A stretch of DNA of 64,000 nt from Fulvimarina pelagi HTCC2506 (GTDB lineage Bacteria > Pseudomonadota > Alphaproteobacteria > Rhizobiales > Rhizobiaceae). The position numbers and the translations under genes are program-made. Location: positions 3,504,432 through 3,568,431 of the forward strand of contig NZ_DS022272.1 of assembly GCF_000153705.1 (NCBI RefSeq), read 5' to 3'. The notes beneath the pieces are model-generated. The model was not told the origin of the DNA, ran no database searches, and worked only from the letters and a program-made list of their open reading frames with translations. Positions 1-64,000 of this stretch are shown one piece after another. Position 1 is the first letter of the stretch. The number at the start of each line of letters is the position of its first letter.

Positions 1-11
1 CCTCTTGCCCT

Positions 12-137
12 GTCCCGAGGATCCAGAGGAGGTTGGCTTAGACTGCATAGTCTTCGCATGCGTTGGTCGTCTGGACAGTCGCTAGGACCGCTCGGGTCGA
101 CACATCGCGCTGGATCCTCGGGACGGGGCCCGAGGAT
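12..137. repeat. Pair of REP-like palindromic units upstream of puuD
   Basis: GTCCCGAGGATCCAG at 12-26 is repeated as its exact reverse complement at 110-124. The second copy is itself half of a tight hairpin: ATCCTCGGG (114-122), loop ACGGGG, CCCGAGGAT (129-137). The unit resembles the CATCCTCGGG...CCCGAGGATCC palindromes dispersed in many alphaproteobacterial genomes (recalled from general knowledge, not searched). The first unit is probably cut by the window start. The two structures, 12-26 with 110-124 and 114-122 with 129-137, exclude each other, so an RNA role cannot be ruled out. Confidence 0.6.
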
Positions 138-187
138 GACGAATCTCTGACTTTGACGCTCTCTTCCGCAGGGAGCTGACATCGCCG

Positions 188-1480
188 ATGCCAACTCCCG
201 AGGGCCGCATGTGGACCTATTTCTCCGAATGGCTGCAATTCGCGGTGCGGTGGGTCCACGTAATCACCGCCATCGCCTGGATCGGCTCGTCCTTCTACTT
301 CATCGCCCTCGATCTCGGTCTTCGGAAGCGTCGCGATCTCGCCGAGGGCGTCGCGGGCGAGGCCTGGCAGGTGCATGGCGGCGGCTTCTACAACATGCAG
401 AAATACCTTATCGCGCCGGCGGAAATGCCGGAGGATCTGACTTGGTTCAAGTGGGAGAGCTACGCCACCTGGCTCTCCGGCGCGGCGCTGCTCTTTCTCG
501 TCTACTATCTCGGGGCCGAACTCTATCTCATCGATCCGCAAAAGGCCGATCTGCCGCTCTGGGGCGCGAGCCTGATCGGCATCGGTGGTCTGGCGCTCGG
601 CTGGCTGGTGTATGACGGGCTCTGCAAGTCGCCCCTGAAGAACGACGACACATGGCTCTTCGTCGCGCTCCTCGTCTACATCGTCGCCTCGGCTTTCCTG
701 TTCGATCAGGTGTTCTCCGGGCGCGGCGCGATGCTCCACACAGGCGCGATGATCGCAACGATCATGACGGCCAACGTCTTCTTCATCATCATCCCGAACC
801 AGACGATCGTGGTGGACGATCTGAAGGCCGGCCGGACGCCGGATCCGGCGCTCGGCAAGGCAGCCAAGCAGCGTTCGCTGCACAACAACTACCTGACGCT
901 GCCGGTCCTCTTCCTCATGCTGTCGAACCACTATCCGCTCGCCTTCGCGACCGAGTGGAACTGGGTAATCGCCGGGCTCGTGCTTCTCATTGGTGCGCTG
1001 GTGCGCCACTATTTCAATACCGAACATGCGACGGGCAAGCAGCTCTGGTGGTGCTGGGCCGGGGCAGGGCTTCTCTTTGCCATCGTCATAACGCTCTCCG
1101 GTGTGCCCGGCTGGCGGACGTCCGCGCCCGAAGAGGCGCGCATCTTCACCAAGGACCCGCAGGTCGCGCTCGCTGCTTCGCCGCTCCTCAACGAGGCCGA
1201 AGCCGTGATTCTGTCTCGCTGTTCCATGTGCCATGCCCGCGAACCGCTCTGGCCGGGCATCGCCCATGCGCCGAAGAACGTCATTTTGGAGACCCGAGAC
1301 GACATCGTGCATTGGGCGCCACAGATCGAGCGGCAGGCGGTGAGAAGCCTCGCCATGCCACCGGGGAACATCACGGGCATGGAGCCGGAAGAACGGGCAG
1401 TGCTGCAGCGCTGGCTGGAGGCGGGCGAGGGGATAAGGCTCGCCACCGCGTCGCCGCCGCTCAAGGTTGTGCCACGATGA
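188..1480 (+). CDS. puuD: Membrane urate hydroxylase PuuD with C-terminal cytochrome c domain
   Basis: Oxidises urate to 5-hydroxyisourate in the inner membrane, passing electrons to its own haem domain rather than to O2 as soluble uricase does. The N-terminal two thirds is a multi-pass membrane domain opening with the family-typical stretch WVHVITAIAWIGSSFYF; several further hydrophobic helices follow to about residue 305. The C-terminal domain carries one haem motif, CSMCH, at residues 345-349. Length (430 residues) is normal for the family. The ATG at 209 is an alternative start with a GAGGG just upstream and also fits family N-termini. The stop overlaps the guaD start (ATGA), indicating translational coupling with the next purine catabolic gene. 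Confidence 0.93.
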   Translation: MPTPEGRMWTYFSEWLQFAVRWVHVITAIAWIGSSFYFIALDLGLRKRRDLAEGVAGEAWQVHGGGFYNMQKYLIAPAEMPEDLTWFKWESYATWLSGAALLFLVYYLGAELYLIDPQKADLPLWGASLIGIGGLALGWLVYDGLCKSPLKNDDTWLFVALLVYIVASAFLFDQVFSGRGAMLHTGAMIATIMTANVFFIIIPNQTIVVDDLKAGRTPDPALGKAAKQRSLHNNYLTLPVLFLMLSNHYPLAFATEWNWVIAGLVLLIGALVRHYFNTEHATGKQLWWCWAGAGLLFAIVITLSGVPGWRTSAPEEARIFTKDPQVALAASPLLNEAEAVILSRCSMCHAREPLWPGIAHAPKNVILETRDDIVHWAPQIERQAVRSLAMPPGNITGMEPEERAVLQRWLEAGEGIRLATASPPLKVVPR

Positions 1481-2883
1481 AACCGATTGCCTCGCCTGGA
1501 CGAACCCTCGCCTTGCGCGGCCGTGTTCTGAGCTTCACGGGCGATCCGGCCGAAATCGGGGAGCGGGCGGTTGTCTTCCACTCTGACGGCGTGGTCCTCA
1601 TTAGAGACGGACTGATCGAGCGGGTGGGTAACGCCCAGCCGATCATCGACTCACTACCGCCGGATATACCGGTCACCAACCACCATCCGCATCTGATCCT
1701 GCCGGGCTTCATCGATTCCCACGTGCACCTCCCGCAGACGCAGGTGATCGGCTCCTACGGCGCCGAGTTGATGGAATGGCTGCAGAAATACACCTTTCCC
1801 GAAGAGGCGCGCTATTTGAGCCCGCGCATCGCCTCCGACGCCTCGCGCTGGCTGCTCGATACGCTGGCGGCGAACGGCACGACGAGCGCTTCGGTCTTCT
1901 GCACCTCGCATCCGGTCAGCGTCGACGCCTTCATGGGCGAAGCCGACCGCCGCGGCCTTCGGATGATCGCCGGCAAGGTGATGATGGATCGGGGCGCCCC
2001 CGAAGCTTTGCTCGATACGCCCGAGCGCGGCTACCAGGAGACGAAGGCAGCGATCGAGCGCTGGCATGGAAAGGGCCGGCTGGAGATCGCGATTACGCCC
2101 CGTTTCGCGCCGACTTCGACCGAGGCGCAGCTGGCCATGGCGTGTGAGCTGGCGCGGGAGTATCCGGATCTTCCGATCCAGACACATCTTTCGGAGAACC
2201 ACGCTGAAATCGCCTATGTGGCAGCGCTCTTTCCAAAGGACACGGACTATACCGCAATCTACGAACGCTACGGTCTCCTGCGTAAGCGCGCGCTGTTCGG
2301 CCACTGTATCCATTTGACCGAGCGCGAGCGGTGCGCGCTCGCTGCGCACGGAGCTTCGGCGATTTTCTGCCCGACCTCGAATCTCTTCCTCGGATCCGGT
2401 CTGTTCGATCGCGATGCGGTGCGGGCCGCTCAGGTGCGGATTGGCATCGCCACCGATATCGGCGGTGGTACGAGCTATTCCATGCTGCGGACCATGGCAG
2501 AGGGCTACAAGGTGCTCGCGCTCAAGGGCCAAAAGCTGCCGGCCTTCGAGGCATTCCATATGGCGAGCGCCGGCAATGCGGAGGCGATGGGCATCGGTGA
2601 GGCAATCGGCCGCCTCGCGCCGGGTCTCGAAGCCGACGTCATTGCTCTAGACAGCCGCTCCAGCGCTCCGCTCGCCCGCCGCATGGAGCGGGTCGAGACG
2701 CTGGAAGAGGAACTCTTCGCCCTGATGACGCTCGGCGACGAACGCGCGACGGTCGCCACCTATTCAGGCGGTCGACTGATCTACGACCGAAACGCGCCGC
2801 GCGCCGATCGCTCCGGAAAGGCCCCGCAGAACGAGCCCGGACCTTTCGTTTCAACCCATGGCGTGCGCGGTTCGGACCAGTAG
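1477..2883 (+). CDS. guaD: Guanine deaminase
   Basis: Cytosolic zinc amidohydrolase converting guanine to xanthine and ammonia, feeding purine nitrogen recovery. Metal-site motifs of the family are visible: FIDSHVHLPQ near residue 80, the second His pair region QTHLSEN, the GHCIHL block and the late Asp in ATDIGGG. Length of 468 residues is slightly above the usual 430-450 because of a disordered, charged C-terminus. The ATG at 1477 overlaps the puuD stop by four bases, so I prefer it to in-frame starts further upstream inside puuD. With puuD it forms a two-gene purine salvage/degradation operon; the connecting step, xanthine to urate, is not encoded by an obvious xdhAB in the window. Confidence 0.93.
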   Translation: MKPIASPGRTLALRGRVLSFTGDPAEIGERAVVFHSDGVVLIRDGLIERVGNAQPIIDSLPPDIPVTNHHPHLILPGFIDSHVHLPQTQVIGSYGAELMEWLQKYTFPEEARYLSPRIASDASRWLLDTLAANGTTSASVFCTSHPVSVDAFMGEADRRGLRMIAGKVMMDRGAPEALLDTPERGYQETKAAIERWHGKGRLEIAITPRFAPTSTEAQLAMACELAREYPDLPIQTHLSENHAEIAYVAALFPKDTDYTAIYERYGLLRKRALFGHCIHLTERERCALAAHGASAIFCPTSNLFLGSGLFDRDAVRAAQVRIGIATDIGGGTSYSMLRTMAEGYKVLALKGQKLPAFEAFHMASAGNAEAMGIGEAIGRLAPGLEADVIALDSRSSAPLARRMERVETLEEELFALMTLGDERATVATYSGGRLIYDRNAPRADRSGKAPQNEPGPFVSTHGVRGSDQ

Positions 2884-2900
2884 CTGAGCCGTTCTTTGCC

Positions 2901-3593
2901 TCAGCTTTCCGGGCAGTGAGCACCAGTGGCGGCCCAAGCTTCGTAGAGTTGGCCGAATTGTTCCTGTGTCCCCGGCACCGGCTCGCGGCCTTCACCCGGT
3001 TCCCAACCCCAGCCGACCAGGTCGTCTTCGGCCATATGCTCGACGAGTTCTGCGAGGGTTTTCCCGCCGTTGCGGTCCTCGTCTTTGATCTGAACACAGA
3101 TTTCGGCGAGCGACTTGCCCTCCCACGCCATCTCGATCGGGGCGAGATGCCATTCCGGATTCCCGGGGATGGACTGGATGTCCGGGCTCTGGCCCACGAC
3201 CTGCGCATTCTCGGGACCATGGCAGGTGTTGCACATCATGCCTGGCACTCCGAAATTGGCCTCGCCCCGTTGAACCGGCGGCTGATGGGGAGCCATCGCC
3301 ATGTTTTGCAGCGGCGAGTCGCCGGCGGGATGGCAGTTCACGCAGCGTGGATGCTGGAGGACCTTCCCGGTCTCTTCGAAGATTGCGATCGAGCGTTCAC
3401 GCTCGTCGGCTATCGAATCGAAGTCGGATACTGATTTCAGGCCGCCCTCCGGCTCCGAAGGTGCGATCGGTTGCGACGCCTGACCGGTAGCAGGGTCACG
3501 ATCCTGCGCGGAGAGCGGAAAGGGCAGAACCAGCGAACCCACTGCGAGGGTGATGACCAAGCCGGCCAGGCTGTTTCGAGAGACGTGTTTCAC
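2901..3593 (-). CDS. Periplasmic c-type cytochrome, partner of the adjacent molybdoenzyme
   Basis: About 230 residues with a signal peptide (hydrophobic stretch ending PLSAQ) and two haem-binding motifs, CVNCH (around residue 85) and CNTCH (around residue 122). It lies last in the minus-strand set iorA-like, iorB-like, cytochrome, with 87 bases after the iorB-like stop. It is therefore the likely electron acceptor of that exported enzyme, passing electrons to the respiratory chain. No ATG fits: both the GTG at 3602 and the GTG at 3593 are possible, and the latter gives the cleaner signal peptide. Its stop is 17 bases from the convergent guaD stop. Family name uncertain; the role is inferred from neighbours. 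Confidence 0.8.
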   Translation of the reverse strand: MKHVSRNSLAGLVITLAVGSLVLPFPLSAQDRDPATGQASQPIAPSEPEGGLKSVSDFDSIADERERSIAIFEETGKVLQHPRCVNCHPAGDSPLQNMAMAPHQPPVQRGEANFGVPGMMCNTCHGPENAQVVGQSPDIQSIPGNPEWHLAPIEMAWEGKSLAEICVQIKDEDRNGGKTLAELVEHMAEDDLVGWGWEPGEGREPVPGTQEQFGQLYEAWAATGAHCPES

Positions 3594-3680
3594 GGACGGC
3601 ACTCACTTTGTGCGGGAAGACGGGAGACGGGAAGGCCGGCCGCGCGATCCGCGCGACCGGCTGGAGCGGCTTTCGCGAAC

Positions 3681-5867
3681 TCAGGCGCCGGCCGTCTGCG
3701 AAGGAACGATTGGCAGGCTTTCCACGCGCTTTCCCGTGAGCCGGCGCCAGGCATTGGCGACGGCTGGGCCGATCGGCGGTACTCCCGGCTCACCAACGCC
3801 GGTCGGTGGTTGACTCGACTCGATGATTTCGACCTCGACCTCCGGCATTTCGGAGATGCGTAGCGAGCGATAGTCGTTGAAGTTCGACTGGACGATCCGA
3901 CCGCCTTCGCCGAGCGTGATCTCGTCGTAGAGCACGGCGCCCAGACCGTAGCCGATGCCACCCTCCATCTGTGCCCGAATGATGTTCGGATTGACGGCGA
4001 CGCCGCAGTCCACGGCACACCAGACCTTGTGCACCTTCGGTCCACCATCCTCGGCAATCGAAACCTCGGCGATCTCGGCCACATAGGTCGAGAAGCTCTT
4101 GTGCACGGCGACGCCCCAGGCCCGGCCTTCGGGCGGCGAACCGTTCGCGAAGCCGGCCATCTCCGCGACGCGGGAGAGAACACCACGCTCGCGAGAGCCT
4201 TTGGGCAGAAGGGCTAGACGGCCTTCCACGGGGTCCTTGCCGCCCTCTTCGAGAAGCTGATCCAGGAACGTCTCGACGGCGAAGGCCGTATGGGTATGAC
4301 CGACGGATCGCCACCAGAGAATCGGCACCGGCAGGCCCGTGTTGATGGACATCACCCGGCGGTTCGGGATCTGATAGGGGCTGTCGGATGCGCCCTCGAC
4401 ACTGGTCTCGTCGATCTCGCTCTTGTTCATGATCGACTGGCCGACGATAGCCTGATCCCAGGCGACGATATTGCCGTCGCCATCGACGGAACCGCGCAGT
4501 TTGTGAACATAGATCGGGCGGTAGAAACCACCGCGGATATCATCCTCGCGGGTCCAGATATGCTTGACGGGACGGTTCATCCCGGAAGCTTTGAACACCG
4601 CCGCCGCCTCGCGCATATAAGGCGAGCCGAACTGGGCGCGTCGTCCGAAGGAGCCGCCGGCGAGCTGGGTGTTGACGCGAACATTCTCGGCATCGACCTC
4701 GCAAACTTCCGCGATCGCCGCCTTGTCCTGACCGGGAAATTGCGCGCCGTTATAGCAATCGATCGAGCCGTCCTCGCGACGGATGAGGACCGCGTCCAGC
4801 GGCTCCATCGGGGCGTGTGCGAGGAAGGGGAAACGCATCGTCGACTCTAGCGTCGTGAAGCCTTCCTGATCGAGATTGGCCGCGACGTCGCCGGAATTTG
4901 CCGCTTCCAGCTCGTTCTCGCCGCCGATCTGCGCGATGTAATCCTGGAAGATCGACTCGCTCGACCGGCTTTCGGCTTCTGTCAAATCCCACTGGACCTC
5001 GAGAGCCGCCCGCCCTTTGAGCGCCGCGAAGGTCGTATCGGCAAAGACTGCGACGCCCTGCGGTACCTGTTTCACGTCGACGACGCCGGGAACTTCGCGG
5101 GCCTTCGTGTCGTCGAAGCTCGCCACCTTCGCGCCGAAATGGTCGGGATGCTTCACGACCGCGATCAGCATGTCGTCGAAAGCGATGTCGAACGTGAAGA
5201 TAGCGCTGCCGTCGGTCTTCGACGGGGTATCCACCTTTGGTCGGTCTGTTCCGATCAGGACGAAGGCATCGGCATTCTTGAGCGTCGGCTCCGATGGCGC
5301 GTCCATCTCGGCCGCCTTGTCTGCAAGGGAACCGAAGTCAGAACTCTTACCGGACGCCTTGTGGCTGATCGTGCCCTTTGAAACGACGATCTCCTCGGCC
5401 GGCACCCCCCATTCGTCGGCGGCCGCAGCGACCAGCATGGCCCGGGCCGTCGCGCCGGCTGTGCGCATCTGTTCATAGGCATTGGCGATTGCTGTCGAAC
5501 CGCCAGTTCCCTGAAGGCCGAAAGCGAGGTTCTTGTAGGTTTCGTCGTCTGCGGGCGCGGCCTCGACGCGGATCTGGCTCCAGTCGGCGTCGAGCTCTTC
5601 GGCGACGAGGGTCGCAAGGCCCGTGTAGGGTCCCTGGCCGAACTCGATGTGCTTGGAGAGCACCGTCACCGTCGAATCCGGCGCTACACGCACGAAGGCG
5701 TTGAAAGCCTTTGCGGCCTCGTTCTGAACGTCGGCCTGGATCGTCTCATGGTCCTGAGCGAAAGCGCGTGGCGCCAGCGTCATGCCGATGACGAGACCGG
5801 CGCCGGTGAGAAAAGCGCGGCGGGTCGGACGGAGGCCACCCGCGGTCCTTGGATCGTGAATACCCAT
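3681..5867 (-). CDS. Tat-exported molybdopterin-binding subunit, isoquinoline 1-oxidoreductase beta-like (xanthine dehydrogenase family)
   Basis: 728-residue large subunit of the xanthine oxidase superfamily, IorB type. A Tat signal ([12 protein letters not shown]) and a cleavage-like PRAFAQ mark it as periplasmic. The molybdopterin-binding glycine-rich motif GGSFGRR is mid-protein, and the conserved catalytic Glu of the family lies in GVGEPG at residue 693. The ATG at 5867 is five bases after the iorA-like stop and directly precedes the Tat region, so longer in-frame starts were discarded. Substrate is not deducible: relatives oxidise isoquinoline, aldehydes or other N-heterocycles. Its position beside guanine deaminase and urate hydroxylase leaves xanthine-like purines open. 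Needs Mo cofactor with MCD, consistent with mobB-type maturation elsewhere in the window. Confidence 0.88.
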
Positions 5868-5872
5868 GGTTC

Positions 5873-6331
5873 TCAGCCCTCCATCGAGTCGGCGGCGTTG
5901 TGAATGGCCTGCCGGATTCGCTGATAGGTGGCACACCGGCAGATATTGCCGGCCATTGCCCCGTCGATGTCTGCGTCGTTCGGCTTCGGGTTCATCTGAA
6001 GAAGCGAGACGGCGGACATGATCTGGCCTGACTGGCAGTAGCCACATTGCGGCACGTCGATTTCGGTCCAGGCCGCTTGGACCGCCTCCGCCTCACGGCC
6101 ATCGAGTCCCTCGATCGTCGTGACGCTTGAACCTTCGAGGCTGGAAATAGGCGTAATGCACGAGCGGCGCGTCATGCCGTCGACATGCACGGTACAAGCG
6201 CCGCACTGAGCGATGCCACAGCCATATTTGGTGCCCGTCAGCTTTTCCGCATCGCGAATGACCCACAGAAGCGGGGTTTCGGGGTCGCCGTCGAACTGGC
6301 GCTGCTCTCCGTTGAGGGTGAAAGAGACCAT
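5873..6331 (-). CDS. [2Fe-2S] subunit, isoquinoline 1-oxidoreductase alpha-like
   Basis: 152-residue small subunit that pairs with the molybdopterin subunit encoded five bases downstream. The N-terminal plant-type [2Fe-2S] domain has the Cys cluster [11 protein letters not shown], and the C-terminal helical domain has CGYCQSG and CRC for the second [2Fe-2S] centre. There is no FAD subunit in the operon and no signal peptide here, so the protein should ride through the Tat pathway with the signal-bearing large subunit. GAGGAG sits five bases before the ATG. Electrons should leave through the adjacent c-type cytochrome rather than NAD or O2. Confidence 0.92.
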
Positions 6332-6640
6332 CGGCCGCTCCTCTTCAATTTCTTGGACGCGCGGGATCCACTACTCAGGGAGACCAGAACCGAACCGTCT
6401 GGCGAATATCGCAGTGGCAGTGACCAAGTCGTCCACTTCCCGAGCCGCGAGGGTAGCCCTTTTAGAATGTTTCGCAATAGCGTTGGTGCGCACGCGTTAG
6501 GCAAGACGACACGCGATGCCACGGGATTGATGGCATCAAGCTCGCGAATAACCCGCCCTGCGCCCCTGCGAGTTCGATACACACAAAAAAGAGCCGCTCT
6601 TTTCGGAGCGGCTCGTCTGTCTTCAAAATTTTATGAGGTT
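6332..6640. other. Gene-free interval between iorA-like and csbD
   Basis: 309 bases. It must hold the promoter of the minus-strand iorA-like operon, but I see no convincing -35/-10 pair. Its high-coordinate end carries the csbD terminator. No open frame here looks coding. Confidence 0.6.
6585..6614 (-). terminator. Rho-independent terminator of the CsbD gene
   Basis: On the minus strand a perfect 9-bp stem, GAGCCGCTC with GAGCGGCTC (plus-strand 6591-6599 and 6606-6614), is followed by six T (6585-6590). It lies 26 bases after the CsbD stop. Confidence 0.9.
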
Positions 6641-6826
6641 TCAGTGGCGGGTTTGGTCTTCGACCGCGTCCTTCACCTTGCCGTAGTTCTTCTGGGTCTT
6701 GCCTTCGGCCTGATCGGCTTTGCCTTCGGCTCGCATCTTCTCGTTTCCGACCGCTGAGCCAACCGACTCCTTGACCTTGCCGCCGGCTTCTTTGATGGCG
6801 CCTTTTATTTCGTTCTTGTCGACCAT
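6641..6826 (-). CDS. CsbD family stress protein
   Basis: 61-residue, highly charged, hydrophilic protein with the CsbD pattern: N-terminal KNEIKGAIKEAGGKVKE, then KMRAEGKADQAEGK. Family members are abundant, probably cytosolic, natively flexible general-stress proteins of unknown biochemistry. The gene is monocistronic, bounded by an EcfG-type promoter 49 bases upstream of its start and a strong terminator 26 bases downstream. That arrangement supports general-stress control here. GGGAG precedes the ATG. Confidence 0.9.
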   Translation of the reverse strand: MVDKNEIKGAIKEAGGKVKESVGSAVGNEKMRAEGKADQAEGKTQKNYGKVKDAVEDQTRH

Positions 6827-6874
6827 TGTTCTTGATCTCCCATGTTGCGCAACGCGCTTTGAACTCGGAGAAAG

Positions 6875-6899
6875 AACGTGCCTGGCGGCGAGCTGTTCC
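6875..6899 (-). promoter_or_regulatory. EcfG-type (general stress sigma factor) promoter of csbD
   Basis: Read on the minus strand: GGAAC (plus 6895-6899), 16-base spacer, CGTT (6875-6878). This matches the alphaproteobacterial EcfG/RpoE2 consensus GGAAC-N16/17-CGTT exactly. Placement upstream of a CsbD gene, a common member of this regulon, strengthens the call. Confidence 0.75.
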
Positions 6900-6962
6900 G
6901 TGAGGGCAGAACTGCCTTAAGGCTACTCTCGGAAAGACATCGTGCAGCGAGACCTGAATGCG

Positions 6963-6988
6963 AAAAGGCCCGGCATTGCCGGGCCTTT
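6963..6988 (-). terminator. Terminator of the first flagellin gene
   Basis: Minus-strand hairpin AAAGGCCCGGC / GCCGGGCCTTT (plus 6964-6974 and 6978-6988) with a 3-base loop, 31 bases after the flagellin stop. The stem ends in an A/T run, so the T tract is part of the structure. Confidence 0.8.
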
Positions 6989-7018
6989 CCAAACTCACGA
7001 GCTTCGAAGCTTTCCCGA

Positions 7019-8293
7019 TTAACGGAAGAGCTGGAGAAGCGTCTGCGTCGAGTTATTGGCGATGGAGAGCGCCTGGACACCGAGCTGCTGCTGCGTCTGC
7101 AGGGCCTTCAGCTTGGTGGACTCTTCCGTCATGTCTGCGTCGACGAGGGTACCGATACCCTTCTCGAACGTATCCATCAGGTTGTTCACGAAGCTTGTCT
7201 GGATGTCGATGCGGTTCTTCACGGAACCGAGCGTCGACGCTGCTGCAGTCACCTTGCTGATGGCCGAGTCAACGATGTTGATGTAGGCTTTGATGTCTAC
7301 GGTCTTAACGGTCGACTTGGTGATGTCCATTTCGCTGACGCCGATCGAGTCACTGCTACCGGCAGCGAAGGCAACGGTAGAGGTCGTGCCAGTCGAATTG
7401 CTCGTCACCACACCCGTCGTCGCGTTCACCGAAACGCCGGTCACATTGGCGAAATCAACTGCCTTCGCGAACACCTTGGCGTAGTTCGCCGAAGAGACCA
7501 CTCCGTCCGTGGTTCCAAGCGCGTCGTCGATGATGCCTTTCGTGATCAGCACCTTCTGCGCGGTCCCGCCGTCAACGGCCAGCGTGAAACTGATCATGTC
7601 GTCGGAATCAAGGGTGAAAGCTGCCGTCGGTGCCGCAGGGGTGTAGGTGCCAGAGGTAGCCGGCGGACCAGCGGTACCAGCTGCAGACGTACCCGCACCA
7701 AGCGTCACGGCGGTCATGTTGACCTTGCCGCTGTCGATGATGCCCGACTTCGTGCCAGAAGCGTCGAAGAGCGCGAATGAAGACGTATCGACGCGGATCG
7801 AGCCGACACTGAGCGAACCACCGGCGGAGCGCGAGAAGCTCGAGATCATGTCCTTCGAGGATGTGTAGCTCGCAGCGCTCGAATCGATCGAGAGCCAGTT
7901 CTGTCCCGAGAAGGATGCGGAAGACGCAATGCTCTTCAGCTGGTTCTGAAGCTGGGTGATCTCGTCTTGAACTTTCGTGCGGTCAACGCCGTCCTGGGTC
8001 GCGGTCGTAAGTTTCGCCTTGATCTCGTCAAGGACGTCTTTGGACGCCGAGAGTGCTTCGTAAGCGGTGTCGACCGTCGAAGCGCCAATTCCCAACGAGT
8101 CGGCGACGCTCGACATCGCCTTGACGTCGGAGCGCATCGTGGTGGCGATCGACCAGTAGGCAGCGTTGTCGCTGGCCTGACCGACACGATAGCCCGTCGA
8201 GATGCGGTTCTGTGTGTCGTCCATCATCGAGTTGGTGGACTGCAGCGTCTGAAGGGCCGTCATTGCTGCGACGTTGGTATTGATGCTGGTCAT
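7019..8293 (-). CDS. Flagellin (copy 1)
   Basis: 424-residue filament protein. Conserved flagellin ends are present: N-terminal INTNVAAMTALQTLQ with NRISTGYRVGQASDNAAYWSIATTMRSD (D0/D1) and C-terminal VKNRIDIQTSFVNNLMDTF ending NNSTQTLLQLFR. The middle third (about residues 170-320) is Thr/Ser/Gly/Ala-rich and low in charge, as expected of the surface-exposed D2/D3 part. No signal peptide, as it is secreted by the flagellar export apparatus. The second flagellin lies upstream on the same strand. Each has its own terminator, so they are separate transcripts. Rhizobial flagella are usually built from several flagellins. Confidence 0.95.
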   Translation of the reverse strand: MTSINTNVAAMTALQTLQSTNSMMDDTQNRISTGYRVGQASDNAAYWSIATTMRSDVKAMSSVADSLGIGASTVDTAYEALSASKDVLDEIKAKLTTATQDGVDRTKVQDEITQLQNQLKSIASSASFSGQNWLSIDSSAASYTSSKDMISSFSRSAGGSLSVGSIRVDTSSFALFDASGTKSGIIDSGKVNMTAVTLGAGTSAAGTAGPPATSGTYTPAAPTAAFTLDSDDMISFTLAVDGGTAQKVLITKGIIDDALGTTDGVVSSANYAKVFAKAVDFANVTGVSVNATTGVVTSNSTGTTSTVAFAAGSSDSIGVSEMDITKSTVKTVDIKAYINIVDSAISKVTAAASTLGSVKNRIDIQTSFVNNLMDTFEKGIGTLVDADMTEESTKLKALQTQQQLGVQALSIANNSTQTLLQLFR

Positions 8294-8525
8294 TTCAAAG
8301 TCCCATTACGAGATACATTTGGGGGACAGCCCGGATCGTCCGGAATGGCAGGGCGGCATCATGCCTACGAACCGTATTGGTCCGTCCCGCCATGCCCTCA
8401 CCATGTCGTCGCCGGCTTTCCAGCCTCTTAATGCGAGCTTCGCACAAGCTTGGATTCGAGCCTCCGCCGTGGTCGGAGTTCTTTCGTGGTTAACGGGGCG
8501 TGAAACGTGCGGCCGCTCTCAAACT

Positions 8526-8554
8526 GAAAAAGCCGCCCTCGAATTGAGGGCGGC
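8526..8554 (-). terminator. Terminator of the second flagellin gene
   Basis: Minus strand: 10-bp perfect stem AGCCGCCCTC / GAGGGCGGCT (plus 8530-8539 and 8545-8554), then a T run (8526-8530). It lies 33 bases past the stop of flagellin copy 2, between the two flagellin genes. Confidence 0.9.
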
Positions 8555-8587
8555 TCTTTGATTTTGAAGGATTGCTCGTGGGCGAAC

Positions 8588-9877
8588 TTAGTTCTGGAAG
8601 AGCTGTAGAATCGACTGCGAAGAGTTGTTTGCGATCGAGAGCGCCTGGACACCCAGCTGTTGCTGGGTCTGCAGTGCCCTCATCTTCGTCGACTCCTCAG
8701 TCATGTCCGCGTCGACGAGCGTGCCGATCCCCCGATCGATGGTGTCCATCAGGTTGGAGACGAAGGTCATCTGCATGTCGATCCGGTTCTTTGCAGAACC
8801 GAGGGTCGACGCCGCGGCCGTGACCTTGCGGAGCGCCGCATCTGCTATGTTGATGTAGGCCTTGATATCGTTGGAAGTCAGGCCCGCCTTCGTCACATCC
8901 ATTTCGCTGACGCCAACGGAGTCCGTGTTGATCGTCGTGGTTCCTGTGCCGAGTATGACGGCCGAAGCTGTTCCCGTGGAATTGCTTACGATCGCTCCGG
9001 TCGTGGTGTTGATCGTGACGCCTTGGACACCCGAAGAGACCGCGGCGTTCGCAAGGACCCTCGCGTAATTCGCAGCCGTTATGACGCCGTCGGTCGTGCC
9101 AAGGGCCGAGTCCACGTTGGCTTTGGTGATGACGACCTTCTGGTCGGCGCCGCCGTCCACGCGCAAGTTGACCGTCCAGATATCGTCGGCATCCATTGTT
9201 TCAGTCGCGGATAGCGCGCCGACATAGCTTCCTGAAGTCGGCGGAGGACCTGCGGTGCCGGCTGCGGCGGTACCTGCAGCGGCCGTTATCGTGCCGGCGC
9301 CGGTGTTGCGTCCGCTGTCGATGATGCCGGCCTTGCCGGTTCCGGAGTCGAAGAGGGTGAAGGCAGAGATATCGAGCTTGATGCTCGAAAGCGAAAGTGC
9401 ACCGCTGGAGCTCCGAGAAAAGCTCGCGATGATGTCTTTACTAGAAGTATATCCGGCGACGCTGCTGTCGACCGAGAGCCAGTTCTGCCCAGAGAAGGAG
9501 GCCGATGCGGCGATGCTCCTCAGCTGGTTCTGCAACTGACTGATCTCGTCTTGTACTTTGGATCGGTCGACCCCGTCCTGCGCTGCCGTCGTGAGCTTCG
9601 CCTTGATCTCGTCGAGTACGTCTTTCGCGGAATCCATCGCACTGTAGGCCGTATCGACCACGGCTGCGCCGATCCCCAGGGAGTCCTTGACGGCTGACAT
9701 GGCCTTGTTGTCAGAGCGCATCGTCGTCGCAATCGACCAATAGGCGGCGTTGTCCCGCGCCTCCGAGACCCGAAGGCCGGTCGAAACGCGATCCTGCGTC
9801 GCTTCGAGCATCGAGTTGGTGTTCTGCAGTGTCTGCAGCGCCGTCATCGCGGCGACATTGGTGAGAAGACTCGTCAT
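8588..9877 (-). CDS. Flagellin (copy 2)
   Basis: 429-residue paralogue of the neighbouring flagellin. Near-identical D0/D1 ends (N-terminal NVAAMTALQTLQNTNS, C-terminal MTEESTKMRALQTQQQLGVQALSIANNSSQSILQLF in two blocks) flank a diverged centre. The two proteins differ mainly between residues 170 and 330. The pair probably arose by tandem duplication with divergence of the exposed region. AGGT lies shortly before the ATG. The promoter was not identified in the 295 bases upstream. Confidence 0.95.
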   Translation of the reverse strand: MTSLLTNVAAMTALQTLQNTNSMLEATQDRVSTGLRVSEARDNAAYWSIATTMRSDNKAMSAVKDSLGIGAAVVDTAYSAMDSAKDVLDEIKAKLTTAAQDGVDRSKVQDEISQLQNQLRSIAASASFSGQNWLSVDSSVAGYTSSKDIIASFSRSSSGALSLSSIKLDISAFTLFDSGTGKAGIIDSGRNTGAGTITAAAGTAAAGTAGPPPTSGSYVGALSATETMDADDIWTVNLRVDGGADQKVVITKANVDSALGTTDGVITAANYARVLANAAVSSGVQGVTINTTTGAIVSNSTGTASAVILGTGTTTINTDSVGVSEMDVTKAGLTSNDIKAYINIADAALRKVTAAASTLGSAKNRIDMQMTFVSNLMDTIDRGIGTLVDADMTEESTKMRALQTQQQLGVQALSIANNSSQSILQLFQN

Positions 9878-10080
9878 TACGCGCTTTACCTTTTCGTTGG
9901 CGAGCGCCCCTCATGGGCAAATGCGGTTGCGAGCGCTGCGTCATGCAAGGCTTGTGTGAAGCTGAGAGTAGTTCGTTAGGGTTAACGACGAATGAAGCAT
10001 GACCCTGCGTCGCGCGAGCTGCCGAATTTTTTCTTCGCAGCTCGTACGCTACCGACGGGGAGGCGGCCAATTCGAACCGA

Positions 10081-10106
10081 TTGACTTCGGGACCACGGCC
10101 TATAAT
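10081..10106 (+). promoter_or_regulatory. Probable promoter of ppa
   Basis: Perfect TATAAT at 10101-10106, with TTGACT at 10081-10086. The 14-base spacer is shorter than optimal, so the true -35 may overlap this element. It lies 67 bases before the ppa start. Confidence 0.5.
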
Positions 10107-10172
10107 ACCGCTGCGACACCGATGCCGTTGCCAGTTGCGGCGGCCCAATCAAGACCTGACTGAGGACAGTCC

Positions 10173-10709
10173 ATGCGCGTCGAAGCGATCTCCCGAGGCA
10201 AGAATCCGCCAGACGAAATCAACGTGATCATCGAAGTGCCGATGGGCGGCGAACCGGTGAAGTACGAACTCGACAAGGAGTCCGGCGCGCTCTTCGTCGA
10301 CCGCATTCTTTTCACGCCGATGCGCTATCCGGGCAATTACGGCTTCGTGCCGCATACATTGTCCGACGACGGCGACCCGATCGACGTTCTCGTCCTTAAT
10401 GACCGCCCCTTCGTGCCGGGCTGCGTCCTGCCCTGCCGGCCGATCGGCGTTCTCGTGATGGAAGATGATGCCGGCCAGGACGAGAAGGTTGTCGCCGTTC
10501 CTACGTCGAAGATGACGCGGCAGTACGAGAACGTGAAGACTGCGACCGACATGCCGGAGATCCTCCTGAAGCAGGTCGAACACTTCTTCGAGCACTACAA
10601 GGATCTCGAGCCCGGCAAATGGGTGAAGATCCACAATTGGGGCGACGTCGAGCATGCCCGCAAGATGATCCGCGACGCGGTCGAGCGTTACGACAACGAC
10701 AAGAAGTAG
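10173..10709 (+). CDS. ppa: Inorganic pyrophosphatase (family I)
   Basis: Cytosolic Mg-dependent hydrolase of pyrophosphate, pulling biosynthetic reactions forward. The 178-residue length is standard for family I bacterial enzymes. The metal/substrate signature [10 protein letters not shown] is at about residues 65-74, with [12 protein letters not shown] just before it and the Lys/Arg-rich catalytic region after. GAGGA lies seven bases before the ATG. It appears to be a single gene. A loose AGAGCCG/CGGCTCT inverted repeat at 10732-10767 may be its terminator, though the loop is large and there is no T tract. Confidence 0.97.
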
Positions 10710-11124
10710 ATCCTATCTGACCGACATAGAGAGAGCCGCCCGCGTTTCACGATCGCAAGCCGGCTCTTAATTGCGAAGCCGTAAATCCACCGCCGCAAGC
10801 GGCTTCGAGTCGCGCGTCAAGGTAGCGTGGCGTCTGCCGGAATCGGTGCCGGAATGTCGTCCTCGCTGTGCAAACGGTAGATCTGCCTTTCGCCGGCCTG
10901 CCGAAGAGCATGGAATTGGCGGTGAAAGCGCCTGTCGCTCGCGTTCTGAGACTCACCTTGGGCCTCGGAACTGTTGGAAAGTGGGTTCGGCTTCGCCGAA
11001 ACTTACCAGCCGGTCAAGCAACCGGAACGGAACGCGTCGGCTCCGGTCCCTTCGCAACAAACGTCTCCGGAGTAGCCTGTTCTCTTAGCCAGACAGTACC
11101 GAGACGATCGCCCGAAGGTTCTGA
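10710..11124. other. 415-base gene-free interval between convergent ppa and mrp
   Basis: The genes on both sides end here. Apart from the weak inverted repeat AGAGCCG (10732-10738) / CGGCTCT (10761-10767) I see no structure. The small open frames have no coding character. Confidence 0.6.
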
Positions 11125-12306
11125 CTACTCGAACACGATCGACGGGCCACTCATCATGCCGCGCTCATCCTCGACACGCTGCCAGACCGTCGAGGCGATG
11201 TCGCGGTAGATGGCGGCATGTGAGCCGCCTGCATCGGCTACGACCACCGGCGTGCCTCCATCAGACGTCTCGCGGATGCGGATATCGAGCGGGATCTCGC
11301 CGAGGAACGGCACGCCGATCCGTTCGGCCTCGCGCTTCGCCCCGCCATGGCCGAAGATGTCGTGCCGGCCACCGCAGTCGGGGCAGAGGAAATAGCTCAT
11401 ATTCTCGACGATCCCGAGGATCGGCACATCCACCTTGCGGAACATCGCAAGGCCCTTGCGGGCGTCGATCAGTGCCAGATCCTGCGGCGTCGAGACGATC
11501 ACCGCGCCGGCGAGCGGCACGTTCTGCGCCATGGTGAGTTGGGCATCGCCCGTGCCTGGCGGCATGTCGACGACGAGAACGTCGAGTTCGCCCCATTCCA
11601 CCTCGCGCAGCATCTGGGTGATGGCCGAAATGACCATCGGCCCGCGCCAGATCATCGGCGTTTCCTCGTCGACGAGGAATCCCATGGACATGACCTTCAG
11701 GTCATAGGCCTCCATCGGCCGGATGATACGCCCCGAGACCGGCTGCGGCCGCCCGGAGATGTGCAAGAGGCGCGGCATGGAGGGGCCGTAGATGTCGGCG
11801 TCGAGGATACCGACCCTTTGTCCGTTGGCGGCAAGGCCAAGCGCCAGGTTGACCGACGTCGTCGACTTGCCGACGCCGCCTTTTCCCGACGCGACAGCGA
11901 TGATCGCGCCGATGCCGGGCACCTCGGCCTTTTCCGGCGCGGGCGTCGCAGCTTGCGCGCGGTTTGCCATGGGCGGAGGCACGGCGGACGCCTGATCACG
12001 TGTCGGCGCGGGACGGACGGGCTGGGCGGGCGTGTTCGCGCTTGCCGAGCCCGAACCCTTGGCCTCGGCGGTCAGCGCCACGACAGCCTTTTCGACCCCT
12101 TCGACGCTCATCGCCGCCTTTTCCGCCGCGACACGCAGGGGCTCCAGTTCCTCCGCGCGGTCGCCCGGAACCGTCAGCGAGAAGAAGACCTTGCCGTCAT
12201 TTGCGAAGATCTCCGAGACGAGCCCCAGATCGACGATATTGCTCGTCAGGTCGGGCCCCTTCACACGGCGCAGCTGCTGGCGGATGGTTTCCTTGTCGAT
12301 GGCCAA
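11125..12306 (-). CDS. apbC: Iron-sulfur cluster carrier Mrp/ApbC
   Basis: P-loop ATPase that binds and transfers Fe-S clusters to apoproteins in the cytosol. It has an N-terminal DUF59/MIP18-like domain (residues 1-90), a Pro/Ala-rich linker, then the NTPase domain with deviant Walker A SGKGGVGKST. The C-terminal cluster-binding CPDC is in the motif YFLCPDCGGRHDIFG. The preferred start is TTG at 12306, giving a family-like N-terminus and 393 residues; an ATG at 12381 would add a 25-residue basic tail unlike relatives. Its location next to an Fe-S-rich formate dehydrogenase region may be coincidental. Confidence 0.93.
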   Translation of the reverse strand: MAIDKETIRQQLRRVKGPDLTSNIVDLGLVSEIFANDGKVFFSLTVPGDRAEELEPLRVAAEKAAMSVEGVEKAVVALTAEAKGSGSASANTPAQPVRPAPTRDQASAVPPPMANRAQAATPAPEKAEVPGIGAIIAVASGKGGVGKSTTSVNLALGLAANGQRVGILDADIYGPSMPRLLHISGRPQPVSGRIIRPMEAYDLKVMSMGFLVDEETPMIWRGPMVISAITQMLREVEWGELDVLVVDMPPGTGDAQLTMAQNVPLAGAVIVSTPQDLALIDARKGLAMFRKVDVPILGIVENMSYFLCPDCGGRHDIFGHGGAKREAERIGVPFLGEIPLDIRIRETSDGGTPVVVADAGGSHAAIYRDIASTVWQRVEDERGMMSGPSIVFE

Positions 12307-12523
12307 TCTTTTCAGTCTCGCTAGTCGGTGCGGGCGCGCCGCAGCGCTAAAGAAGGCGGCGGCGAGTCCTGCTGGGTGCATCGGCGCATCACGGCCTTGC
12401 CGCTGTCACCTCGGTCGTTTCGTCTGATAAGGCATAGAGCGACCCGACGCCAATGGTCCCGCGGCCCCGAATCGTGCCGAAGTCGGCGAAAGCCACCCGG
12501 CCGCAATTGGAAGGAACCGATCA

Positions 12524-12814
12524 ATGTCATCACGCCCGAACGGCGATCGAGGCCCGGAGACCCTCGCGCCGAAACCGATATCCGGCGAAAACTTCGTCCG
12601 GCTGGCGGACCGCTTCATCGACGTCGCCAACCGGGCCAACAAGAAGCAGGCGGCCACGGACATCCACATGGCCTTTCTCTACGGCGCGGCTCGCTACAAC
12701 GCATTCGTCGCCCGTAATATCCGCGAAATTGCCGACGACGAGGCCTTCGTCGAGGAGATGGCCGGCATCTACAAGGAGATGCTGCGCAATCATCTCGCCG
12801 ATCCGGACGTCTAG
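12524..12814 (+). CDS. DUF3144 family protein
   Basis: 96-residue cytosolic protein resembling DUF3144: a helix FVRLADRFIDVANRANKK, then FLYGAARYNAFVA, then a C-terminal helix ending LRNHLADPDV. There is no signal peptide or membrane segment and no known function. GGAAC precedes the ATG. Its stop codon overlaps the end of the convergent DUF3306 gene by four bases. Confidence 0.75.
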   Translation: MSSRPNGDRGPETLAPKPISGENFVRLADRFIDVANRANKKQAATDIHMAFLYGAARYNAFVARNIREIADDEAFVEEMAGIYKEMLRNHLADPDV

Positions 12815-13581
12815 CCCTCCAGCCGGCGGCGCAGGGAGACGCGTCTGCGCACCGATGCCTCACCTTCGCCGGGTTGTGGCGCCGTTGCGTCTTCGTCGAT
12901 GAGTTGGCTCACCTCGGTAGCCGATTCTTCGTCGGGTTCGGCAATATTGGCCTCGGCGGTTCTCGGATCGTCTCCCACCGGGAGCGCGTCGGACGACGCG
13001 CCTTCGCTGACTACGGCGTCGGTGTCGAGGGCTGTCGGTTCTACCGATCCGGCCTCGGCGACCGCTGCCTCCTCCTCCGAAACTCCTACCGCGTCGTGCG
13101 CCTCGTCTTCCTCGACCTTGAGCCGTCCCGTCAGGCGCTGCGCCTTCTGCTCGGCTTCGGTAAGAAAGCCGCGTCCAGCCTGCCAGATTGACTTGTAGAC
13201 GTTGTGCGCGGGATTGCGAAAGTCCTGGTCGTAGTCGTTCAGACCGTCGAGATTGGCGAAGACCGGATTGGTCGTCCACAGCTTGCGCATTGCCTGCCGC
13301 TTCAGAAGATGCGGTACGCCCTTCTTGAAGAAGGCCGAGAAATCGTCGCCGTTGCCGAGGGCATCGAGATCGATCGCTTCGGCCTCCAACCGATTGCGCT
13401 CCATCTCGGCGAGGTCCTCGGCCTCCTTCGCAACATGTTCATCTGCTGCCGCCAAGTCGGCCGGATCGTCCCTCGGCTCGTCCTCAGGGCAAACCTTCGG
13501 TGCGGCCTCTTCCTCCGCAACGGCGCGCTTGCGGCGCGACCAGCGTGAAAGGAAACCGTCCTCGGCATCCCGCTCAGCCAC
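12811..13581 (-). CDS. DUF3306 domain protein, formate dehydrogenase-associated
   Basis: 256 residues, acidic and low in complexity apart from the N-terminal signature DGFLSRWSRRKRAV and a central block with FKKGVPHLLKRQAMRKLW, typical of DUF3306. The C-terminal half is a Glu/Ala/Asp-rich, probably disordered tail. Function is unknown; the family co-occurs with DUF3305 and formate dehydrogenase genes. Start is a GTG at 13581 with GAGGG upstream, inside the last codons of the DUF3305 gene (8-base overlap), so the pair is translationally coupled. Confidence 0.82.
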   Translation of the reverse strand: MAERDAEDGFLSRWSRRKRAVAEEEAAPKVCPEDEPRDDPADLAAADEHVAKEAEDLAEMERNRLEAEAIDLDALGNGDDFSAFFKKGVPHLLKRQAMRKLWTTNPVFANLDGLNDYDQDFRNPAHNVYKSIWQAGRGFLTEAEQKAQRLTGRLKVEEDEAHDAVGVSEEEAAVAEAGSVEPTALDTDAVVSEGASSDALPVGDDPRTAEANIAEPDEESATEVSQLIDEDATAPQPGEGEASVRRRVSLRRRLEG

Positions 13582-14131
13582 TGGAAGGGCCCTCGCCACT
13601 CGAGCCCGGTCGCTCGAAGATCGGCTCCTTGCCGAACTTGTGCTCTTCCACATCCACCTTGTCGCGGCGGCGCTTCTTGAAGACCTCTTCCGTATGGTGG
13701 CGGTTACAGAATTCCTTCAGGGCGCTTTCGATCTCCGGCGGCATTGCGACGCGCTCGACGATGTCCTCGCCGCTGTCGTCGAGATCCTGCGCCAAATATG
13801 GCGAGGCGGTCACCACGTGGACGAACCAGGGTAGCGGATGATCGGGGTTCGTCGTACGGCGCAGCGCCACGAACAGCGCCGGCGTCGACGCGTTGAAATT
13901 GTGGACATAGGCTTCGGTCTCGGTCGCATGGACGGTGAGATCGTGGACGCCCATGAAATAGCGCGTGCGCTTCTCGTCGCGCATGATCTCGTGGCCGATC
14001 GCAAATCCATCGGATGGGGGCATCACGCCCACCGGCAGCCAGATTTCCTTGACCCAGCGTGATACCGGGCGGCGCTTCTCGGCGAGAACGCCGAGCCTGA
14101 TCGTCAGTTCGCGGGACACTTCGGCCCTCAT
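13574..14131 (-). CDS. DUF3305 domain protein, formate dehydrogenase-associated
   Basis: 185 residues, cytosolic, no signal peptide. The DUF3305 core includes SRWVKEIWLPVGVMP and later DHPLPWFVHVVTASPYLAQD, with a basic C-terminus. No enzymatic motif is recognisable. It is expressed divergently from the polyferredoxin gene starting at 14285 and coupled to DUF3306. The trio polyferredoxin-DUF3305-DUF3306 recurs beside FDH3 operons in Rhizobiales (general knowledge). That suggests a shared role in assembling or serving the formate dehydrogenase. Confidence 0.85.
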   Translation of the reverse strand: MRAEVSRELTIRLGVLAEKRRPVSRWVKEIWLPVGVMPPSDGFAIGHEIMRDEKRTRYFMGVHDLTVHATETEAYVHNFNASTPALFVALRRTTNPDHPLPWFVHVVTASPYLAQDLDDSGEDIVERVAMPPEIESALKEFCNRHHTEEVFKKRRRDKVDVEEHKFGKEPIFERPGSSGEGPSSG

Positions 14132-14284
14132 TTCTTTCGCTACGGCATCCGAACGTATTGGGCGGACACCATTTTTTCCTCTCCATTTCTAGGTTAAATC
14201 CGTTCTAAAGTCAGCCACGACCTTTCCGTTTGTCGTATCAGACCGGTCTAGTGGCTCCCAGAAGCATCAAGGGACATTCGTCAT

Positions 14285-16324
14285 ATGGCATCGACCGCCC
14301 GCCGGGTTCTCGTCTGCAACTGCGAAAAGTCGATGAGCGTCGACGGCGCCGCCATCGGGCGAGCGCTGGGCGGCGAAGCCTTGCCTGTCCACACGCATCT
14401 CTGCCGCTCCGGCATCGCCGCCTTCGAGACCGCGCTCGCCTCGGGCGACGAACTGATTGTCGCATGCACGCAGGAAAGCCCGCTCTTTGCCGAGATCGCC
14501 GAGGAGCAGGAGCGCAGCGTCGCCCGCTTCTTCAATATTCGCGAGGCTGCCGGTTGGACTGCCGACGGGCGCAGTGTCGCGCCAAAGATGGCTGCTCTTG
14601 CAGCTGTGGCCGCAGTCGAAGGCAAGCCCGCGCGGCTCAGAACCTTTGAAAGCGATGGCCTCTGCCTTCTCGTCGGCAAGGGGCAGGCCGCGCTCGACGC
14701 GGCGCAACTCCTCAACCGCGATCTGTCAGTGACGCTCCTCCTGGCCGATGCGGACGACGTCATCCTGCCGGAAATGCTCGACTTCCCGATCTTCAAGGGC
14801 AAAGTCACGGCTGCGAACGGCACGCTGGGTCGCTTCGAGGTCACCGTCGACGACTATGCCGCGATGCTTCCGTCCTCGCGTGGGGCACCTCAATTTGCCA
14901 TGCCGCGCAACGGCGCGAAGTCTACCTGCAGCGTCATCGTCGACATCAGCGGCGAGATTCCGCTCTTTGCGCGCCCAGAAGGCCGCGACGGCTATGTGCG
15001 CGCCGACCCGCGTGATCCGGCGGCCGTCATGCGTGCGATTTTCGAGGCGAGCGCCTTCGAGGGCGAATTCGAAAAGCCGATCTATGTCACCTACGATGCT
15101 TCGATCTGCGCTCATGAACGCTCGCGGAAGACTGGCTGCACCAAATGCATAGATGTCTGCCCGCCGGGTGCCATCACGCCGGCCGGCGACGAGGTGCTGA
15201 TCGACACCGCGATCTGTGGCGGCTGCGGCAATTGCGCGGCTCACTGCCCCACCGGTGCTGTTTCCTACACCTACCCGCAGCGCTCTCAGATCGTCGAACA
15301 GGTGCAGACGCTGGCGTCCACATTTCTCGGCGAAGGCGGCACCGAGCCGGTGCTTCTCGTCCACGACGAGCGCCACGGCAAGGAGATGATCAACGCCATG
15401 GCGCGGCTAGGCCGCGGCCTGCCCGTCAACGTCCTGCCGCTCCCGCAGCATTCCACCACCGGCGTCGGGCACGACCTGATGGTCGCGGCGCTCGGTGCCG
15501 GTTTCCGCTCGATCGTGATTCTGGTCGATCCGCGCCGAAGCGACGAGACGGTCGCGATGCGCGAGGAGATTGCGCTCGTCGACGCTCTTCTGTCAGGCTT
15601 GGGCCATGCAGCGGGGCGCGTAGCGATCATCGAGGAGCGCGATCCCGATGCGGTAGAGGGAATTCTCTACGATAAGCTGATGGCACCTGAGATTGCCCGC
15701 GGCACCATCTCCGCCCGCGGCTCGAAGCGGGACGTCGCGCGCACAGGAATCCAGCAGCTCGCGGACGCCGGCACGCCGAAAGGAGAGCTGATCGCGCTGC
15801 CCGCGAGTGCCCCTTATGGCACGATCCATGTGGACAAGAACGCCTGCACGCTGTGCATGGCCTGCGTTTCCGCCTGCCCGGTGGACGCGCTGCGGGCCAA
15901 TCCGGACAAGCCGCAGTTGCGCTTCGTTGAGTCGGCTTGCGTTCAGTGCGGCATCTGTTCGGCCACGTGCCCGGAAAATGCGATCACGCTGGAAGCCCGA
16001 TACAACGTGTCGCCTGAGGTGATACGCCCGGTCACGCTCAACGAGGACGAGCCTGCCGAGTGCATTCGCTGCGGCACGCCCTTCGTGGCGCGCGGCATGC
16101 TGGAGCGCGTGTCGAAGACGCTCGCCGGCAAACACTGGATGTTCCAGACGGAAGAGCGCAAACAACTCCTGCGCATGTGCGACAGTTGCCGGCTGGAAGC
16201 GCTGTCCGCCGACGGCGGCGATCCCTTCGCCATCGCGCATCGATCACGCCCCCGAACGACCGAGGATTACATCAACGCAGAGAAGAAGGGTCTGACGGTC
16301 GAGGACTTCTTCTCGGACGACTGA
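14285..16324 (+). CDS. Large multi-cluster 4Fe-4S protein (polyferredoxin) of the formate dehydrogenase region
   Basis: 679 residues with no signal peptide, so cytosolic. Paired ferredoxin-like domains lie at residues 285-325 (CTKCIDVCP and CGGCGNCAAHCP) and 521-565 (CTLCMACVSACP and CVQCGICSATCP), each pair fitting two [4Fe-4S] clusters. An N-terminal domain (1-180) has isolated Cys (VLVCNCEKS, THLCRSG, VACTQES). A C-terminal Cys pattern CIRCG...CDSCR could bind a further metal. About 190 residues between the two ferredoxin pairs lack Cys. An electron-carrier or maturation role is inferred from the divergent DUF3305/DUF3306 genes and the FDH3 operon downstream. AAGGGA lies ten bases before the ATG. 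Confidence 0.85.
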   Translation: MASTARRVLVCNCEKSMSVDGAAIGRALGGEALPVHTHLCRSGIAAFETALASGDELIVACTQESPLFAEIAEEQERSVARFFNIREAAGWTADGRSVAPKMAALAAVAAVEGKPARLRTFESDGLCLLVGKGQAALDAAQLLNRDLSVTLLLADADDVILPEMLDFPIFKGKVTAANGTLGRFEVTVDDYAAMLPSSRGAPQFAMPRNGAKSTCSVIVDISGEIPLFARPEGRDGYVRADPRDPAAVMRAIFEASAFEGEFEKPIYVTYDASICAHERSRKTGCTKCIDVCPPGAITPAGDEVLIDTAICGGCGNCAAHCPTGAVSYTYPQRSQIVEQVQTLASTFLGEGGTEPVLLVHDERHGKEMINAMARLGRGLPVNVLPLPQHSTTGVGHDLMVAALGAGFRSIVILVDPRRSDETVAMREEIALVDALLSGLGHAAGRVAIIEERDPDAVEGILYDKLMAPEIARGTISARGSKRDVARTGIQQLADAGTPKGELIALPASAPYGTIHVDKNACTLCMACVSACPVDALRANPDKPQLRFVESACVQCGICSATCPENAITLEARYNVSPEVIRPVTLNEDEPAECIRCGTPFVARGMLERVSKTLAGKHWMFQTEERKQLLRMCDSCRLEALSADGGDPFAIAHRSRPRTTEDYINAEKKGLTVEDFFSDD

Positions 16325-16438
16325 GGCACAGCGGCGTCTATTGTTTCAGTTTAATTCCGGCGTCCCAGTGAAACCAGAGCGAAGGGACGCTTCGATCTCG
16401 CCGATGGAAAAAAGGTCAAGCGTTCGACCTGATTCGCT

Positions 16439-16786
16439 TTACTCCTGAAGCCCCTGATTGCGAGTCCTGTCGCCCAGGCTTCCCTGTTCGCCGCGTGCCG
16501 CGCAGGTCGCTTCGATGTCTTTACGGGCTGCCTCGCCGGCTTCGGCCGTCATCAACTCCTGCTCAACGAGCTGGTCGATATTTGCCGACCGGTTCGCAAT
16601 GCACGTCTGTATGTCGCTCGAAGTCGTATAGGCCTGGAGGTCCTCCGCCCGCTCAGGCACCGTCTCGACCCAAGGCTCGGTGTTCAGCCAGACGAAGGCC
16701 GCGATCAGCGCCAGCACGAGGGCCAATACGATGGCGACGAGACGCATCAGCCCCGAATTGACGAATTTATGTGGCGTCGCGGCCAT
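16439..16786 (-). CDS. Small membrane-anchored protein of unknown function
   Basis: 115 residues: a short cytosolic N-terminus, one membrane helix (about residues 13-34, LMRLVAIVLALVLALIAAFVWL broken by no charge), then a hydrophilic domain with two Cys (IQTCIAN and EATCAARG) that could form a disulfide outside the membrane. The ATG at 16786 has GGGAGGA at ideal distance, so the longer frame to 16855 is rejected. It starts 14 bases after the DUF6352 stop and is the last gene of the long minus-strand FDH3 accessory operon. I do not recognise the family. Confidence 0.7.
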   Translation of the reverse strand: MAATPHKFVNSGLMRLVAIVLALVLALIAAFVWLNTEPWVETVPERAEDLQAYTTSSDIQTCIANRSANIDQLVEQELMTAEAGEAARKDIEATCAARGEQGSLGDRTRNQGLQE

Positions 16787-16800
16787 GGGCTCCTCCCGGT

Positions 16801-17862
16801 TTAGTTCTTGAAGGCTATCAGAGGCAGATTGGTCAGAAGATTCTGCGGTTTGCAACGCACCAGATGATCTGGCGTCATTGCGAGACCGAGATAAACCGGC
16901 TTGCCACGCATCGTGTCGACGACGCGTGTCTGATCGAGGATCTCCATGCGGAAGAGGGCCACGAATCGGGCGTTTGCGCCTTCGTCGATGCTCTCTCCGT
17001 TATAGAGCGCGTTGAGGAGCTGGTTGGCCACCGCGTCGAGCCCGATATGCCACGACCATCGGCTGTCGGCGATGGACTGCATCGCCTGAACCCGCACAGG
17101 CAGCTCAAAGAAGTGCTTCACCCATCGCTCTATGATCCTCGCGAAGGCGTCCTGCCCAGGTTGGGTGAAGCGGAAGTCGAGTGCGAAGTTGAAATGATCG
17201 GCGCGCAGGAGATAGCCCTTGGCGTTCTCCTCGCTCATAATGTCGAGCGTGACATCGCGCATCGGCGTTCCGGCTTCGGCGAGCAAAGACCCAAGCCCGC
17301 CCATGCCGCGCGATTGCGAATACATCTCCACCACCTCGGCATCGGCGAGAGTGAGCTGTCCGTTCTCCGTCGTCACCTTCTGGTCGCGGAAGAAGACCTC
17401 GCTTGCCCGCAGCACGAAGGGATCGGCCTCGCCGGTCATGAGCGAGGAGAGGATGACGTGGACGAGTTGCTCGTAGAACACAGGCGGCACGCGTGGCGCC
17501 CCATCCTGGAAGAGGCCCAAATAGCCGGACTCCAGCGAGCCGGCCGCCAGAAGATGATCGCGATAGGCGAGGAGCATGCGGTAGTTGTCGGCGGTATCGG
17601 CATCGGAGATCGCGTCGATCTCCGCGTCGCTGATTGGTGCCGTGGGCGTTTCCATGAGCTTTTCGAACAGCTGGTGCTCGGCCGCGCAGCTCTCCTCGAT
17701 CGGATGGATTTCCGGCCGGGTGTAGTAAGCCCGCAGGAAGTCCGGCGAGACAGCGAGGGTGCCGTTCTCCAGCTTGTGGGTCAGATGGAGGCCGGCGGAT
17801 TTCCAGATCGGCGCGCGGCGTGCCGGCTGTTCGCTCGGCGCGGTCTTCGAGGTTGCGCTCAT
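16801..17862 (-). CDS. DUF6352 family protein, formate dehydrogenase accessory block
   Basis: 353 residues, no signal peptide or membrane helix. Recognised from the combination APIWKSAGLHLT near the N-terminus, DFLRAYYTRPEIHPIEESC, and MTGEADPFVLRASEVFFRDQ mid-protein; function unknown. The sequence has ten or more predicted helical stretches and no catalytic signature I can name. The ATG at 17862 overlaps the stop of the biotin/lipoate ligase-like gene (ATGA), so the two are translationally coupled. An upstream extension of Arg-rich residues in the same frame is not coding. The family assignment is from memory of this conserved neighbourhood. Confidence 0.75.
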   Translation of the reverse strand: MSATSKTAPSEQPARRAPIWKSAGLHLTHKLENGTLAVSPDFLRAYYTRPEIHPIEESCAAEHQLFEKLMETPTAPISDAEIDAISDADTADNYRMLLAYRDHLLAAGSLESGYLGLFQDGAPRVPPVFYEQLVHVILSSLMTGEADPFVLRASEVFFRDQKVTTENGQLTLADAEVVEMYSQSRGMGGLGSLLAEAGTPMRDVTLDIMSEENAKGYLLRADHFNFALDFRFTQPGQDAFARIIERWVKHFFELPVRVQAMQSIADSRWSWHIGLDAVANQLLNALYNGESIDEGANARFVALFRMEILDQTRVVDTMRGKPVYLGLAMTPDHLVRCKPQNLLTNLPLIAFKN

Positions 17863-18653
17863 CGATCCACCATCGCTTTCGCTGCCAACAGGGAGACGAG
17901 CCGGGTTTCGCCGCCGGTCTTCAGGAGGAGGCCGCCGTCTTCGTCGAGGCCGACGACGTCGCCCTTCACCGAACCCTCGTCGAGATCGAGCGAGATGTCG
18001 CGGTCTTCGTCGGCCCGCTTCCACCACGCGTCATGCACGGGGCGGAACCCGTCGTGCAGCCAGCCGTCGATCCCGGCCAGAAAATGCCGCGCGACCGATT
18101 CGATCAGCATGGTGCGATCGAGATCGCCGCAACCTTCCTCGTAGAGCGCCGTCGTCCTGAGATCCTCCCCCGGCTCGCGCCATCCGCATTCGGCCGGATC
18201 GAGCAGCAGTTCGAAGCCGACCACGATGCGATCGGGCACATCGTCTGCCTCCCAATCCGGGAGGGCTGCAAAGGATACATGCCCGGTCGCCGCCCCGTTC
18301 GCCATGATCGTGCCCGGCCACCTGAACATCAAAGCCAGATTGGGTGGGCCGATCGCCCCCAGTGCATCGCCGACCGCGACCATCATGACAGGCACCATCT
18401 GGATGGCGCGGGCGAGCATAACTTCTGGCTCGAGCACGATCGCGGCAGCCGCGTGTGTCGTCGACCGGCTCCAGACGAGATCGCCGGCCGAAAGCGTACC
18501 TGCCGTTGCACCTGCGCAGGCTTGCACGAACGGATCATCTCCCGCTGCTACCGCCTGGCCGTCGAGCGCCGGCGGAAACTGCGGATCGGCCATCGTCAGC
18601 GCTGGCTTGGAGCCGCTCATTTCAAGGCTCGGGGTCGGCGCGGGCAGGGTCAC
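17859..18653 (-). CDS. Biotin/lipoate ligase-like protein in the formate dehydrogenase accessory block
   Basis: 264 residues with a fold-level resemblance to the biotin/lipoate protein ligase superfamily. DLVWSRSTTHAAAAIVLEP and LALMFRWPGTIMANG occupy places where BirA-type enzymes have their ligand-binding segments, and a small SH3-like C-terminal domain includes GDVVGLDEDGGLLL. The usual GRGR lysine-adenylate loop and the KWPND motif are altered: only RWPG is seen. Catalytic activity is therefore doubtful. GTG start with the GTGA overlap to DUF6494, and ATGA overlap to DUF6352. No biotin or lipoyl carrier protein is encoded nearby. It could bind or modify an FDH component instead. Confidence 0.75.
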   Translation of the reverse strand: MTLPAPTPSLEMSGSKPALTMADPQFPPALDGQAVAAGDDPFVQACAGATAGTLSAGDLVWSRSTTHAAAAIVLEPEVMLARAIQMVPVMMVAVGDALGAIGPPNLALMFRWPGTIMANGAATGHVSFAALPDWEADDVPDRIVVGFELLLDPAECGWREPGEDLRTTALYEEGCGDLDRTMLIESVARHFLAGIDGWLHDGFRPVHDAWWKRADEDRDISLDLDEGSVKGDVVGLDEDGGLLLKTGGETRLVSLLAAKAMVDR

Positions 18654-18841
18654 GGAAGCTGAATTTCACCCTCGACGACATGGTTGAGATCGGCGTTCTC
18701 GGCCGTCAGCGCGACGCGCACCTTAAGCGGGCCCTTCTCTATGGAACCGGTTCGGACCAGTTCTTCGATTTCACGCTGGGAGGTGACACCGACCTCCTTG
18801 AGGAACTTGCGCAGCGACATGTTGAAAGCTTCTTCGCTCAT
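18650..18841 (-). CDS. DUF6494 family small protein
   Basis: 63 residues, cytosolic. N-terminal helix-turn region SLRKFLKEVGVTSQREIEELV and a C-terminal beta segment LKVRVALTAE...GEIQLP. It resembles small DUF6494 proteins found in this neighbourhood in Rhizobiales. Function unknown. Its ATG overlaps the protease stop (ATGA), and its stop overlaps the next GTG start, making it the centre of an unbroken chain of overlapping genes. Confidence 0.78.
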   Translation of the reverse strand: MSEEAFNMSLRKFLKEVGVTSQREIEELVRTGSIEKGPLKVRVALTAENADLNHVVEGEIQLP

Positions 18842-19803
18842 GGCGTTTCCCTTTTCTGCGTAGTGACAGTGAAATTGAGCCGCGCCCCGTCCCTTTCCAC
18901 TCGGTAGGATGTCTCGGCCCGATCGGCAAAGAGTGCGAGAGCGGTGAGGTAGTCCGGCTGGCCCGCAATCTCAAGCGCCTCGATCGAGATCAGCCGGTCG
19001 CCGGTCGTAAGCCCTGACGCAGCTTCCGGCGAACCCGGCACGATGCGGACGATTTCGGCATGCGGCGTACCGGTCTCGCCTGGCCCAACCGTCGGACGCA
19101 ACAACAGTCCCTGTGGCCCCCGGTCGATCTGCCCGTCGCGCATATCCTCGACAACGGCCTTCAGGAGACGCGCCGAGACGGCGAAGTTCACTCCGAGATT
19201 GCCGTCGGACGTCTTCGTGAAAATCGCGCTCGCCATGCCCACCACGCCCACGTCGCCCGCGAAAAGCGGCGCGCCCGACATGCCGGGATTGATCGCAGCG
19301 TCGGTCTGGACGAAGTCCTCGACTCGGTTGAAGCCGACACCCCGCCGTTCGACCGCCGAGACCACGCCGCAGGTAAGGCTCGGCCCGAGACCGAAGGCGT
19401 TGCCAATGACGCAGATGTCGGCGCCGGGCTTGGCATCCGGTCCCCATTCAAGGGCGGGGAGGGGTTCGGCGATACTGAGAGTGGCCATGTCCGTCTCCGG
19501 ATCGCGCACCGCGATCTCGGCGGCAATCATTGTTCCGTCGGCGAGACGAAGACGAACCGAATTGGCGCGTCCGAGCACATGATCGGCCGTCAGGAGCCGC
19601 CGCCCGTCTCCGATCGCGAAAGCCGTGCCCTCCGGCTCTTCCTGATTGATCTCGCCAGGCGGAAGATCGGGCAGGACCGCGACGATGGATGGGCCGACGC
19701 GATCCGTCAGGCCGCTTCGCCAGTCTTGGGCTGAGGAAGGAACGACCAGAACCCCGAAGCACAAAGCAACGACGGCGCTGCGAGCCGCCGCCCGGAAAGT
19801 CAT
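18838..19803 (-). CDS. Periplasmic trypsin-like (HtrA-type) serine protease with PDZ domain
   Basis: 321 residues. A cleavable signal peptide (to about residue 25, PSSAQ) is followed by a chymotrypsin-fold protease domain with the full catalytic triad: H75 in LTADHVLG, D105 in DPETDMA, S176 in NPGMSGAPL. A C-terminal PDZ-like domain follows (from about residue 235, IVRIVPGSPEAASGL). Shorter than DegP, with one PDZ domain as in DegS. A role in quality control of the exported formate dehydrogenase is an inference from its position. Start at 19803 overlaps the stop of the 42-residue membrane protein (ATGA). Confidence 0.88.
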   Translation of the reverse strand: MTFRAAARSAVVALCFGVLVVPSSAQDWRSGLTDRVGPSIVAVLPDLPPGEINQEEPEGTAFAIGDGRRLLTADHVLGRANSVRLRLADGTMIAAEIAVRDPETDMATLSIAEPLPALEWGPDAKPGADICVIGNAFGLGPSLTCGVVSAVERRGVGFNRVEDFVQTDAAINPGMSGAPLFAGDVGVVGMASAIFTKTSDGNLGVNFAVSARLLKAVVEDMRDGQIDRGPQGLLLRPTVGPGETGTPHAEIVRIVPGSPEAASGLTTGDRLISIEALEIAGQPDYLTALALFADRAETSYRVERDGARLNFTVTTQKRETP

Positions 19804-19928
19804 TGCAGGCGCACGTTGTCCGTCGTGTAGGCCTGCTGAGCGGAGATCTGCAGTTCGCCGTTCAAGAGAAAGCCGGCGCCAAGCGCCACCCCCAGCATGA
19901 TCACGGCGCTGAGCAAGAACGCATACAT
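19800..19928 (-). CDS. 42-residue single-pass membrane protein
   Basis: Reading from an ATG at 19928 gives 42 residues: MYAFLLSAVIMLGVALGAGF begins the protein as one hydrophobic helix, followed by a polar tail with NGELQISAQQAYTTDN. GAAGAGAG precedes the start at a good distance, and the stop overlaps the protease ATG by four bases (ATGA). The coupling on one side, ribosome site and clean membrane helix support a real gene. Possibly a small structural or regulatory subunit of the membrane formate dehydrogenase complex. I do not recognise a family. Confidence 0.7.
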   Translation of the reverse strand: MYAFLLSAVIMLGVALGAGFLLNGELQISAQQAYTTDNVRLQ

Positions 19929-19971
19929 CTCTCTTCATCTCCTCAGCGGCGCCGGCGCGCCGCTCGTTGCA

Positions 19972-21366
19972 TTAGTTCATGTCGCCGACCGGGGCCGTCG
20001 CCCGGGCGAGATAGTCGACGAGCGCATCCCGGCGCTCCACGCTCTTGAGGCGCTGGATCGGCATCTTCGTGCCGGGCGTCATGACGTCCGGACCATCGTC
20101 GAAGAGCCGACCGACCGTCTCTGCAGTCCAGATTATATCGGAATTCTTCAGGGCTTCCGAGTAGGCATAGCCATCGACCGTCCCTGCCTTGCGCCCGAAC
20201 AGACCGTAGAGCGTCGGCCCGGCCCGGTTCGCGTCGTCGGGTGTGAGCGTGTGGCAGACCGAGCATTTGCGCAGAAATTCGCGCTCACCCGGATCCTCGA
20301 CATCATAGGCTTGGAACCGGCGAGGATACACCGATGGCGTCTGTTGGAACGGCTTCGTCGGCGACACCTGCCACCGAATGGCGAAATCGTCGAGCCCAGC
20401 GCGATAGAGCTGGTCGCCTTCCGGCGTGAAGGACAGGCCCCAAACGGGCCCGTAGAGATCGCCATAGCTTTCGATCTCCGCGCCTGTCTCGATGTCGAAT
20501 ACCGCGATCTCGCCATTGGCCGTGCCGAGGGCAAAGGTGCTGGCGCGCGGCGACGTCGCGAGCGCAAGGACGGGGTGGTCTCCATCCTTCAGGATAGCCG
20601 TGTCGCCGGTTTCCAGATCTGCGACGCCGGCATCGCCGTCGATCGTTCCGAAGGCGAGTAGCGAGCCGCCGGGCAGGGTGGCGAGAACGTTCACGCCCCA
20701 TCCGGCCGCGTGAAGAAGCCGCGAGGACCCGGAAATGCGCCCGTCCGCTATCGGCCACACAAGGATGCGGCCGTCATAGGCGGCGGTGTAAAGCGTGCGG
20801 CCGTCCTGCGAGAACGCCACGGCGTTGACGTTGCCGTCGTGGCCCGAAAGCGTATCGACCTCTTTGCCCTTAACGAGGTCGAACAGCCTTGCGGTGCCGT
20901 CCCAGCGGGCAACCGCGGCAAGCTTGCCGTCGAGGCTGACGGCGACGTCGAGCGCCTTTTCGCCTGTATCCTCAATGAGCTCGATAAGGGCACCTCTGTC
21001 GAGATCCCAGATCGCCACGGCCCCGTCATCGCCGACGGAGACCGCCTTGTTCGTACCTGGTATGAAGGTGGCGTCGTTGACGGCCGCCTTATGGCCTTCG
21101 AGACGATGAAGGATGCGGCCATCCTCGCGGTCCAGCGCCCATAGAATCACGGAGTAGTCGAAAGAAGCCGTCAGCGCCCGCTTTCCGTCTTCGGACAGGA
21201 CCACGGATTTGATCGGGCCGCCATGGCCTGCGAGGCGGTCAGGCCATCCCTGCTCGGCCTTCTCGGCTTGCACTGCGGGCACGGCACTGCTCTGGGCACG
21301 GACACTTATAACGCCCGAACCGAGGCACGCGACAAGCACCAGTCCCATGGCCATCTGGCGAAACAT
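19972..21366 (-). CDS. Periplasmic WD40 beta-propeller fused to cytochrome c
   Basis: 464 residues. Signal peptide to about residue 25. A WD40 propeller spans about residues 45-335, with repeat ends VILWALD, VAIWDLD, ARLFDL, ILVWPI and IAVFDIE. A C-terminal class I cytochrome c domain has the haem motif CSVCH (368-372) and a late Met in TPGTKMPIQ as likely sixth ligand. It lies 20 bases downstream of the FDH gamma subunit gene. It could act as a docking or electron-exit module for FDH3 on the periplasmic face; that is inference. The ATG at 21366 is used because longer starts lack a signal peptide. Confidence 0.88.
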   Translation of the reverse strand: MFRQMAMGLVLVACLGSGVISVRAQSSAVPAVQAEKAEQGWPDRLAGHGGPIKSVVLSEDGKRALTASFDYSVILWALDREDGRILHRLEGHKAAVNDATFIPGTNKAVSVGDDGAVAIWDLDRGALIELIEDTGEKALDVAVSLDGKLAAVARWDGTARLFDLVKGKEVDTLSGHDGNVNAVAFSQDGRTLYTAAYDGRILVWPIADGRISGSSRLLHAAGWGVNVLATLPGGSLLAFGTIDGDAGVADLETGDTAILKDGDHPVLALATSPRASTFALGTANGEIAVFDIETGAEIESYGDLYGPVWGLSFTPEGDQLYRAGLDDFAIRWQVSPTKPFQQTPSVYPRRFQAYDVEDPGEREFLRKCSVCHTLTPDDANRAGPTLYGLFGRKAGTVDGYAYSEALKNSDIIWTAETVGRLFDDGPDVMTPGTKMPIQRLKSVERRDALVDYLARATAPVGDMN

Positions 21367-21386
21367 GGCGGTCCGCCTGTCGCGTT

Positions 21387-22586
21387 CTATTCGGCGGGCT
21401 GGGCCGCGTGAGAATTGGGTCCCGTTCCGCTCTGGCCTTTCTTGGCCATCACGTCGTCGACCCAGAGCGAATGGTGCTCCCGCGCCCAATTGAGATCAAC
21501 GTCGCCGCTGCCCATGGCGTCGTAGGCGCCCTCCATGCCGATCGAGCCAATGTAGATGTGCGCGAAGACTAGGCAGGTGAGCAGCACCGCCATGATGGCG
21601 TGCCAGATGGAATTGGCCTGCTGCTCCTGCATCATCGTGTAGGGTGGCTCCGGCAGGCCCAGCCATGCCGGGACGTCGAGACCGATCGCTGCGAGCATCG
21701 TCACCGTATCGGTGAAGAAGGCGTGCTCGAAGGGAAACAGCAGCGCCCAGCCGGAAAGGCAGAGCGAGAAGCCCCCGAGCATGACCGACCAGAAGATGAT
21801 CTTCTGTCCGGCGTTGAACTTCTTTGCCGGGATATGCGTGCCCTTGGTGAACAACCCGCCGCCCTTGGCCAGCCACACCACGTCGCGCGGTCCCGGAATA
21901 TTGTGAACCACCCACATCACGAAGGCCGCTGCGAGGCCCAGCATGAAGGCGAAAGCGACGTAGTTGTGCGAAAATTTCAGGAAGGACGACATCGGGCCGA
22001 ATGCCTCCTTGCCGATGAGCGGCATGATCAGGTCGCGGCCGTAAGAGATGTTGAGCCCGCTGATCGCCAGCACGATGAAGGAGAGGGCCATCAGCCAGTG
22101 GGCCGTGCGCTCGATCAGCGTGAAGCGCTCTATGGTGCGACCGGACTTGCCGCTGTCGATGCGGACCCGGCCGCGAATGGCGAAGAATACGGCAAGCAGG
22201 ATCAGCGTGCCGATCATCATCAGTCCGAGATAGTCGAACAATGGCCCGTTGCGGATGAGACGCCAGCTCTCGCCGCCGGGCTGCACCATGTAGCCCAACT
22301 GCTCGTTGGGAAGGGATACGCTGCCCTGAATGCCTTCCTTGACCTGACGCCACATCTCGGTGTCGGAGGTGTTGCCGAGGGAATTGCCCGGGACTTGGCC
22401 GCCGGTCGGGTTGGACGGCGAGGCGATACCGCTGTCCGGCGGCCGCACAGAACTTTGGGCAGAAGCGAAATCGGTCGCGGTGAACAGGCCGAAGAGGACC
22501 AGAGCCGCCAATGCCAAGATCTGCCGCAGTTTGCCCACCACGACCCCTGCAAAGGGATGGACGCCCACCGACCTCGCAATCGTCAT
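21387..22586 (-). CDS. fdh3C: Formate dehydrogenase FDH3 gamma subunit (cytochrome b556)
   Basis: 399 residues. A signal-like hydrophobic N-terminus ending ASAQ leads into a hydrophilic periplasmic stretch (about 45-120). A four-to-five-helix cytochrome b domain of the FdnI type follows, with candidate haem His in ERTAHWLMA, KFSHNY, NSIWHAIMA and LVFAHIYIG. It anchors the complex and passes electrons from formate to quinone. The ATG at 22586 has GAGGGAG at proper spacing; a GTG nine bases upstream is too close to it. Separated from the beta gene by 263 bases without a gene, unlike the tight alpha-beta junction. Confidence 0.9.
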   Translation of the reverse strand: MTIARSVGVHPFAGVVVGKLRQILALAALVLFGLFTATDFASAQSSVRPPDSGIASPSNPTGGQVPGNSLGNTSDTEMWRQVKEGIQGSVSLPNEQLGYMVQPGGESWRLIRNGPLFDYLGLMMIGTLILLAVFFAIRGRVRIDSGKSGRTIERFTLIERTAHWLMALSFIVLAISGLNISYGRDLIMPLIGKEAFGPMSSFLKFSHNYVAFAFMLGLAAAFVMWVVHNIPGPRDVVWLAKGGGLFTKGTHIPAKKFNAGQKIIFWSVMLGGFSLCLSGWALLFPFEHAFFTDTVTMLAAIGLDVPAWLGLPEPPYTMMQEQQANSIWHAIMAVLLTCLVFAHIYIGSIGMEGAYDAMGSGDVDLNWAREHHSLWVDDVMAKKGQSGTGPNSHAAQPAE

Positions 22587-22617
22587 TCGCTTCACTCCCT
22601 CACCTTGGCGCGCCTCT

Positions 22618-22700
22618 CCGGATTACCGAAGACCGTGCCACTCGCTCCCGTTCCGCGCAGACGGTTTCGTCATTCGTTTTCAGAGCGATCCGGATTACCG
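22618..22700. repeat. Perfect 11-bp direct repeat in the fdh3B-fdh3C gap
   Basis: CCGGATTACCG occurs at 22618-22628 and 22690-22700, 72 bases apart, in the 263-base interval before the gamma subunit gene. Minus-strand reading is CGGTAATCCGG. Could be a pair of regulator sites or a trace of rearrangement. Confidence 0.6.
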
Positions 22701-22849
22701 GTTACTCGCAGTTCGGCCCTGGGAATAGCTTTCCAGGCAAACGGTGTACCGTCAATGCGCCGAAACGCCGATCTCGCCAGCGTTCCTATCTGCCCGTTGC
22801 GGGCGGAGCAGGCGGCTCGCAGGTTGCCAGCTCCGCATTCAGGTTCGGC

Positions 22850-23446
22850 TCAGCCGCCAACCTTCTGGTCGTAGGCCGTGCCCCAGCCCCATGCGCCGGC
22901 ACCGAAGCCGCGTGCCACCACGCGCTCGCGATAGATCTGCGAGACCGTATCGCCGTCACCCGCGAGAAGCGCCTTGGTGGAACACATCTCCGCGCAAAGC
23001 GGCAGCTTGCCCTCGGCGATGCGGTTCCGGCCGTATTTCTGGAACTCGATGTTCGACATGTCCTCTTCCGGGCCACCGGCGCAGAAGGTGCACTTGTCCA
23101 TCTTGCCCCGTGTGCCAAAATTCGAGGCCTCCGGATATTGCGGCGCGCCGAACGGGCAGGCGTAGAAGCAGTAGCCGCAGCCGATACACAGATCCTTGGA
23201 GTGAAGCACCACGCCGTCGGCTGTCTGGTAGAAGCAGTCCACCGGGCAGACGGCCATGCAGGGCGCGTCCGAGCAGTGCATGCAGGCGACCGAGATGGAG
23301 CGTTCGCCGGGCTTGCCGTCATTGATGGTGACGACGCGGCGGCGGTTGACGCCCCAGGGAACCTCGTTCTCGTTCTTGCATGCGGTGACGCATGCGTTGC
23401 ACTCGATGCAGCGTTCCGCGTCGCAGAGGAATTTCATTCGTGCCAT
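22850..23446 (-). CDS. fdh3B: Formate dehydrogenase FDH3 beta subunit (four 4Fe-4S clusters)
   Basis: 198-residue electron-transfer subunit. Cys motifs in order: [42 protein letters not shown] and CTFC...CAEMC, giving ligands for four [4Fe-4S] clusters. The opening [16 protein letters not shown] and the [17 protein letters not shown] block are very characteristic of FDH3 beta. There is no signal peptide, so it should be exported with the Tat-bearing alpha subunit. It starts 15 bases after the alpha stop. No C-terminal membrane helix is present, unlike E. coli FdnH. Confidence 0.95.
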
Positions 23447-23461
23447 GGGTTCTGTCTCCTC

Positions 23462-26400
23462 TTACGCCGCTTCGATCCGGCAGAGCGTCGATTTGGTTTC
23501 CTGCATCTGCGTGACCGAGTCGTAGCCGTAGGTCTGCGCCGTATTGCAGGCCTCGCCGAGGACGTATGGGTCAGCACCGTCAGGATATTTCGCCCTGAGA
23601 TCGTTGCCCTGGAAATAGCCGCCGAAGTGGAACGGCGTGAAGACGACGCCTTGACCGACGCGCTCCGTCACCATAGCCGCCACGAGGATCTTGCCGCCCT
23701 CGGGGCTGTGCAGCCAAACATTGTCGTTGTCGCGGACACCGAGATTGTTCGCATCGGAAGGATTGATCTCCACGAACATCTGCTGCTGCAGTTCGGCAAG
23801 CCACGGATTGGAGCGGGTTTCGTCGCCGCCACCTTCGTATTCCACCAGACGGCCCGACGTCATGATCATCGGGAAGTCCTTGGAGTAGTCGTCCTTCTGG
23901 ATCGAGGCATAGGCCGTCGGCACGCGCCAGAAGGTCTTGTCCTCGTAGGTCGGATAGTCGGCCACCAGGTCGCGGCGCGGTGTGTAGAGCGGCTCGCGAT
24001 GGATCGGGACCGGATCCGGGAAGGTCCAGACGACGGCACGGGCCTTGGCATTGCCGTAGGGCGCGCAGCCATGAGCGATCGCGACACGTTGGATCCCGCC
24101 GGAAAGGTCGGTCTTCCAGTTCACCGCGCCCATCTTCTCGGCATAGTCGCTCGGCCGGCTGTCGTCGTTGTCGGAGGGGATATCGCCCGTCTGCGAGGTC
24201 TCGCCAATATCGGTATTGGTCGGACGCTCGTCGCGGAAGCCGGCGACATACTCGATCATCTGCCGCTCGTAGGCGGTTAAATCGCCGTCCCAGCCAAGCT
24301 CCTGAAGCATGGCGAAGGTGAATTCGGGATATCCGTCCTCAATCTCCGAACCGACGGGATAAACGCCCTCGGCGAGGAGATTGTCGCCGTCGCGCTCAAC
24401 GCCGAAGCGTGCGCGGAATCCCATGCCGCCCTCTGCGACCGGGATCGACACGTCGTAGAGGTTCGCGGAGCCCGGATGGTTCATCTCTGGCGTGCCCCAG
24501 GATGGCCAGGGCAGCCCGTAGTAGTCGCCATCGTTCGGGCCGCCGCGAGCTCGCAATGTCGTGCGGTCGAAGGCGTGCTGGTTCTGCATGTGCGATTTCA
24601 TGCGCTCCGGCGACTGGCCGGTGTAGCCGATCGTCCACATGCCACGGTTGAACTCGCGGGTGATGTCCTCGACCAACGGCTCGCCGTTCTCGATCGCGAT
24701 GTTGCGGAACATACGATCGGCGAACCCGAACTTCTCTGCGAACTTGAGCATGATCGCGTGATCGGGCAACGATTCGAAGAGCGGCTCGACCACCTTTTCG
24801 CGCCACTGCAGGGAGCGGTTCGACGCCGTCACCGAGCCGTAGGTCTCGAACTGGGTCGAGGCCGGCAGGAGATAGACGCCGTCGGTGCGATCCTGCAGAA
24901 CCGCCGTCATGGTCGGATAGGGATCGATCACGACCAGCATGTCGAGCTGGCTCATTGCCTTCTGCATTTCTGGCAGACGGGTCTGCGAGTTCGGCGCATG
25001 GCCCCAGAACACCATCACCTTGGTGTTTTCGGGCTGGACGAGGTTCTCTTTCTGCTCCAGCACGCCGTCGATCCAGCGCGACACGGGGATACCGGTCTCG
25101 TTGATCATCGGCCGGTCGCCGCCGTCGTCGCCCTTGCCGACCATCACCGCGAAGCGGTCGCGCATCCATTTGGGATCTTCCTCCCAGACGCGTAACCAGT
25201 GCGCCCATGCACCGTCAGTTAGCCCGTAATAACCGGGGAGGGTGTCGGCAAGGACGCCGAGATCGGTCGCGCCCTGCACGTTGTCATGGCCGCGGAAGAT
25301 ATTGGTCCCGCCGCCGGCCTTGCCCATGTTGCCGAGAGCCAGCTGCAGGATGCAGTAGGCGCGGGTGTTGTTGTTGCCGTTGGTGTGCTGGGTGCCGCCC
25401 ATGCACCAGATCAGCGTGCCTGGCCGGTTCTGTGCCATGGTCCGCGCGACACGCTGGAGCTGCGAGCCGGGAACGCCGGTCACGTTCTCGACCTTCTCAG
25501 GCGTCCAGTTGGCCACCTCGGCACGGATCTGGTCCATGCCCCAGACACGGCTTTCGATGAACTGCTGGTCCTCCCAGCCGTTTTCGAAGATGTGGTAGAG
25601 AATGCCCCAGATCAGAGCGACGTCGGTACCAGGACGGAACCGGACGAATTCGTCGGCATGGGCCGCCGTTCTCGTAAAGCGCGGGTCGCAGACGATCAGC
25701 GGGGCATTGTTTTCTTCCTTCGCCTTCAGCAGGTGCAGCAGCGAGACGGGATGGGCCTCGGCCGGATTGCCGCCGATCAGGAAGATCGCCTTGGAATTGT
25801 GGATGTCGTTGTAGGAGTTCGTCATCGCGCCGTAGCCCCAGGTGTTCGCGACACCTGCGACCGTGGTGGAATGACAGATGCGCGCCTGATGGTCGACGTT
25901 GTTCGTGCCCCAGTAGGCGGCAAACTTTCGCAAGAGATAGGACTGCTCGTTGGAATGCTTGGCCGAGCCGAGCCAGTAGACCGAATCCGGTCCGGCCGCC
26001 TCGCGCACCTCGAGCATCTTGTCGCCGACCTCGTTGATCGCCTCGTCCCAGCTGAGCCGCTGCCACTTACCGCCGACGAGCTTCATCGGATATTTCAGTC
26101 TGCGTTCGCCATGTGCGTGCTCACGTACCGACGCGCCCTTGGCGCAGTGGGCACCGAGGTTGAAGGGCGAATCGAAGCCCGGCTCCTGTCCGGTCCAGAC
26201 ACCGTTCTGAACTTCGGCGAGAACGGTGCAGCCCACCGAACAGTGGGTGCAGACCGACTTTTTGACCGAGACCGCCCCGTCGGCTGCGCCGTCTGCGGCT
26301 TTCGCCTTGCGCACCATACCGCCGGAGAGCGAGGTGATGGCAGCCGCGCCGCCGATGGTGAGGCCCGACCGCTTCAGGAATGTCCGCCGGTCGACTGCGC

Positions 26401-26473
26401 CATGAGTGAATTCCGAGAGCGTCGAAGCCAGTCGCGCAGAGCGCGCCGTCGTCGCGGCTTTTTTCTTCAGCAT
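23462..26473 (-). CDS. fdh3A: Formate dehydrogenase FDH3 alpha subunit (Mo/W-bisMGD, catalytic)
   Basis: 1003 residues, oxidises formate to CO2 in the periplasm. Tat signal DRRTFLKRSG at 29-38. The [4Fe-4S] ligands are C75, C78, C82 and C110. The metal-ligand position is cysteine, C200-H201 in DHQARICHS, not selenocysteine, and the frame has no internal TGA. Molybdopterin dinucleotide-binding domains fill the remainder, ending with the typical C-terminal domain (IMTSGRLVEYEGGGDETRSNP). GGAGG precedes the ATG. The adjacent tungstate transporter suggests tungsten in place of, or as well as, molybdenum. It sits between the small Tat protein gene and fdh3B in one operon. Confidence 0.96.
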   Translation of the reverse strand: MLKKKAATTARSARLASTLSEFTHGAVDRRTFLKRSGLTIGGAAAITSLSGGMVRKAKAADGAADGAVSVKKSVCTHCSVGCTVLAEVQNGVWTGQEPGFDSPFNLGAHCAKGASVREHAHGERRLKYPMKLVGGKWQRLSWDEAINEVGDKMLEVREAAGPDSVYWLGSAKHSNEQSYLLRKFAAYWGTNNVDHQARICHSTTVAGVANTWGYGAMTNSYNDIHNSKAIFLIGGNPAEAHPVSLLHLLKAKEENNAPLIVCDPRFTRTAAHADEFVRFRPGTDVALIWGILYHIFENGWEDQQFIESRVWGMDQIRAEVANWTPEKVENVTGVPGSQLQRVARTMAQNRPGTLIWCMGGTQHTNGNNNTRAYCILQLALGNMGKAGGGTNIFRGHDNVQGATDLGVLADTLPGYYGLTDGAWAHWLRVWEEDPKWMRDRFAVMVGKGDDGGDRPMINETGIPVSRWIDGVLEQKENLVQPENTKVMVFWGHAPNSQTRLPEMQKAMSQLDMLVVIDPYPTMTAVLQDRTDGVYLLPASTQFETYGSVTASNRSLQWREKVVEPLFESLPDHAIMLKFAEKFGFADRMFRNIAIENGEPLVEDITREFNRGMWTIGYTGQSPERMKSHMQNQHAFDRTTLRARGGPNDGDYYGLPWPSWGTPEMNHPGSANLYDVSIPVAEGGMGFRARFGVERDGDNLLAEGVYPVGSEIEDGYPEFTFAMLQELGWDGDLTAYERQMIEYVAGFRDERPTNTDIGETSQTGDIPSDNDDSRPSDYAEKMGAVNWKTDLSGGIQRVAIAHGCAPYGNAKARAVVWTFPDPVPIHREPLYTPRRDLVADYPTYEDKTFWRVPTAYASIQKDDYSKDFPMIMTSGRLVEYEGGGDETRSNPWLAELQQQMFVEINPSDANNLGVRDNDNVWLHSPEGGKILVAAMVTERVGQGVVFTPFHFGGYFQGNDLRAKYPDGADPYVLGEACNTAQTYGYDSVTQMQETKSTLCRIEAA

Positions 26474-26535
26474 TCTCGCCTCCGCTTAAAGTTCGTGCAG
26501 TCGCCTGCAGGGTCTGTTCGGTCCACGTTGCGCAA

Positions 26536-26739
26536 TCAGAAGCGCGCGGTGTCGTAGAAGGATTTGACGTGCGCCGTTTCCTTGTAGCCGGCGCCGTCCC
26601 GCGGTTCGTCTTCTGCAGCAGCCTCGGCCGTGCCGACCGACGAAGCCAAAGCGACCGCGCCGGTCGCAACGCCGCCGATACCGGCGAACTTCAGGAACGA
26701 ACGACGGTTCGTCACTCCATCTTTCTTCGATTCGCTCAT
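26536..26739 (-). CDS. Formate dehydrogenase region small Tat-signal protein
   Basis: 67 residues with a Tat signal (NRRSFLKFAGIGG) and a short polar remainder with KETAHVKSFYDTARF. Matches the small family found directly before Tat-exported formate dehydrogenase alpha genes, sometimes called formate dehydrogenase region Tat target. Function unproven; it may chaperone or cap the complex. The ATG at 26739 is the start that gives the Tat region at the N-terminus; GAGAGTT lies just upstream. 62 bases separate it from fdh3A. Confidence 0.88.
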   Translation of the reverse strand: MSESKKDGVTNRRSFLKFAGIGGVATGAVALASSVGTAEAAAEDEPRDGAGYKETAHVKSFYDTARF

Positions 26740-26834
26740 CGAACTCTCCCGTCCTGTTTCCGTCTCGGTCCGCAGACTTTCCTTGGAACCGTTAAAATTA
26801 CTGCCTTGCCTCGGACGGATCGTCCGCTCGGCGC

Positions 26835-27440
26835 CTACATGTCGAACCCGGCATCCTCGATCTCGGTGAACAGAGCGCCGATCCGCCCGACCGGGGCATA
26901 GAAACGTGCCCCCTTGGCGGCGGCCAGATCCCGGTAGAAGTGCCCGATCCATGATCCGACATGCTCGCGGAAGAAGTCGCGCTGCACGTGGAGCGGTTGT
27001 CGTTCGCCGAAAGAGCCGTCGATCAGGCCGGCCATCATGTCCATCAGTGCGGCGGCGTGGTCCTCCGGCTCTTTGACCTCCGGTGCCCGCTCGATGCCGA
27101 GGGGCGCCATGGCGGAGCGCAGGCGGGCAAGCGGCTTCTCGTGCAAAAATCCGGTGAGGTAGTACGAGCCGAACGGCACGAGTTCACCGCGTCCAACGCC
27201 GATGAACAGTCGAATATACTCGTCTGAGACGTCCTCGGCCGTCATCTCAACGGCGCATTTTGAGAGATCTCCGATCGCTTGGCCGAGTTCGGTCTCGTCT
27301 CCGGAAAGACTGGAAAGCGACGTCAAGACACCCTGATCGGGCGAACGTGCAAGCAGGCCGGCGAGCATCCGATAGAGATTGACCCTCAGATGATCGGCTT
27401 CGTCCAGCAATTGCGAAACAGCAGCGTTCTGTGTGTGCAC
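26835..27440 (-). CDS. TorD-family molecular chaperone for formate dehydrogenase
   Basis: About 201 residues, all-helical TorD/DmsD type: LRVNLYRMLAGLLARSPD near the N-terminus, then the family hallmark region PFGSYYLTGFLHEKPLARLRS and the C-terminal EHVGSWIGHFYRDLAAAKGARFY. Such chaperones bind the Tat signal and insert the cofactor before export; here the client should be the alpha subunit and perhaps the small Tat protein. There is no ATG: GTG at 27440 has GGGAGA eight bases upstream and is preferred over the GTG at 27458. First gene of the minus-strand FDH3 operon. Confidence 0.88.
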   Translation of the reverse strand: MHTQNAAVSQLLDEADHLRVNLYRMLAGLLARSPDQGVLTSLSSLSGDETELGQAIGDLSKCAVEMTAEDVSDEYIRLFIGVGRGELVPFGSYYLTGFLHEKPLARLRSAMAPLGIERAPEVKEPEDHAAALMDMMAGLIDGSFGERQPLHVQRDFFREHVGSWIGHFYRDLAAAKGARFYAPVGRIGALFTEIEDAGFDM

Positions 27441-27655
27441 GTCGTTTCTCTCCCGCACACATTAGAACAGTTATTGTTTCGCTCGGCAATCACTTTCGAA
27501 CGGTTCCAGTCTGGCTAACCGCCTGATTCTGGCGCGATACCGCTGCGCGATTTCACGCACCATGATTGCTTCGAAATCGTTTCCGCTGGACAGGTCGCCA
27601 TTCATGATGCTTTGATTGCGCAGAATTTTCCGCATACGCCTACGCCCGGGAAAAA
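27441..27655. promoter_or_regulatory. Divergent control region between the FDH3 operon and tupBCA
   Basis: 215 bases from which the formate dehydrogenase operon (minus) and tungstate transporter (plus) diverge. It contains two related 13-14-base direct repeats, CATGATTGCTTCGA (27561-27574) and CATGATGCTTTGA (27603-27615), that could be regulator sites. No clear sigma-70 hexamers seen. Confidence 0.45.
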
Positions 27656-28378
27656 ATGCAGGATTTCGCACAAGCATTGTTGAGTGCCCTTGCTCTGGTC
27701 ATCACGGGCGATGGTGAGCTTTGGGCGATCGTCCTGTTGTCGCTCAAGGTGTCCATCACAGCGGTCGTCTTCGCGGCATGCGTCGGAATGCCCCTTGGTG
27801 CGGCTCTCGCAGTCTCGCGGTTCCGGGGACGCCGGGTCGTGACGGTGATTCTCAATGCCTTGATGGGCCTGCCGCCGGTCGTCGTCGGCCTCTTCGTCTA
27901 TCTGGCGCTATCCGCATCGGGACCGCTCGGCGTCCTGCACCTCCTCTACACGCCGACAGCGATGATCATTGCGCAGTTCATCCTGGTTCTGCCGATCGTC
28001 GCGACGCTCACCCGCCAGACGGTGGAAGACCTCGACGCCGAATACCGTCTTCAATTGCGCTCTTTCGGCCTGTCGCGCTTCAGTTCGGTACCGACGCTTC
28101 TTTGGGATGCGCGGATCAGCCTGATGACCGCGCTGCTCGCCGGTTTCGGCCGCGCCATCGCCGAAGTGGGGGCGGTCATCATCGTTGGCGGCAACATCAA
28201 CCATGTCACGCGGGTCATGACGACGACGATCGCCTTGGAAACGTCCAAAGGTAATCTCGCCCTCGCACTCGCCCTCGGTGTCGTCCTCATTCTGATCGCG
28301 ATTCTCGTCAACGCCGCTGTCTCGGCCCTCGGCACGGCATCGACGCGCGGCGCGACGACGGGCCTCGCCCATGCCTAG
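27656..28378 (+). CDS. tupB: Tungstate ABC transporter, permease
   Basis: 240-residue inner-membrane permease with about five to six helices and the inner-membrane component signature region DAEYRLQLRSFG. TupB/WtpB-type proteins import tungstate (some molybdate). Identification rests on the partner binding protein, which has the TupA TTS motif. GGGA lies five bases before the ATG. Overlaps the ATPase gene by eight bases. Divergent from the FDH3 operon, whose alpha subunit needs Mo or W. Confidence 0.88.
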   Translation: MQDFAQALLSALALVITGDGELWAIVLLSLKVSITAVVFAACVGMPLGAALAVSRFRGRRVVTVILNALMGLPPVVVGLFVYLALSASGPLGVLHLLYTPTAMIIAQFILVLPIVATLTRQTVEDLDAEYRLQLRSFGLSRFSSVPTLLWDARISLMTALLAGFGRAIAEVGAVIIVGGNINHVTRVMTTTIALETSKGNLALALALGVVLILIAILVNAAVSALGTASTRGATTGLAHA

Positions 28379-29159
28379 CCTCGCTTTCCTCCCGCCATTT
28401 GCATCGACTCCGCTCGCCCGCACCGAGGTGCTGACCTCACACCAGTCGCTCCTGCCTCTGACGGCCGAGGGGCTGACCTTCAGGACCGGCGATCGCGTTC
28501 TCGTCGATATCGAGACCCTGAGCATCGGCTCGAGCGGCGCGACGATGATCCTTGGGCCCAACGGGGCCGGCAAGAGCCTGCTCATTCAACTCCTGCACGG
28601 CCTCATCGTCCCCACGACCGGCAGAATCAGCTTCGGCGGAAGACCGATCGATACGGCAGCCCGCAAGCGCCAGGCCATGGTCTTTCAGCGTCCGGTCATG
28701 CTGCGCCGGTCGGTCGCGTCCAACCTTGGCTTCGCGCTCAAGGCGCAAGGCGTCGGCCGGGCCGAACGTGCCGAGCGCACGGCACGGCTTCTCGTCGAAG
28801 GCGGCTTCGAGAAGGTGGCCGATCAGCCGGCACGGACCCTGTCGGGCGGCGAGCAGCAGCGCCTCGCCATGCTGCGCGCGCTTTCCACCGAGCCGGAACT
28901 GGTCTTTCTCGACGAGCCCACTTCGAGCCTCGATCCGCAGTCGACGCTGGCGATCGAGGAGATGGTCGCCCGCGCCGTCAAGCGGGGCGTGAAGGTGGTC
29001 ATGGTCACCCACGATATCGGGCAGGCGAGGCGTCTGGGGCATGAGATGATTTTCATGCATCACGGTCGGCTGACCGAGCAGACGCCCGCTGCGAACTTTT
29101 TCGACCAGCCCGAGAGTGCGCCGGCGAGAGATTTTCTCGCCGGTCAGATTTTGACCTGA
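28371..29159 (+). CDS. tupC: Tungstate ABC transporter, ATP-binding protein
   Basis: 262 residues. Walker A GPNGAGKS (about residue 64), signature LSGGEQQRL, Walker B LVFLDEPTSSLD and the His switch in VTHDI are all intact. The first 30 residues, before the ABC core, are Pro/Leu-rich and not typical; an internal start cannot be excluded. It couples ATP hydrolysis to tungstate import with the overlapping tupB product. Confidence 0.9.
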   Translation: MPSLAFLPPFASTPLARTEVLTSHQSLLPLTAEGLTFRTGDRVLVDIETLSIGSSGATMILGPNGAGKSLLIQLLHGLIVPTTGRISFGGRPIDTAARKRQAMVFQRPVMLRRSVASNLGFALKAQGVGRAERAERTARLLVEGGFEKVADQPARTLSGGEQQRLAMLRALSTEPELVFLDEPTSSLDPQSTLAIEEMVARAVKRGVKVVMVTHDIGQARRLGHEMIFMHHGRLTEQTPAANFFDQPESAPARDFLAGQILT

Positions 29160-29206
29160 GTCCGTCCGTCTCGCGCGAAACGGCAACGCAGAAAGAGATA
29201 ATAGCT

Positions 29207-30046
29207 ATGTTCAGACATACTTTTCTGTCGGCGGCCGTCGGCCTCGCCGGTATGTTTTTGACAAGCGGGGCTCAGGCGCAAACCGACGAGTTCATCATCG
29301 TCCAATCGACCACCTCGACCCAAAACTCCGGGCTCTTCGAGGAAATCCTGCCCAAATTCACGGAGAAGACCGGCATCGAGGTCCGCGTCGTGGCGGTCGG
29401 TACCGGGCAGGCCATCAAGAATGCCGAGAACGGTGACGGCGACGTGCTCTTCGTCCACGCCAAGCCGGCAGAAGAAGCCTTCGTTGAGGCCGGTCAGGGC
29501 GTCGAGCGGTTCGACGTCATGTACAATGACTTCATCATCGTCGGCCCGTCTTCCGATCCCGCCGGCGTTGCGGGCAGCGCGGATGTCGTTGAAGCGCTCG
29601 AGAAGATCGCCGAAAGCAAGAGCCCGTTCGCCTCACGCGGCGACGATTCCGGCACCCACAAAGCCGAGATGCGGCTTTGGGGCGAAGCCGGCAAGGAGGT
29701 CGCGAGCGCTTCGGGCCAATGGTATCGCGAGACCGGCTCCGGCATGGGCGCGACGTTGAATACCGCTGTCGGCATGGGCGCTTATGTTCTTACCGACCGC
29801 GCGACCTGGATCTCCTTCGGCAACAAGGGCGAACATGAGGTCGCGGTCGAAGGCGATCCGAAGCTCTTCAACCAATACGGCGTCATCCTCGTGAACCCGG
29901 AAAAACATCCGAACGTAAAGGCCGAGGCCGGCCAGGCGTTCATTGACTGGGTTCTGTCTGAAGAAGGCCAGGACGCGATCGCCGCCTACAAGGTCGACGG
30001 CCAGCAGCTTTTCTTCCCCAACGCGACGACGGCTGATGGGGCCTGA
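29207..30046 (+). CDS. tupA: Tungstate-binding periplasmic protein
   Basis: 279 residues with a signal peptide to about residue 24 (GAQAQ). The diagnostic TupA oxyanion motif is QSTTSTQNSG at the start of the mature protein, and later SRGDDSGTHKAE supplies further ligands. Family members bind tungstate with very high affinity and discriminate against molybdate. Gene order tupB-tupC-tupA differs from the usual tupA-first order. Ends 28 bases from the convergent HTH-PBP regulator gene. Confidence 0.92.
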   Translation: MFRHTFLSAAVGLAGMFLTSGAQAQTDEFIIVQSTTSTQNSGLFEEILPKFTEKTGIEVRVVAVGTGQAIKNAENGDGDVLFVHAKPAEEAFVEAGQGVERFDVMYNDFIIVGPSSDPAGVAGSADVVEALEKIAESKSPFASRGDDSGTHKAEMRLWGEAGKEVASASGQWYRETGSGMGATLNTAVGMGAYVLTDRATWISFGNKGEHEVAVEGDPKLFNQYGVILVNPEKHPNVKAEAGQAFIDWVLSEEGQDAIAAYKVDGQQLFFPNATTADGA

Positions 30047-30074
30047 TACTGTGTGGGTGGGCCGTGGCGTGTCG

Positions 30075-30974
30075 TCAGCGCCCACCACCGTTGAAATGGA
30101 CCATGCCGGTCCGTGACACGTCGTAGCCGGCCATGGTGCGGGCCCGCTCGGCGAATTCAGGACTTCGCATGAAGCCTGTGAGACGCTGGAAAGATGGCTC
30201 GAAATAGGCTTTGCGGCCAACCAGAAGATCGAAGCGATCCTCGGCGAGGGGCACGAAACCGAGCCTGAATTGCGCTGCGACCGCGCGCAGGCCGAAGGCC
30301 GCATCGGCCCTTTCCTCCATGACGAGGCGAGCGAGATCGTCCTCGGTGCGCGCCAGCGCTTCGGGTCCGTCGAGGATCTCGAAATCGAGCCCGGCCTCGA
30401 AGAGCAGCGCCTCGAAATGGACCGATCCGCCGGCCCCGGCCTGCCGCCTGGCGACCCTCAGCGCAGGAAGATCGGACAATCCGGCGATCGCCTTCGGATT
30501 GCCGGACGCGACGATGAGGCCACATTCGCGTCGCGCCCATTCGATGAGGACGACGGGGTCGCGCGAAAATCGCTTTGCCACCGCGTCGACGTTCCAACTC
30601 CCGTCCGTCCCACGCAGATGAAGCCCGCACGCCATGGCCTCCCGGTTGGCGAATCGCTCCAATCCGTCACAGCTGCCGTCGAAGAAGGCTGCAAGGCCGC
30701 TCCCGGACTGGCGAAGGGCCCAATCGAGCAAAGGGTCGTGGCTGCCTGCCAGCACCAGCGGCCGCCTCTCGTCTTCGACCTGGGGACCGGAGCGCGCTGC
30801 GCCCATCCATGCCGCGATTTCCCCAGCCGGGAAGAGAAGCTTTCCGACCGCACGCACGCAAGGGATCTCGCCGTTTGACGCCAAATCGTAGACCTTGCGC
30901 TCCTTGATGCGCAGAAGCTCGGCAAGCTCCTTCGTTGTCAGATAATCGGGGCCGGAAGTTTCCATGGAACGCAT
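30075..30974 (-). CDS. HTH regulator with periplasmic-binding-protein-like domain (probable Mo/W-responsive)
   Basis: 299 residues. An N-terminal excisionase/MerR-like helix-turn-helix (LTTKELAELLRIKERKVYDL, then PCVRAVGKLLFPAGEIAAW) is followed by a PBP-like ligand domain of the molybdate-binding type (about 70-290) with SHDPLLDWALR and ADAAFGLRAVAAQ. It is similar in plan to one-component regulators adjacent to Mo/W transporters and formate dehydrogenases. Likely senses the oxyanion and controls tupBCA and/or fdh3; direct evidence is lacking. Alternative start ATG at 30965. Confidence 0.82.
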   Translation of the reverse strand: MRSMETSGPDYLTTKELAELLRIKERKVYDLASNGEIPCVRAVGKLLFPAGEIAAWMGAARSGPQVEDERRPLVLAGSHDPLLDWALRQSGSGLAAFFDGSCDGLERFANREAMACGLHLRGTDGSWNVDAVAKRFSRDPVVLIEWARRECGLIVASGNPKAIAGLSDLPALRVARRQAGAGGSVHFEALLFEAGLDFEILDGPEALARTEDDLARLVMEERADAAFGLRAVAAQFRLGFVPLAEDRFDLLVGRKAYFEPSFQRLTGFMRSPEFAERARTMAGYDVSRTGMVHFNGGGR

Positions 30975-31071
30975 CTAGACGGGCACCGGCTACAAGGGCA
31001 ATCGTGTCGCGACCGGGAATGACCCCTGAGGGCTCTTCCCGCTTCAGCAAAGCAGATTGAAGGACCCGGAC

Positions 31072-31578
31072 ATGGCGCCGATCGTTTTCGGTATCACGGG
31101 CTGGAAGAACTCCGGCAAGACCACCCTCACCGAACGGTTGATTGCGGAGCTGACCGCGCGCGGCCACCGCGTCGCCAGCATCAAGCACGCCCACCATGCG
31201 TTCGACGTCGATCAGGAGGGCACCGACTCCTATCGGCACCGCGCTGCGGGCGCCGCAGAGGTCGCGATCGTCTCCTCGGTCCGCTGGGCCCTGATGCACG
31301 AATTGAAGGGCGCGGACGAGCCGACCCTTGAGGAGATGCTCACACACCTTTCCTCCAGCGACTTCGTCATCGTCGAAGGCTTCAAGCAGAGCACTCACGA
31401 GAAGATCGAATGCCGCCGAAAGGATGCTGTCGACCATACGCCGCTTGCCGGCAGAGTGCCGGGCATCGTCGCCGTCGCCTCGGACAACAAGGTCGACAAC
31501 GAAATGCTTCCGGTCTTCGACCTCGACGATGTCGCCGGCATCGCCGACTTCGTCGAGAGCCGACCGCAGACGGAATGA
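31072..31578 (+). CDS. mobB: Molybdopterin-guanine dinucleotide biosynthesis adaptor MobB
   Basis: 168-residue P-loop GTPase-like protein that assists MobA in forming MGD, the cofactor form required by formate dehydrogenase. Walker A GWKNSGKTTL is at residues 9-18, the metal/Walker B-like VIVEGFK lies mid-protein, and SIKHAHHAFDVDQEGTDSYRH is typical. AAGGA eight bases upstream supports the ATG at 31072 over the TTG at 31057. Its location beside the FDH3/tup region fits a dedicated supply of cofactor. MobA itself is not in the window. Confidence 0.94.
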   Translation: MAPIVFGITGWKNSGKTTLTERLIAELTARGHRVASIKHAHHAFDVDQEGTDSYRHRAAGAAEVAIVSSVRWALMHELKGADEPTLEEMLTHLSSSDFVIVEGFKQSTHEKIECRRKDAVDHTPLAGRVPGIVAVASDNKVDNEMLPVFDLDDVAGIADFVESRPQTE

Positions 31579-31627
31579 CCCGAGACTCAAGTGGACTGCA
31601 TCCGCGCGGATGCCTTGAACTTTCGCC

Positions 31628-32086
31628 TCAGACGAGCTGGTGGATCGCCGGGACGAGGGGACTTTGTTCGAGATCGAGCGTCGCGAGGGTGACAGGGAGC
31701 TTAAAGCGCCTGGGCCCGGCGCTTCCGGGATTGAGATAGAGGACGTTTTCGACAGTCTCGAAGCCGGGGCGATGGCAATGACCCGAAATGACGAGGTCGT
31801 AGCCTTCTTCGGCGGGATCGAAGGCGAGGTCGTTCCGATCGTGAATGACGAAGATACGCCGGCCGGCGACGTCGAGGCACGCAGTCTCCGGAAAGGCCTG
31901 TGCCCAGTCGGCCGTGTCGACATTGCCGCGGATCGTTGTGACGGGCGCGATCCCGGCAAGGCAGGAGACGATCTCCGGCTTTCCAATGTCCCCCGCATGG
32001 ACGATCTGGCAGACGCCTTCGAGCTTGGAGATCGCTTCGGGTCGGAGCAGGCCGTGCGTGTCCGAGATGACCCCGATCCGCTGCAT
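31628..32086 (-). CDS. Metallophosphoesterase, YfcE/MJ0936 type
   Basis: 152 residues, cytosolic. Calcineurin-like dimetal motifs: GVISDTHG at the N-terminus, VHAGDIG, RGNVD and the His pair in ISGHCHRPG. Compact size matches small phosphodiesterases of the YfcE family, whose natural substrates are unclear. Starts five bases after the selO stop on the same strand, so probably cotranscribed with it. The ATG at 32086 gives the family-standard N-terminus. Confidence 0.92.
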   Translation of the reverse strand: MQRIGVISDTHGLLRPEAISKLEGVCQIVHAGDIGKPEIVSCLAGIAPVTTIRGNVDTADWAQAFPETACLDVAGRRIFVIHDRNDLAFDPAEEGYDLVISGHCHRPGFETVENVLYLNPGSAGPRRFKLPVTLATLDLEQSPLVPAIHQLV

Positions 32087-32091
32087 GCGTG

Positions 32092-33567
32092 TCAAGTCCC
32101 GCAGAAGGTGCGGTAGGGAACTTCTGGCGTCGGCGGAACACCGGCATAATCGGCAAATTCGGCGCGATCCTCGTAAGGCTTGGCCAGCGCCTCGTTCAGG
32201 CGCTCGAACGGAGCCAGGTCCTCGCTGAGCGCGGCGGCGAGAGCCTCTTCCACGAGGTGATTGCGCGGGATGACGGCCGGGTTCACCGCATCCATCGCAG
32301 CACGGCATTCGCTCGTTTCTTGCGGCTCGGCGGCCAGTCGCTCGCGCCAGCGAACGGCCCAGCTATCGTAGGCGGCTGGATCGCCGAAGAGGGAACGTAC
32401 TTGTGCATCGCCGTCGCTGTTTTCCGCCGCATCGCCGAGCTGTCTGAAGGCCAGTGTGAAATCAGCCTTTTGCTGCGCCATGATCGCCAGAAGATCGTTG
32501 ATCAGATCGGCATCCCCCGCCTGCCGGGTCTGCAGGCCGATCTTTGCGCTGAAACCGTCCAGGTAGGCGGCTTCGAAGGCAGCGGCGAAACCACCGAGAA
32601 CTTCCTGCGCGATCTCGACAGCTCTGTCATGGTCCTGATCCAGAAGCGGAAGCAGGCATTCGGCAAGGCGCGCCAGATTCCAGCTCGCCATGCTGGGCTG
32701 ATTTCCGTACGCGTAGCGCCCCTGCCGATCGATCAAAGAGAAGACCGTTCCGGGGTCGTAGACGTCGAGAAACGCGCATGGCCCGTAATCGATCGTCTCC
32801 CCTGCGATCGACATGTTGTCCGTGTTCATGACACCGTGGATGAAACCGACCTGCATCCAGCGCGCGACGAGGGCTGCCTGACGTGTCGCGACGGCTTCGA
32901 GTAGTGCACGATAGCGATGGGGTGCATCTTCAGTTTCTGGATAGTGCCGCTCGATCACGTGGTCGGCGAGGCGTCGAACCGCGTCTTCCTCGCCCCGCGC
33001 AGCGAAGTACTGGAACGTTCCCACGCGAACATGGCTTGATGCGACCCGGGTCAGGACGGCACCCGGCAGAACAGTCTCGCGGTAAACCGGCTCCCCCGTT
33101 GCAGTCGCGGCTAGCGCGCGCGTCGTAGGAATGCCGAGCGCGGCCATCGCTTCGCTGACGAGATATTCGCGAAGAACGGGCCCGAGGGCGGCCCGCCCGT
33201 CGCCGCTGCGGGAAAAGGCGGTCGGCCCGCTTCCCTTCAGTTGGATGTCCCGGCGCCGACCGGCCCTGTCGACAACCTCGCCGATGAGGATCGCGCGTCC
33301 GTCGCCAAGCTGCGGCACGAAGTTCCCGAACTGATGGCCGGCATAGGCCACGGCGATCGGATCGGCACCGGTGGGAAGCCGATTGCCTGCGAGTATTTCG
33401 GCGCCTTCCGCCGTATCGAGCGCGTCCGCGTCAATTCCCAGCTCAGCGCATAGCGGCCGATTCAGCTTGAGGAGTTTCGGCGCCGTGACTGGCGTCGGCA
33501 GGATCGGCTGGTGAAAGCGCTCGCCGAGCCGAGCATAGCTGTTGTCGAAGGGGAAATGGACCGTCAT
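32092..33567 (-). CDS. selO: Protein adenylyltransferase SelO (YdiU)
   Basis: 491-residue pseudokinase-fold enzyme that transfers AMP to Ser/Thr/Tyr of proteins involved in redox homeostasis. Family blocks are intact: [30 protein letters not shown], the metal-binding [10 protein letters not shown] and DYGPCAFLD, and [15 protein letters not shown] near the C-terminus. The end is RTFCGT, with Cys at the place where some eukaryotic homologues have selenocysteine. Operon with the small phosphoesterase downstream. Confidence 0.95.
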
Positions 33568-33991
33568 CGGCTCTGTCGGCTCCCGTCATTCGTTTCAAAA
33601 CGCTCTCCGGAAATGGCGTCTTGAGTGACGGATTTCGAGGGTTCAGAGCTTTTTGGGAAGGCTGGGAACGCGAGTTTGTAGTTCCAGGGCGCGCAATCAG
33701 AGAAGTGTCCGACATCCTTGCTTGAGCACTGCAGGCCTACGCGATGTGGCGCGGGTCGAAGGCGCTTTTCGAGCGTTCAGCGAGAGACTCCGGCAGCGGG
33801 ACGCAGCAGGATATATTTGAAAGGCACGCAAGAAAACTTCGTTCTTGATCAGACCCACCTCGGGTGCGCGCCGATCTTCTATAGAACGACCGGCCATATT
33901 GTCACAGGGTCGTCATCTGGTATGTCCGATGATGCGGGTCAAAAAGCAGTCCGCCATCGCTTAAGTTCTGTCTCGACCAAGGATGCCCTTC
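33568..33991. other. 424-base divergent interval between selO and the universal stress protein gene
   Basis: Must contain both promoters. Visible dyads: GGAAC (33665-33669) / GTTCC (33681-33685) and the perfect palindrome TTCTATAGAA (33877-33886) about 105 bases before the usp start, the latter overlapping a CTATAG that could be a -10. No coding frame is convincing. Confidence 0.5.
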
Positions 33992-34399
33992 ATGTACAAG
34001 AAGATCCTGATCCCGATCGCGCCCGATCACCTCGATGCCGCTTCGGAATCGATCGCTGCCGCGCGGGCCCTCGCCGACGAAGGAGCGACATTTCACGCCG
34101 TCTCGGTCATCAACGTCATTCCGAAATATGTCGTGGCCGAAATCGGCGGCGAGGTCTACGAGCGTTCGAGTGCCAAGGCGAGGGAGAAGCTTCAGAGGGC
34201 GTTCAAGGGCCTCGAAGGCGTCGAGATCAGTGCCATCATCGGCGAGCCGCCAGCCAAGATCATCTCGATCGCGAAAGAGGGCGGCTTCGACCTCGTCATC
34301 ATCCGCTCGCACAAGCCCGGCATCAAGGACTGGTTCCTAGGGTCGACCGCCGGGCGGGTGGTGCGTAGCATTCCCTGTGCCGTACACGTCCTGCGGTAG
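33992..34399 (+). CDS. Universal stress protein, UspA family
   Basis: 135 residues forming one Usp domain. The N-terminal beta strand is YKKILIPIA, and the C-terminal nucleotide-binding signature region is IRSHKPGIKDWFLGSTAGRVVRSIPCAVHV, which reads G-2x-G-9x-G-S/T-like. The second ATG (33992) is preferred because AAGG is at proper distance from it and abuts the first ATG (33983). Monocistronic by spacing. Confidence 0.92.
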   Translation: MYKKILIPIAPDHLDAASESIAAARALADEGATFHAVSVINVIPKYVVAEIGGEVYERSSAKAREKLQRAFKGLEGVEISAIIGEPPAKIISIAKEGGFDLVIIRSHKPGIKDWFLGSTAGRVVRSIPCAVHVLR

Positions 34400-34486
34400 G
34401 CGCGAGGCTATTTCAGACGCAGGGCGTACGGGCCTTCGATAGGATGCAGATCGTCCCATCTCTTCCGAGAAGGGGCAGGGCGCCGA

Positions 34487-35740
34487 TCAATAGCCGTGGG
34501 CATTCATCCGTTCGACATACCAGGTGGAAAAGTCGTCGAGGGCACCTTCGGTGAACTTGGAATAGGGCCCTGGACGATAGCCGACCGAGTGCGCGCCGGC
34601 ATGGGCCCTTGCGACGAGGGCGGCGTCCTGTGCGTTCGTCGCCTTCCAGACCGAGGTGAGGTGTTCAAGGTCGTAGTCGACGCTCTCGACCGCGTCCTTG
34701 TGGACGAGCCATTTGGTACGAACCAGTGTCTGGTCTGCCGACAGCGGAAAGATCGTGAAGATCACCGCATGGTCGGCCATGACGTGGTTCCACGAATTGT
34801 TGCCCCACAGATGAATGTCGCCGGTGTCCTTCCGGGTCATCGTGCCAAGCAGTTTTTTGGAAGCGGCGAGGGCATCGGGCGTTTGTGATTCGCCGGCGCC
34901 GGCGATGATCAGCCGCTGGGTGCGGAAGTTGGTCTCCTTGCCGACGGTATGCTCTATCGCGCGGGAAGGGTAGCCATCTCTTTCCCACGCATTCGTGCGC
35001 TCCTCGTACATCTTGCCGTGCGTGGCCGCTTCCTCGCGGTCCTCGTCCGACAACTGATCAGGATCGAAGCCGAAGTCGAGATCGATGAAGGAGACGCAGA
35101 GCTCGGGATGGTTCGAGGCGCAGTGATAGCACTCCCGATTGTTTTCCATCGTCAGCTTCCAGTTGCCCTCCTCTACGAGCTCGCTTTCATAGGCGACCTT
35201 CGTGTTCGCAAGGTCGTAGGGCGCGAGGCGCGGCGCCATGATCTCCGCGAGCGTCTCGATGTCGGATGGCGCTTCGTCTGCCAGGCAGACATAGAGGATG
35301 CCGCCGATCGAGCGCATGTTGACCGGACGGAGATGGTGCAGGTCGTAGCGGAAGTCCTTGCCCATGTGCGGGGCTTCGATCAGTTCGCCGTCGAGCTCAT
35401 AGATCCACTGATGATAGGGGCAGACGAGCTTGCCGATGGTCGAGTGCCCGGCATCGACGAGCTTGGCGCCCCGATGGCTGCAGACATTGTGGAAGGCGCG
35501 CACCGTGCCCGCGTCGTCGCGTAAGATGACGATCGAAGACCGGCCGATATCGACACCGTAAACGTCGCCTTCCTCCGGCACGTCCGCCTCGACCGCGACC
35601 GCGATCCAGTGGCGGTGGAAGATGACGTCGAGATCGGCTTCGTATGCCTCGGGCCGCGTATAGAGCCCCGCAGGCAGGGAGTGGCCCGTCTGGCGCGCAC
35701 GAAGGAGGGCGGAGACTTCATCCTTGGGGGATTGCAGCAT
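34487..35740 (-). CDS. Rieske-type ring-hydroxylating/N-demethylating oxygenase alpha subunit, GbcA-like
   Basis: 417 residues. The Rieske [2Fe-2S] ligands are C87, H89, C107 and H110 (NVCSHRGAKL and CPYHQW). The mononuclear iron site has H207 and H211 in NRECYHCASNHPEL. Overall pattern resembles glycine-betaine or stachydrine demethylases (GbcA type) more than aromatic dioxygenases. No reductase or beta subunit gene is adjacent, so the electron donor must be elsewhere. Substrate is an inference only. SD-like GAGG is weak; the ATG gives a normal N-terminus. Confidence 0.85.
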   Translation of the reverse strand: MLQSPKDEVSALLRARQTGHSLPAGLYTRPEAYEADLDVIFHRHWIAVAVEADVPEEGDVYGVDIGRSSIVILRDDAGTVRAFHNVCSHRGAKLVDAGHSTIGKLVCPYHQWIYELDGELIEAPHMGKDFRYDLHHLRPVNMRSIGGILYVCLADEAPSDIETLAEIMAPRLAPYDLANTKVAYESELVEEGNWKLTMENNRECYHCASNHPELCVSFIDLDFGFDPDQLSDEDREEAATHGKMYEERTNAWERDGYPSRAIEHTVGKETNFRTQRLIIAGAGESQTPDALAASKKLLGTMTRKDTGDIHLWGNNSWNHVMADHAVIFTIFPLSADQTLVRTKWLVHKDAVESVDYDLEHLTSVWKATNAQDAALVARAHAGAHSVGYRPGPYSKFTEGALDDFSTWYVERMNAHGY

Positions 35741-36088
35741 GACGGAACCTGGAATTCGGAGGTGAGGCGGGCCTTGGCTCGGCGCCCATTATCGTCGCTC
35801 ATGGCGGTTGATTCAACGTCAGAAATTCTGGCGCCGGCCTGAAGCTGACGTCGTGGATGCTGCGCGCTGCGTAAGCTCATGCCCGAGGTCGTCCGGCGGG
35901 AAGCAGGTTCCCGGTTCTGCATTCCTTATCCGCAGATTTTTCAGCTTGGACTCGATATCGATCGAGAGGGATCGACCATCGGCCGAAACGAAAAGGCCGC
36001 CGGTGCGTCCAAGCACCAACGGCTTATTTCCATCTCGAGGGAGGCGAGCCCATATGCTGCCGACCTCCGCGCTGCCTTGCAGGCAAAC
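35741..36088. other. 348-base gene-free interval between dps and the Rieske gene
   Basis: Holds the dps terminator at its high-coordinate end and presumably the promoter for the minus-strand Rieske oxygenase gene near 35750-35850. Nothing else recognisable. Confidence 0.5.
35991..36024 (-). terminator. Rho-independent terminator of dps
   Basis: Minus strand: 11-bp stem GCCGTTGGTGC / GCACCGGCGGC with two G-T pairs (plus 35995-36024), then TTTT (35991-35994). It lies 65 bases after the dps stop. Confidence 0.8.
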
Positions 36089-36559
36089 CTATTTCAGGTG
36101 CGCGCGCAGCATCCAGGCGAACTTGTCGTGAACTTCGATGCGGTTGGTGGCCATGTCGTTGGTCGCCCAGTCGCCATGTTGCTCGGCGACTTCCGCAAGT
36201 GCCGACAGGGTGGACGAAAGTGTCTCCTCGTCCTTCATCAGAATCTCGATCATCGTCTTCGCATCTATGTGACCGTCATGCTCTTCGATCACGGAGCGCT
36301 TGAGGAAAACCGAATAGCGGCCCTCGGCATGAGCGTCGAATGCCTTAATTCGCTCGGCGAGGAAGTCCTGACCCTCGAAGTGATCCTCGTAGATCTTCTG
36401 GAACAATTCGTGCAGCGGGCCGAAGGCCATGCCGGTGACGTTCCAGTGGAAGTTCTGTGCCTTCATCGTGACGACCGCCGTCTCGGCAAGAGACTGGGTC
36501 AGCCCCTCGACGATCTCCTCCTTGGCGTTCGGTTCCATCTTCGCAGCGACGAGACCCAT
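36089..36559 (-). CDS. dps: Dps family DNA-binding ferritin
   Basis: 156 residues. Four-helix ferritin-like subunit with the Dps ferroxidase ligands in QNFHWNVTG and DHFEGQDFLAERIKAFDAH. It forms 12-mers that store iron and protect DNA from peroxide. The N-terminus is short with few Lys, so DNA binding may be weak. Controlled probably by iron: an Irr-box-like dyad lies directly upstream. Monocistronic with its own terminator. Confidence 0.94.
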   Translation of the reverse strand: MGLVAAKMEPNAKEEIVEGLTQSLAETAVVTMKAQNFHWNVTGMAFGPLHELFQKIYEDHFEGQDFLAERIKAFDAHAEGRYSVFLKRSVIEEHDGHIDAKTMIEILMKDEETLSSTLSALAEVAEQHGDWATNDMATNRIEVHDKFAWMLRAHLK

Positions 36560-36579
36560 GGCGATTGCTCCTTCGAAAG

Positions 36580-36596
36580 TTTGGAATCGTTCTAAA
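36580..36596 (-). promoter_or_regulatory. Irr-box (ICE)-like motif upstream of dps
   Basis: Minus strand TTTAGAA-CGA-TTCCAAA, one mismatch from the perfect dyad TTTAGAA-N3-TTCTAAA that resembles the iron control element bound by Irr in rhizobia. It ends 21 bases before the dps ATG. Confidence 0.5.
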
Positions 36597-36604
36597 CAAC
36601 TCGC

Positions 36605-36619
36605 TCAGATCTAATCTGA
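36605..36619. promoter_or_regulatory. Perfect TCAGAT-N3-ATCTGA dyad upstream of dps
   Basis: Inverted repeat with 6-base arms at 36605-36610 and 36614-36619, eight bases beyond the Irr-box-like motif. Candidate operator for a second regulator; its identity is unknown. Confidence 0.45.
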
Positions 36620-36757
36620 AGCGCCCGAAATTTCAAGTGCCGATCGCGCTTCGGGGCACGGCGACACCGGACCTTAAAGACCGCCAACAGTGGTCTGTTC
36701 ATGCGGAAATAAGCCGGCCGCTCGTCGACGATCTCAAAGGCTAAAAGGAAGTTGGGT

Positions 36758-37654
36758 CTACAAGCACGGTTGGCGAGCACGGGCTCCCGCACCCGCTCCG
36801 GCCGGGACGAGGACCGGCTTGGATATCCGTTTGCGTGCCATCTCGCGCGTCGTCACCGGCACGCCGCGATAAAGTTGCTTCACCGCATCGACGACGACCA
36901 CGCCCGCGAAAACGGGCCAGGCACGGCGGCCGAAGCGTTCGAGTGGCAGGCTGGCGGACAGCAGCGAGCGCTTGCGGAAGGGCGGAAAGAACAGGGCTTC
37001 GGAAAACGTCGCCGGTGTGAACATCGTTGCGCGCAGGAGCCGCTGAAGCTGGCCGCGAGACCACGGCCGCCCAGAGCCGAAGGGCGTATGCTCGAAGCGC
37101 GCCCAGACCCCGCGCCGGTTCGGCACGACGATCACCAGGCGCCCGCCTGGAGCGAGAATGCGCCAGATGTCCTCGAGGAACGCCTCCGGGCTTTCGGCGA
37201 ATTCGAGCGCATGAGACACCAGGACTCTGTCGATCGAGGCGTCGCCGAGCGGCAGGTTCTCCGGGCCAACGAGTGCTGTGCGCGAAGGCCCGCCGTGGGG
37301 CCAGCAGGCGGCACCCTGCGGTGCCGGCATGAAGGCGAGCGCTCGCTCTGCATCGCCGGCAAAGCGATCGAGATAGGGCGTCCCATAACCGATCGAGACG
37401 AGGCGCTCGTCCGATATCGGCTTCCAGAGCGGCGCCAGCGAGAGCCCGATCGCCCGGGCTGCCTGAATCCCGAGTGGGCTGTGATAAAAGTCACGCAGGT
37501 CGATGATGTCGGCGTTCGTCGTCAGACCCTGAAGCCCTCCCGGCGCGTTTGCGGTCCTTTGAGGATATAGGCTGGCGTCGGGCTCCGCTGCAACGCGTGG
37601 GGGCGGAATAGCCGGGCGGAAGCGCCAAGGCTTGGCGCGTTCACTCCCGCGCAT
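36758..37654 (-). CDS. Class I SAM-dependent methyltransferase
   Basis: About 298 residues. Rossmann methyltransferase motifs: LVSIGYGTPYLDRF (SAM-binding motif I, about residue 80), DASIDRVLVSHALEFAE (motif II/III), then APGGRLVIVVPNRRGVWAR (motif IV). The core typically begins at DIIDLRDFYHSPLG, about 50 residues into this frame. The start is uncertain between ATG 37681, ATG 37654 and a non-ATG start further in. Divergent from gloB, a pairing often seen in Rhizobiales. The C-terminus is Arg/Ala-rich. Confidence 0.85.
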   Translation of the reverse strand: MRGSERAKPWRFRPAIPPPRVAAEPDASLYPQRTANAPGGLQGLTTNADIIDLRDFYHSPLGIQAARAIGLSLAPLWKPISDERLVSIGYGTPYLDRFAGDAERALAFMPAPQGAACWPHGGPSRTALVGPENLPLGDASIDRVLVSHALEFAESPEAFLEDIWRILAPGGRLVIVVPNRRGVWARFEHTPFGSGRPWSRGQLQRLLRATMFTPATFSEALFFPPFRKRSLLSASLPLERFGRRAWPVFAGVVVVDAVKQLYRGVPVTTREMARKRISKPVLVPAGAGAGARARQPCL

Positions 37655-37695
37655 ATGTGCTTTCTTGCGAGAGGATAGCATCGGGAGACGCAGAG

Positions 37696-38460
37696 ATGGC
37701 AGAGATCGAAATCCGACAGTTCGGATGCCGCAGCGACAATTTCGGTGTGCTTGTCCATCGCGGCGACACGACGATCGCGATCGATGCGCCGGAGGAACGT
37801 CCGATCCTCGACGCGCTCTCGGCATCGGGCTGGACTTTGACGCATATCCTGACGACGCATCATCATGCCGACCACGTTGCTGCGAACGAAGCGCTGAAGG
37901 ATCGGTTCGGCGTGAAGATCATCGGGCCGAAGGGGGAGGCTTCCAACATCCCCGGCATCGACGAGACCGCCGAAGGCGGCGATACGCTCGATGTCGGCGG
38001 CATCGAGGTGCGGGTGATCGCGACGCCGGGCCATACGCTCGGCGAGATTTCCTACTATCTGCCCGAAGCCAAGGCGCTGTTCGCCGCCGACGCCCTCTTT
38101 TCGCTCGGCTGCGGACGGCTGTTCGAGGGCGATCCGGCGATGATGTGGACTTCGCTGAAGCGGCTGCGCGACCTTCCTGACGATACGATGCTCTATTGCG
38201 GGCACGAATACACAGCGACGAACGCTCGATGCGCGCTCGATCTCGACCCGAACAACCTTCTGGTTCAGGAGCGGGCAAGCGAGGTCGAGCATCTGCGCGC
38301 AGCCGGCAAACCGACGATCCCTGTCGAACTCGGCCGCGAGAAGAAGACGAACCCGTTCCTCAGGGCGGATGATCCCGAGTTTCAGACCGCCGTCGGCATG
38401 GCGGGCGCCGATCCGGTGGAGGTTTTCGCCCACGCCCGCAAGACCCGAGACGGATACTGA
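37696..38460 (+). CDS. gloB: Hydroxyacylglutathione hydrolase (glyoxalase II)
   Basis: 254-residue metallo-beta-lactamase-fold enzyme hydrolysing S-lactoylglutathione (methylglyoxal detoxification). Metal ligands: THHHADHV, then ATPGHTLGE, ADALFSLGCGRLFEG, and CGHEYTATNARCAL. The C-terminal substrate domain with REKKTNPFLR is present, so the length is full. The ATG at 37696 follows a GGGAGACG-type ribosome site; longer in-frame ATG at 37657 is less likely. Followed closely by the cupin gene. Confidence 0.95.
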   Translation: MAEIEIRQFGCRSDNFGVLVHRGDTTIAIDAPEERPILDALSASGWTLTHILTTHHHADHVAANEALKDRFGVKIIGPKGEASNIPGIDETAEGGDTLDVGGIEVRVIATPGHTLGEISYYLPEAKALFAADALFSLGCGRLFEGDPAMMWTSLKRLRDLPDDTMLYCGHEYTATNARCALDLDPNNLLVQERASEVEHLRAAGKPTIPVELGREKKTNPFLRADDPEFQTAVGMAGADPVEVFAHARKTRDGY

Positions 38461-38465
38461 ACGTC

Positions 38466-38915
38466 ATGCGGGGTGAGGTTCAGGCGATCATCGAGACGCT
38501 CGCTATGGAGCGCCATCCCGAAGGCGGTTGGTTCCGCGAGATTTTTCGCGACGAGAACGCGGACGAGGCGGGCCGGGCACGCTCGACCGCGATCTACTAT
38601 CTGCTCGAGGCCGGCGAAACCTCTGAGTGGCACCGCGTTACCGATGCGGCCGAGGTATGGCATTTCTATCGCGGCACACCGCTCGTCCTGACGGTCTCGC
38701 CGGACGGTCACGATGCCTATGCGCACTATCTCGGGCCCGAAATCGAAAGAAATCAGCGGCCGCAACTCGTCGTTCCGACGAACTGGTGGCAGACGGCGAC
38801 CAGCCTCGGTGCCTACACCCTGGTCGGGTGCACTGTCGCACCGGGTTTCACCTTCGACAGTTTTGAGATGGCACCGAAAGATTGGCGTCCGACCCCGCGC
38901 AGCCCCTCCGCCTGA
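38466..38915 (+). CDS. Cupin domain protein (DUF985 type)
   Basis: 149 residues. Cupin_5/DUF985 features: MERHPEGGWFREIFRD at the N-terminus, SEWHRVTDAAEVWHFYRG (metal-site-like His/Glu), VPTNWWQTA and VAPGFTFDSFEMA. Function unknown for most members. Starts five bases after the gloB stop, thus the same transcript. No evident ribosome site, consistent with coupled translation. Confidence 0.88.
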   Translation: MRGEVQAIIETLAMERHPEGGWFREIFRDENADEAGRARSTAIYYLLEAGETSEWHRVTDAAEVWHFYRGTPLVLTVSPDGHDAYAHYLGPEIERNQRPQLVVPTNWWQTATSLGAYTLVGCTVAPGFTFDSFEMAPKDWRPTPRSPSA

Positions 38916-38925
38916 TGCATGCACC

Positions 38926-38954
38926 AAAAACGCGGATCGCTTGAGCGACCCGCG
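38926..38954 (-). terminator. Terminator of the SoxYZ-like gene
   Basis: Minus strand: ACGCGG-G-TCGCT-type stem, that is plus ACGCGG-A-TCGCT (38930-38941) against AGCGA-C-CCGCGT (38944-38955) with one mismatch, followed by five T on the minus strand (38926-38930). It lies 33 bases after the SoxYZ-like stop, between convergent genes. Confidence 0.75.
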
Positions 38955-38987
38955 TCCCGGTTCCATCCATGATGAGTGACTTGAAGG

Positions 38988-39830
38988 TCAGGCCGGCGTC
39001 ACCGGGAAGGATTTTTCGAAGACGTTGCCCTCGGTATCCGTCGCCTTGACCTCGAACGGCTCTTCCGTCTCGCCGGTATAGGTGAAGCGGAAGTTCGGAT
39101 CCTCTGAAATCGAGATGCCGCCGGTCATCGAGAACAGCTTCTCCCCGCCGCGCGACACATCGATCGTATCGACGAAGTGAGCCGGGATGTAGAGGAGCGT
39201 CACCTGGTCCTTCTGAAGCCCTGAATTGTTGGGATGTCGGATCTGGAGTTGGGCTTCGCGTTTGCCCGCGGAGCCCTCGACCTCGCCGAAGGAGCGCAGT
39301 TTCATCTGGCCCATCTGGCGAGCCGCTACTTCGGGATCCTTGGCCGCCGGCGCCGCGCAGCCACCCGCCGCCTTGACGAAAGTCTCGGTGACGAAGAGGT
39401 TGCCCTCGGCGTCCTCGGCGACGACATGAACATCCGTGTAGGCGTTGACGCGAACGCGGGTCGAGAGTTCGGTGAGCCCTGCACCCTCGGCGATCTCGAA
39501 AGTCGCAGCGACCGGCGCAGGGTTCTCGTCGATCACCAGGGTGACCTTCCGGATATTCTTGCTCGGATCAAGCCCGATCGTCATCGGCACGACGGCCGGG
39601 TCTGCAGCCCGGCCCGGCGCGTCCAGCGTGACGACGCTGGTGCCGGCCTGCAATTCCTTGTCGCCGAAGAGATCGCTCTTCAGGTAGCTCCAGGCCGAGT
39701 CCGTATTCTCGGCCGTCTGTTCGGGTGTTTGAGCGCTCTCAGCGAGGGCGGCGACGGGTGCGAGCGCGAGAGAGGCTGCGACGATCCCGGCCGAGGTCAG
39801 GCCGAAGAGACTGGAATTGCGAAGAAGCAT
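38988..39830 (-). CDS. Quinoprotein dehydrogenase-associated SoxYZ-like carrier
   Basis: 280 residues, signal peptide to about residue 31 (AALAES). A SoxY-like domain ends at FVKAAGGCAAP (C158, at the position of the SoxY swinging-arm Cys), then a SoxZ-like domain (about 170-280) with RHPNNSGLQKDQ and PAHFVDTIDV. This fused form is found next to PQQ-alcohol dehydrogenase genes. Its role there is unknown; binding of a pathway intermediate to the Cys is a reasonable guess. Divergent from xoxF across a 975-base control region. GGGAGGA lies well placed before the ATG. Confidence 0.9.
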   Translation of the reverse strand: MLLRNSSLFGLTSAGIVAASLALAPVAALAESAQTPEQTAENTDSAWSYLKSDLFGDKELQAGTSVVTLDAPGRAADPAVVPMTIGLDPSKNIRKVTLVIDENPAPVAATFEIAEGAGLTELSTRVRVNAYTDVHVVAEDAEGNLFVTETFVKAAGGCAAPAAKDPEVAARQMGQMKLRSFGEVEGSAGKREAQLQIRHPNNSGLQKDQVTLLYIPAHFVDTIDVSRGGEKLFSMTGGISISEDPNFRFTYTGETEEPFEVKATDTEGNVFEKSFPVTPA

Positions 39831-40658
39831 GCGGGTTTCCTCCCATTGAGGTCGGGGTGCCCACAGCCGCGCGGATGGTCTCGCGGGGCGGAGCATCATG
39901 CGTGACGATTTTCCGCATTGTGACGTAGCGGTTGCCCGCCGGCAAGGGCGGTCACTTTCATACTCCCGTGACGGGGGTGCGGGTCGGGCGTCCGCTCCTT
40001 GAGACTCAAGTTCGCCAGAGGCACTGATCTTCGCGTGTATGCGTCGCATTTCGGGTAGTGCGAACGTCTCCCCATTGCGCCGGACCAAGGGCCTCATACG
40101 CTTAGCGGCCTTCCAAGCGCTGCAATGCTTCAGTTCTGTGGACGAAGGCGCAGAAGAATGAGCATATTCGCTTCGTTAATCATGGCCAAAAGATGCGGCG
40201 TTTTGCCCGGCTGTTGCCCATCTTCGCACCTGCAACAAATCGCGTGCCGCGTTCGGCGTTCAATTTTCCCAGATCAGAAGGATATTCGACCAAAGTCTAG
40301 AGCGACAAAAGTGACCATCTCAGTCGGCGACTATAACTCCGCCCGACTCCAACCGATTTCCAGATTATTCACTGAAGTAGACTTTGCGTCGGCTGCGACA
40401 AAAGCAACGTTTCTGCTCGAAAATGTAACGCAACCCAGTTTCATTTGTCAGCCCACATGAGACCTGCGAAAAGGCAGTCTTGTTGCAATGCACAAAAGGT
40501 ATTGCTGCGCTGCGGCAGGAAAAAGTCCCGTTTTTCGCTTGCATCGCCGGATTTCCGCCTCTAGCATTGCCGCCATGGTTTCCGGCTTCAAAAGTTGCAG
40601 CGTGTTGGGAGCACAGCAATTTTTCGAAGGCCTCGGTAGGGTAAATGATCAACGGTGC

Positions 40659-40680
40659 CCACCAAGACCCCTATTGGTGG
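40659..40680. promoter_or_regulatory. Inverted repeat CCACCAA-N8-TTGGTGG upstream of xoxF
   Basis: Perfect 7-bp arms at 40659-40665 and 40674-40680, 126 bases before the xoxF ATG. Candidate operator or leader hairpin. Confidence 0.5.
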
Positions 40681-40741
40681 TCGTGACACGCTGCCGGAAA
40701 CCGTCCCCTTTCATCGCCGGCTTCGGTCGGGTGGACCTTGT

Positions 40742-40755
40742 CGGATAATAATCCG
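40742..40755. promoter_or_regulatory. Dyad CGGAT-AATA-ATCCG with -10-like core before xoxF
   Basis: Perfect 5-bp arms (40742-40746, 40751-40755) enclosing GATAAT (40744-40749), which could be a -10 hexamer 57 bases before the ATG. No good -35 is visible at 16-18 bases, so activator dependence would be expected. Confidence 0.4.
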
Positions 40756-40805
40756 CCATGTCGCTCGATTTTATCTGGCAACCCGTTCCTTTGGGAGGAC
40801 ATTTA

Positions 40806-42707
40806 ATGCTCAAAACTTTCACGAAAGCTGCCCTTGCTTCGAGCCTGATCCTGGCTGCCGGCGGATACGCCAGCGCTAGCGACGCTCTGCAGGAAGCAGC
40901 GAGCAATCCGGCGCAGTGGGCGATGCCGACGGGCAATTACGCCAATCAGCGCTATTCCGAACTCGACATGATCAACAAAGAGAATGTCGGCGACATGGTT
41001 CCGGCTTGGTCGTTCTCGACCGGCGTTCTTCGCGGCCATGAGGGCAATCCGCTCGTCATCGGCAACGTAATGTACGTTCATACGCCGTTCCCGAACATTG
41101 TCTACGCGCTCGACTTGACGCAGGACGGCCGCATCATCTGGAAGCACGAGCCGAAGCAGGACCCGAACGTGATTCCGGTCATGTGCTGCGACACGGTCAA
41201 CCGTGGTGTTGCCTACGCGCCGGCTGAGGGTGAAAACCCGGCGATGGTGATCCTGCATCAGGCCGACACCAACGTCACGGCGCTCAACGCCGAGACGGGC
41301 GAGCAGATCTGGCAGACCCAGAATGGCGATCCGTCCAAGGGCGAGACCGGTACGGCCGCTCCAATGGTCTTCAAAGACAAGGTCCTGATCGGTATCTCGG
41401 GCGGTGAGTTCGGCGTTCGTGGCTCGGTCACGGCCTACAACCTCTCCGACGGCAGCCAGGCATGGCGCGCCTATTCCACCGGTCCGGATGACGAAATGCT
41501 CGTCGATCCGGAAAACACGATGGCTCTCGGCAAGCCGGTCGGCGAGAATTCCTCGATCGAGACCTGGGAAGGCGATCAGTGGCAGATCGGCGGCGGCACC
41601 ACCTGGGGCTGGTTCGCTTACGATCCGGAACTGAACCTCGTCTACTACGGAACGGGTAACCCGTCGACGTGGAACCCGGCTCAGCGTCCAGGCGACAATA
41701 AGTGGTCGATGACGATCATGGCTCGTGATGCCGACAGCGGCATGGCGAAGTGGCTCTATCAGATGACCCCGCACGATGAGTGGGACTTCGACGGCGTCAA
41801 CGAGATGATCCTCGCGGACATCGATGTGGACGGCGAAGAGCGCAAGGCTCTGGTCCACTTCGATCGTAACGGCTTCGCCTACACCATGGACCGCGAAACC
41901 GGCGAGCTTCTCGTCGCCGAGAAGTACGACCCGGTCGTGAACTGGGCGACGGAAGTCGTCATGGATCCGGAGTCGGACCAGTATGGTCGTCCGCAGGTTG
42001 TGTCCGAGTACTCGACCGAGCAGAACGGCGAAGACGTGAACACCACCGGCATCTGCCCGGCGGCGCTCGGCACGAAGGACCAGCAGCCCGCGGCGTTCTC
42101 GCCGAAGACCGGTCTGTTCTACGTCCCGACCAACCACGTCTGCATGGACTACGAGCCGTTCCGCGTCGCCTATACGGCCGGTCAGCCTTACGTCGGTGCA
42201 ACGCTCTCGATGTATCCGGCTCCGGACAGCCACGGTGGCATGGGCAACTTCATTGCCTGGGACGCCGGTAAGGGTGAGATCGTCTGGTCAGTTCCCGAGC
42301 AGTTCTCTGTCTGGTCGGGTGCTCTGGCCACGGCTGGTGACATCGTCTTCTACGGTACGTTGGAAGGCTACCTGAAGGCGGTCGATGTCGAGAACGGCGA
42401 AGAGCTCTACAGCTACAAGACCCCGTCGGGCATCATCGGCAACGTGATGACCTACGAGCAGGAAGGCAAACAGTATGTCGGTATCCTCTCGGGTATCGGC
42501 GGCTGGGCTGGTATTGGCCTCGCAGCGGGTCTTACCGATCCGAACGCTGGCCTCGGCGCCGTCGGTGGTTACGCCGCGCTGTCGAACTACACTGCTCTCG
42601 GCGGTCAGCTGACGGTCTTCACGGTTCCGGACCAGACGGCTTCGGCCTCGTCCTCTTCGGAAGGTTCTTCGGAGCCGGCAGCCGAAGGCGAGCAGCAGGC
42701 CAACTAA
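40806..42707 (+). CDS. xoxF: Lanthanide-dependent PQQ methanol dehydrogenase XoxF
   Basis: 633-residue periplasmic quinoprotein (signal peptide to about residue 25, ASASD) oxidising methanol, probably also other short alcohols. Eight-bladed PQQ propeller with the adjacent disulfide pair C127-C128. Metal/PQQ ligands by motif: E201 (GGEFG), N285 (YGTGNP), catalytic D327 and the extra D329 in EWDFDGVN. The Asp two residues after the catalytic one, where Ca-type MxaF has Ala, is diagnostic of rare-earth use. The protein ends in a Ser/Glu/Ala-rich tail of about 22 residues after VFTVPDQ. GGGAGGA precedes the ATG. Followed by two hairpins, then xoxG and xoxJ. Confidence 0.95.
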
Positions 42708-42729
42708 GGTCCATCCGATCCGGAGATAC

Positions 42730-42754
42730 GGTGCCCGCTCTCAAGGCGGGCACC
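42730..42754 (+). other. GC-rich hairpin in the xoxF-xoxG gap
   Basis: Perfect 9-bp stem GGTGCCCGC (42730-42738) / GCGGGCACC (42746-42754), 22 bases after the xoxF stop, not followed by T. Looks like a 3-prime stabilising or processing structure rather than a terminator. Confidence 0.6.
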
Positions 42755-42776
42755 AATGCGATCCGGACGTCTTTGG

Positions 42777-42810
42777 AAAGGCCGCGTTCCGATGGGGCGC
42801 GGCCTTTCTT
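42777..42810 (+). terminator. Terminator between xoxF and xoxG
   Basis: Perfect 10-bp stem AAAGGCCGCG (42777-42786) / CGCGGCCTTT (42798-42807) running into TTTCTT. Would end most xoxF transcripts before xoxG. Confidence 0.75.
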
Positions 42811-42944
42811 CCAGATGCACGGGAATTCATCCCGACTTTACGGAATGTGACCGAGGCATGCTGGCCTCGAACAAAAACAGCCCAATTCTTTCACGACAAC
42901 CAAGATCGATCGCGTTCGTGTATCGCGTAACTATCGAGGAAACG

Positions 42945-43784
42945 ATGACCCATAGAACTCTGACCGGTCTTGCCGGTGCGCTTCTCCTGTCCACCGCGGG
43001 CTATGCTTTCGCCCAAGGCACGACCGTCATTCCTGCAGGCCAGTCTGCGCCCGATATGCAGGTAGCCCAGGCTGATTCCGGCGCGGCTGCGCAGAACCAG
43101 GGCGGCGCTGCCGCTGCTGCCGCAACCTCCGAAGGCGAGCAGCCGGCTGCGGCCGAGGCTGAGGCTGAGGCTGAAGCTTCCACCGAAGGCGACGGCGAGG
43201 CTGCCGGAAGCGAGGAACAGGCTTCCGAAAGCGGTGAGGCCGCAGGCGGTGGCGGCGAAGGCGAGATGCAAGCCGGCCTTGAGGTCGATTCCACCCCCTC
43301 CGCCGACACAAAAGCTGGAGGCAATGCTGTTGCCGAGACGAAGCCTGCAGATGCGGACCAGACGCCTGGCCTTGCACTGGACCCTGCCGGTAGCCCTGTC
43401 TATGCCCTCGCTGACGATTCGGCCGACTGGTATACGTGGCGTGGTTACAAGAAGTACGGAGCGAACTGCCTGCAGTGTCACGGACCTGACGGGATGGGTT
43501 CTTCCTTTGCTCCGAACCTCGCTGAATCGGTGCAGAACCTGAGCTACTATGACTTCGCGGGTATCATCGTATCTGGTCAACAGAACCAGTGGAGCTCCTC
43601 CGGAAACTCCATCATGCCGGCTTGGGGCGAAGACCCCAACGTGATGTGCTCGCTCGATGCCATCTACGTCTATCTCCGCGGCCGTACCGATGGTGTCGTC
43701 GGACGTGGAGAACCGAAGCGTCCGGAAAAAACCGAACTGACCGACGCTGCGCAGCAGCACGAATACGACTGCCTGGGCTTCTGA
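42945..43784 (+). CDS. xoxG: XoxG-type cytochrome c with long acidic N-terminal region
   Basis: 279 residues. Signal peptide to about residue 24 (AFAQG). Then an Ala/Glu/Gly/Ser-rich low-complexity region (about 45-140). The four-Cys methanol-type cytochrome follows: haem motif C175-LQ-C178-H179, axial Met in SIMPAWG (M224), and extra Cys C235 and C276. It is the electron acceptor of XoxF. The disordered segment is unusually long for the family. GAGGA precedes the ATG. Three bases separate it from xoxJ. Confidence 0.92.
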   Translation: MTHRTLTGLAGALLLSTAGYAFAQGTTVIPAGQSAPDMQVAQADSGAAAQNQGGAAAAAATSEGEQPAAAEAEAEAEASTEGDGEAAGSEEQASESGEAAGGGGEGEMQAGLEVDSTPSADTKAGGNAVAETKPADADQTPGLALDPAGSPVYALADDSADWYTWRGYKKYGANCLQCHGPDGMGSSFAPNLAESVQNLSYYDFAGIIVSGQQNQWSSSGNSIMPAWGEDPNVMCSLDAIYVYLRGRTDGVVGRGEPKRPEKTELTDAAQQHEYDCLGF

Positions 43785-43787
43785 TCG

Positions 43788-44831
43788 ATGAGCTTTTGCT
43801 CGACAATCAAGCGGGCATGCGCGGGCGTCTTGACGCTCGCGCTTCCCATTCTCCTGTTCGCGGGCGGGACCCACGCACAGGACCGCGAGTTCGGCGGTGA
43901 AATCGAACTTGTCGATCCGGACGTACTTCGCGTGTGCGCGGATCCGGCGAACATGCCGTTCTCTAACGAAAATGAAGAGGGCTTCGAACAGGAACTCGCG
44001 GAATTTCTTGCCGGCAAACTCGGTCGCGAGTCGGTCTCCTATACCTATTTCCCGCAGGCCACCGGCTTCGTGCGGATGACGCTCGGCTCCAATCTCTGCG
44101 ATATCATCATGAGCTACCCGCAGGGCGACGAGATGGTGCAGAACACCAACGCCTACTATCGGACGGCCTATTCGATCATCGTTCCTTCTGATGGCGAACT
44201 CGCCGGAATCGAGAAGCTGGAAGATCCCGAACTTGAGGGCAAGCGAGTCGGCATCGTCGCGGGAACGCCTCCTGCCACTTATCTGGCGCGAGCGGGCCTC
44301 ATCGGTTTGGCAAAGCCCTATCAGCTTGTCGTCGACACCCGCGTGAACAACTCGGCAAAGGCGATGATCGAAGATCTCGAGGCCGGCGAAATCGACGCTG
44401 CGGTCCTGTGGGGACCGATGGCCGGCTGGTACGCTAAACAGTCTGAGAAAGACTACACCGTCATACCGCTCGTCAACGAGCCGCCAGGCCCTGCGATGGC
44501 CTACCGTATCACCATGGGCGTTCGCGCGGCCGATCAGCAATGGAAGCGCACGCTGAACGTCGCCATCCGTGATTATCAGGACGAGATCAACGAGATACTC
44601 CTCTCCTACGGCGTTCCCCTTCTGACCGAGGACGATCAGCCCATCACGTCCTCCGCGGTGGGAGAGGGCGCCTCCGGGTCCGCTTCTGAAGTCGATGGTC
44701 AATCTGCTGTCGATACCGACAGGAACAGCGCAGATCAGGCAGCGCCGGCCGCCGAAACGACCAGATCGTCAGATGCAGATGGCGAAACTGACGCCAGCGA
44801 GAGCTCCAGTTCTGGCGCAGCATCAGACTGA
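43788..44831 (+). CDS. xoxJ: XoxJ: quinoprotein dehydrogenase-associated periplasmic binding protein
   Basis: 347 residues. Signal peptide to about residue 30 (GTHAQD). Solute-binding-protein fold with VDPDVLRVCADPANMPFSNENEEGFE, CDIIMSYPQGDE and AAVLWGPMAGWYA. Relatives (MxaJ/XoxJ) are thought to help activate or mature the dehydrogenase rather than transport a solute. The last 65 residues are Ser/Ala/Glu/Asp-rich low complexity, echoing XoxF and XoxG. Ends next to the rhodanese-like gene. Confidence 0.93.
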   Translation: MSFCSTIKRACAGVLTLALPILLFAGGTHAQDREFGGEIELVDPDVLRVCADPANMPFSNENEEGFEQELAEFLAGKLGRESVSYTYFPQATGFVRMTLGSNLCDIIMSYPQGDEMVQNTNAYYRTAYSIIVPSDGELAGIEKLEDPELEGKRVGIVAGTPPATYLARAGLIGLAKPYQLVVDTRVNNSAKAMIEDLEAGEIDAAVLWGPMAGWYAKQSEKDYTVIPLVNEPPGPAMAYRITMGVRAADQQWKRTLNVAIRDYQDEINEILLSYGVPLLTEDDQPITSSAVGEGASGSASEVDGQSAVDTDRNSADQAAPAAETTRSSDADGETDASESSSSGAASD

Positions 44832-44855
44832 TTGAGGGAACGCCCGGCGGTCGAA

Positions 44856-45467
44856 GTGACAACAGCGTATTCCTCAAAGCTGGTCGTCCCATTTCTTGTG
44901 GCTTTCCTCGCCGCCGGCGCCCACGTGGCCCACGGCGCATCTCCGGCGGTCGTGGATGAGAGCGCTGAGCTTTCCGTCGACACGGTCATCGAACCGGACG
45001 GCTACAAGATGTCGGACTATCGCTCCCCGGTTCCATCCGCGCTGGCAGGCGGTACCGTGATCGATACGGAGGAAGCAAGGAGGCTGCACGAGGCGGGCGT
45101 GCCGTTCATCGATGTCCTACCCCGCCCACCCAAGCCGAAGGGTCTGCCGGAGGGCATTTATTGGCGGCCCAAACCGCGCAAGGACATTCCTGGCTCGGTC
45201 TGGCTCGTCGATACAGGATACGGCGAGTTGACGCCGATGATGAAGAAATATCTCCTGAACGGCCTCGACTCAGCGGTCGCCGGCGATCGATCAAAGCCGA
45301 TCGTTGTCTATTGCGATCGCGACTGCTGGATGAGCTACAATGCCGCCAAACGCGCGATCGAGAACGGTTTCACCAGCATCCACTGGTACCCGGACGGCGT
45401 CCAAGGCTGGGAAGAGGCCGGTTATCCTCTGGAGCGCACCGAGCCTTTAGACCGCCCGGACGAATAG
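44856..45467 (+). CDS. PQQ-dependent catabolism-associated CXXCW-motif rhodanese-like protein
   Basis: About 203 residues, signal peptide ending VAHGAS, then a rhodanese-like domain with IDTEEARRLHEAGVPFIDVLP and the loop CDRDCWMSYNAAKRA. The family is called CXXCW although here, as in relatives I recall, three residues separate the two Cys. It occurs with PQQ dehydrogenases; function unproven, possibly sulfur or redox handling for cytochrome or XoxF disulfides. Start GTG at 44856 with GGCGG upstream is preferred to the TTG at 44832. Confidence 0.87.
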   Translation: MTTAYSSKLVVPFLVAFLAAGAHVAHGASPAVVDESAELSVDTVIEPDGYKMSDYRSPVPSALAGGTVIDTEEARRLHEAGVPFIDVLPRPPKPKGLPEGIYWRPKPRKDIPGSVWLVDTGYGELTPMMKKYLLNGLDSAVAGDRSKPIVVYCDRDCWMSYNAAKRAIENGFTSIHWYPDGVQGWEEAGYPLERTEPLDRPDE

Positions 45468-45530
45468 GCGGGCCTGTTTCGGCTTACCCAAGGGTCGCGT
45501 GGACGTCTACTCTCGATCTGTGTTTCCTGA

Positions 45531-46112
45531 TCACACGAGATAGCGCAGCGCGACGAAGCCGCCGATCAGGAAGATCATGAACAAAGTGAAGAGAAGGCCC
45601 AGCCGCTTCTCGATGAAAACCTGAATCGGCGCGCCGTATCTATAGAGAAGCCAGGCGACGAGGAAGAACCGTGCGCCGCGTCCGATGATCGAGACGACAG
45701 TGAAGACGACGACGTTGAGAGCCGTTACGCCCGAGAAGATCGTCAGGACCTTGTAGGGAAACGGGGTGAGGGCGGCAAAAAGCACGGCCCACCCACCCCA
45801 TTCGTTGTATCGGACGGTGAGCGACTCGAACGAGTCAGCCTTGCCGTACACTTCGAGGATCGGGCGGCCGATGACCTCAAAGAAGAAATAGCCGATGGCG
45901 TAGCCTAGAAAGGCGCCCAGAACGCTGGTGACGGTGCAGATTGCAGCGATCCGCACCCACTTCGCCCGGTTGGCGATCACCATCGGGATCAGCAGCGCGT
46001 CGGGTGGGATCGGGAAGACGGAGCTTTCTATGAAGGACACCGCTCCCAAGGCTCGCTCGGCATGGCGCGTAGCGGCAAGTGACATTACCCAGTCATAGAG
46101 GCGTCGCAGCAT
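45531..46112 (-). CDS. YqaA family (DedA/SNARE-associated) membrane protein
   Basis: 193 residues with about four membrane helices. YqaA-type signature: ERALGAVSFIESSVFPIPPDALLIPMVIANR and the PFPYKVLTIFSGV block. Relatives of the DedA superfamily move lipids or support membrane homeostasis, but the exact role of YqaA is unknown. Single gene. Ends 63 bases from the convergent rhodanese-like gene. Confidence 0.92.
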   Translation of the reverse strand: MLRRLYDWVMSLAATRHAERALGAVSFIESSVFPIPPDALLIPMVIANRAKWVRIAAICTVTSVLGAFLGYAIGYFFFEVIGRPILEVYGKADSFESLTVRYNEWGGWAVLFAALTPFPYKVLTIFSGVTALNVVVFTVVSIIGRGARFFLVAWLLYRYGAPIQVFIEKRLGLLFTLFMIFLIGGFVALRYLV

Positions 46113-46327
46113 GAATGTCCTCAGAGGCGCTCGGCTGCCACGGAATGTTGCAGAGAAGTTGGCGGCATCCAGTGTTTCGTAGGGCCGTATGCTTTCCCGA
46201 CGCCTAACGGAGAATGGGCGCGGATGAAAGATGCAAGTGCATCACGCGCTCGGCGGCCGATCGTGTTGACCCATGGAGACGCTGCGGTGTAGAAGCAGCG
46301 ACTACCGGCAGTCAAACTGCCTGGGGC

Positions 46328-46412
46328 GCCCCTGTGGTGGAATTGGTAGACGCGCGCGACTCAAAATCGCGTTCCGAAAGGAGTGCTGGTTCGATCCCGG
46401 CCAGGGGCACCA
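46328..46412 (+). tRNA. tRNA-Leu (anticodon CAA)
   Basis: 85 bases including an encoded CCA. Acceptor stem GCCCCTG / CAGGGGC, D-loop GGTGGAATTGGTAGAC, anticodon stem CGCGA / TCGCG with loop CTCAAAA (anticodon CAA at 46362-46364), long class II variable arm GTTCCGAAAGGAGT and T-arm GGTTCGATCCC. The long variable arm and anticodon fix the identity as leucine, decoding UUG. Confidence 0.97.
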
Positions 46413-46608
46413 TTCCCATTCAATCTCGAGTTTTCTGTTTTCATCTTTTCGCGCCGAAGGTGCGAAGCACTCGCTGCTCGACGGGAGTTCTGCGCGAATG
46501 GTGATGATTCTGCTCCGGCGCCGAGCCTAGCGGCGCACTCAGTCCGTGACGCGATGTGAGGTGCGCACTCTCTAGGGAAGAGGCCTATCCAGGATCGGCC
46601 GTTTCGCC

Positions 46609-49281
46609 TCAAGGTGTTTCCAGAAGCCTTTCTAGGTAACGCCGTTCGAGCTCCGGCGAGAGCTGGTCGCCGAGGCGATCGCGAATCTCTTCCAGAATTT
46701 CTCGCGCCCTTTCGGCGTCGATCTCGTCGGGCACGCCGACATCCTGACCGAACTGAGGCCCTTGTGTCTGCCGTTGGCGGCCAAGCGGATCGCGCCCGCT
46801 CTGCTGTTGTTGCTGACCCTGCATGCCCGGCCCGTCGCGGCCGCCCGGACCGTCGCCGGGCTGGCCTTCCCCTTGCGCCTGCTGCATCTGGTTCATCATG
46901 TCCTGGGCGCCACGACGCATCGCCTCCATCGCGCGGCCCTGCTCGCCGACAGCGCGGCCGTCATTTCCCTCGCCGAGTGCGCCTTCTGCCTCGCCCATCG
47001 CCTCTCCGGCCTCGCCGAGATCATCGGAGGGTTCGAGGCCCTGCTGGCCGAGTTCTTCCTGGAGCTGTTCGAGCTGCTCCTGCAAGGCGCCTTGGCGCTG
47101 CTGCAACTGCTCCATCATCTCGGCGAATTCTTCGGGCGTCATCTGTTCGCCCTGTTGCTGCTCGCCGCCCTGCTGAGGCTGGCCGTTCTCGCGCGGTTCG
47201 CCTGGCATGCGCTGCTGGTTTTGCTGCTGTTGCTGGCGATACTGCCGGCGGCCGAGATCGTAGGTCTCGTCCATCAATCGCTGCTGCTCCTGAAGGAGCT
47301 CGCCCATCCGGTTCATCTGCTCCTGCATCTGGCTCTGGCCCTGCTGCTGTTGCTGCTGGCCGGGGCGCATCGCCTGGAGCGAATCCATCATCTGCTGGAG
47401 TTCCGAGAGCAGCTGCTGCGCGGCATCCTTTGAGCCGGACTTCGCCAGGTCCTCGATCTGGTCGAGCATACGATCCAGGTCCTGCTGGCGCAGCTCCTGC
47501 ATATTGCCCATCTGCTGCTGGTTCTGTGGCGGCTGGTTCTGCATGGCACGGGCATATTCCTGCAGATATTCCTGCATCGCCTCGCGCAATTCCTGCATCA
47601 GCTGGTCGATCTCTTCATCGGACGCGCCGTTCTCCAGTGCCTCGGCCAGCTGTTCGCGAGCATCTCGCAGCCGTTGTTCTGCGAGCGAGAGATTTCCGTC
47701 CTCGATCCCGAGGGCGATTTCCCAGAGAAAGTCCACCGCGCTGATCAGGCCCTCGTCGTTATAGGCTGCCGCGATGCGAGATCGCGCGGCTTGGAGAGCG
47801 AGATAATCGGCTGTGCTTTCGATGAAGGTGTCGCCATGGAGGGTCACCGCGTCGAGCAGTTCCAGAACGCGCGGCACGGAATTGGCGTCGAGCGCCAGAA
47901 TGCGTCGCTGCTCGACCACAGCCCGGGCAAGCGGATTACTGAACCGCCGCTCTGGCAGCGTCATAGTCACGGTCTCTGACTGGCCGGTTTGACCGGCGGC
48001 GTCGGTGGCGGTCAGTGTGAGTTCCACGTCGGCGCCTGCATAAGGGCTTTCGAGGAGATTGGCGGATGTCCGCGCTTCTGAGCCGTTCTGGCTGCGGCGC
48101 GGGAGAGCCAGCCGGATCTCCGGCGGCTCGACGAGCGGTCGGGCATCGCTCGAAATCTGCTCGTCGACGACCGCGATCTCCGCCTTCGCCGACTTGACGC
48201 CGTAATCGTCCTCGACCCGATAGGCGAGCTCCAGGCCTCCACCACGCTCGGCTTCCGCAGGCGGCGACGTGAACTCGATCTTTGGGTTTTCGTCGGGCGT
48301 CACCTCGATCGCCCAGTCGCCATAAGTCAGAAGCGTCGAGGATAGGCTCGCCGTGCCGCTTTCGGTGAGCGCGAGTTCGTAGGAGGCGGGACCAGAGGGT
48401 GCGGTGTTGTTGGCGGCGCTGTTTTCCTCAGCCGCCGCTTCGGTGGCTTCGCCTTCTGCCGTCTGCTGCCGTCCGCCCTTTTCGCTCGGTAGAACGCGCA
48501 TCACCTCCGCCTCGTCGCGGGTCGGTGAGAACGAGAATTCGATGCCGCTCGCATCGGAGACGCGCACCGAAAGGGCCGAGCCCTCCGGCACGGTAATCGG
48601 GCCGTCCACCGCTTCGCCTTCGACGCTCGGACCGGCGAGGAAGATCGGCGCCCGGCCGGTATAGGTCGGCGGCGTGACCCATGCGTCGACACGGCGTTCG
48701 GCGATCTGGATCGTTTCGCGTGGAATGACGAATGCGTCGGCGATCCGCCCCCCGTTCGGACCCAGCGAATAGGCAAAAGCGGTGACGAAGAGGAGGAGAA
48801 TGACGGCGCGCAGGCCGTAAGGGTCGAGGCGCTCTGTCTGGGTCCGGACCGGTCCACCCGAAAGGTGTCGGAGCTTCTCGGCCATCCGCTTCTTGTGCTC
48901 GCGCCAAAGCGCAAGAGCGAACGGATCGGACGTCGCCGAGAGCGTATCGCCCTGGGCGCGCAGCGGCTGGTGCGTCAGTCGGCTCGAAGCTTCGATCCGC
49001 GCATCGGTCTCCGCGCTGGTCGGCCAGTGGATCCCGCGATTGCGATAGATCGCGTAGCCGGCGACCGTGACGAGGGCGAGGAGGACGACTGCTCTCAGAA
49101 GGAACGGCATAGCTCCGAACGCGCCGAACCAGGCGAGCACTAGGAACAGTGCCAGGATGCAGCTGAGGGACAGCAGCAATGGCCAACCGCGCTCGACGAT
49201 GAGTGCGGTCTTTGCCAGCTTCCGGGTCGTTGCGATCTTGACTGCCCAGCCCTCCGGGCGCTCGCGCCTTCTGTCGGTCAT
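46609..49281 (-). CDS. TIGR02302/DUF4175 family large membrane-anchored protein
   Basis: 890 residues. Two N-terminal membrane helices (about 33-80), a third near 155-175, then a long periplasmic portion. The last third is Gln/Glu/Met-rich with coiled-coil potential, including runs of Gln around 670-690 and 725-760, and it ends in IDAERAREILEEIRDRLGDQ. Alphaproteobacteria-specific family of unknown function, usually next to lysA as here. GAGG is five bases before the ATG; 157 bases downstream of lysA, probably cotranscribed. Confidence 0.9.
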   Translation of the reverse strand: MTDRRRERPEGWAVKIATTRKLAKTALIVERGWPLLLSLSCILALFLVLAWFGAFGAMPFLLRAVVLLALVTVAGYAIYRNRGIHWPTSAETDARIEASSRLTHQPLRAQGDTLSATSDPFALALWREHKKRMAEKLRHLSGGPVRTQTERLDPYGLRAVILLLFVTAFAYSLGPNGGRIADAFVIPRETIQIAERRVDAWVTPPTYTGRAPIFLAGPSVEGEAVDGPITVPEGSALSVRVSDASGIEFSFSPTRDEAEVMRVLPSEKGGRQQTAEGEATEAAAEENSAANNTAPSGPASYELALTESGTASLSSTLLTYGDWAIEVTPDENPKIEFTSPPAEAERGGGLELAYRVEDDYGVKSAKAEIAVVDEQISSDARPLVEPPEIRLALPRRSQNGSEARTSANLLESPYAGADVELTLTATDAAGQTGQSETVTMTLPERRFSNPLARAVVEQRRILALDANSVPRVLELLDAVTLHGDTFIESTADYLALQAARSRIAAAYNDEGLISAVDFLWEIALGIEDGNLSLAEQRLRDAREQLAEALENGASDEEIDQLMQELREAMQEYLQEYARAMQNQPPQNQQQMGNMQELRQQDLDRMLDQIEDLAKSGSKDAAQQLLSELQQMMDSLQAMRPGQQQQQQGQSQMQEQMNRMGELLQEQQRLMDETYDLGRRQYRQQQQQNQQRMPGEPRENGQPQQGGEQQQGEQMTPEEFAEMMEQLQQRQGALQEQLEQLQEELGQQGLEPSDDLGEAGEAMGEAEGALGEGNDGRAVGEQGRAMEAMRRGAQDMMNQMQQAQGEGQPGDGPGGRDGPGMQGQQQQQSGRDPLGRQRQTQGPQFGQDVGVPDEIDAERAREILEEIRDRLGDQLSPELERRYLERLLETP

Positions 49282-49438
49282 GATGCCTCAAACCTGATCA
49301 AGCTGTCCTTTTATCAGCTTTTGAGAAGGATGCGAGGCGCTTGACGGGACTGTGAAGCCAATCAAGGGAGGGCATACCGTCCCATGTCTTGGTTGAGCGG
49401 GCTCCAGTTTTGATTTGTCGGCTCCCGGATAGGCGGCT

Positions 49439-50707
49439 TCAAGCGTCCAGCCACTCGGGGATATGATCGAGTCCGATGAGTTCGTCGATCGTCTGCCTTT
49501 CCCGAATGACGGCGTATTCTCCGCCCTTCACCAGGGTTTCGGCGATCAGTGGGCGAGAATTGTAGGTCGAGGACTGAACCGCACCATAAGCTCCGGCCGA
49601 GGAGAGGAAAACGAGGTCGCCTTCCGCGACCTCCACAATCTCGCGATCCTTTCCGAGAAAATCGCCACTTTCGCAAATCGGACCGACGATATCGGCGGTG
49701 ATCGTTTTCCTGTTCGCCGCCCGCTCGACCGGCTGGATCTCGTGCCAGGCCTCGTAGAGTGTCGGACGAATGAGATCGTTCATCGCGGCGTCGACGATGA
49801 CGAAGGTCTTCCCCTCGTCCTTCTTCACGTAGAGCACACGGGCAACCAGAATTCCGGCATTGGCGACGATCATCCGGCCGGGCTCGAAGACGATCTTCGC
49901 GCCGAGATCGCGCACGTGTCGCTTGACGATCTCGGCATAGGCATGCGGCTCGGGGGGCGTCGCATCAGCGTTCTTGTAGGGAACACCGAGACCGCCGCCG
50001 AGGTCGATATGGCTGATCTCGTGTCCGGCTGCACGCAGCCGATGGACAAGGGTCGCCAGCCGGTCGAAGGCCTCGTCGAACGGCTTCAGGTCGATGATCT
50101 GCGAGCCGATATGCATGTCGATCCCGGTAACCTCGACGCCCGGCAACTCGCGGGCACGCGCGTAGATCGACTCGGCTCGGTCGTAGGCGATGCCGAACTT
50201 GTCGGACTTGCGGCCGGTCGAGATCTTGGCATGGGTTTTCGCGTCGACATCCGGATTTATGCGGAAGGAGACATGGGCGGTAAGTCCGGCATCCACCGCG
50301 CGGGCCGAAATCAGTTCAAGTTCGTTTTCCGACTCGATGTTGAAGCAGAAGATGCCTGAGGCGATCGCCATGTCGATCTCTGCGATCGTCTTGCCGACGC
50401 CCGAAAACATGATTTTCTTCGGATCGATTCCCACCCGAAGCGCTCTCAGCAGTTCGCCGCCCGAGACCACGTCCGCACCAGCGCCGCGGTCCGCAAGAGT
50501 CTTCAGCACCGCTTGGTTTGAATTCGCCTTCATGGCATAGCAGACCATCGCGTCGATATCTGCAAATGCGCTGGAAAAGACGTCGTAATGCCGGAGCAAA
50601 GTCGCCGTCGAATAGCAGTAGAACGGCGTGCCGATGTCTTTGGCAATCGTCGTGACGGGGACATCCTCGGCGTGGAGAAGCCCGTCCTTGAATTCGAAAT
50701 GGTTCAT
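49439..50707 (-). CDS. lysA: Diaminopimelate decarboxylase
   Basis: 422-residue PLP enzyme converting meso-diaminopimelate to lysine, last step of the pathway. The PLP lysine lies in CYAMKANSNQAVL (about residue 58), the glycine loop in DLGGGLGVPY, the phosphate-binding EPGRMIVANAG and the substrate/PLP motif ICESGDFLGKDR. Start at ATG 50707 gives the family-length protein. Follows a small lipoprotein gene, as in many Rhizobiales. Confidence 0.96.
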   Translation of the reverse strand: MNHFEFKDGLLHAEDVPVTTIAKDIGTPFYCYSTATLLRHYDVFSSAFADIDAMVCYAMKANSNQAVLKTLADRGAGADVVSGGELLRALRVGIDPKKIMFSGVGKTIAEIDMAIASGIFCFNIESENELELISARAVDAGLTAHVSFRINPDVDAKTHAKISTGRKSDKFGIAYDRAESIYARARELPGVEVTGIDMHIGSQIIDLKPFDEAFDRLATLVHRLRAAGHEISHIDLGGGLGVPYKNADATPPEPHAYAEIVKRHVRDLGAKIVFEPGRMIVANAGILVARVLYVKKDEGKTFVIVDAAMNDLIRPTLYEAWHEIQPVERAANRKTITADIVGPICESGDFLGKDREIVEVAEGDLVFLSSAGAYGAVQSSTYNSRPLIAETLVKGGEYAVIRERQTIDELIGLDHIPEWLDA

Positions 50708-50773
50708 GGTGACGCCATCTGCCCGGTTCGGTCGGGCTTTCAACCGGTCGTGAGGTCCGTTGGACCGAAGCGG

Positions 50774-51079
50774 TTAATTGAGCAGCGGATCGAGGAAGAA
50801 CGATCTGTCCGCCGCACCCGGCGTCCGAGAGACCTCGGCGGCGCCGATCTGATCGTCGTCATCCGTGCCGCTCGTGGCGATCCTCGGCCCCAACAGGGCA
50901 TCGTCGTCACGGCTGCCACCGATGATGTCCGTATCGCCGCCGCGTTCGGGCTCGGCGAAACCGGCGGGGGCATTGTCAGTGCCGGGGGCCCGCGGCAAGT
51001 TCTTGACGCCGCAGCCGGCAAGAAGCAAAGCGGTCATCGGCGCCGCGACGATCAGCGTCCGAAGAAATCCGTTGCTCAT
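50774..51079 (-). CDS. Small LptM-like lipoprotein
   Basis: 101 residues with a signal peptide and lipobox LLLAGCG (lipidated Cys about residue 23). The start of the mature protein, CGVKNLPRAP, recalls the CGQKGPLYLP element of LptM, the lipoprotein that aids LptD disulfide maturation; the rest is acidic and poorly ordered. Position between argH and lysA matches that conserved lipoprotein. The second ATG (51079) is preferred because GGGAG abuts the first one. Confidence 0.75.
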   Translation of the reverse strand: MSNGFLRTLIVAAPMTALLLAGCGVKNLPRAPGTDNAPAGFAEPERGGDTDIIGGSRDDDALLGPRIATSGTDDDDQIGAAEVSRTPGAADRSFFLDPLLN

Positions 51080-51199
51080 TCTCATCTCCCAAATTCGAAC
51101 CCGGCGGAAACCACAATCGTATTGGCGTTCTAACGCGGGCAGCGGCGAAAATCATCGGGTTCCCGGCAACACTCGCCGTGCGATTATCGCCCTAAGGGC

Positions 51200-52600
51200 C
51201 TATCTGTTGAGTTCCAATTTGTCCCGCCAGACCGCGATAGCGGCGCGGACATTATCCGGCGCGGTGCCGCCATAGCTCGTTCGGCTGGCCACGGAGGCTT
51301 CGACCGTGAGAACCGAGTAAACGCCTTCCGTGACTGCCGGATTGAGCGCCTTCAGGTCATCGAGCGGCAGGTCGGCGAGGCCGATGCCCCGGTCCTCGGC
51401 CATTGCCACTGCCCGCCCTGTGACATGATGGGACTCGCGGAACGGCAGGCCCGCCTCACGCACGAGCCAGTCGGCAAGGTCGGTCGCGGTCGAAAATCCG
51501 TGGCCGGCGGCCGCGCGCATCGCCTCCCGATTGACGACGAGATCGCGGATCATTCCGGTGGAGGCGGCAAGTGCAAGTTGCAGGGAGTCGATCGCATCGA
51601 AAACCTGCTGTTTGTCCTCCTGCATGTCCTTCGAATAGGTCAGCGGCAGGCCTTTCATCACCGTCAGCAAAGAGATCAGCGCCCCATTGATGCGCCCAGG
51701 CTTGGCGCGCACCAGTTCGGCGGCGTCCGGGTTCTTCTTCTGTGGCATGATGGACGAGCCGGTCGAGAAGGCGTCCGACAGCTTGACGAAGCCGAACTGC
51801 GGCGTCGACCAGATGACGATCTCCTCGGCAAGCCGCGACAGATGCGTCGCGCAGATCGCCGCGAACGAAAGAAAGTCCAGCGCGAAGTCCCGGTCCGAGA
51901 CCGTATCGAGAGAATTGCGGGTCGGTTCGCGAAAGCCGAGAGCCTTGGCCGTCTGGTGCCGGTCGATCGGAAAGCCCGTGCCGGCGAGGGCGGCGGTTCC
52001 GAGCGGGCACTCGTCCATCCGCTCGATCGCGTCGCGGCAACGCGAGAGATCGCGTGCGGCCATCTCGGCGTAGGCGAGGCAGTGGTGGCCGTAGGTGACC
52101 GGCTGAGCGACCTGAAGATGGGTGAATCCGGGCATCACCGTGTCGGCATGGTCTTCCGCCTTGTCGAGGAGCGCCGCGATGAAGTCCTGGAGCCCCGCTT
52201 CGAATCGTTGAAGCGCAGACTTGACGTGAAGCCGGAAATCGAGTGCCACCTGATCGTTGCGCGAACGCGCCGTGTGGAGCCGCCCGGCGGCCGGGCCGAT
52301 CAGCTCGGCGAGCCGAGCTTCGATGTTCATGTGGATGTCCTCGCGCTGGCGCGAGAAGGTGAAGTTCCCGGCCGCGATCTCGCCGCGTATCGTATCCAGC
52401 CCGGCGATGATCGAATCCCGATCTTCCGCGGTGATCACGCCCGTGTCGGCGAGCATCGTCGCATGGGCTTTCGAACCTGCGATATCTTCCTCATATAGAC
52501 GCTTGTCGAAATCGATGGAGGCGTTGATCTCCTCCATGATGGCATCGGGACCGGAGGCGAATCGGCCGCCCCACATTTCGTTGCTTGTCGTCTGGCTCAT
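51200..52600 (-). CDS. argH: Argininosuccinate lyase
   Basis: 466 residues, last step of arginine synthesis (argininosuccinate to arginine and fumarate). Fumarase/aspartase superfamily motif [12 protein letters not shown] is intact, along with MWGGRF near the N-terminus, [11 protein letters not shown] and [16 protein letters not shown]. Start at ATG 52600 gives the standard N-terminus. Divergent from tlpA with only 29 bases between start codons, so the two promoters overlap or lie inside the genes. Confidence 0.97.
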
Positions 52601-52629
52601 CGCGTGCGCTTGGGAGTTCGAGAAAAACA

Positions 52630-53295
52630 ATGGCGGAAAAGCAACCGGGCTTGGGCAAGTCGGTCGGTCTCGCGATCGGAGGCGCCCTTGCGGCAGGCCT
52701 GATCGCGGGTCTCGGCGTCCTATACGTGACGGGCGGATACGAAAGCAATGTAGAGGTCGCATCCGGCTGTCAGGCGAACGAAAGCCTCGCGAGCGCCATA
52801 GACGAGGCCGCGCAAGGAGAGGTCGCCGCCGTTCAGCCGGTCGATACGCCGTTCGACGTCAAGGCCATCGCATTCAAGGATGCGGACGGCGCCGAGCGCA
52901 GCCTCGCCGACTTTTCGGGCCAGACGCTCCTCGTCAATCTCTGGGCGACATGGTGCGCACCCTGCCGGGCCGAAATGCCGGCGCTCGACGAGTTGCAGCG
53001 CGAACGCGGCGGCGAGGACTTCGCGGTCATCCCGATCAATGTCGACACCGGCGACGAGGCCAAGCCGAAGGGTTTCTACGAGGAGACAGGTCTCATTGAC
53101 CTTCCCTACTACCGCGATGAGACCATGGGCGTCTTCCAGAACCTGAAGAGCCAGGGAACGGCCTTTGGCCTGCCGGTCACGCTTCTCGTCGACGAAGAAG
53201 GCTGCGCCCGCGCAGCCGTGAACGGCCCGGCGGAATGGGCGAGCCCCGATGCGCTCCGCCTGATCGATGCCGTTCGAGAGCCGGGCTCGGTTTGA
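52630..53295 (+). CDS. tlpA: TlpA-type membrane-anchored thioredoxin-like reductase
   Basis: 221 residues. An N-terminal membrane anchor (about 15-37) leads to a periplasmic thioredoxin fold with active site WCAPC ([12 protein letters not shown]) and cis-Pro region [12 protein letters not shown]. Family members reduce apocytochrome c or copper chaperones for oxidase assembly. Given the many c-type cytochromes in this genome segment, a role in their maturation is plausible. The gene is divergent from argH, a conserved Rhizobiales arrangement. Confidence 0.92.
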
Positions 53296-53616
53296 TCGAC
53301 AGCAGGCGCAGTGCCAGACAGTTTTGAGTACCGGATGCAAGGCGCCAATCGGATGAGCCGATCGTGGCCGTGTGGCTCGTTTAAAGCAAAGAGAAGCGTC
53401 CGAGTGGTTGACGCACCGAAGTCAGACTGACACACGAGGGCAAATCCATACAGCGGGGAAATGGAAGCCTGTAATTATCGGGCACGCAAAGGGAAAATCG
53501 GGGACGTGTCCTCGTTCCGCTCCGACCGAATGATCCGACGTAAGGAGTCGCGGCGGGCGTCGAATGGAATTTTTCGATGGCGGGGATTGAATGAAGTTTT
53601 CAATTTTCCGTGGCTG

Positions 53617-53786
53617 AAATAACAAGAGAGCCGCACGGCCTGGAGGGGGATACGCCGTTGCGACTCTCTTGCATTTTCCAACGAGCGCTGGTCCTGGAGA
53701 GGGGGAAGAGGACCGGTGCGCTCTCAAGTATCGGCGGAAAAGCGGGGGACATGCTTTAAGGCCGAACCGACGTTTCAGCGTCGTTG
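53617..53786 (-). ncRNA. Candidate trans-acting small RNA with two C-rich-loop hairpins
   Basis: Minus-strand transcript, order 5-prime to 3-prime. First a short hairpin CGACG/CGTCG (plus 53768-53783). Then hairpin A: GAGCGC and GGTCCT arms (plus 53718-53723, 53709-53714) pairing with 53683-53688 and 53690-53695, loop CTTCCCCCTCTCC. Then hairpin B: 17-18-base imperfect arms (plus 53654-53671 with 53623-53639), loop GTATCCCCCTCCAG, followed by TTATTT (53617-53622). Loops exposing CCCCUCC are complementary to ribosome-binding sites. This plan recalls the alphaproteobacterial anti-Shine-Dalgarno sRNAs (CcsR/cuckoo, alpha-r families) with CCUCCUCCC loops. Ends are approximate; no expression evidence. 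Confidence 0.5.
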
Positions 53787-53791
53787 TGATA

Positions 53792-53821
53792 AAGATGCTA
53801 CGGCGGGAGCTTAAAATCAAG
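53792..53821 (-). promoter_or_regulatory. Possible promoter of the candidate small RNA
   Basis: Minus strand CTTGAT (plus 53816-53821), 18-base spacer, CATCTT (53792-53797). CTTGA-type -35 elements occur in RpoH-dependent alphaproteobacterial promoters, but the -10 match is weak. Confidence 0.3.
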
Positions 53822-53987
53822 CGCGGATTAGGCGACGGTGCGTCACATCCGCGTGAAAATGAATAAACGCAACAGAGCACGAAAGTGCTCCATGCATAGC
53901 CCCTTGAACATACGGGGAAATCTGCTGCTGCGTCGCGATAACGATTCCGATCGCTATCTCGGCGTTAGAATCGGATTGTGGCCAAAT

Positions 53988-54356
53988 TCAATCAAGAATG
54001 AGCGGATCCGCGCAGTTGTCCCCATCACCATAGCGCTCGATGATCGCGGATGACAGAAGATAGACTTCCGAGGGCGTCATATTGGCCATGCCGAATCCGT
54101 CGAACTGACTGTCGTCGACGTCGACGCGGCTCATCAGGACAACGCCCGAATGTCGCCCATCGCGGCGGATCGTCTTGAAGAGCTTATCGACCGTCTCCGC
54201 TTCCCCTTCGAGAATCTGCGTGATGATACGGCCATCATACGCGATCACGCCACGGATCCCACGCTTCTCGTTGCGCTTGCGCGCGTCTGCGACGAGCTCG
54301 CGAAAGGCCTTCGGATTCAGGTCGTTGGCGATACTGCTATAGGTGATATGCCGCAT
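53988..54356 (-). CDS. Minimal BLUF-domain blue-light sensor
   Basis: 122 residues, essentially the BLUF domain alone. The flavin-network residues are all present: Y6 (RHITYSS), N29 (RKRNEKRG) and Q47 (IITQILEGE), with a late Met in FGMANM. FAD binding and blue-light switching are therefore expected. No output domain is fused, so signalling must go through a partner protein. Start ATG 54356 is supported by a promoter whose start site would lie near 54423, ruling out an upstream GTG. Faces glcB divergently and ends at the sRNA-bearing gap. Confidence 0.88.
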   Translation of the reverse strand: MRHITYSSIANDLNPKAFRELVADARKRNEKRGIRGVIAYDGRIITQILEGEAETVDKLFKTIRRDGRHSGVVLMSRVDVDDSQFDGFGMANMTPSEVYLLSSAIIERYGDGDNCADPLILD

Positions 54357-54429
54357 GAAGGATCGGTCGTTCGGTCTTATCAATTGTGGGAAATGTCTAT
54401 CCGGGTCCGGCGCTGCCGACACTCCCTAG

Positions 54430-54457
54430 TTTATAGACGATCGGTGCGTGAGGTCAA
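54430..54457 (-). promoter_or_regulatory. Sigma-70 promoter of the BLUF gene
   Basis: Minus strand TTGACC (plus 54452-54457), 16-base spacer, TATAAA (54430-54435). Transcription would begin near 54423, leaving a leader of about 65 bases. Confidence 0.7.
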
Positions 54458-54531
54458 AACCGCATGCTTGCAGTTCGTCCCTCTCGCCATGTGTCCGGCT
54501 TTGGCCTAGCCTTTTGATCGTGCATCCGCGA

Positions 54532-54560
54532 TTGACAGAGCCGGCGCGCTGGCCGATTTC
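54532..54560 (+). promoter_or_regulatory. Possible promoter of glcB
   Basis: Perfect TTGACA at 54532-54537, 17-base spacer, weak GATTTC at 54555-54560. The start codon is 36 bases further on. Confidence 0.4.
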
Positions 54561-54595
54561 CCGATGCGCATGAGTTGACGACAAGGGCACCAGAT

Positions 54596-56767
54596 ATGAC
54601 GGAAATGACGACGGTGAACGACCTCAAGGTCGCCACAAACCTGAAGACATTCATTGACGAAGAGGCACTCGCCGACACGGGCATCGCGCCCGATCAATTC
54701 TGGAAGTCCTTCTCATCGCTGCTCAACGATCTCGCGCCCAAGAATCGCGAATTGCTCGAAGTCCGCGAGGACATGCAGGCGAAGATCGACGAATGGCACC
54801 GCAGTCAGCGTGGCAAGCCGATCGACGCCGACACCTATCAGACCTTCTTGCGCGAGATCGGCTACATCGTCGCAGAGGGCGGCGATTTCGAGATCCAGAC
54901 CGCGAATGTCGATCCCGAGATCGCCACAGTGCCCGGGCCGCAGCTCGTCGTCCCGATAATGAACGCCCGCTATGTGCTCAATGCGGCCAATGCGCGCTGG
55001 GGATCGCTCTATGACGCGCTCTACGGCACCGATGCGATGGGGGACGAGCCGGAGGGCAAGGGCTATGACCGCGCTCGCGGCGCCCGCGTCGTCACCTGGG
55101 CGAAGAGCTTTCTCGACGGCGTAGCGCCGCTCGACCGCATCTCCCACATCGATGTCGAGCAATATATCGTTTCCGACGGCACGCTGATCGCCAAGTTCGG
55201 CGGTGGCAAGACCTCGCGGTTGAAGAACCCGCTCGCCTTCGTGGGATATTCGGGCGATTCGGAAAAGCCGTCCGCCATCCTTTTGCGGCACAACGGGCTG
55301 CATGTGGAGATCAAGGTCGATGCCGAGCACACGATCGGCAAGAACGACCGTGGCAACGTTGCCGACGTTCTCCTCGAATCGGCCGTCACAGCGATCTGCG
55401 ACTGCGAGGACTCTGTTGCCGCAGTCGATGCCGAAGATAAGACTTTGGTCTATCGCAACTGGCTCGGCCTGATGAAGGGCGATCTCACGGAGAGCTTCGA
55501 CAAGGGCGGCAAGTCCGTCACCCGCGCGCTCAATCCGGACCGCCAGTACACCGCACCGGATGGGTCGACTGTCACAGTCCCCGGCCGGGCGCTGCTCTTG
55601 GTGCGCAATGTCGGTCACCTGATGACCAATCCGGCGATCCAGCTGAAGGACGGCTCGGAAGCGCCGGAAGGCCTGATGGACGCGATGATCACCACGATGA
55701 TCGCCATCCACGATCTGAAGAAGATGGGCGGGGTGCGCAATTCGCGTTCGCGCTCGATCTATATCGTCAAGCCGAAGATGCACGGGCCCGACGAGGTCGC
55801 TTTTACCGACGAAATCTTCACCCGCGTTGAGCAGGCGCTCGGCCTTGATTCAAACACGGTGAAGATCGGGATCATGGACGAGGAGCGGCGCACGACGGTC
55901 AATCTCAAGGAATGCATTCGCGCCGCACGGCATCGGGTCTTTTTCATCAATACCGGCTTCCTCGATCGCACCGGCGACGAGATCCACACTTCGATGGAAG
56001 CGGGTCCCATGGTCCGCAAGACCGTGATGAAGGACCGCACCTGGATCAAGGCCTACGAAGACTGGAACGTCGATGTCGGTCTGGCATGCGGCTTCCGCGG
56101 CAAGGCGCAGATCGGCAAGGGGATGTGGGCTGCCCCCGCCAAGATGAACGACATGCTGAACCAGAAGGTTGGCCATCCTCAGGCCGGAGCGAACTGCGCC
56201 TGGGTGCCGTCGCCGACGGCAGCGACGCTCCATGCGACACACTACCACCGGGTGGATGTTCTCGCCTGGCAGGAGGCGATCGCAGCCAAGGGCCGTCGCG
56301 CGATCCTCTACGATCTGTTGACAATCCCGCTTGCCAACCGCGCCAACTGGCCGGACCAGCAGATCAAGGACGAGGTCCGCAACAACGCGCAGGGCATTCT
56401 CGGCTATGTCGTGCGCTGGATCGATCAGGGCGTCGGCTGCTCCACCGTACCAGACATCAACGATATCGGCCTGATGGAGGACCGCGCGACCTGCCGGATA
56501 TCGTCCCAGCACATCGCCAACTGGCTGCATAACGGAGTCGTTTCGGAAGACGAGGTGATGGCCGCGATGAAGGAGATGGCGAAGAAAGTTGACGAGCAGA
56601 ATGCTGGCGATCCGAACTACGAGAAGATGGACGGCCGCTTCGAGGACTCGATCGCCTTCAAGGCAGCCTGTGATCTCGTCTTCAAGGGCCGGGTCCAGCC
56701 TTCGGGCTACACCGAGCCGGTCCTGCATGCCCGTCGACTCGAGAAGAAGGCGCAAAAGGCAGCCTGA
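54596..56767 (+). CDS. glcB: Malate synthase G
   Basis: 723 residues, the usual length. Condenses glyoxylate with acetyl-CoA to malate (glyoxylate shunt and C2 use). Motifs: [14 protein letters not shown] (catalytic Asp/Glu region), [29 protein letters not shown], and the C-terminal catalytic [21 protein letters not shown] at good distance supports the ATG at 54596; TTG 54575 and ATG 54605 are alternatives. In a methylotroph-like organism it could also link C1/C2 flux, but no serine-cycle gene is seen here. Confidence 0.96.
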
Positions 56768-56791
56768 ACAGGGCATATGTGCATTTGAAGC

Positions 56792-56822
56792 GCGGCGCTG
56801 GGCCCGACGGGACCAGCGCCGC
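56792..56822 (+). terminator. Hairpin after glcB
   Basis: Perfect 10-bp stem GCGGCGCTGG (56792-56801) / CCAGCGCCGC (56813-56822), 25 bases after the stop, but without a T tract. Termination efficiency uncertain. Confidence 0.45.
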
Positions 56823-56977
56823 AACGACTCGTAACGCCGGTAAGTCGGTCGAGGTGCCTCGGCGACCTCCAACCGATACGTGCGGGCAGATCGCCCTTCG
56901 GATCGTAGCAGCGAAAGGTCGTGGTAGCGCGAGCGTCTACTTCATGGCGGATATGCACATGATCCGAAGGTCTCGAA

Positions 56978-57970
56978 CTAACGAACGGCGACCATTCTGG
57001 ATTTCGTCTCGACAACCTCGCCGTCCCGCTTAAGCCCAACCTCGAGCGTCCAGTCTCCCGGTTCCGGCGAACGCCCTCGGCCAACGAACTGCATATAGGC
57101 CGCCTTGCGGTGCCCGAGCGGCTTCGTTTCGGTCTCGATGTAGGTCGATCCATCCGGCGCGGTGATCTTGAACTGCAGGCGGTCACCCTTGCGAAGGTTG
57201 AGGAACCAGCCCCAGCCGATGGTCGCCCGGTCGCGGGCCGTCAGATTGGGCGGAGGTCCGTCGGTCATCAGGCTTTTGTAGTCCGGCGGTCGGCCGGCCA
57301 TCCCGAAAGCCATCACGTGGACGTCCGCCTGCTGGAAAAAGTCCTGCGCAGAGGCGGACCAGAGTGAGTCCCGAACGACCCCATTGCAGCCGGTACCGAC
57401 GGGTTTCCCGCTGAACGGATCGATATCCTGGTCACCGCGCCGGATCGTGAGATGCAGATGGGGGAAGGCGGCCATACCCGATGCGCCGACCGCGCCGATC
57501 ACCGCTCCCCGCGCCGCCTTGTCTCCGCGGGCGACCCGCACCGAGCCTTTGCGTAGATGGCAATATTGAGATTTCAGGCCGTCGCGATGATCGACGATGG
57601 CGCCATTGCCGCATTCCTTGCCCTTGTGAAGCGGCCATTCGGACTCGTCGCGCACCGGCGCGTCGGGCTCACGATCTCGCGTCGCCACGACCGTCCCTTC
57701 TGCGACCGCGAGCACCGGAACGAAGGCTTCGACGTCGAGCATGGAAGACACCCGTACATCTGTGCCGCCGTGCCCGTCATAGGCTACGTCGCCGCAGAAC
57801 GGATCTGCGATACCCTGTCCGCCATCCATGTCGGCATATTGCTGAAGGAAGCAGGTTTCGCCCGGAATGCAGTCCAGCGGAACGCCGAGGCCTTTCTCTT
57901 CTGCGGCACCCGGGCTCGCCGCCTCGACGAGCGCGAGGATACCAGCGACCATTGCCTTGCGGCGAAGCAA
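56978..57970 (-). CDS. M23-family metallopeptidase (LytM-type), exported
   Basis: 330 residues with a signal peptide ending SPGAAEEK. The LytM/peptidase M23 zinc site is present as HGGTD (first His/Asp) and HLHLT (last His) with GASGMAAFPHLHLT. The domain sits between residues 55 and 205, followed by a beta-rich C-terminal domain (about 240-330). Acts on peptidoglycan cross-links or regulates amidases in the periplasm. There is no ATG at the start; TTG at 57970 has GGAGG eight bases upstream. Four conserved-looking Cys near the N-terminus could form disulfides. Confidence 0.9.
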   Translation of the reverse strand: MLRRKAMVAGILALVEAASPGAAEEKGLGVPLDCIPGETCFLQQYADMDGGQGIADPFCGDVAYDGHGGTDVRVSSMLDVEAFVPVLAVAEGTVVATRDREPDAPVRDESEWPLHKGKECGNGAIVDHRDGLKSQYCHLRKGSVRVARGDKAARGAVIGAVGASGMAAFPHLHLTIRRGDQDIDPFSGKPVGTGCNGVVRDSLWSASAQDFFQQADVHVMAFGMAGRPPDYKSLMTDGPPPNLTARDRATIGWGWFLNLRKGDRLQFKITAPDGSTYIETETKPLGHRKAAYMQFVGRGRSPEPGDWTLEVGLKRDGEVVETKSRMVAVR

Positions 57971-58144
57971 ATTCTAATCCTCCCGGCTGAACGACACGAA
58001 CGGTCGCGCTTCAGGTCGACAGGGTTTCGGCTGCAAAGGAAGTCCTTTGCATGCCGGGTCCTCTACGCGTCGAAGTGAAGCATTTCGGACATCGAGATTC
58101 CAGCCCGGCGAACGACCGGGGCGGAACGAAAACGGGTAAATTCA

Positions 58145-59257
58145 ATGGCCTCTCGCAAGCTTCTTCTACTACCGGGAGACGGTATCGGCCCAGAAATCGC
58201 AACGGAAGCGCAAAAGCTCATCACGGTTCTGAATGAGGCTACGGAGGGGGGTTTCGAGATCGAGAGCGGCCTTGTGGGCGGCGCAGCTTACGATGACTGC
58301 GGCGAGGCGATCAGCGATACCACCATGGAACTCGCGCAGGCATCTGACGCGGTCCTGTTCGGTTCGGTCGGCGGACCCCGTTGGGACGGTGTGCCATACG
58401 AAAAGCGCCCGGAGGCCGGGCTCCTGCGCCTGCGCAAGGAGATGGGCCTCTTCGCCAATCTGAGGCCGGCGATCTGCTATCCGGCCCTCGCCGACGCTTC
58501 GTCGCTCAAGCGGCACATCATCGAAGGGCTCGACATTCTGATCCTGCGCGAGCTCACCGGCGGCGTCTACTTCGGCGAACCGAAGGAAATCGTCGATCTT
58601 GGCAACGGCCAGAAACGCGCAGTCGATACGCAGGTCTACGAGACCTACGAGATCGAGCGAATCGCGCGGGCTGCGTTCGAGCTGGCACGCACCCGCCGCG
58701 GCAAGGTCACCTCGATGGAAAAGCGCAACGTCATGAAGACCGGCGTCTTCTGGAACGAGGTGGTCAGCCGCGTTCACCGTGAGGAGTTTTCCGATCTTAC
58801 CCTAGAGCACGAACTCGCCGATGCCGGCGGCATGAAGCTGGTGCGCGAGCCCAAGCAGTTCGACGTGATCGTTACCGACAACCTCTTCGGCGATATGCTG
58901 TCCGATATCGCGGCCATGCTGACGGGGTCGCTTGGCATGCTGCCGTCCGCCTCCCTCGGCAAACCCGATGATGCGAGCGGCCGGCGGAAGGCGCTCTACG
59001 AACCGGTGCACGGCTCGGCGCCTGACATCGCAGGGCAGGGCATCGCCAATCCGATCGCCATGATCGCCTCGCTCGCGATGTGCCTGCGCTATTCCTTCGC
59101 GATGACCAGAGAGGCGGAGGCGCTGGAAGCAGCGATTGCCGACACGCTCAATGACGGCATCCGCACAGGCGACATCATGGCCGAAGGCTGCCGAAAGGTC
59201 GGCACGAGCGAGATGGGCGACGCCGTCGCCGAGCGTTTCCGAACCGGTTTGGCCTGA
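58145..59257 (+). CDS. leuB: 3-isopropylmalate dehydrogenase
   Basis: 370 residues. NAD-dependent oxidative decarboxylase of leucine synthesis. Motifs: [15 protein letters not shown] at the N-terminus, [11 protein letters not shown], and the metal-binding [27 protein letters not shown] with [18 protein letters not shown] in the NAD region. The ATG gives the standard start. Ends 13 bases from the convergent fliI gene. Confidence 0.97.
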
Positions 59258-59270
59258 AGCACGACGGATC

Positions 59271-60611
59271 CTATTTCTTGGCAGGCTCCGGTTTCGGCGT
59301 CATCGCCTGCTTTAAGGCGGCGCTGAGGGCGTCAAAGGGCTTCTCATGCCATCCTTCGCCGGGCCGCTGGGTCAGGAAGTCGTAGATGTGCGGCACGAGA
59401 TCCACGGCCTGATCCAGTGTCTGGTCCGAGCCGCGTTGATAACCACCGAGGAGGCGCAGGTCGCGGGTGTCTTCGAAACGCGAGGTCATGGCGCGCAGGC
59501 GCGTCACGAGCTCGCGCTCGCTGCCGTGCCAGGCCTTTTCGGCAAGGCGCGAGATCGACTTCAGATAGTCGACCGCAGGGAAGCGGCCCTGTTCGGCGAT
59601 CTCGCGGTCGAGCACGATATGCCCGTCGAGCGTGCCCCGGATGGCATCGGCGATAGGATCGTTGTGGTCGTCGCCGTCGACGAGGACCGCGTAAATGCCG
59701 GTAATCGTGCCGGACCCTTCGATGCCTGTGCCGGCGCGCTCCAGAAGCTGTGGCAGTTCGGAGAAGATGCTCGGCGGATAGCCGCGCGAGACTGGTGGCT
59801 CGCCGGCCGAAAGCGCGACGTCGCGGGCGGCATGGGCATAACGCGTCACCGAATCGACGATGAGGAGGACGTCGTCGCCCCGGTCGCGGAAATGTTCGGC
59901 GACGGCCGTCGCCGTGCGCGGCGCGAGCCGGCGCATCATCGGGCTTTCGTCGCCGGTCGCGACGATGGTGACCACCTTGTCGAGCTGGCCGGCCATGACT
60001 TCTTCGAGGAATTCGCGAACCTCGCGGCCGCGCTCGCCGACGAGGGCGACGATGACCGTGTCGAAGCCTTTGGACTGGGAGAGCATGCCCATCAGCGTCG
60101 ACTTGCCGACGCCGGACCCCGCGAAGACGCCGATGCGCTGGCCCTTGACCAGCGGCGTGAAGATATCGACGACAGAGACGCCGGTCGGAACGCCCTCGGA
60201 CAGCCTCGCACGCTTCAGCGCCGAAAGCGGCTGGGCATCGACTGGGCGGATTGCTTCGCCCTGGCGCACCGGTCCTTTGTCGTCCTGTGGCCGGCAGAAG
60301 GCGTCGAGCACCCGCCCGCGCCAGCTGGCGTCCGGCGTGATGGAGAACGGACCGACCTTGATGGCGGGCGACCCGACACCGCGGTTGAAGCGCGTGGTAT
60401 AGGGTTTGACAGTCAGACTGTCGGCGTCGATGCGCACGACTTCACCGAGCTCGTCGCGGTCCTCGCCCGGACAGGAAATGCAGTCACCGAGCCGCACGAA
60501 GGGGGACAGGCCCGCGACGCGGAAGGATTGCGGCCCGACATCGACGATCCGTCCGGAAATGTCGAGGCGCGGCGCCGAGAGCGTGGAGAGGGCGTCGGTC
60601 TGCTGGTGCAT
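59271..60611 (-). CDS. fliI: Flagellar export ATPase FliI
   Basis: 446 residues. ATPase of the flagellar type III export apparatus. Walker A GVFAGSGVGKST, Walker B VLLIVDSVTRYAHA and the F1-beta-like GERGREVREFLEE are intact, and the C-terminal YLKSISRLAEKAWHG is typical. The ATG overlaps the flgF stop, so they are coupled: flgF-fliI is the usual rhizobial order. First identified gene of the flagellar cluster at this end of the window. Confidence 0.96.
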   Translation of the reverse strand: MHQQTDALSTLSAPRLDISGRIVDVGPQSFRVAGLSPFVRLGDCISCPGEDRDELGEVVRIDADSLTVKPYTTRFNRGVGSPAIKVGPFSITPDASWRGRVLDAFCRPQDDKGPVRQGEAIRPVDAQPLSALKRARLSEGVPTGVSVVDIFTPLVKGQRIGVFAGSGVGKSTLMGMLSQSKGFDTVIVALVGERGREVREFLEEVMAGQLDKVVTIVATGDESPMMRRLAPRTATAVAEHFRDRGDDVLLIVDSVTRYAHAARDVALSAGEPPVSRGYPPSIFSELPQLLERAGTGIEGSGTITGIYAVLVDGDDHNDPIADAIRGTLDGHIVLDREIAEQGRFPAVDYLKSISRLAEKAWHGSERELVTRLRAMTSRFEDTRDLRLLGGYQRGSDQTLDQAVDLVPHIYDFLTQRPGEGWHEKPFDALSAALKQAMTPKPEPAKK

Positions 60612-61333
60612 CAGCTCGATCCCAGCGCCTTGATGGCTTCGGAAAGCGACCGGTCATTGGTCTGGACGACGTTGGCGGCGCTCTCGAAGGCGCGCTGCAG
60701 CGCGATGAGCCGGGTCATTTCCTGGACAGGATTGACGTTGGCCTCTTCGACATAGCCCTGCACCACGTTGTCGGTGAGGAATTCGACCACCGGCGTCGCC
60801 GGAACGTCGCTGACGACGCCCGACGTATCGGCCCGCGTGACGTTTGCCCCTTGCGGAATGCGGAAGAGGCCGACGGCCGCGACCTCCTGGCCGTTCTGGT
60901 GGATCATGCCGTTCCCGCCGATGGTCAGCGGCCCACCCGCCGGATCGACCTGCAGCGCCTGGCCGCCGGCATCGAGGAGCGGGCGTCCTGTCAGCGTCTG
61001 AACCATGCCTTCGGGCGAGACCTGCATACGCCCATCGCGAGTGTAGACGATGCCGTTGTCTCCCTGGATGGCGAAGAAGGCTTCGCCACGCACGGCGAGA
61101 TCAAGCGGGTTGCCGGTCTGTGTGAGGGCGCCGCTCTTGTTGGACAGATAGGTTTCGCCCTTCGACACGAAGGCCACCGGATCGGGTGCGGTATGCGAAA
61201 GCAGCTCCTCGAAGCGCACCTCCTCGGCGCGAAATCCCACCGTCCGCGCGTTCGCGATGTTGTGCGCCAGCGTTTCGAGACGCTTTTCCATGGCGATCTG
61301 GCCGGACAGGGCGACGGGAAGGGAGGTTTCCAT
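60611..61333 (-). CDS. flgF: Flagellar basal-body rod protein FlgF
   Basis: 240 residues. Proximal rod protein with the conserved flagellar hook/rod N-terminus MEKRLETLAHNIANARTVGFR and the C-terminal coiled coil RLIALQRAFESAANVVQTND. Exported through the flagellar apparatus, hence no signal peptide. Lies nine bases after the DUF1217 gene and overlaps fliI. Confidence 0.95.
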   Translation of the reverse strand: METSLPVALSGQIAMEKRLETLAHNIANARTVGFRAEEVRFEELLSHTAPDPVAFVSKGETYLSNKSGALTQTGNPLDLAVRGEAFFAIQGDNGIVYTRDGRMQVSPEGMVQTLTGRPLLDAGGQALQVDPAGGPLTIGGNGMIHQNGQEVAAVGLFRIPQGANVTRADTSGVVSDVPATPVVEFLTDNVVQGYVEEANVNPVQEMTRLIALQRAFESAANVVQTNDRSLSEAIKALGSS

Positions 61334-61342
61334 GCGGTCTCT

Positions 61343-62125
61343 TTAAAATGCGGTGTTTCGATAGGTCTGAAGCGTCAGGAGAAGGTCGCCGCTGACACCA
61401 CTTCCGTTTCCGAACAACTGCAGCAGCGGGCTCGTCGGCGCGGCCTGCACATTGTTGACGTCCCAGAGCGTGGTGAAGCGCTGGAGCAGTTCGCTCACCT
61501 TCTGCGGGTCCTTGAGATCTTCGATATTCGGGAGCGCCTTGCGGAAGAGGTCGGCCTGCTTGTCGATATCGAGCGTACCGGTCTCGGCGGGTATGGAGAA
61601 GGCCGTCTGCATCACCTTCAGGATCGCCGGATCGGCGAGGAGCCCGTAATAGCTGGTAACGGTCGAGGCCTTGCGCTCGAAATAGAGCGCCAGGCGTGCC
61701 CCTTCGCTCTCGGTTCCCGTGTTCTCTTCCAGAGTTTGCCGGACATATTTGTCGACGATCCCCTGCTGGGTGCGTTCGAAGGCGAGAGCGGCCTCGCCGT
61801 ATCGGTTGAAGTTGAAGGTTTCGGCGAAGTCCTTGTAGCGACTGTCGGTCAGTTTGTTGGCGAAGGCTTCCCTGTCGTCGATGCCCTCTTCCATCACCTT
61901 GCGCATGAAGGCCTTCGCGTAGGTCATGTCCTCGAGCCCCATCGCCTTCATCGCGTAGCGATAGACCCGGTCGTTGGCGAGGAACTCGTCGATCGAGGAA
62001 ATCTTGCCGATCTCCTCCAGATAGCGCTGACTGGCCCGCTCGACGGTCGGGTCCTGCGCGGTCCGCTCCAGCGAGGCGGGAAGATCGCGGCTGATCAGGC
62101 GATAGCTGAGGGATGCATCCAGCAT
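61343..62125 (-). CDS. DUF1217 flagellar-cluster protein
   Basis: 260 residues. DUF1217 family, encoded in alphaproteobacterial flagellar loci between motA and flgF; function unknown but mutants of relatives are reported to affect flagella (recalled, not checked). Helical throughout. Markers: SYRLISRDLPASLERTAQDPTVERA, DDREAFANKLTDSRYKDFAETF, and the C-terminal SGDLLLTLQTYRNTAF. ATG at 62125 gives the family N-terminus LSYRLI; a GTG at 62173 would add 16 residues. Divergent from motA. Confidence 0.88.
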   Translation of the reverse strand: MLDASLSYRLISRDLPASLERTAQDPTVERASQRYLEEIGKISSIDEFLANDRVYRYAMKAMGLEDMTYAKAFMRKVMEEGIDDREAFANKLTDSRYKDFAETFNFNRYGEAALAFERTQQGIVDKYVRQTLEENTGTESEGARLALYFERKASTVTSYYGLLADPAILKVMQTAFSIPAETGTLDIDKQADLFRKALPNIEDLKDPQKVSELLQRFTTLWDVNNVQAAPTSPLLQLFGNGSGVSGDLLLTLQTYRNTAF

Positions 62126-62323
62126 GTTCGTCGGGTCCAATGAGGCTGGCCGGAGCGGCCTTTCAACCCCCACAATGCGCTGGAAACCCTTGCCTCAGCC
62201 TTTCAGGTACCGTCACATTTCTCCTTAATCGCGGATGCCGGCGGATCCGGCTCTGCCTTCAAGCTCCACACAAGCGCTTACGCCTACCGCTTTTCCCGTC
62301 GACATGATGGGGACTGAGACGCA

Positions 62324-63187
62324 ATGGGTATTCTGCTTGGTATGGTCGTCGTGCTTGGCTGCCTCTTGGGCGGCTTTGTCGCGATGGGCGGCCATCTCGG
62401 GGTCCTCGTCCAGCCCTTCGAATACGTCATCATCTGCGGGTCGTCCTTCGGGACGTTCCTTGTCGCCAACCCGCCCAAGGTCATCAAGGACTGCGGCAAG
62501 GCGATCGGCGAAGCGTTCAAGAACGCGGTGCCCAAGCAGAAGGATTACCTGGAGATCCTCGGCCTCCTGCACGCAATGATGCGCGAGATGCGCTCGAAGT
62601 CCCGCTCCGAGGTCGAGGCGCATGTCGATGCGCCCGAGGAATCGACGATCTTCCAGGCCTATCCGACGATCCTCAAGGACAAGCAGAAGGTGAACTTCAT
62701 CTGCGACTACGTCCGGCTCATCATCGTCGGGTCGGCACGCAGTCACGAGATCGAGGCGCTCATGGAAGAAGAGATCGAGACAATCACGCATGACGCGATG
62801 AAGCCCAAAGCCGCCCTGCAGGACGTTGCCGACGGATTGCCGGCACTCGGCATCGTCGCCGCCGTGCTCGGTGTCATCAAGGCGATGGGCGCGCTCGACC
62901 AGTCGCCGGAAATCCTCGGCGGCCTCATCGCCGCCGCCCTCGTCGGCACCTTCGCCGGCGTCTTCTTCTCCTATGGTGTCATGGGGCCGATCGCCTCCAA
63001 GGTGAAGAGCGTTCGCGAGAAGAAATGCCGGACCTATGTCGTCATCAAGTCGACCCTGATCGCCTACATGAACGGCGCCATGCCGCAGGTCGCCATCGAA
63101 TACGGTCGCAAGACGATTTCCGCCTACGACCGCCCGACGATCGATCAGGTCGAGGCCGAGACGATCGGCGGCGGAGCGACCGCATGA
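62324..63187 (+). CDS. motA: Flagellar motor stator protein MotA
   Basis: 287 residues with four membrane helices. Proton-channel stator subunit. MotA marks: the N-terminal helix start [22 protein letters not shown], the cytosolic loop with [34 protein letters not shown], and helix 4 with [13 protein letters not shown]. MotB is not in the window and in rhizobia is encoded elsewhere in the cluster. Followed 52 bases later by fliM. Confidence 0.97.
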
Positions 63188-63239
63188 CCGCCGCCAGGAC
63201 CCGCGCTTTCACAGGCATGAAGCCGAGGGAATTTGAGTG

Positions 63240-64000
63240 ATGTCCGACGGACGCAACGGAACGGCTCCGAGCGATATCGGCAAACGCCTGAAGTCGGCCT
63301 CGGAGCTCGAACCCTCCAAACTTCATCGGCTGGCCGCGATAGTCGAGGAGACCGCTGAGGAACTGACGCTCGCGCTCAATCGCCTGTCGATCGACAAGGT
63401 CGCCGTGACCTTCCGCGACTTCGAGATGGGGCAGGGTGCAGACGGTATCGGCGACGCAGGTGACGACGTCCTCTTCGCCACTTTGACGTCCAAGCGTTTT
63501 GGCCGTCCGGCCTATCTCGCCGCGCCGGAAACTCTCGCTGATGTCTGCATCTCCGCCTATTTCGGCGCCAAGCCTGCCGAGAGGGCCGGTAAGCGCGCTC
63601 TGACGGATCTCGACCGCGCCCTCGTCAAAACGACCTTCAAGACTTTCGTCGAGACATTCGCATCCGCCTTCGCGCCGATCGACGAGGCCGGTCTTGCGGC
63701 CGGCGGCTTCGTCGAGTGCGAAGAGCTCGATGAATTGCTCGGTGGTCCGAATGCCGGCCGCTATGTCTCGATGACCTTCGGTCTGTCCAAGGCAGGCGAC
63801 CGCTCGGCCACTGCCGAGGAGGAGCCGCTCTCGACGCTGACGCTCGCGCTCCCATCGTCGTACCTGTCTCTCCACCGCCGCGTCCTCTCAGAGCCGTTGC
63901 CGCTGCCGCAGCCCTCACCGGACGAGACCTGGTCCGAAGCGATGGTGCGGAATTTCGAGAAATCCGGGTTGCATCTCGAGGCTGTTCTTGCGCGCAAGCA
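63240..64000 (+). CDS. fliM: Flagellar motor switch protein FliM (3-prime end beyond window)
   Basis: Open from ATG 63240 to the window edge, 253 codons read without a stop. The N-terminal part contains ASELEPSKLHRLAAIVEETAEELTLALNRLS, and the FliM middle-domain pattern with FGRPAYLAAPETLADVCISAYFG follows. Position after motA matches the rhizobial order motA-fliM-fliN-fliG. FliM is part of the C-ring and binds CheY-P. Sequence is diverged as in other Rhizobiales. Normal length is about 320-330, so roughly three quarters is present. The upstream GTG at 63238 overlaps the ATG. Confidence 0.85.
   Translation, partial: MSDGRNGTAPSDIGKRLKSASELEPSKLHRLAAIVEETAEELTLALNRLSIDKVAVTFRDFEMGQGADGIGDAGDDVLFATLTSKRFGRPAYLAAPETLADVCISAYFGAKPAERAGKRALTDLDRALVKTTFKTFVETFASAFAPIDEAGLAAGGFVECEELDELLGGPNAGRYVSMTFGLSKAGDRSATAEEEPLSTLTLALPSSYLSLHRRVLSEPLPLPQPSPDETWSEAMVRNFEKSGLHLEAVLARK

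Follow-up and report, generated by a model that had tools for sequence, protein, structure and literature searches.

A far-diverged member of the αr7 small RNA family with three C-rich loops, away from polA in Fulvimarina pelagi

Introduction

The αr7 RNAs (RF02342) are presumably the RNAs named SmelC023, sra03 and smrC7 in Sinorhizobium meliloti, with which they have the number and the polA locus in common. What is quoted below from publications refers to the accessible parts of the papers cited. For SmelC023, 29 relatives have been described. Their loops are conserved and their stems vary, the last of their four hairpins is terminator-like, and the location is adjacent to polA (PMC3927594). 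αr14/NfeR1 is present at six loci in S. meliloti and is reported to silence several mRNAs with three identical anti-Shine-Dalgarno loops (PMC7143759). The polA-linked sX13 RNA of Xanthomonas has three C-rich loops and represses mRNAs with G-rich motifs, and Hfq is not needed. Its authors described αr7 RNAs as likewise having three stem-loops with C-rich motifs, with no sequence similarity to sX13 (PMC3771888).

The locus described here lies in a stretch of 64,000 nucleotides of Fulvimarina pelagi HTCC2506 (contig NZ_DS022272.1, positions 3,504,432 to 3,568,431), called the window, in which an original prediction had placed a candidate small RNA. New here is an αr7 branch under the Rfam cut-off with its own loop 3, its own upstream element and a changed neighbourhood.

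Results

Hairpins of the minus strand

The hairpins are located on the minus strand in a gap of 692 bases between converging genes, as originally described; the gap is bounded by the end of tlpA (53295) and that of the minus-strand BLUF ORF (53988). Two strong hairpins with C-rich loops had been predicted, and both H2 (loop CTTCCCCCTCTCC) and H3 (loop GTATCCCCCTCCAG) were placed correctly (Table 1). Folding of the minus strand gave -86.7 kcal/mol for the whole region of 231 bases (z -6.45), and none of 200 shuffles was equally good. H3 folded alone gave z -6.70 (0/200 shuffles equally good). H2 folded alone was unexceptional, with a z of only -1.90 and 9/200 shuffles equally good. The fold of the same region on the plus strand was weaker (z -2.90, one shuffle equally good). 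Thus H2 and H3 are real hairpins, the fold of the whole region and that of H3 being beyond chance.

The stem of H2 consists of 6+6 bp with an internal loop, as had been stated. That of H3 has 17 bp with a single bulged base in the 5' arm, where 17-18 bases with a mismatch and a bulge had been given, and the two hairpins are separated by 11 bases and not 12. The run UUAUUU is present after H3 as described. The count of two hairpins with C-rich loops was too low: a third one, H1, with the loop AUGUCCCCC, lies 5' of H2 and is itself preceded by a small 5' hairpin, H0, both of which had been missed. The three C-rich loops are almost entirely unpaired in the ensemble predicted for the 172-nt RNA, the mean unpaired probability of the H2 loop being 0.998.

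The hairpins are part of an sRNA gene of about 172 nt on the minus strand. Its transcription and both ends are predicted, the start from the promoter-like element and the end from the hairpin and the U-containing tail. H3 was not called by the terminator scan, which takes loops of 3-8 bases; the H3 loop has 14.

Table 1. Predicted features of the αr7-type locus, in positions of the window
Feature	Position	Strand	Basis
Upstream inverted repeat TCAC-N6-GTGA (TCACGCGGATGTGA), candidate regulator-binding site	53843..53856	-	kept in 14/14 branch loci
Promoter-like element CTTGAT-N17-GCATCT	53793..53821	-	sequence and spacing compared with relatives
αr7-family sRNA gene, about 172 nt	about 53617..53788	-	RF02342 match, fold, covariation
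H0, small 5' stem CGACG/CGUCG	about 53768-53783	-	predicted folds (4 bp in one), branch alignment
H1, loop AUGUCCCCC at 53744-53752	53731..53765	-	predicted folds, loop conservation, covariation
H2, loop CUUCCCCCUCUCC at 53696-53708	53683..53723	-	unpaired loop, conserved motif, covariation
H3, loop GUAUCCCCCUCCAG at 53640-53653, tail UUAUUU; terminator-like	53617..53671	-	z -6.70, covariation

Assignment to the αr7 family

At the cut-offs of Rfam itself, the sole match in the window was a tRNA elsewhere. At a permissive threshold, αr7 (RF02342) matched 53625-53786 over the full length of the model (1-145 of 145) with 43.8 bits and an E value of 4.3e-7. This score is lower than the gathering cut-off of 60 bits for RF02342, which is an inclusion threshold and not an anatomical feature. 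At E 0.1 or better, the genome has no other match to αr7. The next Rfam matches in the window were CcsR1 (17.9 bits, cut-off 65.3, E 0.13) and αr14 (15.3 bits, cut-off 58.8, E 2.7), and with the latter score membership in αr14 was rejected. Judged by the full-length match, the covarying stems and the conserved C-rich loops, the locus is a far-diverged member of αr7 and not a new family.

The original prediction had pointed to the cuckoo/CcsR or alpha-r kind, perhaps as an undescribed family. The alpha-r half of this holds, in the form of a diverged member of a known family, and is in line with the position of the promoter-like element and with the neighbours in relatives. In the cuckoo/CcsR RNAs (CcsR1, RF02791), too, C-rich loops are carried by consecutive hairpins, but their loop motif CCUCCUCCC was found in 0/42 loci; with this and the low CcsR1 score, cuckoo/CcsR membership was rejected. 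The window RNA shares with αr7 the full-length covariance match, the order of the hairpins, the C-rich loops and one main copy per genome, and its last hairpin may likewise be a terminator. It differs in its score (43.8 against 60 bits), its position off polA and the TCAC-N6-GTGA upstream, as well as in the sequence of loop 3 (CCCCCUCCAG) and in having a longer stem in H3. αr14/NfeR1 (RF02344) also has several hairpins with C-rich loops, but the NfeR1 motifs are identical and found at six S. meliloti loci, whereas the window has three differing loops in one gene. With sX13 there are three C-rich loops in common and, for αr7 relatives, a gene beside polA; unlike αr7, sX13 is gammaproteobacterial, and the two are without sequence similarity.

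Matches to αr7 at E 0.1 or better were obtained in 32 of 61 genomes, over the cut-off in 21. By a manual count of rows, these 32 comprise 31 of the 37 genomes of the same family and one, with a weak match, of the 24 elsewhere in the order. When more genomes of the family were drawn, a match at E 0.01 or better was obtained in 126/151, and 99 were over the cut-off. Single weak matches mean little, since control genomes also gave matches below the cut-off (2/14 in the 61-genome search and 1/14 in the 151-genome search). Because the window's branch falls under the Rfam cut-off, annotation at the standard threshold leaves it blank.

Covariation of the stems and conservation of the loops

The window locus and 29 αr7 loci were aligned with MAFFT, leaving out matches without a returned locus. 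RNAalifold on these 30 loci gave 26 consensus pairs, 24 of them with compensatory change, so that the covariation across relatives that had been proposed as a test is borne out. Paired cells amounted to 95.0% against 83.7% in shuffles, and the covariation score was 0.453, a value that 0/500 shuffles reached, against 0.241 in shuffles. Structures slid along the alignment paired at most 47.9% of cells, a comparison that favours the counted structure because it was derived from the same alignment. Changes on both sides of the pair were seen at 9/9 pairs of H1, 5/6 of H2 and 10/11 of H3. When only the 14 loci of the window's branch were aligned, 15 of 33 predicted pairs had compensatory change, and at the position of H0 there were 6 pairs, 4 with compensatory change. 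Our own covariance model, R1, scores the window locus at 92.6 bits, which is not an independent value as this locus is in the training set. R1 also gave weak antisense matches at four loci (16.6-27.5 bits), which we interpret as the hairpins read in reverse complement.

Among the longer loop motifs, GUCCCCC of loop 1 is the most conserved (40/42 loci). CCCCUC occurs in all 42, and the H2 loop motif CCCCUCUCC in 34. CCUCC is found near the 3' end in 35 loci and absent in the other 7; this anti-Shine-Dalgarno core is therefore not universal. C-rich loops that are conserved on stems varying by compensatory change, a feature of αr7, are thus found at the window locus as well.

Predicted action of the C-rich loops

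The reading that we prefer, with a probability of roughly 0.7, is that of a single αr7-type sRNA gene with its own promoter, the RNA of about 172 nt repressing mRNAs with G-rich starts by means of its three C-rich loops. Transcription would begin at the promoter CTTGAT-N17-GCATCT and the RNA would end at the terminator-like H3. The stems would hold open the loops AUGUCCCCC, CUUCCCCCUCUCC and GUAUCCCCCUCCAG, and these would repress the translation of several mRNAs by pairing with G-rich stretches at their translation starts or close to them. By analogy with the RNAs described above, repression of several mRNAs through loop pairing is probable. Fold, covariation, loop conservation, promoter position and αr7 homology were computed; from there we infer transcription at this locus, both RNA ends, loop-mRNA pairing, repression and an inducing signal.

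There is complementarity between CCUCC of loop 3 and the Shine-Dalgarno core, and between loop 1 and a plain G-tract; the loops may therefore serve different targets. Exact 10-base complements were counted in the window's own genome. Loop 1 had 7 sites against 1 in the reversed control; loops 2 and 3 showed no excess (3 against 4 and 3 against 6). Each of these counts includes the sRNA gene itself, which leaves 10 other sites in total. One of the 10, GCGGGGGACA, is a perfect complement of loop 1 and is immediately followed by the ATG of a PAS/GAF sensor frame of 500 codons (L058 1501-1513, G000:C4 near 2063637). It is only a lead, as inspection of the five best relatives showed no conservation of the G-run at this position; in two of them the start could not be identified.

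The same αr7 RNA could act mainly in another manner, as a sponge for protein or other RNAs or as an mRNA stabiliser. This alternative survives best and is in our estimate unlikely. Loop 1, with GUCCCCC in 40/42 loci, is not complementary to the standard Shine-Dalgarno core, as would suit such a role, but loops 2 and 3 do resemble the anti-Shine-Dalgarno sequence. Precedents exist for both modes: the C-rich-loop sRNA PmaR of Agrobacterium controls ampC positively (PMC6234868), whereas for NfeR1 and sX13, the two best analogues, repression through C-rich loops has been reported (PMC7143759, PMC3771888). The analysis brought up no protein partner. PmaR was also considered as a possible αr7 RNA and rejected: according to the accessible text it has a single spoon-like hairpin and is confined to Agrobacterium and one strain of Rhizobium (PMC6234868).

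αr7 is widespread in the family, yet its target is named in none of the papers found. For αr7, Smr7C and SmelC023 alike no target appeared in this literature, and loop-dependent repression by αr7 was shown in no paper found; these were mostly non-subscription papers, in their accessible parts, and the silence is weak evidence of absence. Comparative searches for targets could usefully begin with the loops common to both branches and with the natural case away from polA.

The window's branch and its upstream region

Within αr7, the window's branch is marked by GUCCCCCGCU, invariant in 14/14 loci, and by CCCCCUCCAG in loop 3 (14/14 branch loci against 3/28 others), and it further differs from other αr7 RNAs in its longer H3 stem. 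TCAC-N6-GTGA is present upstream in all 14 branch loci and in 0/5 and 0/24 other αr7 loci, 29 entries in which one place was entered twice (L049/L079). In 20 of the 24, TCAC-N7-TTAC is found instead, and TTGTAAT often follows it. By its sequence, the TCAC-containing element ahead of the promoter looks like a regulator site and is a candidate for one. ChvI was tried as the upstream regulator and rejected, as the motifs TTGC-N3-GCAA and N-GCC-N8-GCC in the accessible text of PMC9731502 misfit by eye. The 14 branch loci were chosen after their sequences had been seen, and the choice was therefore checked with a separate tree of PolA fragments. In this tree of 37 loci, which is unrooted and has a bootstrap not fully settled, a single branch with a support of 100/100 sets the 14 branch genomes apart.

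The promoter-like pair of the original prediction was confirmed, with CTTGAT at 53816-53821 and CATCTT at 53792-53797 of the minus strand, and relatives have a CTTGA-type element at the same place. CTTGA is upstream in 36/42 loci. The form CTTGA-N18-CATCT is found in 8/14 branch loci; many other αr7 loci have CTTGAA-N17-CCAAAT or similar. No promoter was called at CTTGAT-N17-GCATCT by a generic sigma-70 scan. A review table gives RpoD and RpoH1/2 for SmelC023 (PMC7143759), and we think that the window promoter might be of the heat-shock type. In their accessible parts, PMC3687685 and PMC3616915 contain nothing on this sRNA.

A terminator-like hairpin, its tail rich in T, was seen at 53872-53893 on the minus strand, in the stretch that separates the sRNA promoter from the BLUF gene. 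It is the only terminator-like site called in the gap, and it could separate the BLUF and sRNA transcripts.

Genomic neighbourhood

A blastn search, made without the Rfam model, gave five relatives with 75-82% identity (E 1.1e-44 to 4.7e-13). One link leads to genome G028 (E 1.9e-27, 81%), where polA and an M20 peptidase gene flank the RNA (L005). polA is also found in L004 and L006, and the M20 peptidase gene in L002 and L003. In L002, from a genome of the same genus (G001), BLUF and glcB are on the other side, as in the window; in a third member of the genus (G002, L043) an AMP-binding enzyme is at that place. At the window locus itself the neighbours are BLUF-glcB and, on the opposite side, tlpA. 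Comparison of the neighbours indicates that the polA side was exchanged in the genus and the peptidase side in the window species, around a conserved RNA.

The tlpA/BLUF setting, which had been proposed as that of the homologues, is not the usual one, as relatives are mostly beside polA. In single-linkage clusters of frames, the polA cluster holds 23 of the 30 loci compared. Among 13 further loci, polA was found at 13 and the M20 peptidase gene at 10 within the stretch taken, and ten blastn or αr7 relatives of the window's branch with fetched flanks had polA. The polA gene of the window's genome is at C4:2744426, about 0.8 Mb off, and the 3.5 kb around its first domain had no R1 match up to E 5. 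A. tumefaciens C58 is a published exception to polA adjacency (PMC3927594). In the PolA tree the window genome groups with G002 and not with G001, which shares BLUF-glcB. A search of the genome contigs for BLUF homologues gave one distant locus.

These neighbourhoods bear on the idea that the structure is a mere, possibly bidirectional, terminator between the converging tlpA and BLUF genes with no trans-acting product. Convergence of the genes, foldability of both strands and the U-containing tail on the minus strand would fit, but in relatives polA is read away from the RNA and the M20 peptidase gene downstream runs in the same direction, which does not place it between converging genes. The loops, moreover, are conserved, the stems covary, the promoter-like element keeps its place, and H3 escaped the terminator scan; a terminator alone is very improbable. 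A small coding gene, such as the plus-strand ORF 53669-53866 (65 aa) or the minus-strand ORF 53422-53880 (152 aa), is scarcely credible: there are open frames on both strands, one plus-strand frame clusters with a frame of L002, and in Brucellaceae a small ORF has been predicted antisense to the SmelC023-type sRNA family (PMC3927594), but 0/6 frames stay open across the H2-H3 core throughout the 14 branch loci (suggestive, as frames were named per locus, unaligned), spacer lengths differ by numbers that are not multiples of three, and the stems change by compensatory pairs.

The preferred reading of an αr7-type repressor can be extended. The branch may be a separately evolving regulator with its own loop 3, H3 stem and operator, the RNA having left polA in the genus with selection acting on the three C-rich loops and not on the link to polA; αr7 and sX13, as polA-linked RNAs with three C-rich loops, would then belong to one functional class that broadly represses G-rich translation starts and extends across Proteobacteria. 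As a whole we consider this extension speculative and rather doubtful.

In genomes G022, G023, G026, G033, G062, G083, G084 and G148, a second, mostly weaker αr7-like match was obtained (22.9-34.3 bits), and G109 has two αr7-like matches of 52.9 and 46.8 bits. Such second matches are possible paralogues or could be due to chance. Beside the window locus, the short gene for a BLUF blue-light sensor (53988-54347, minus strand) is next to that for malate synthase G (54599-56767, plus strand).
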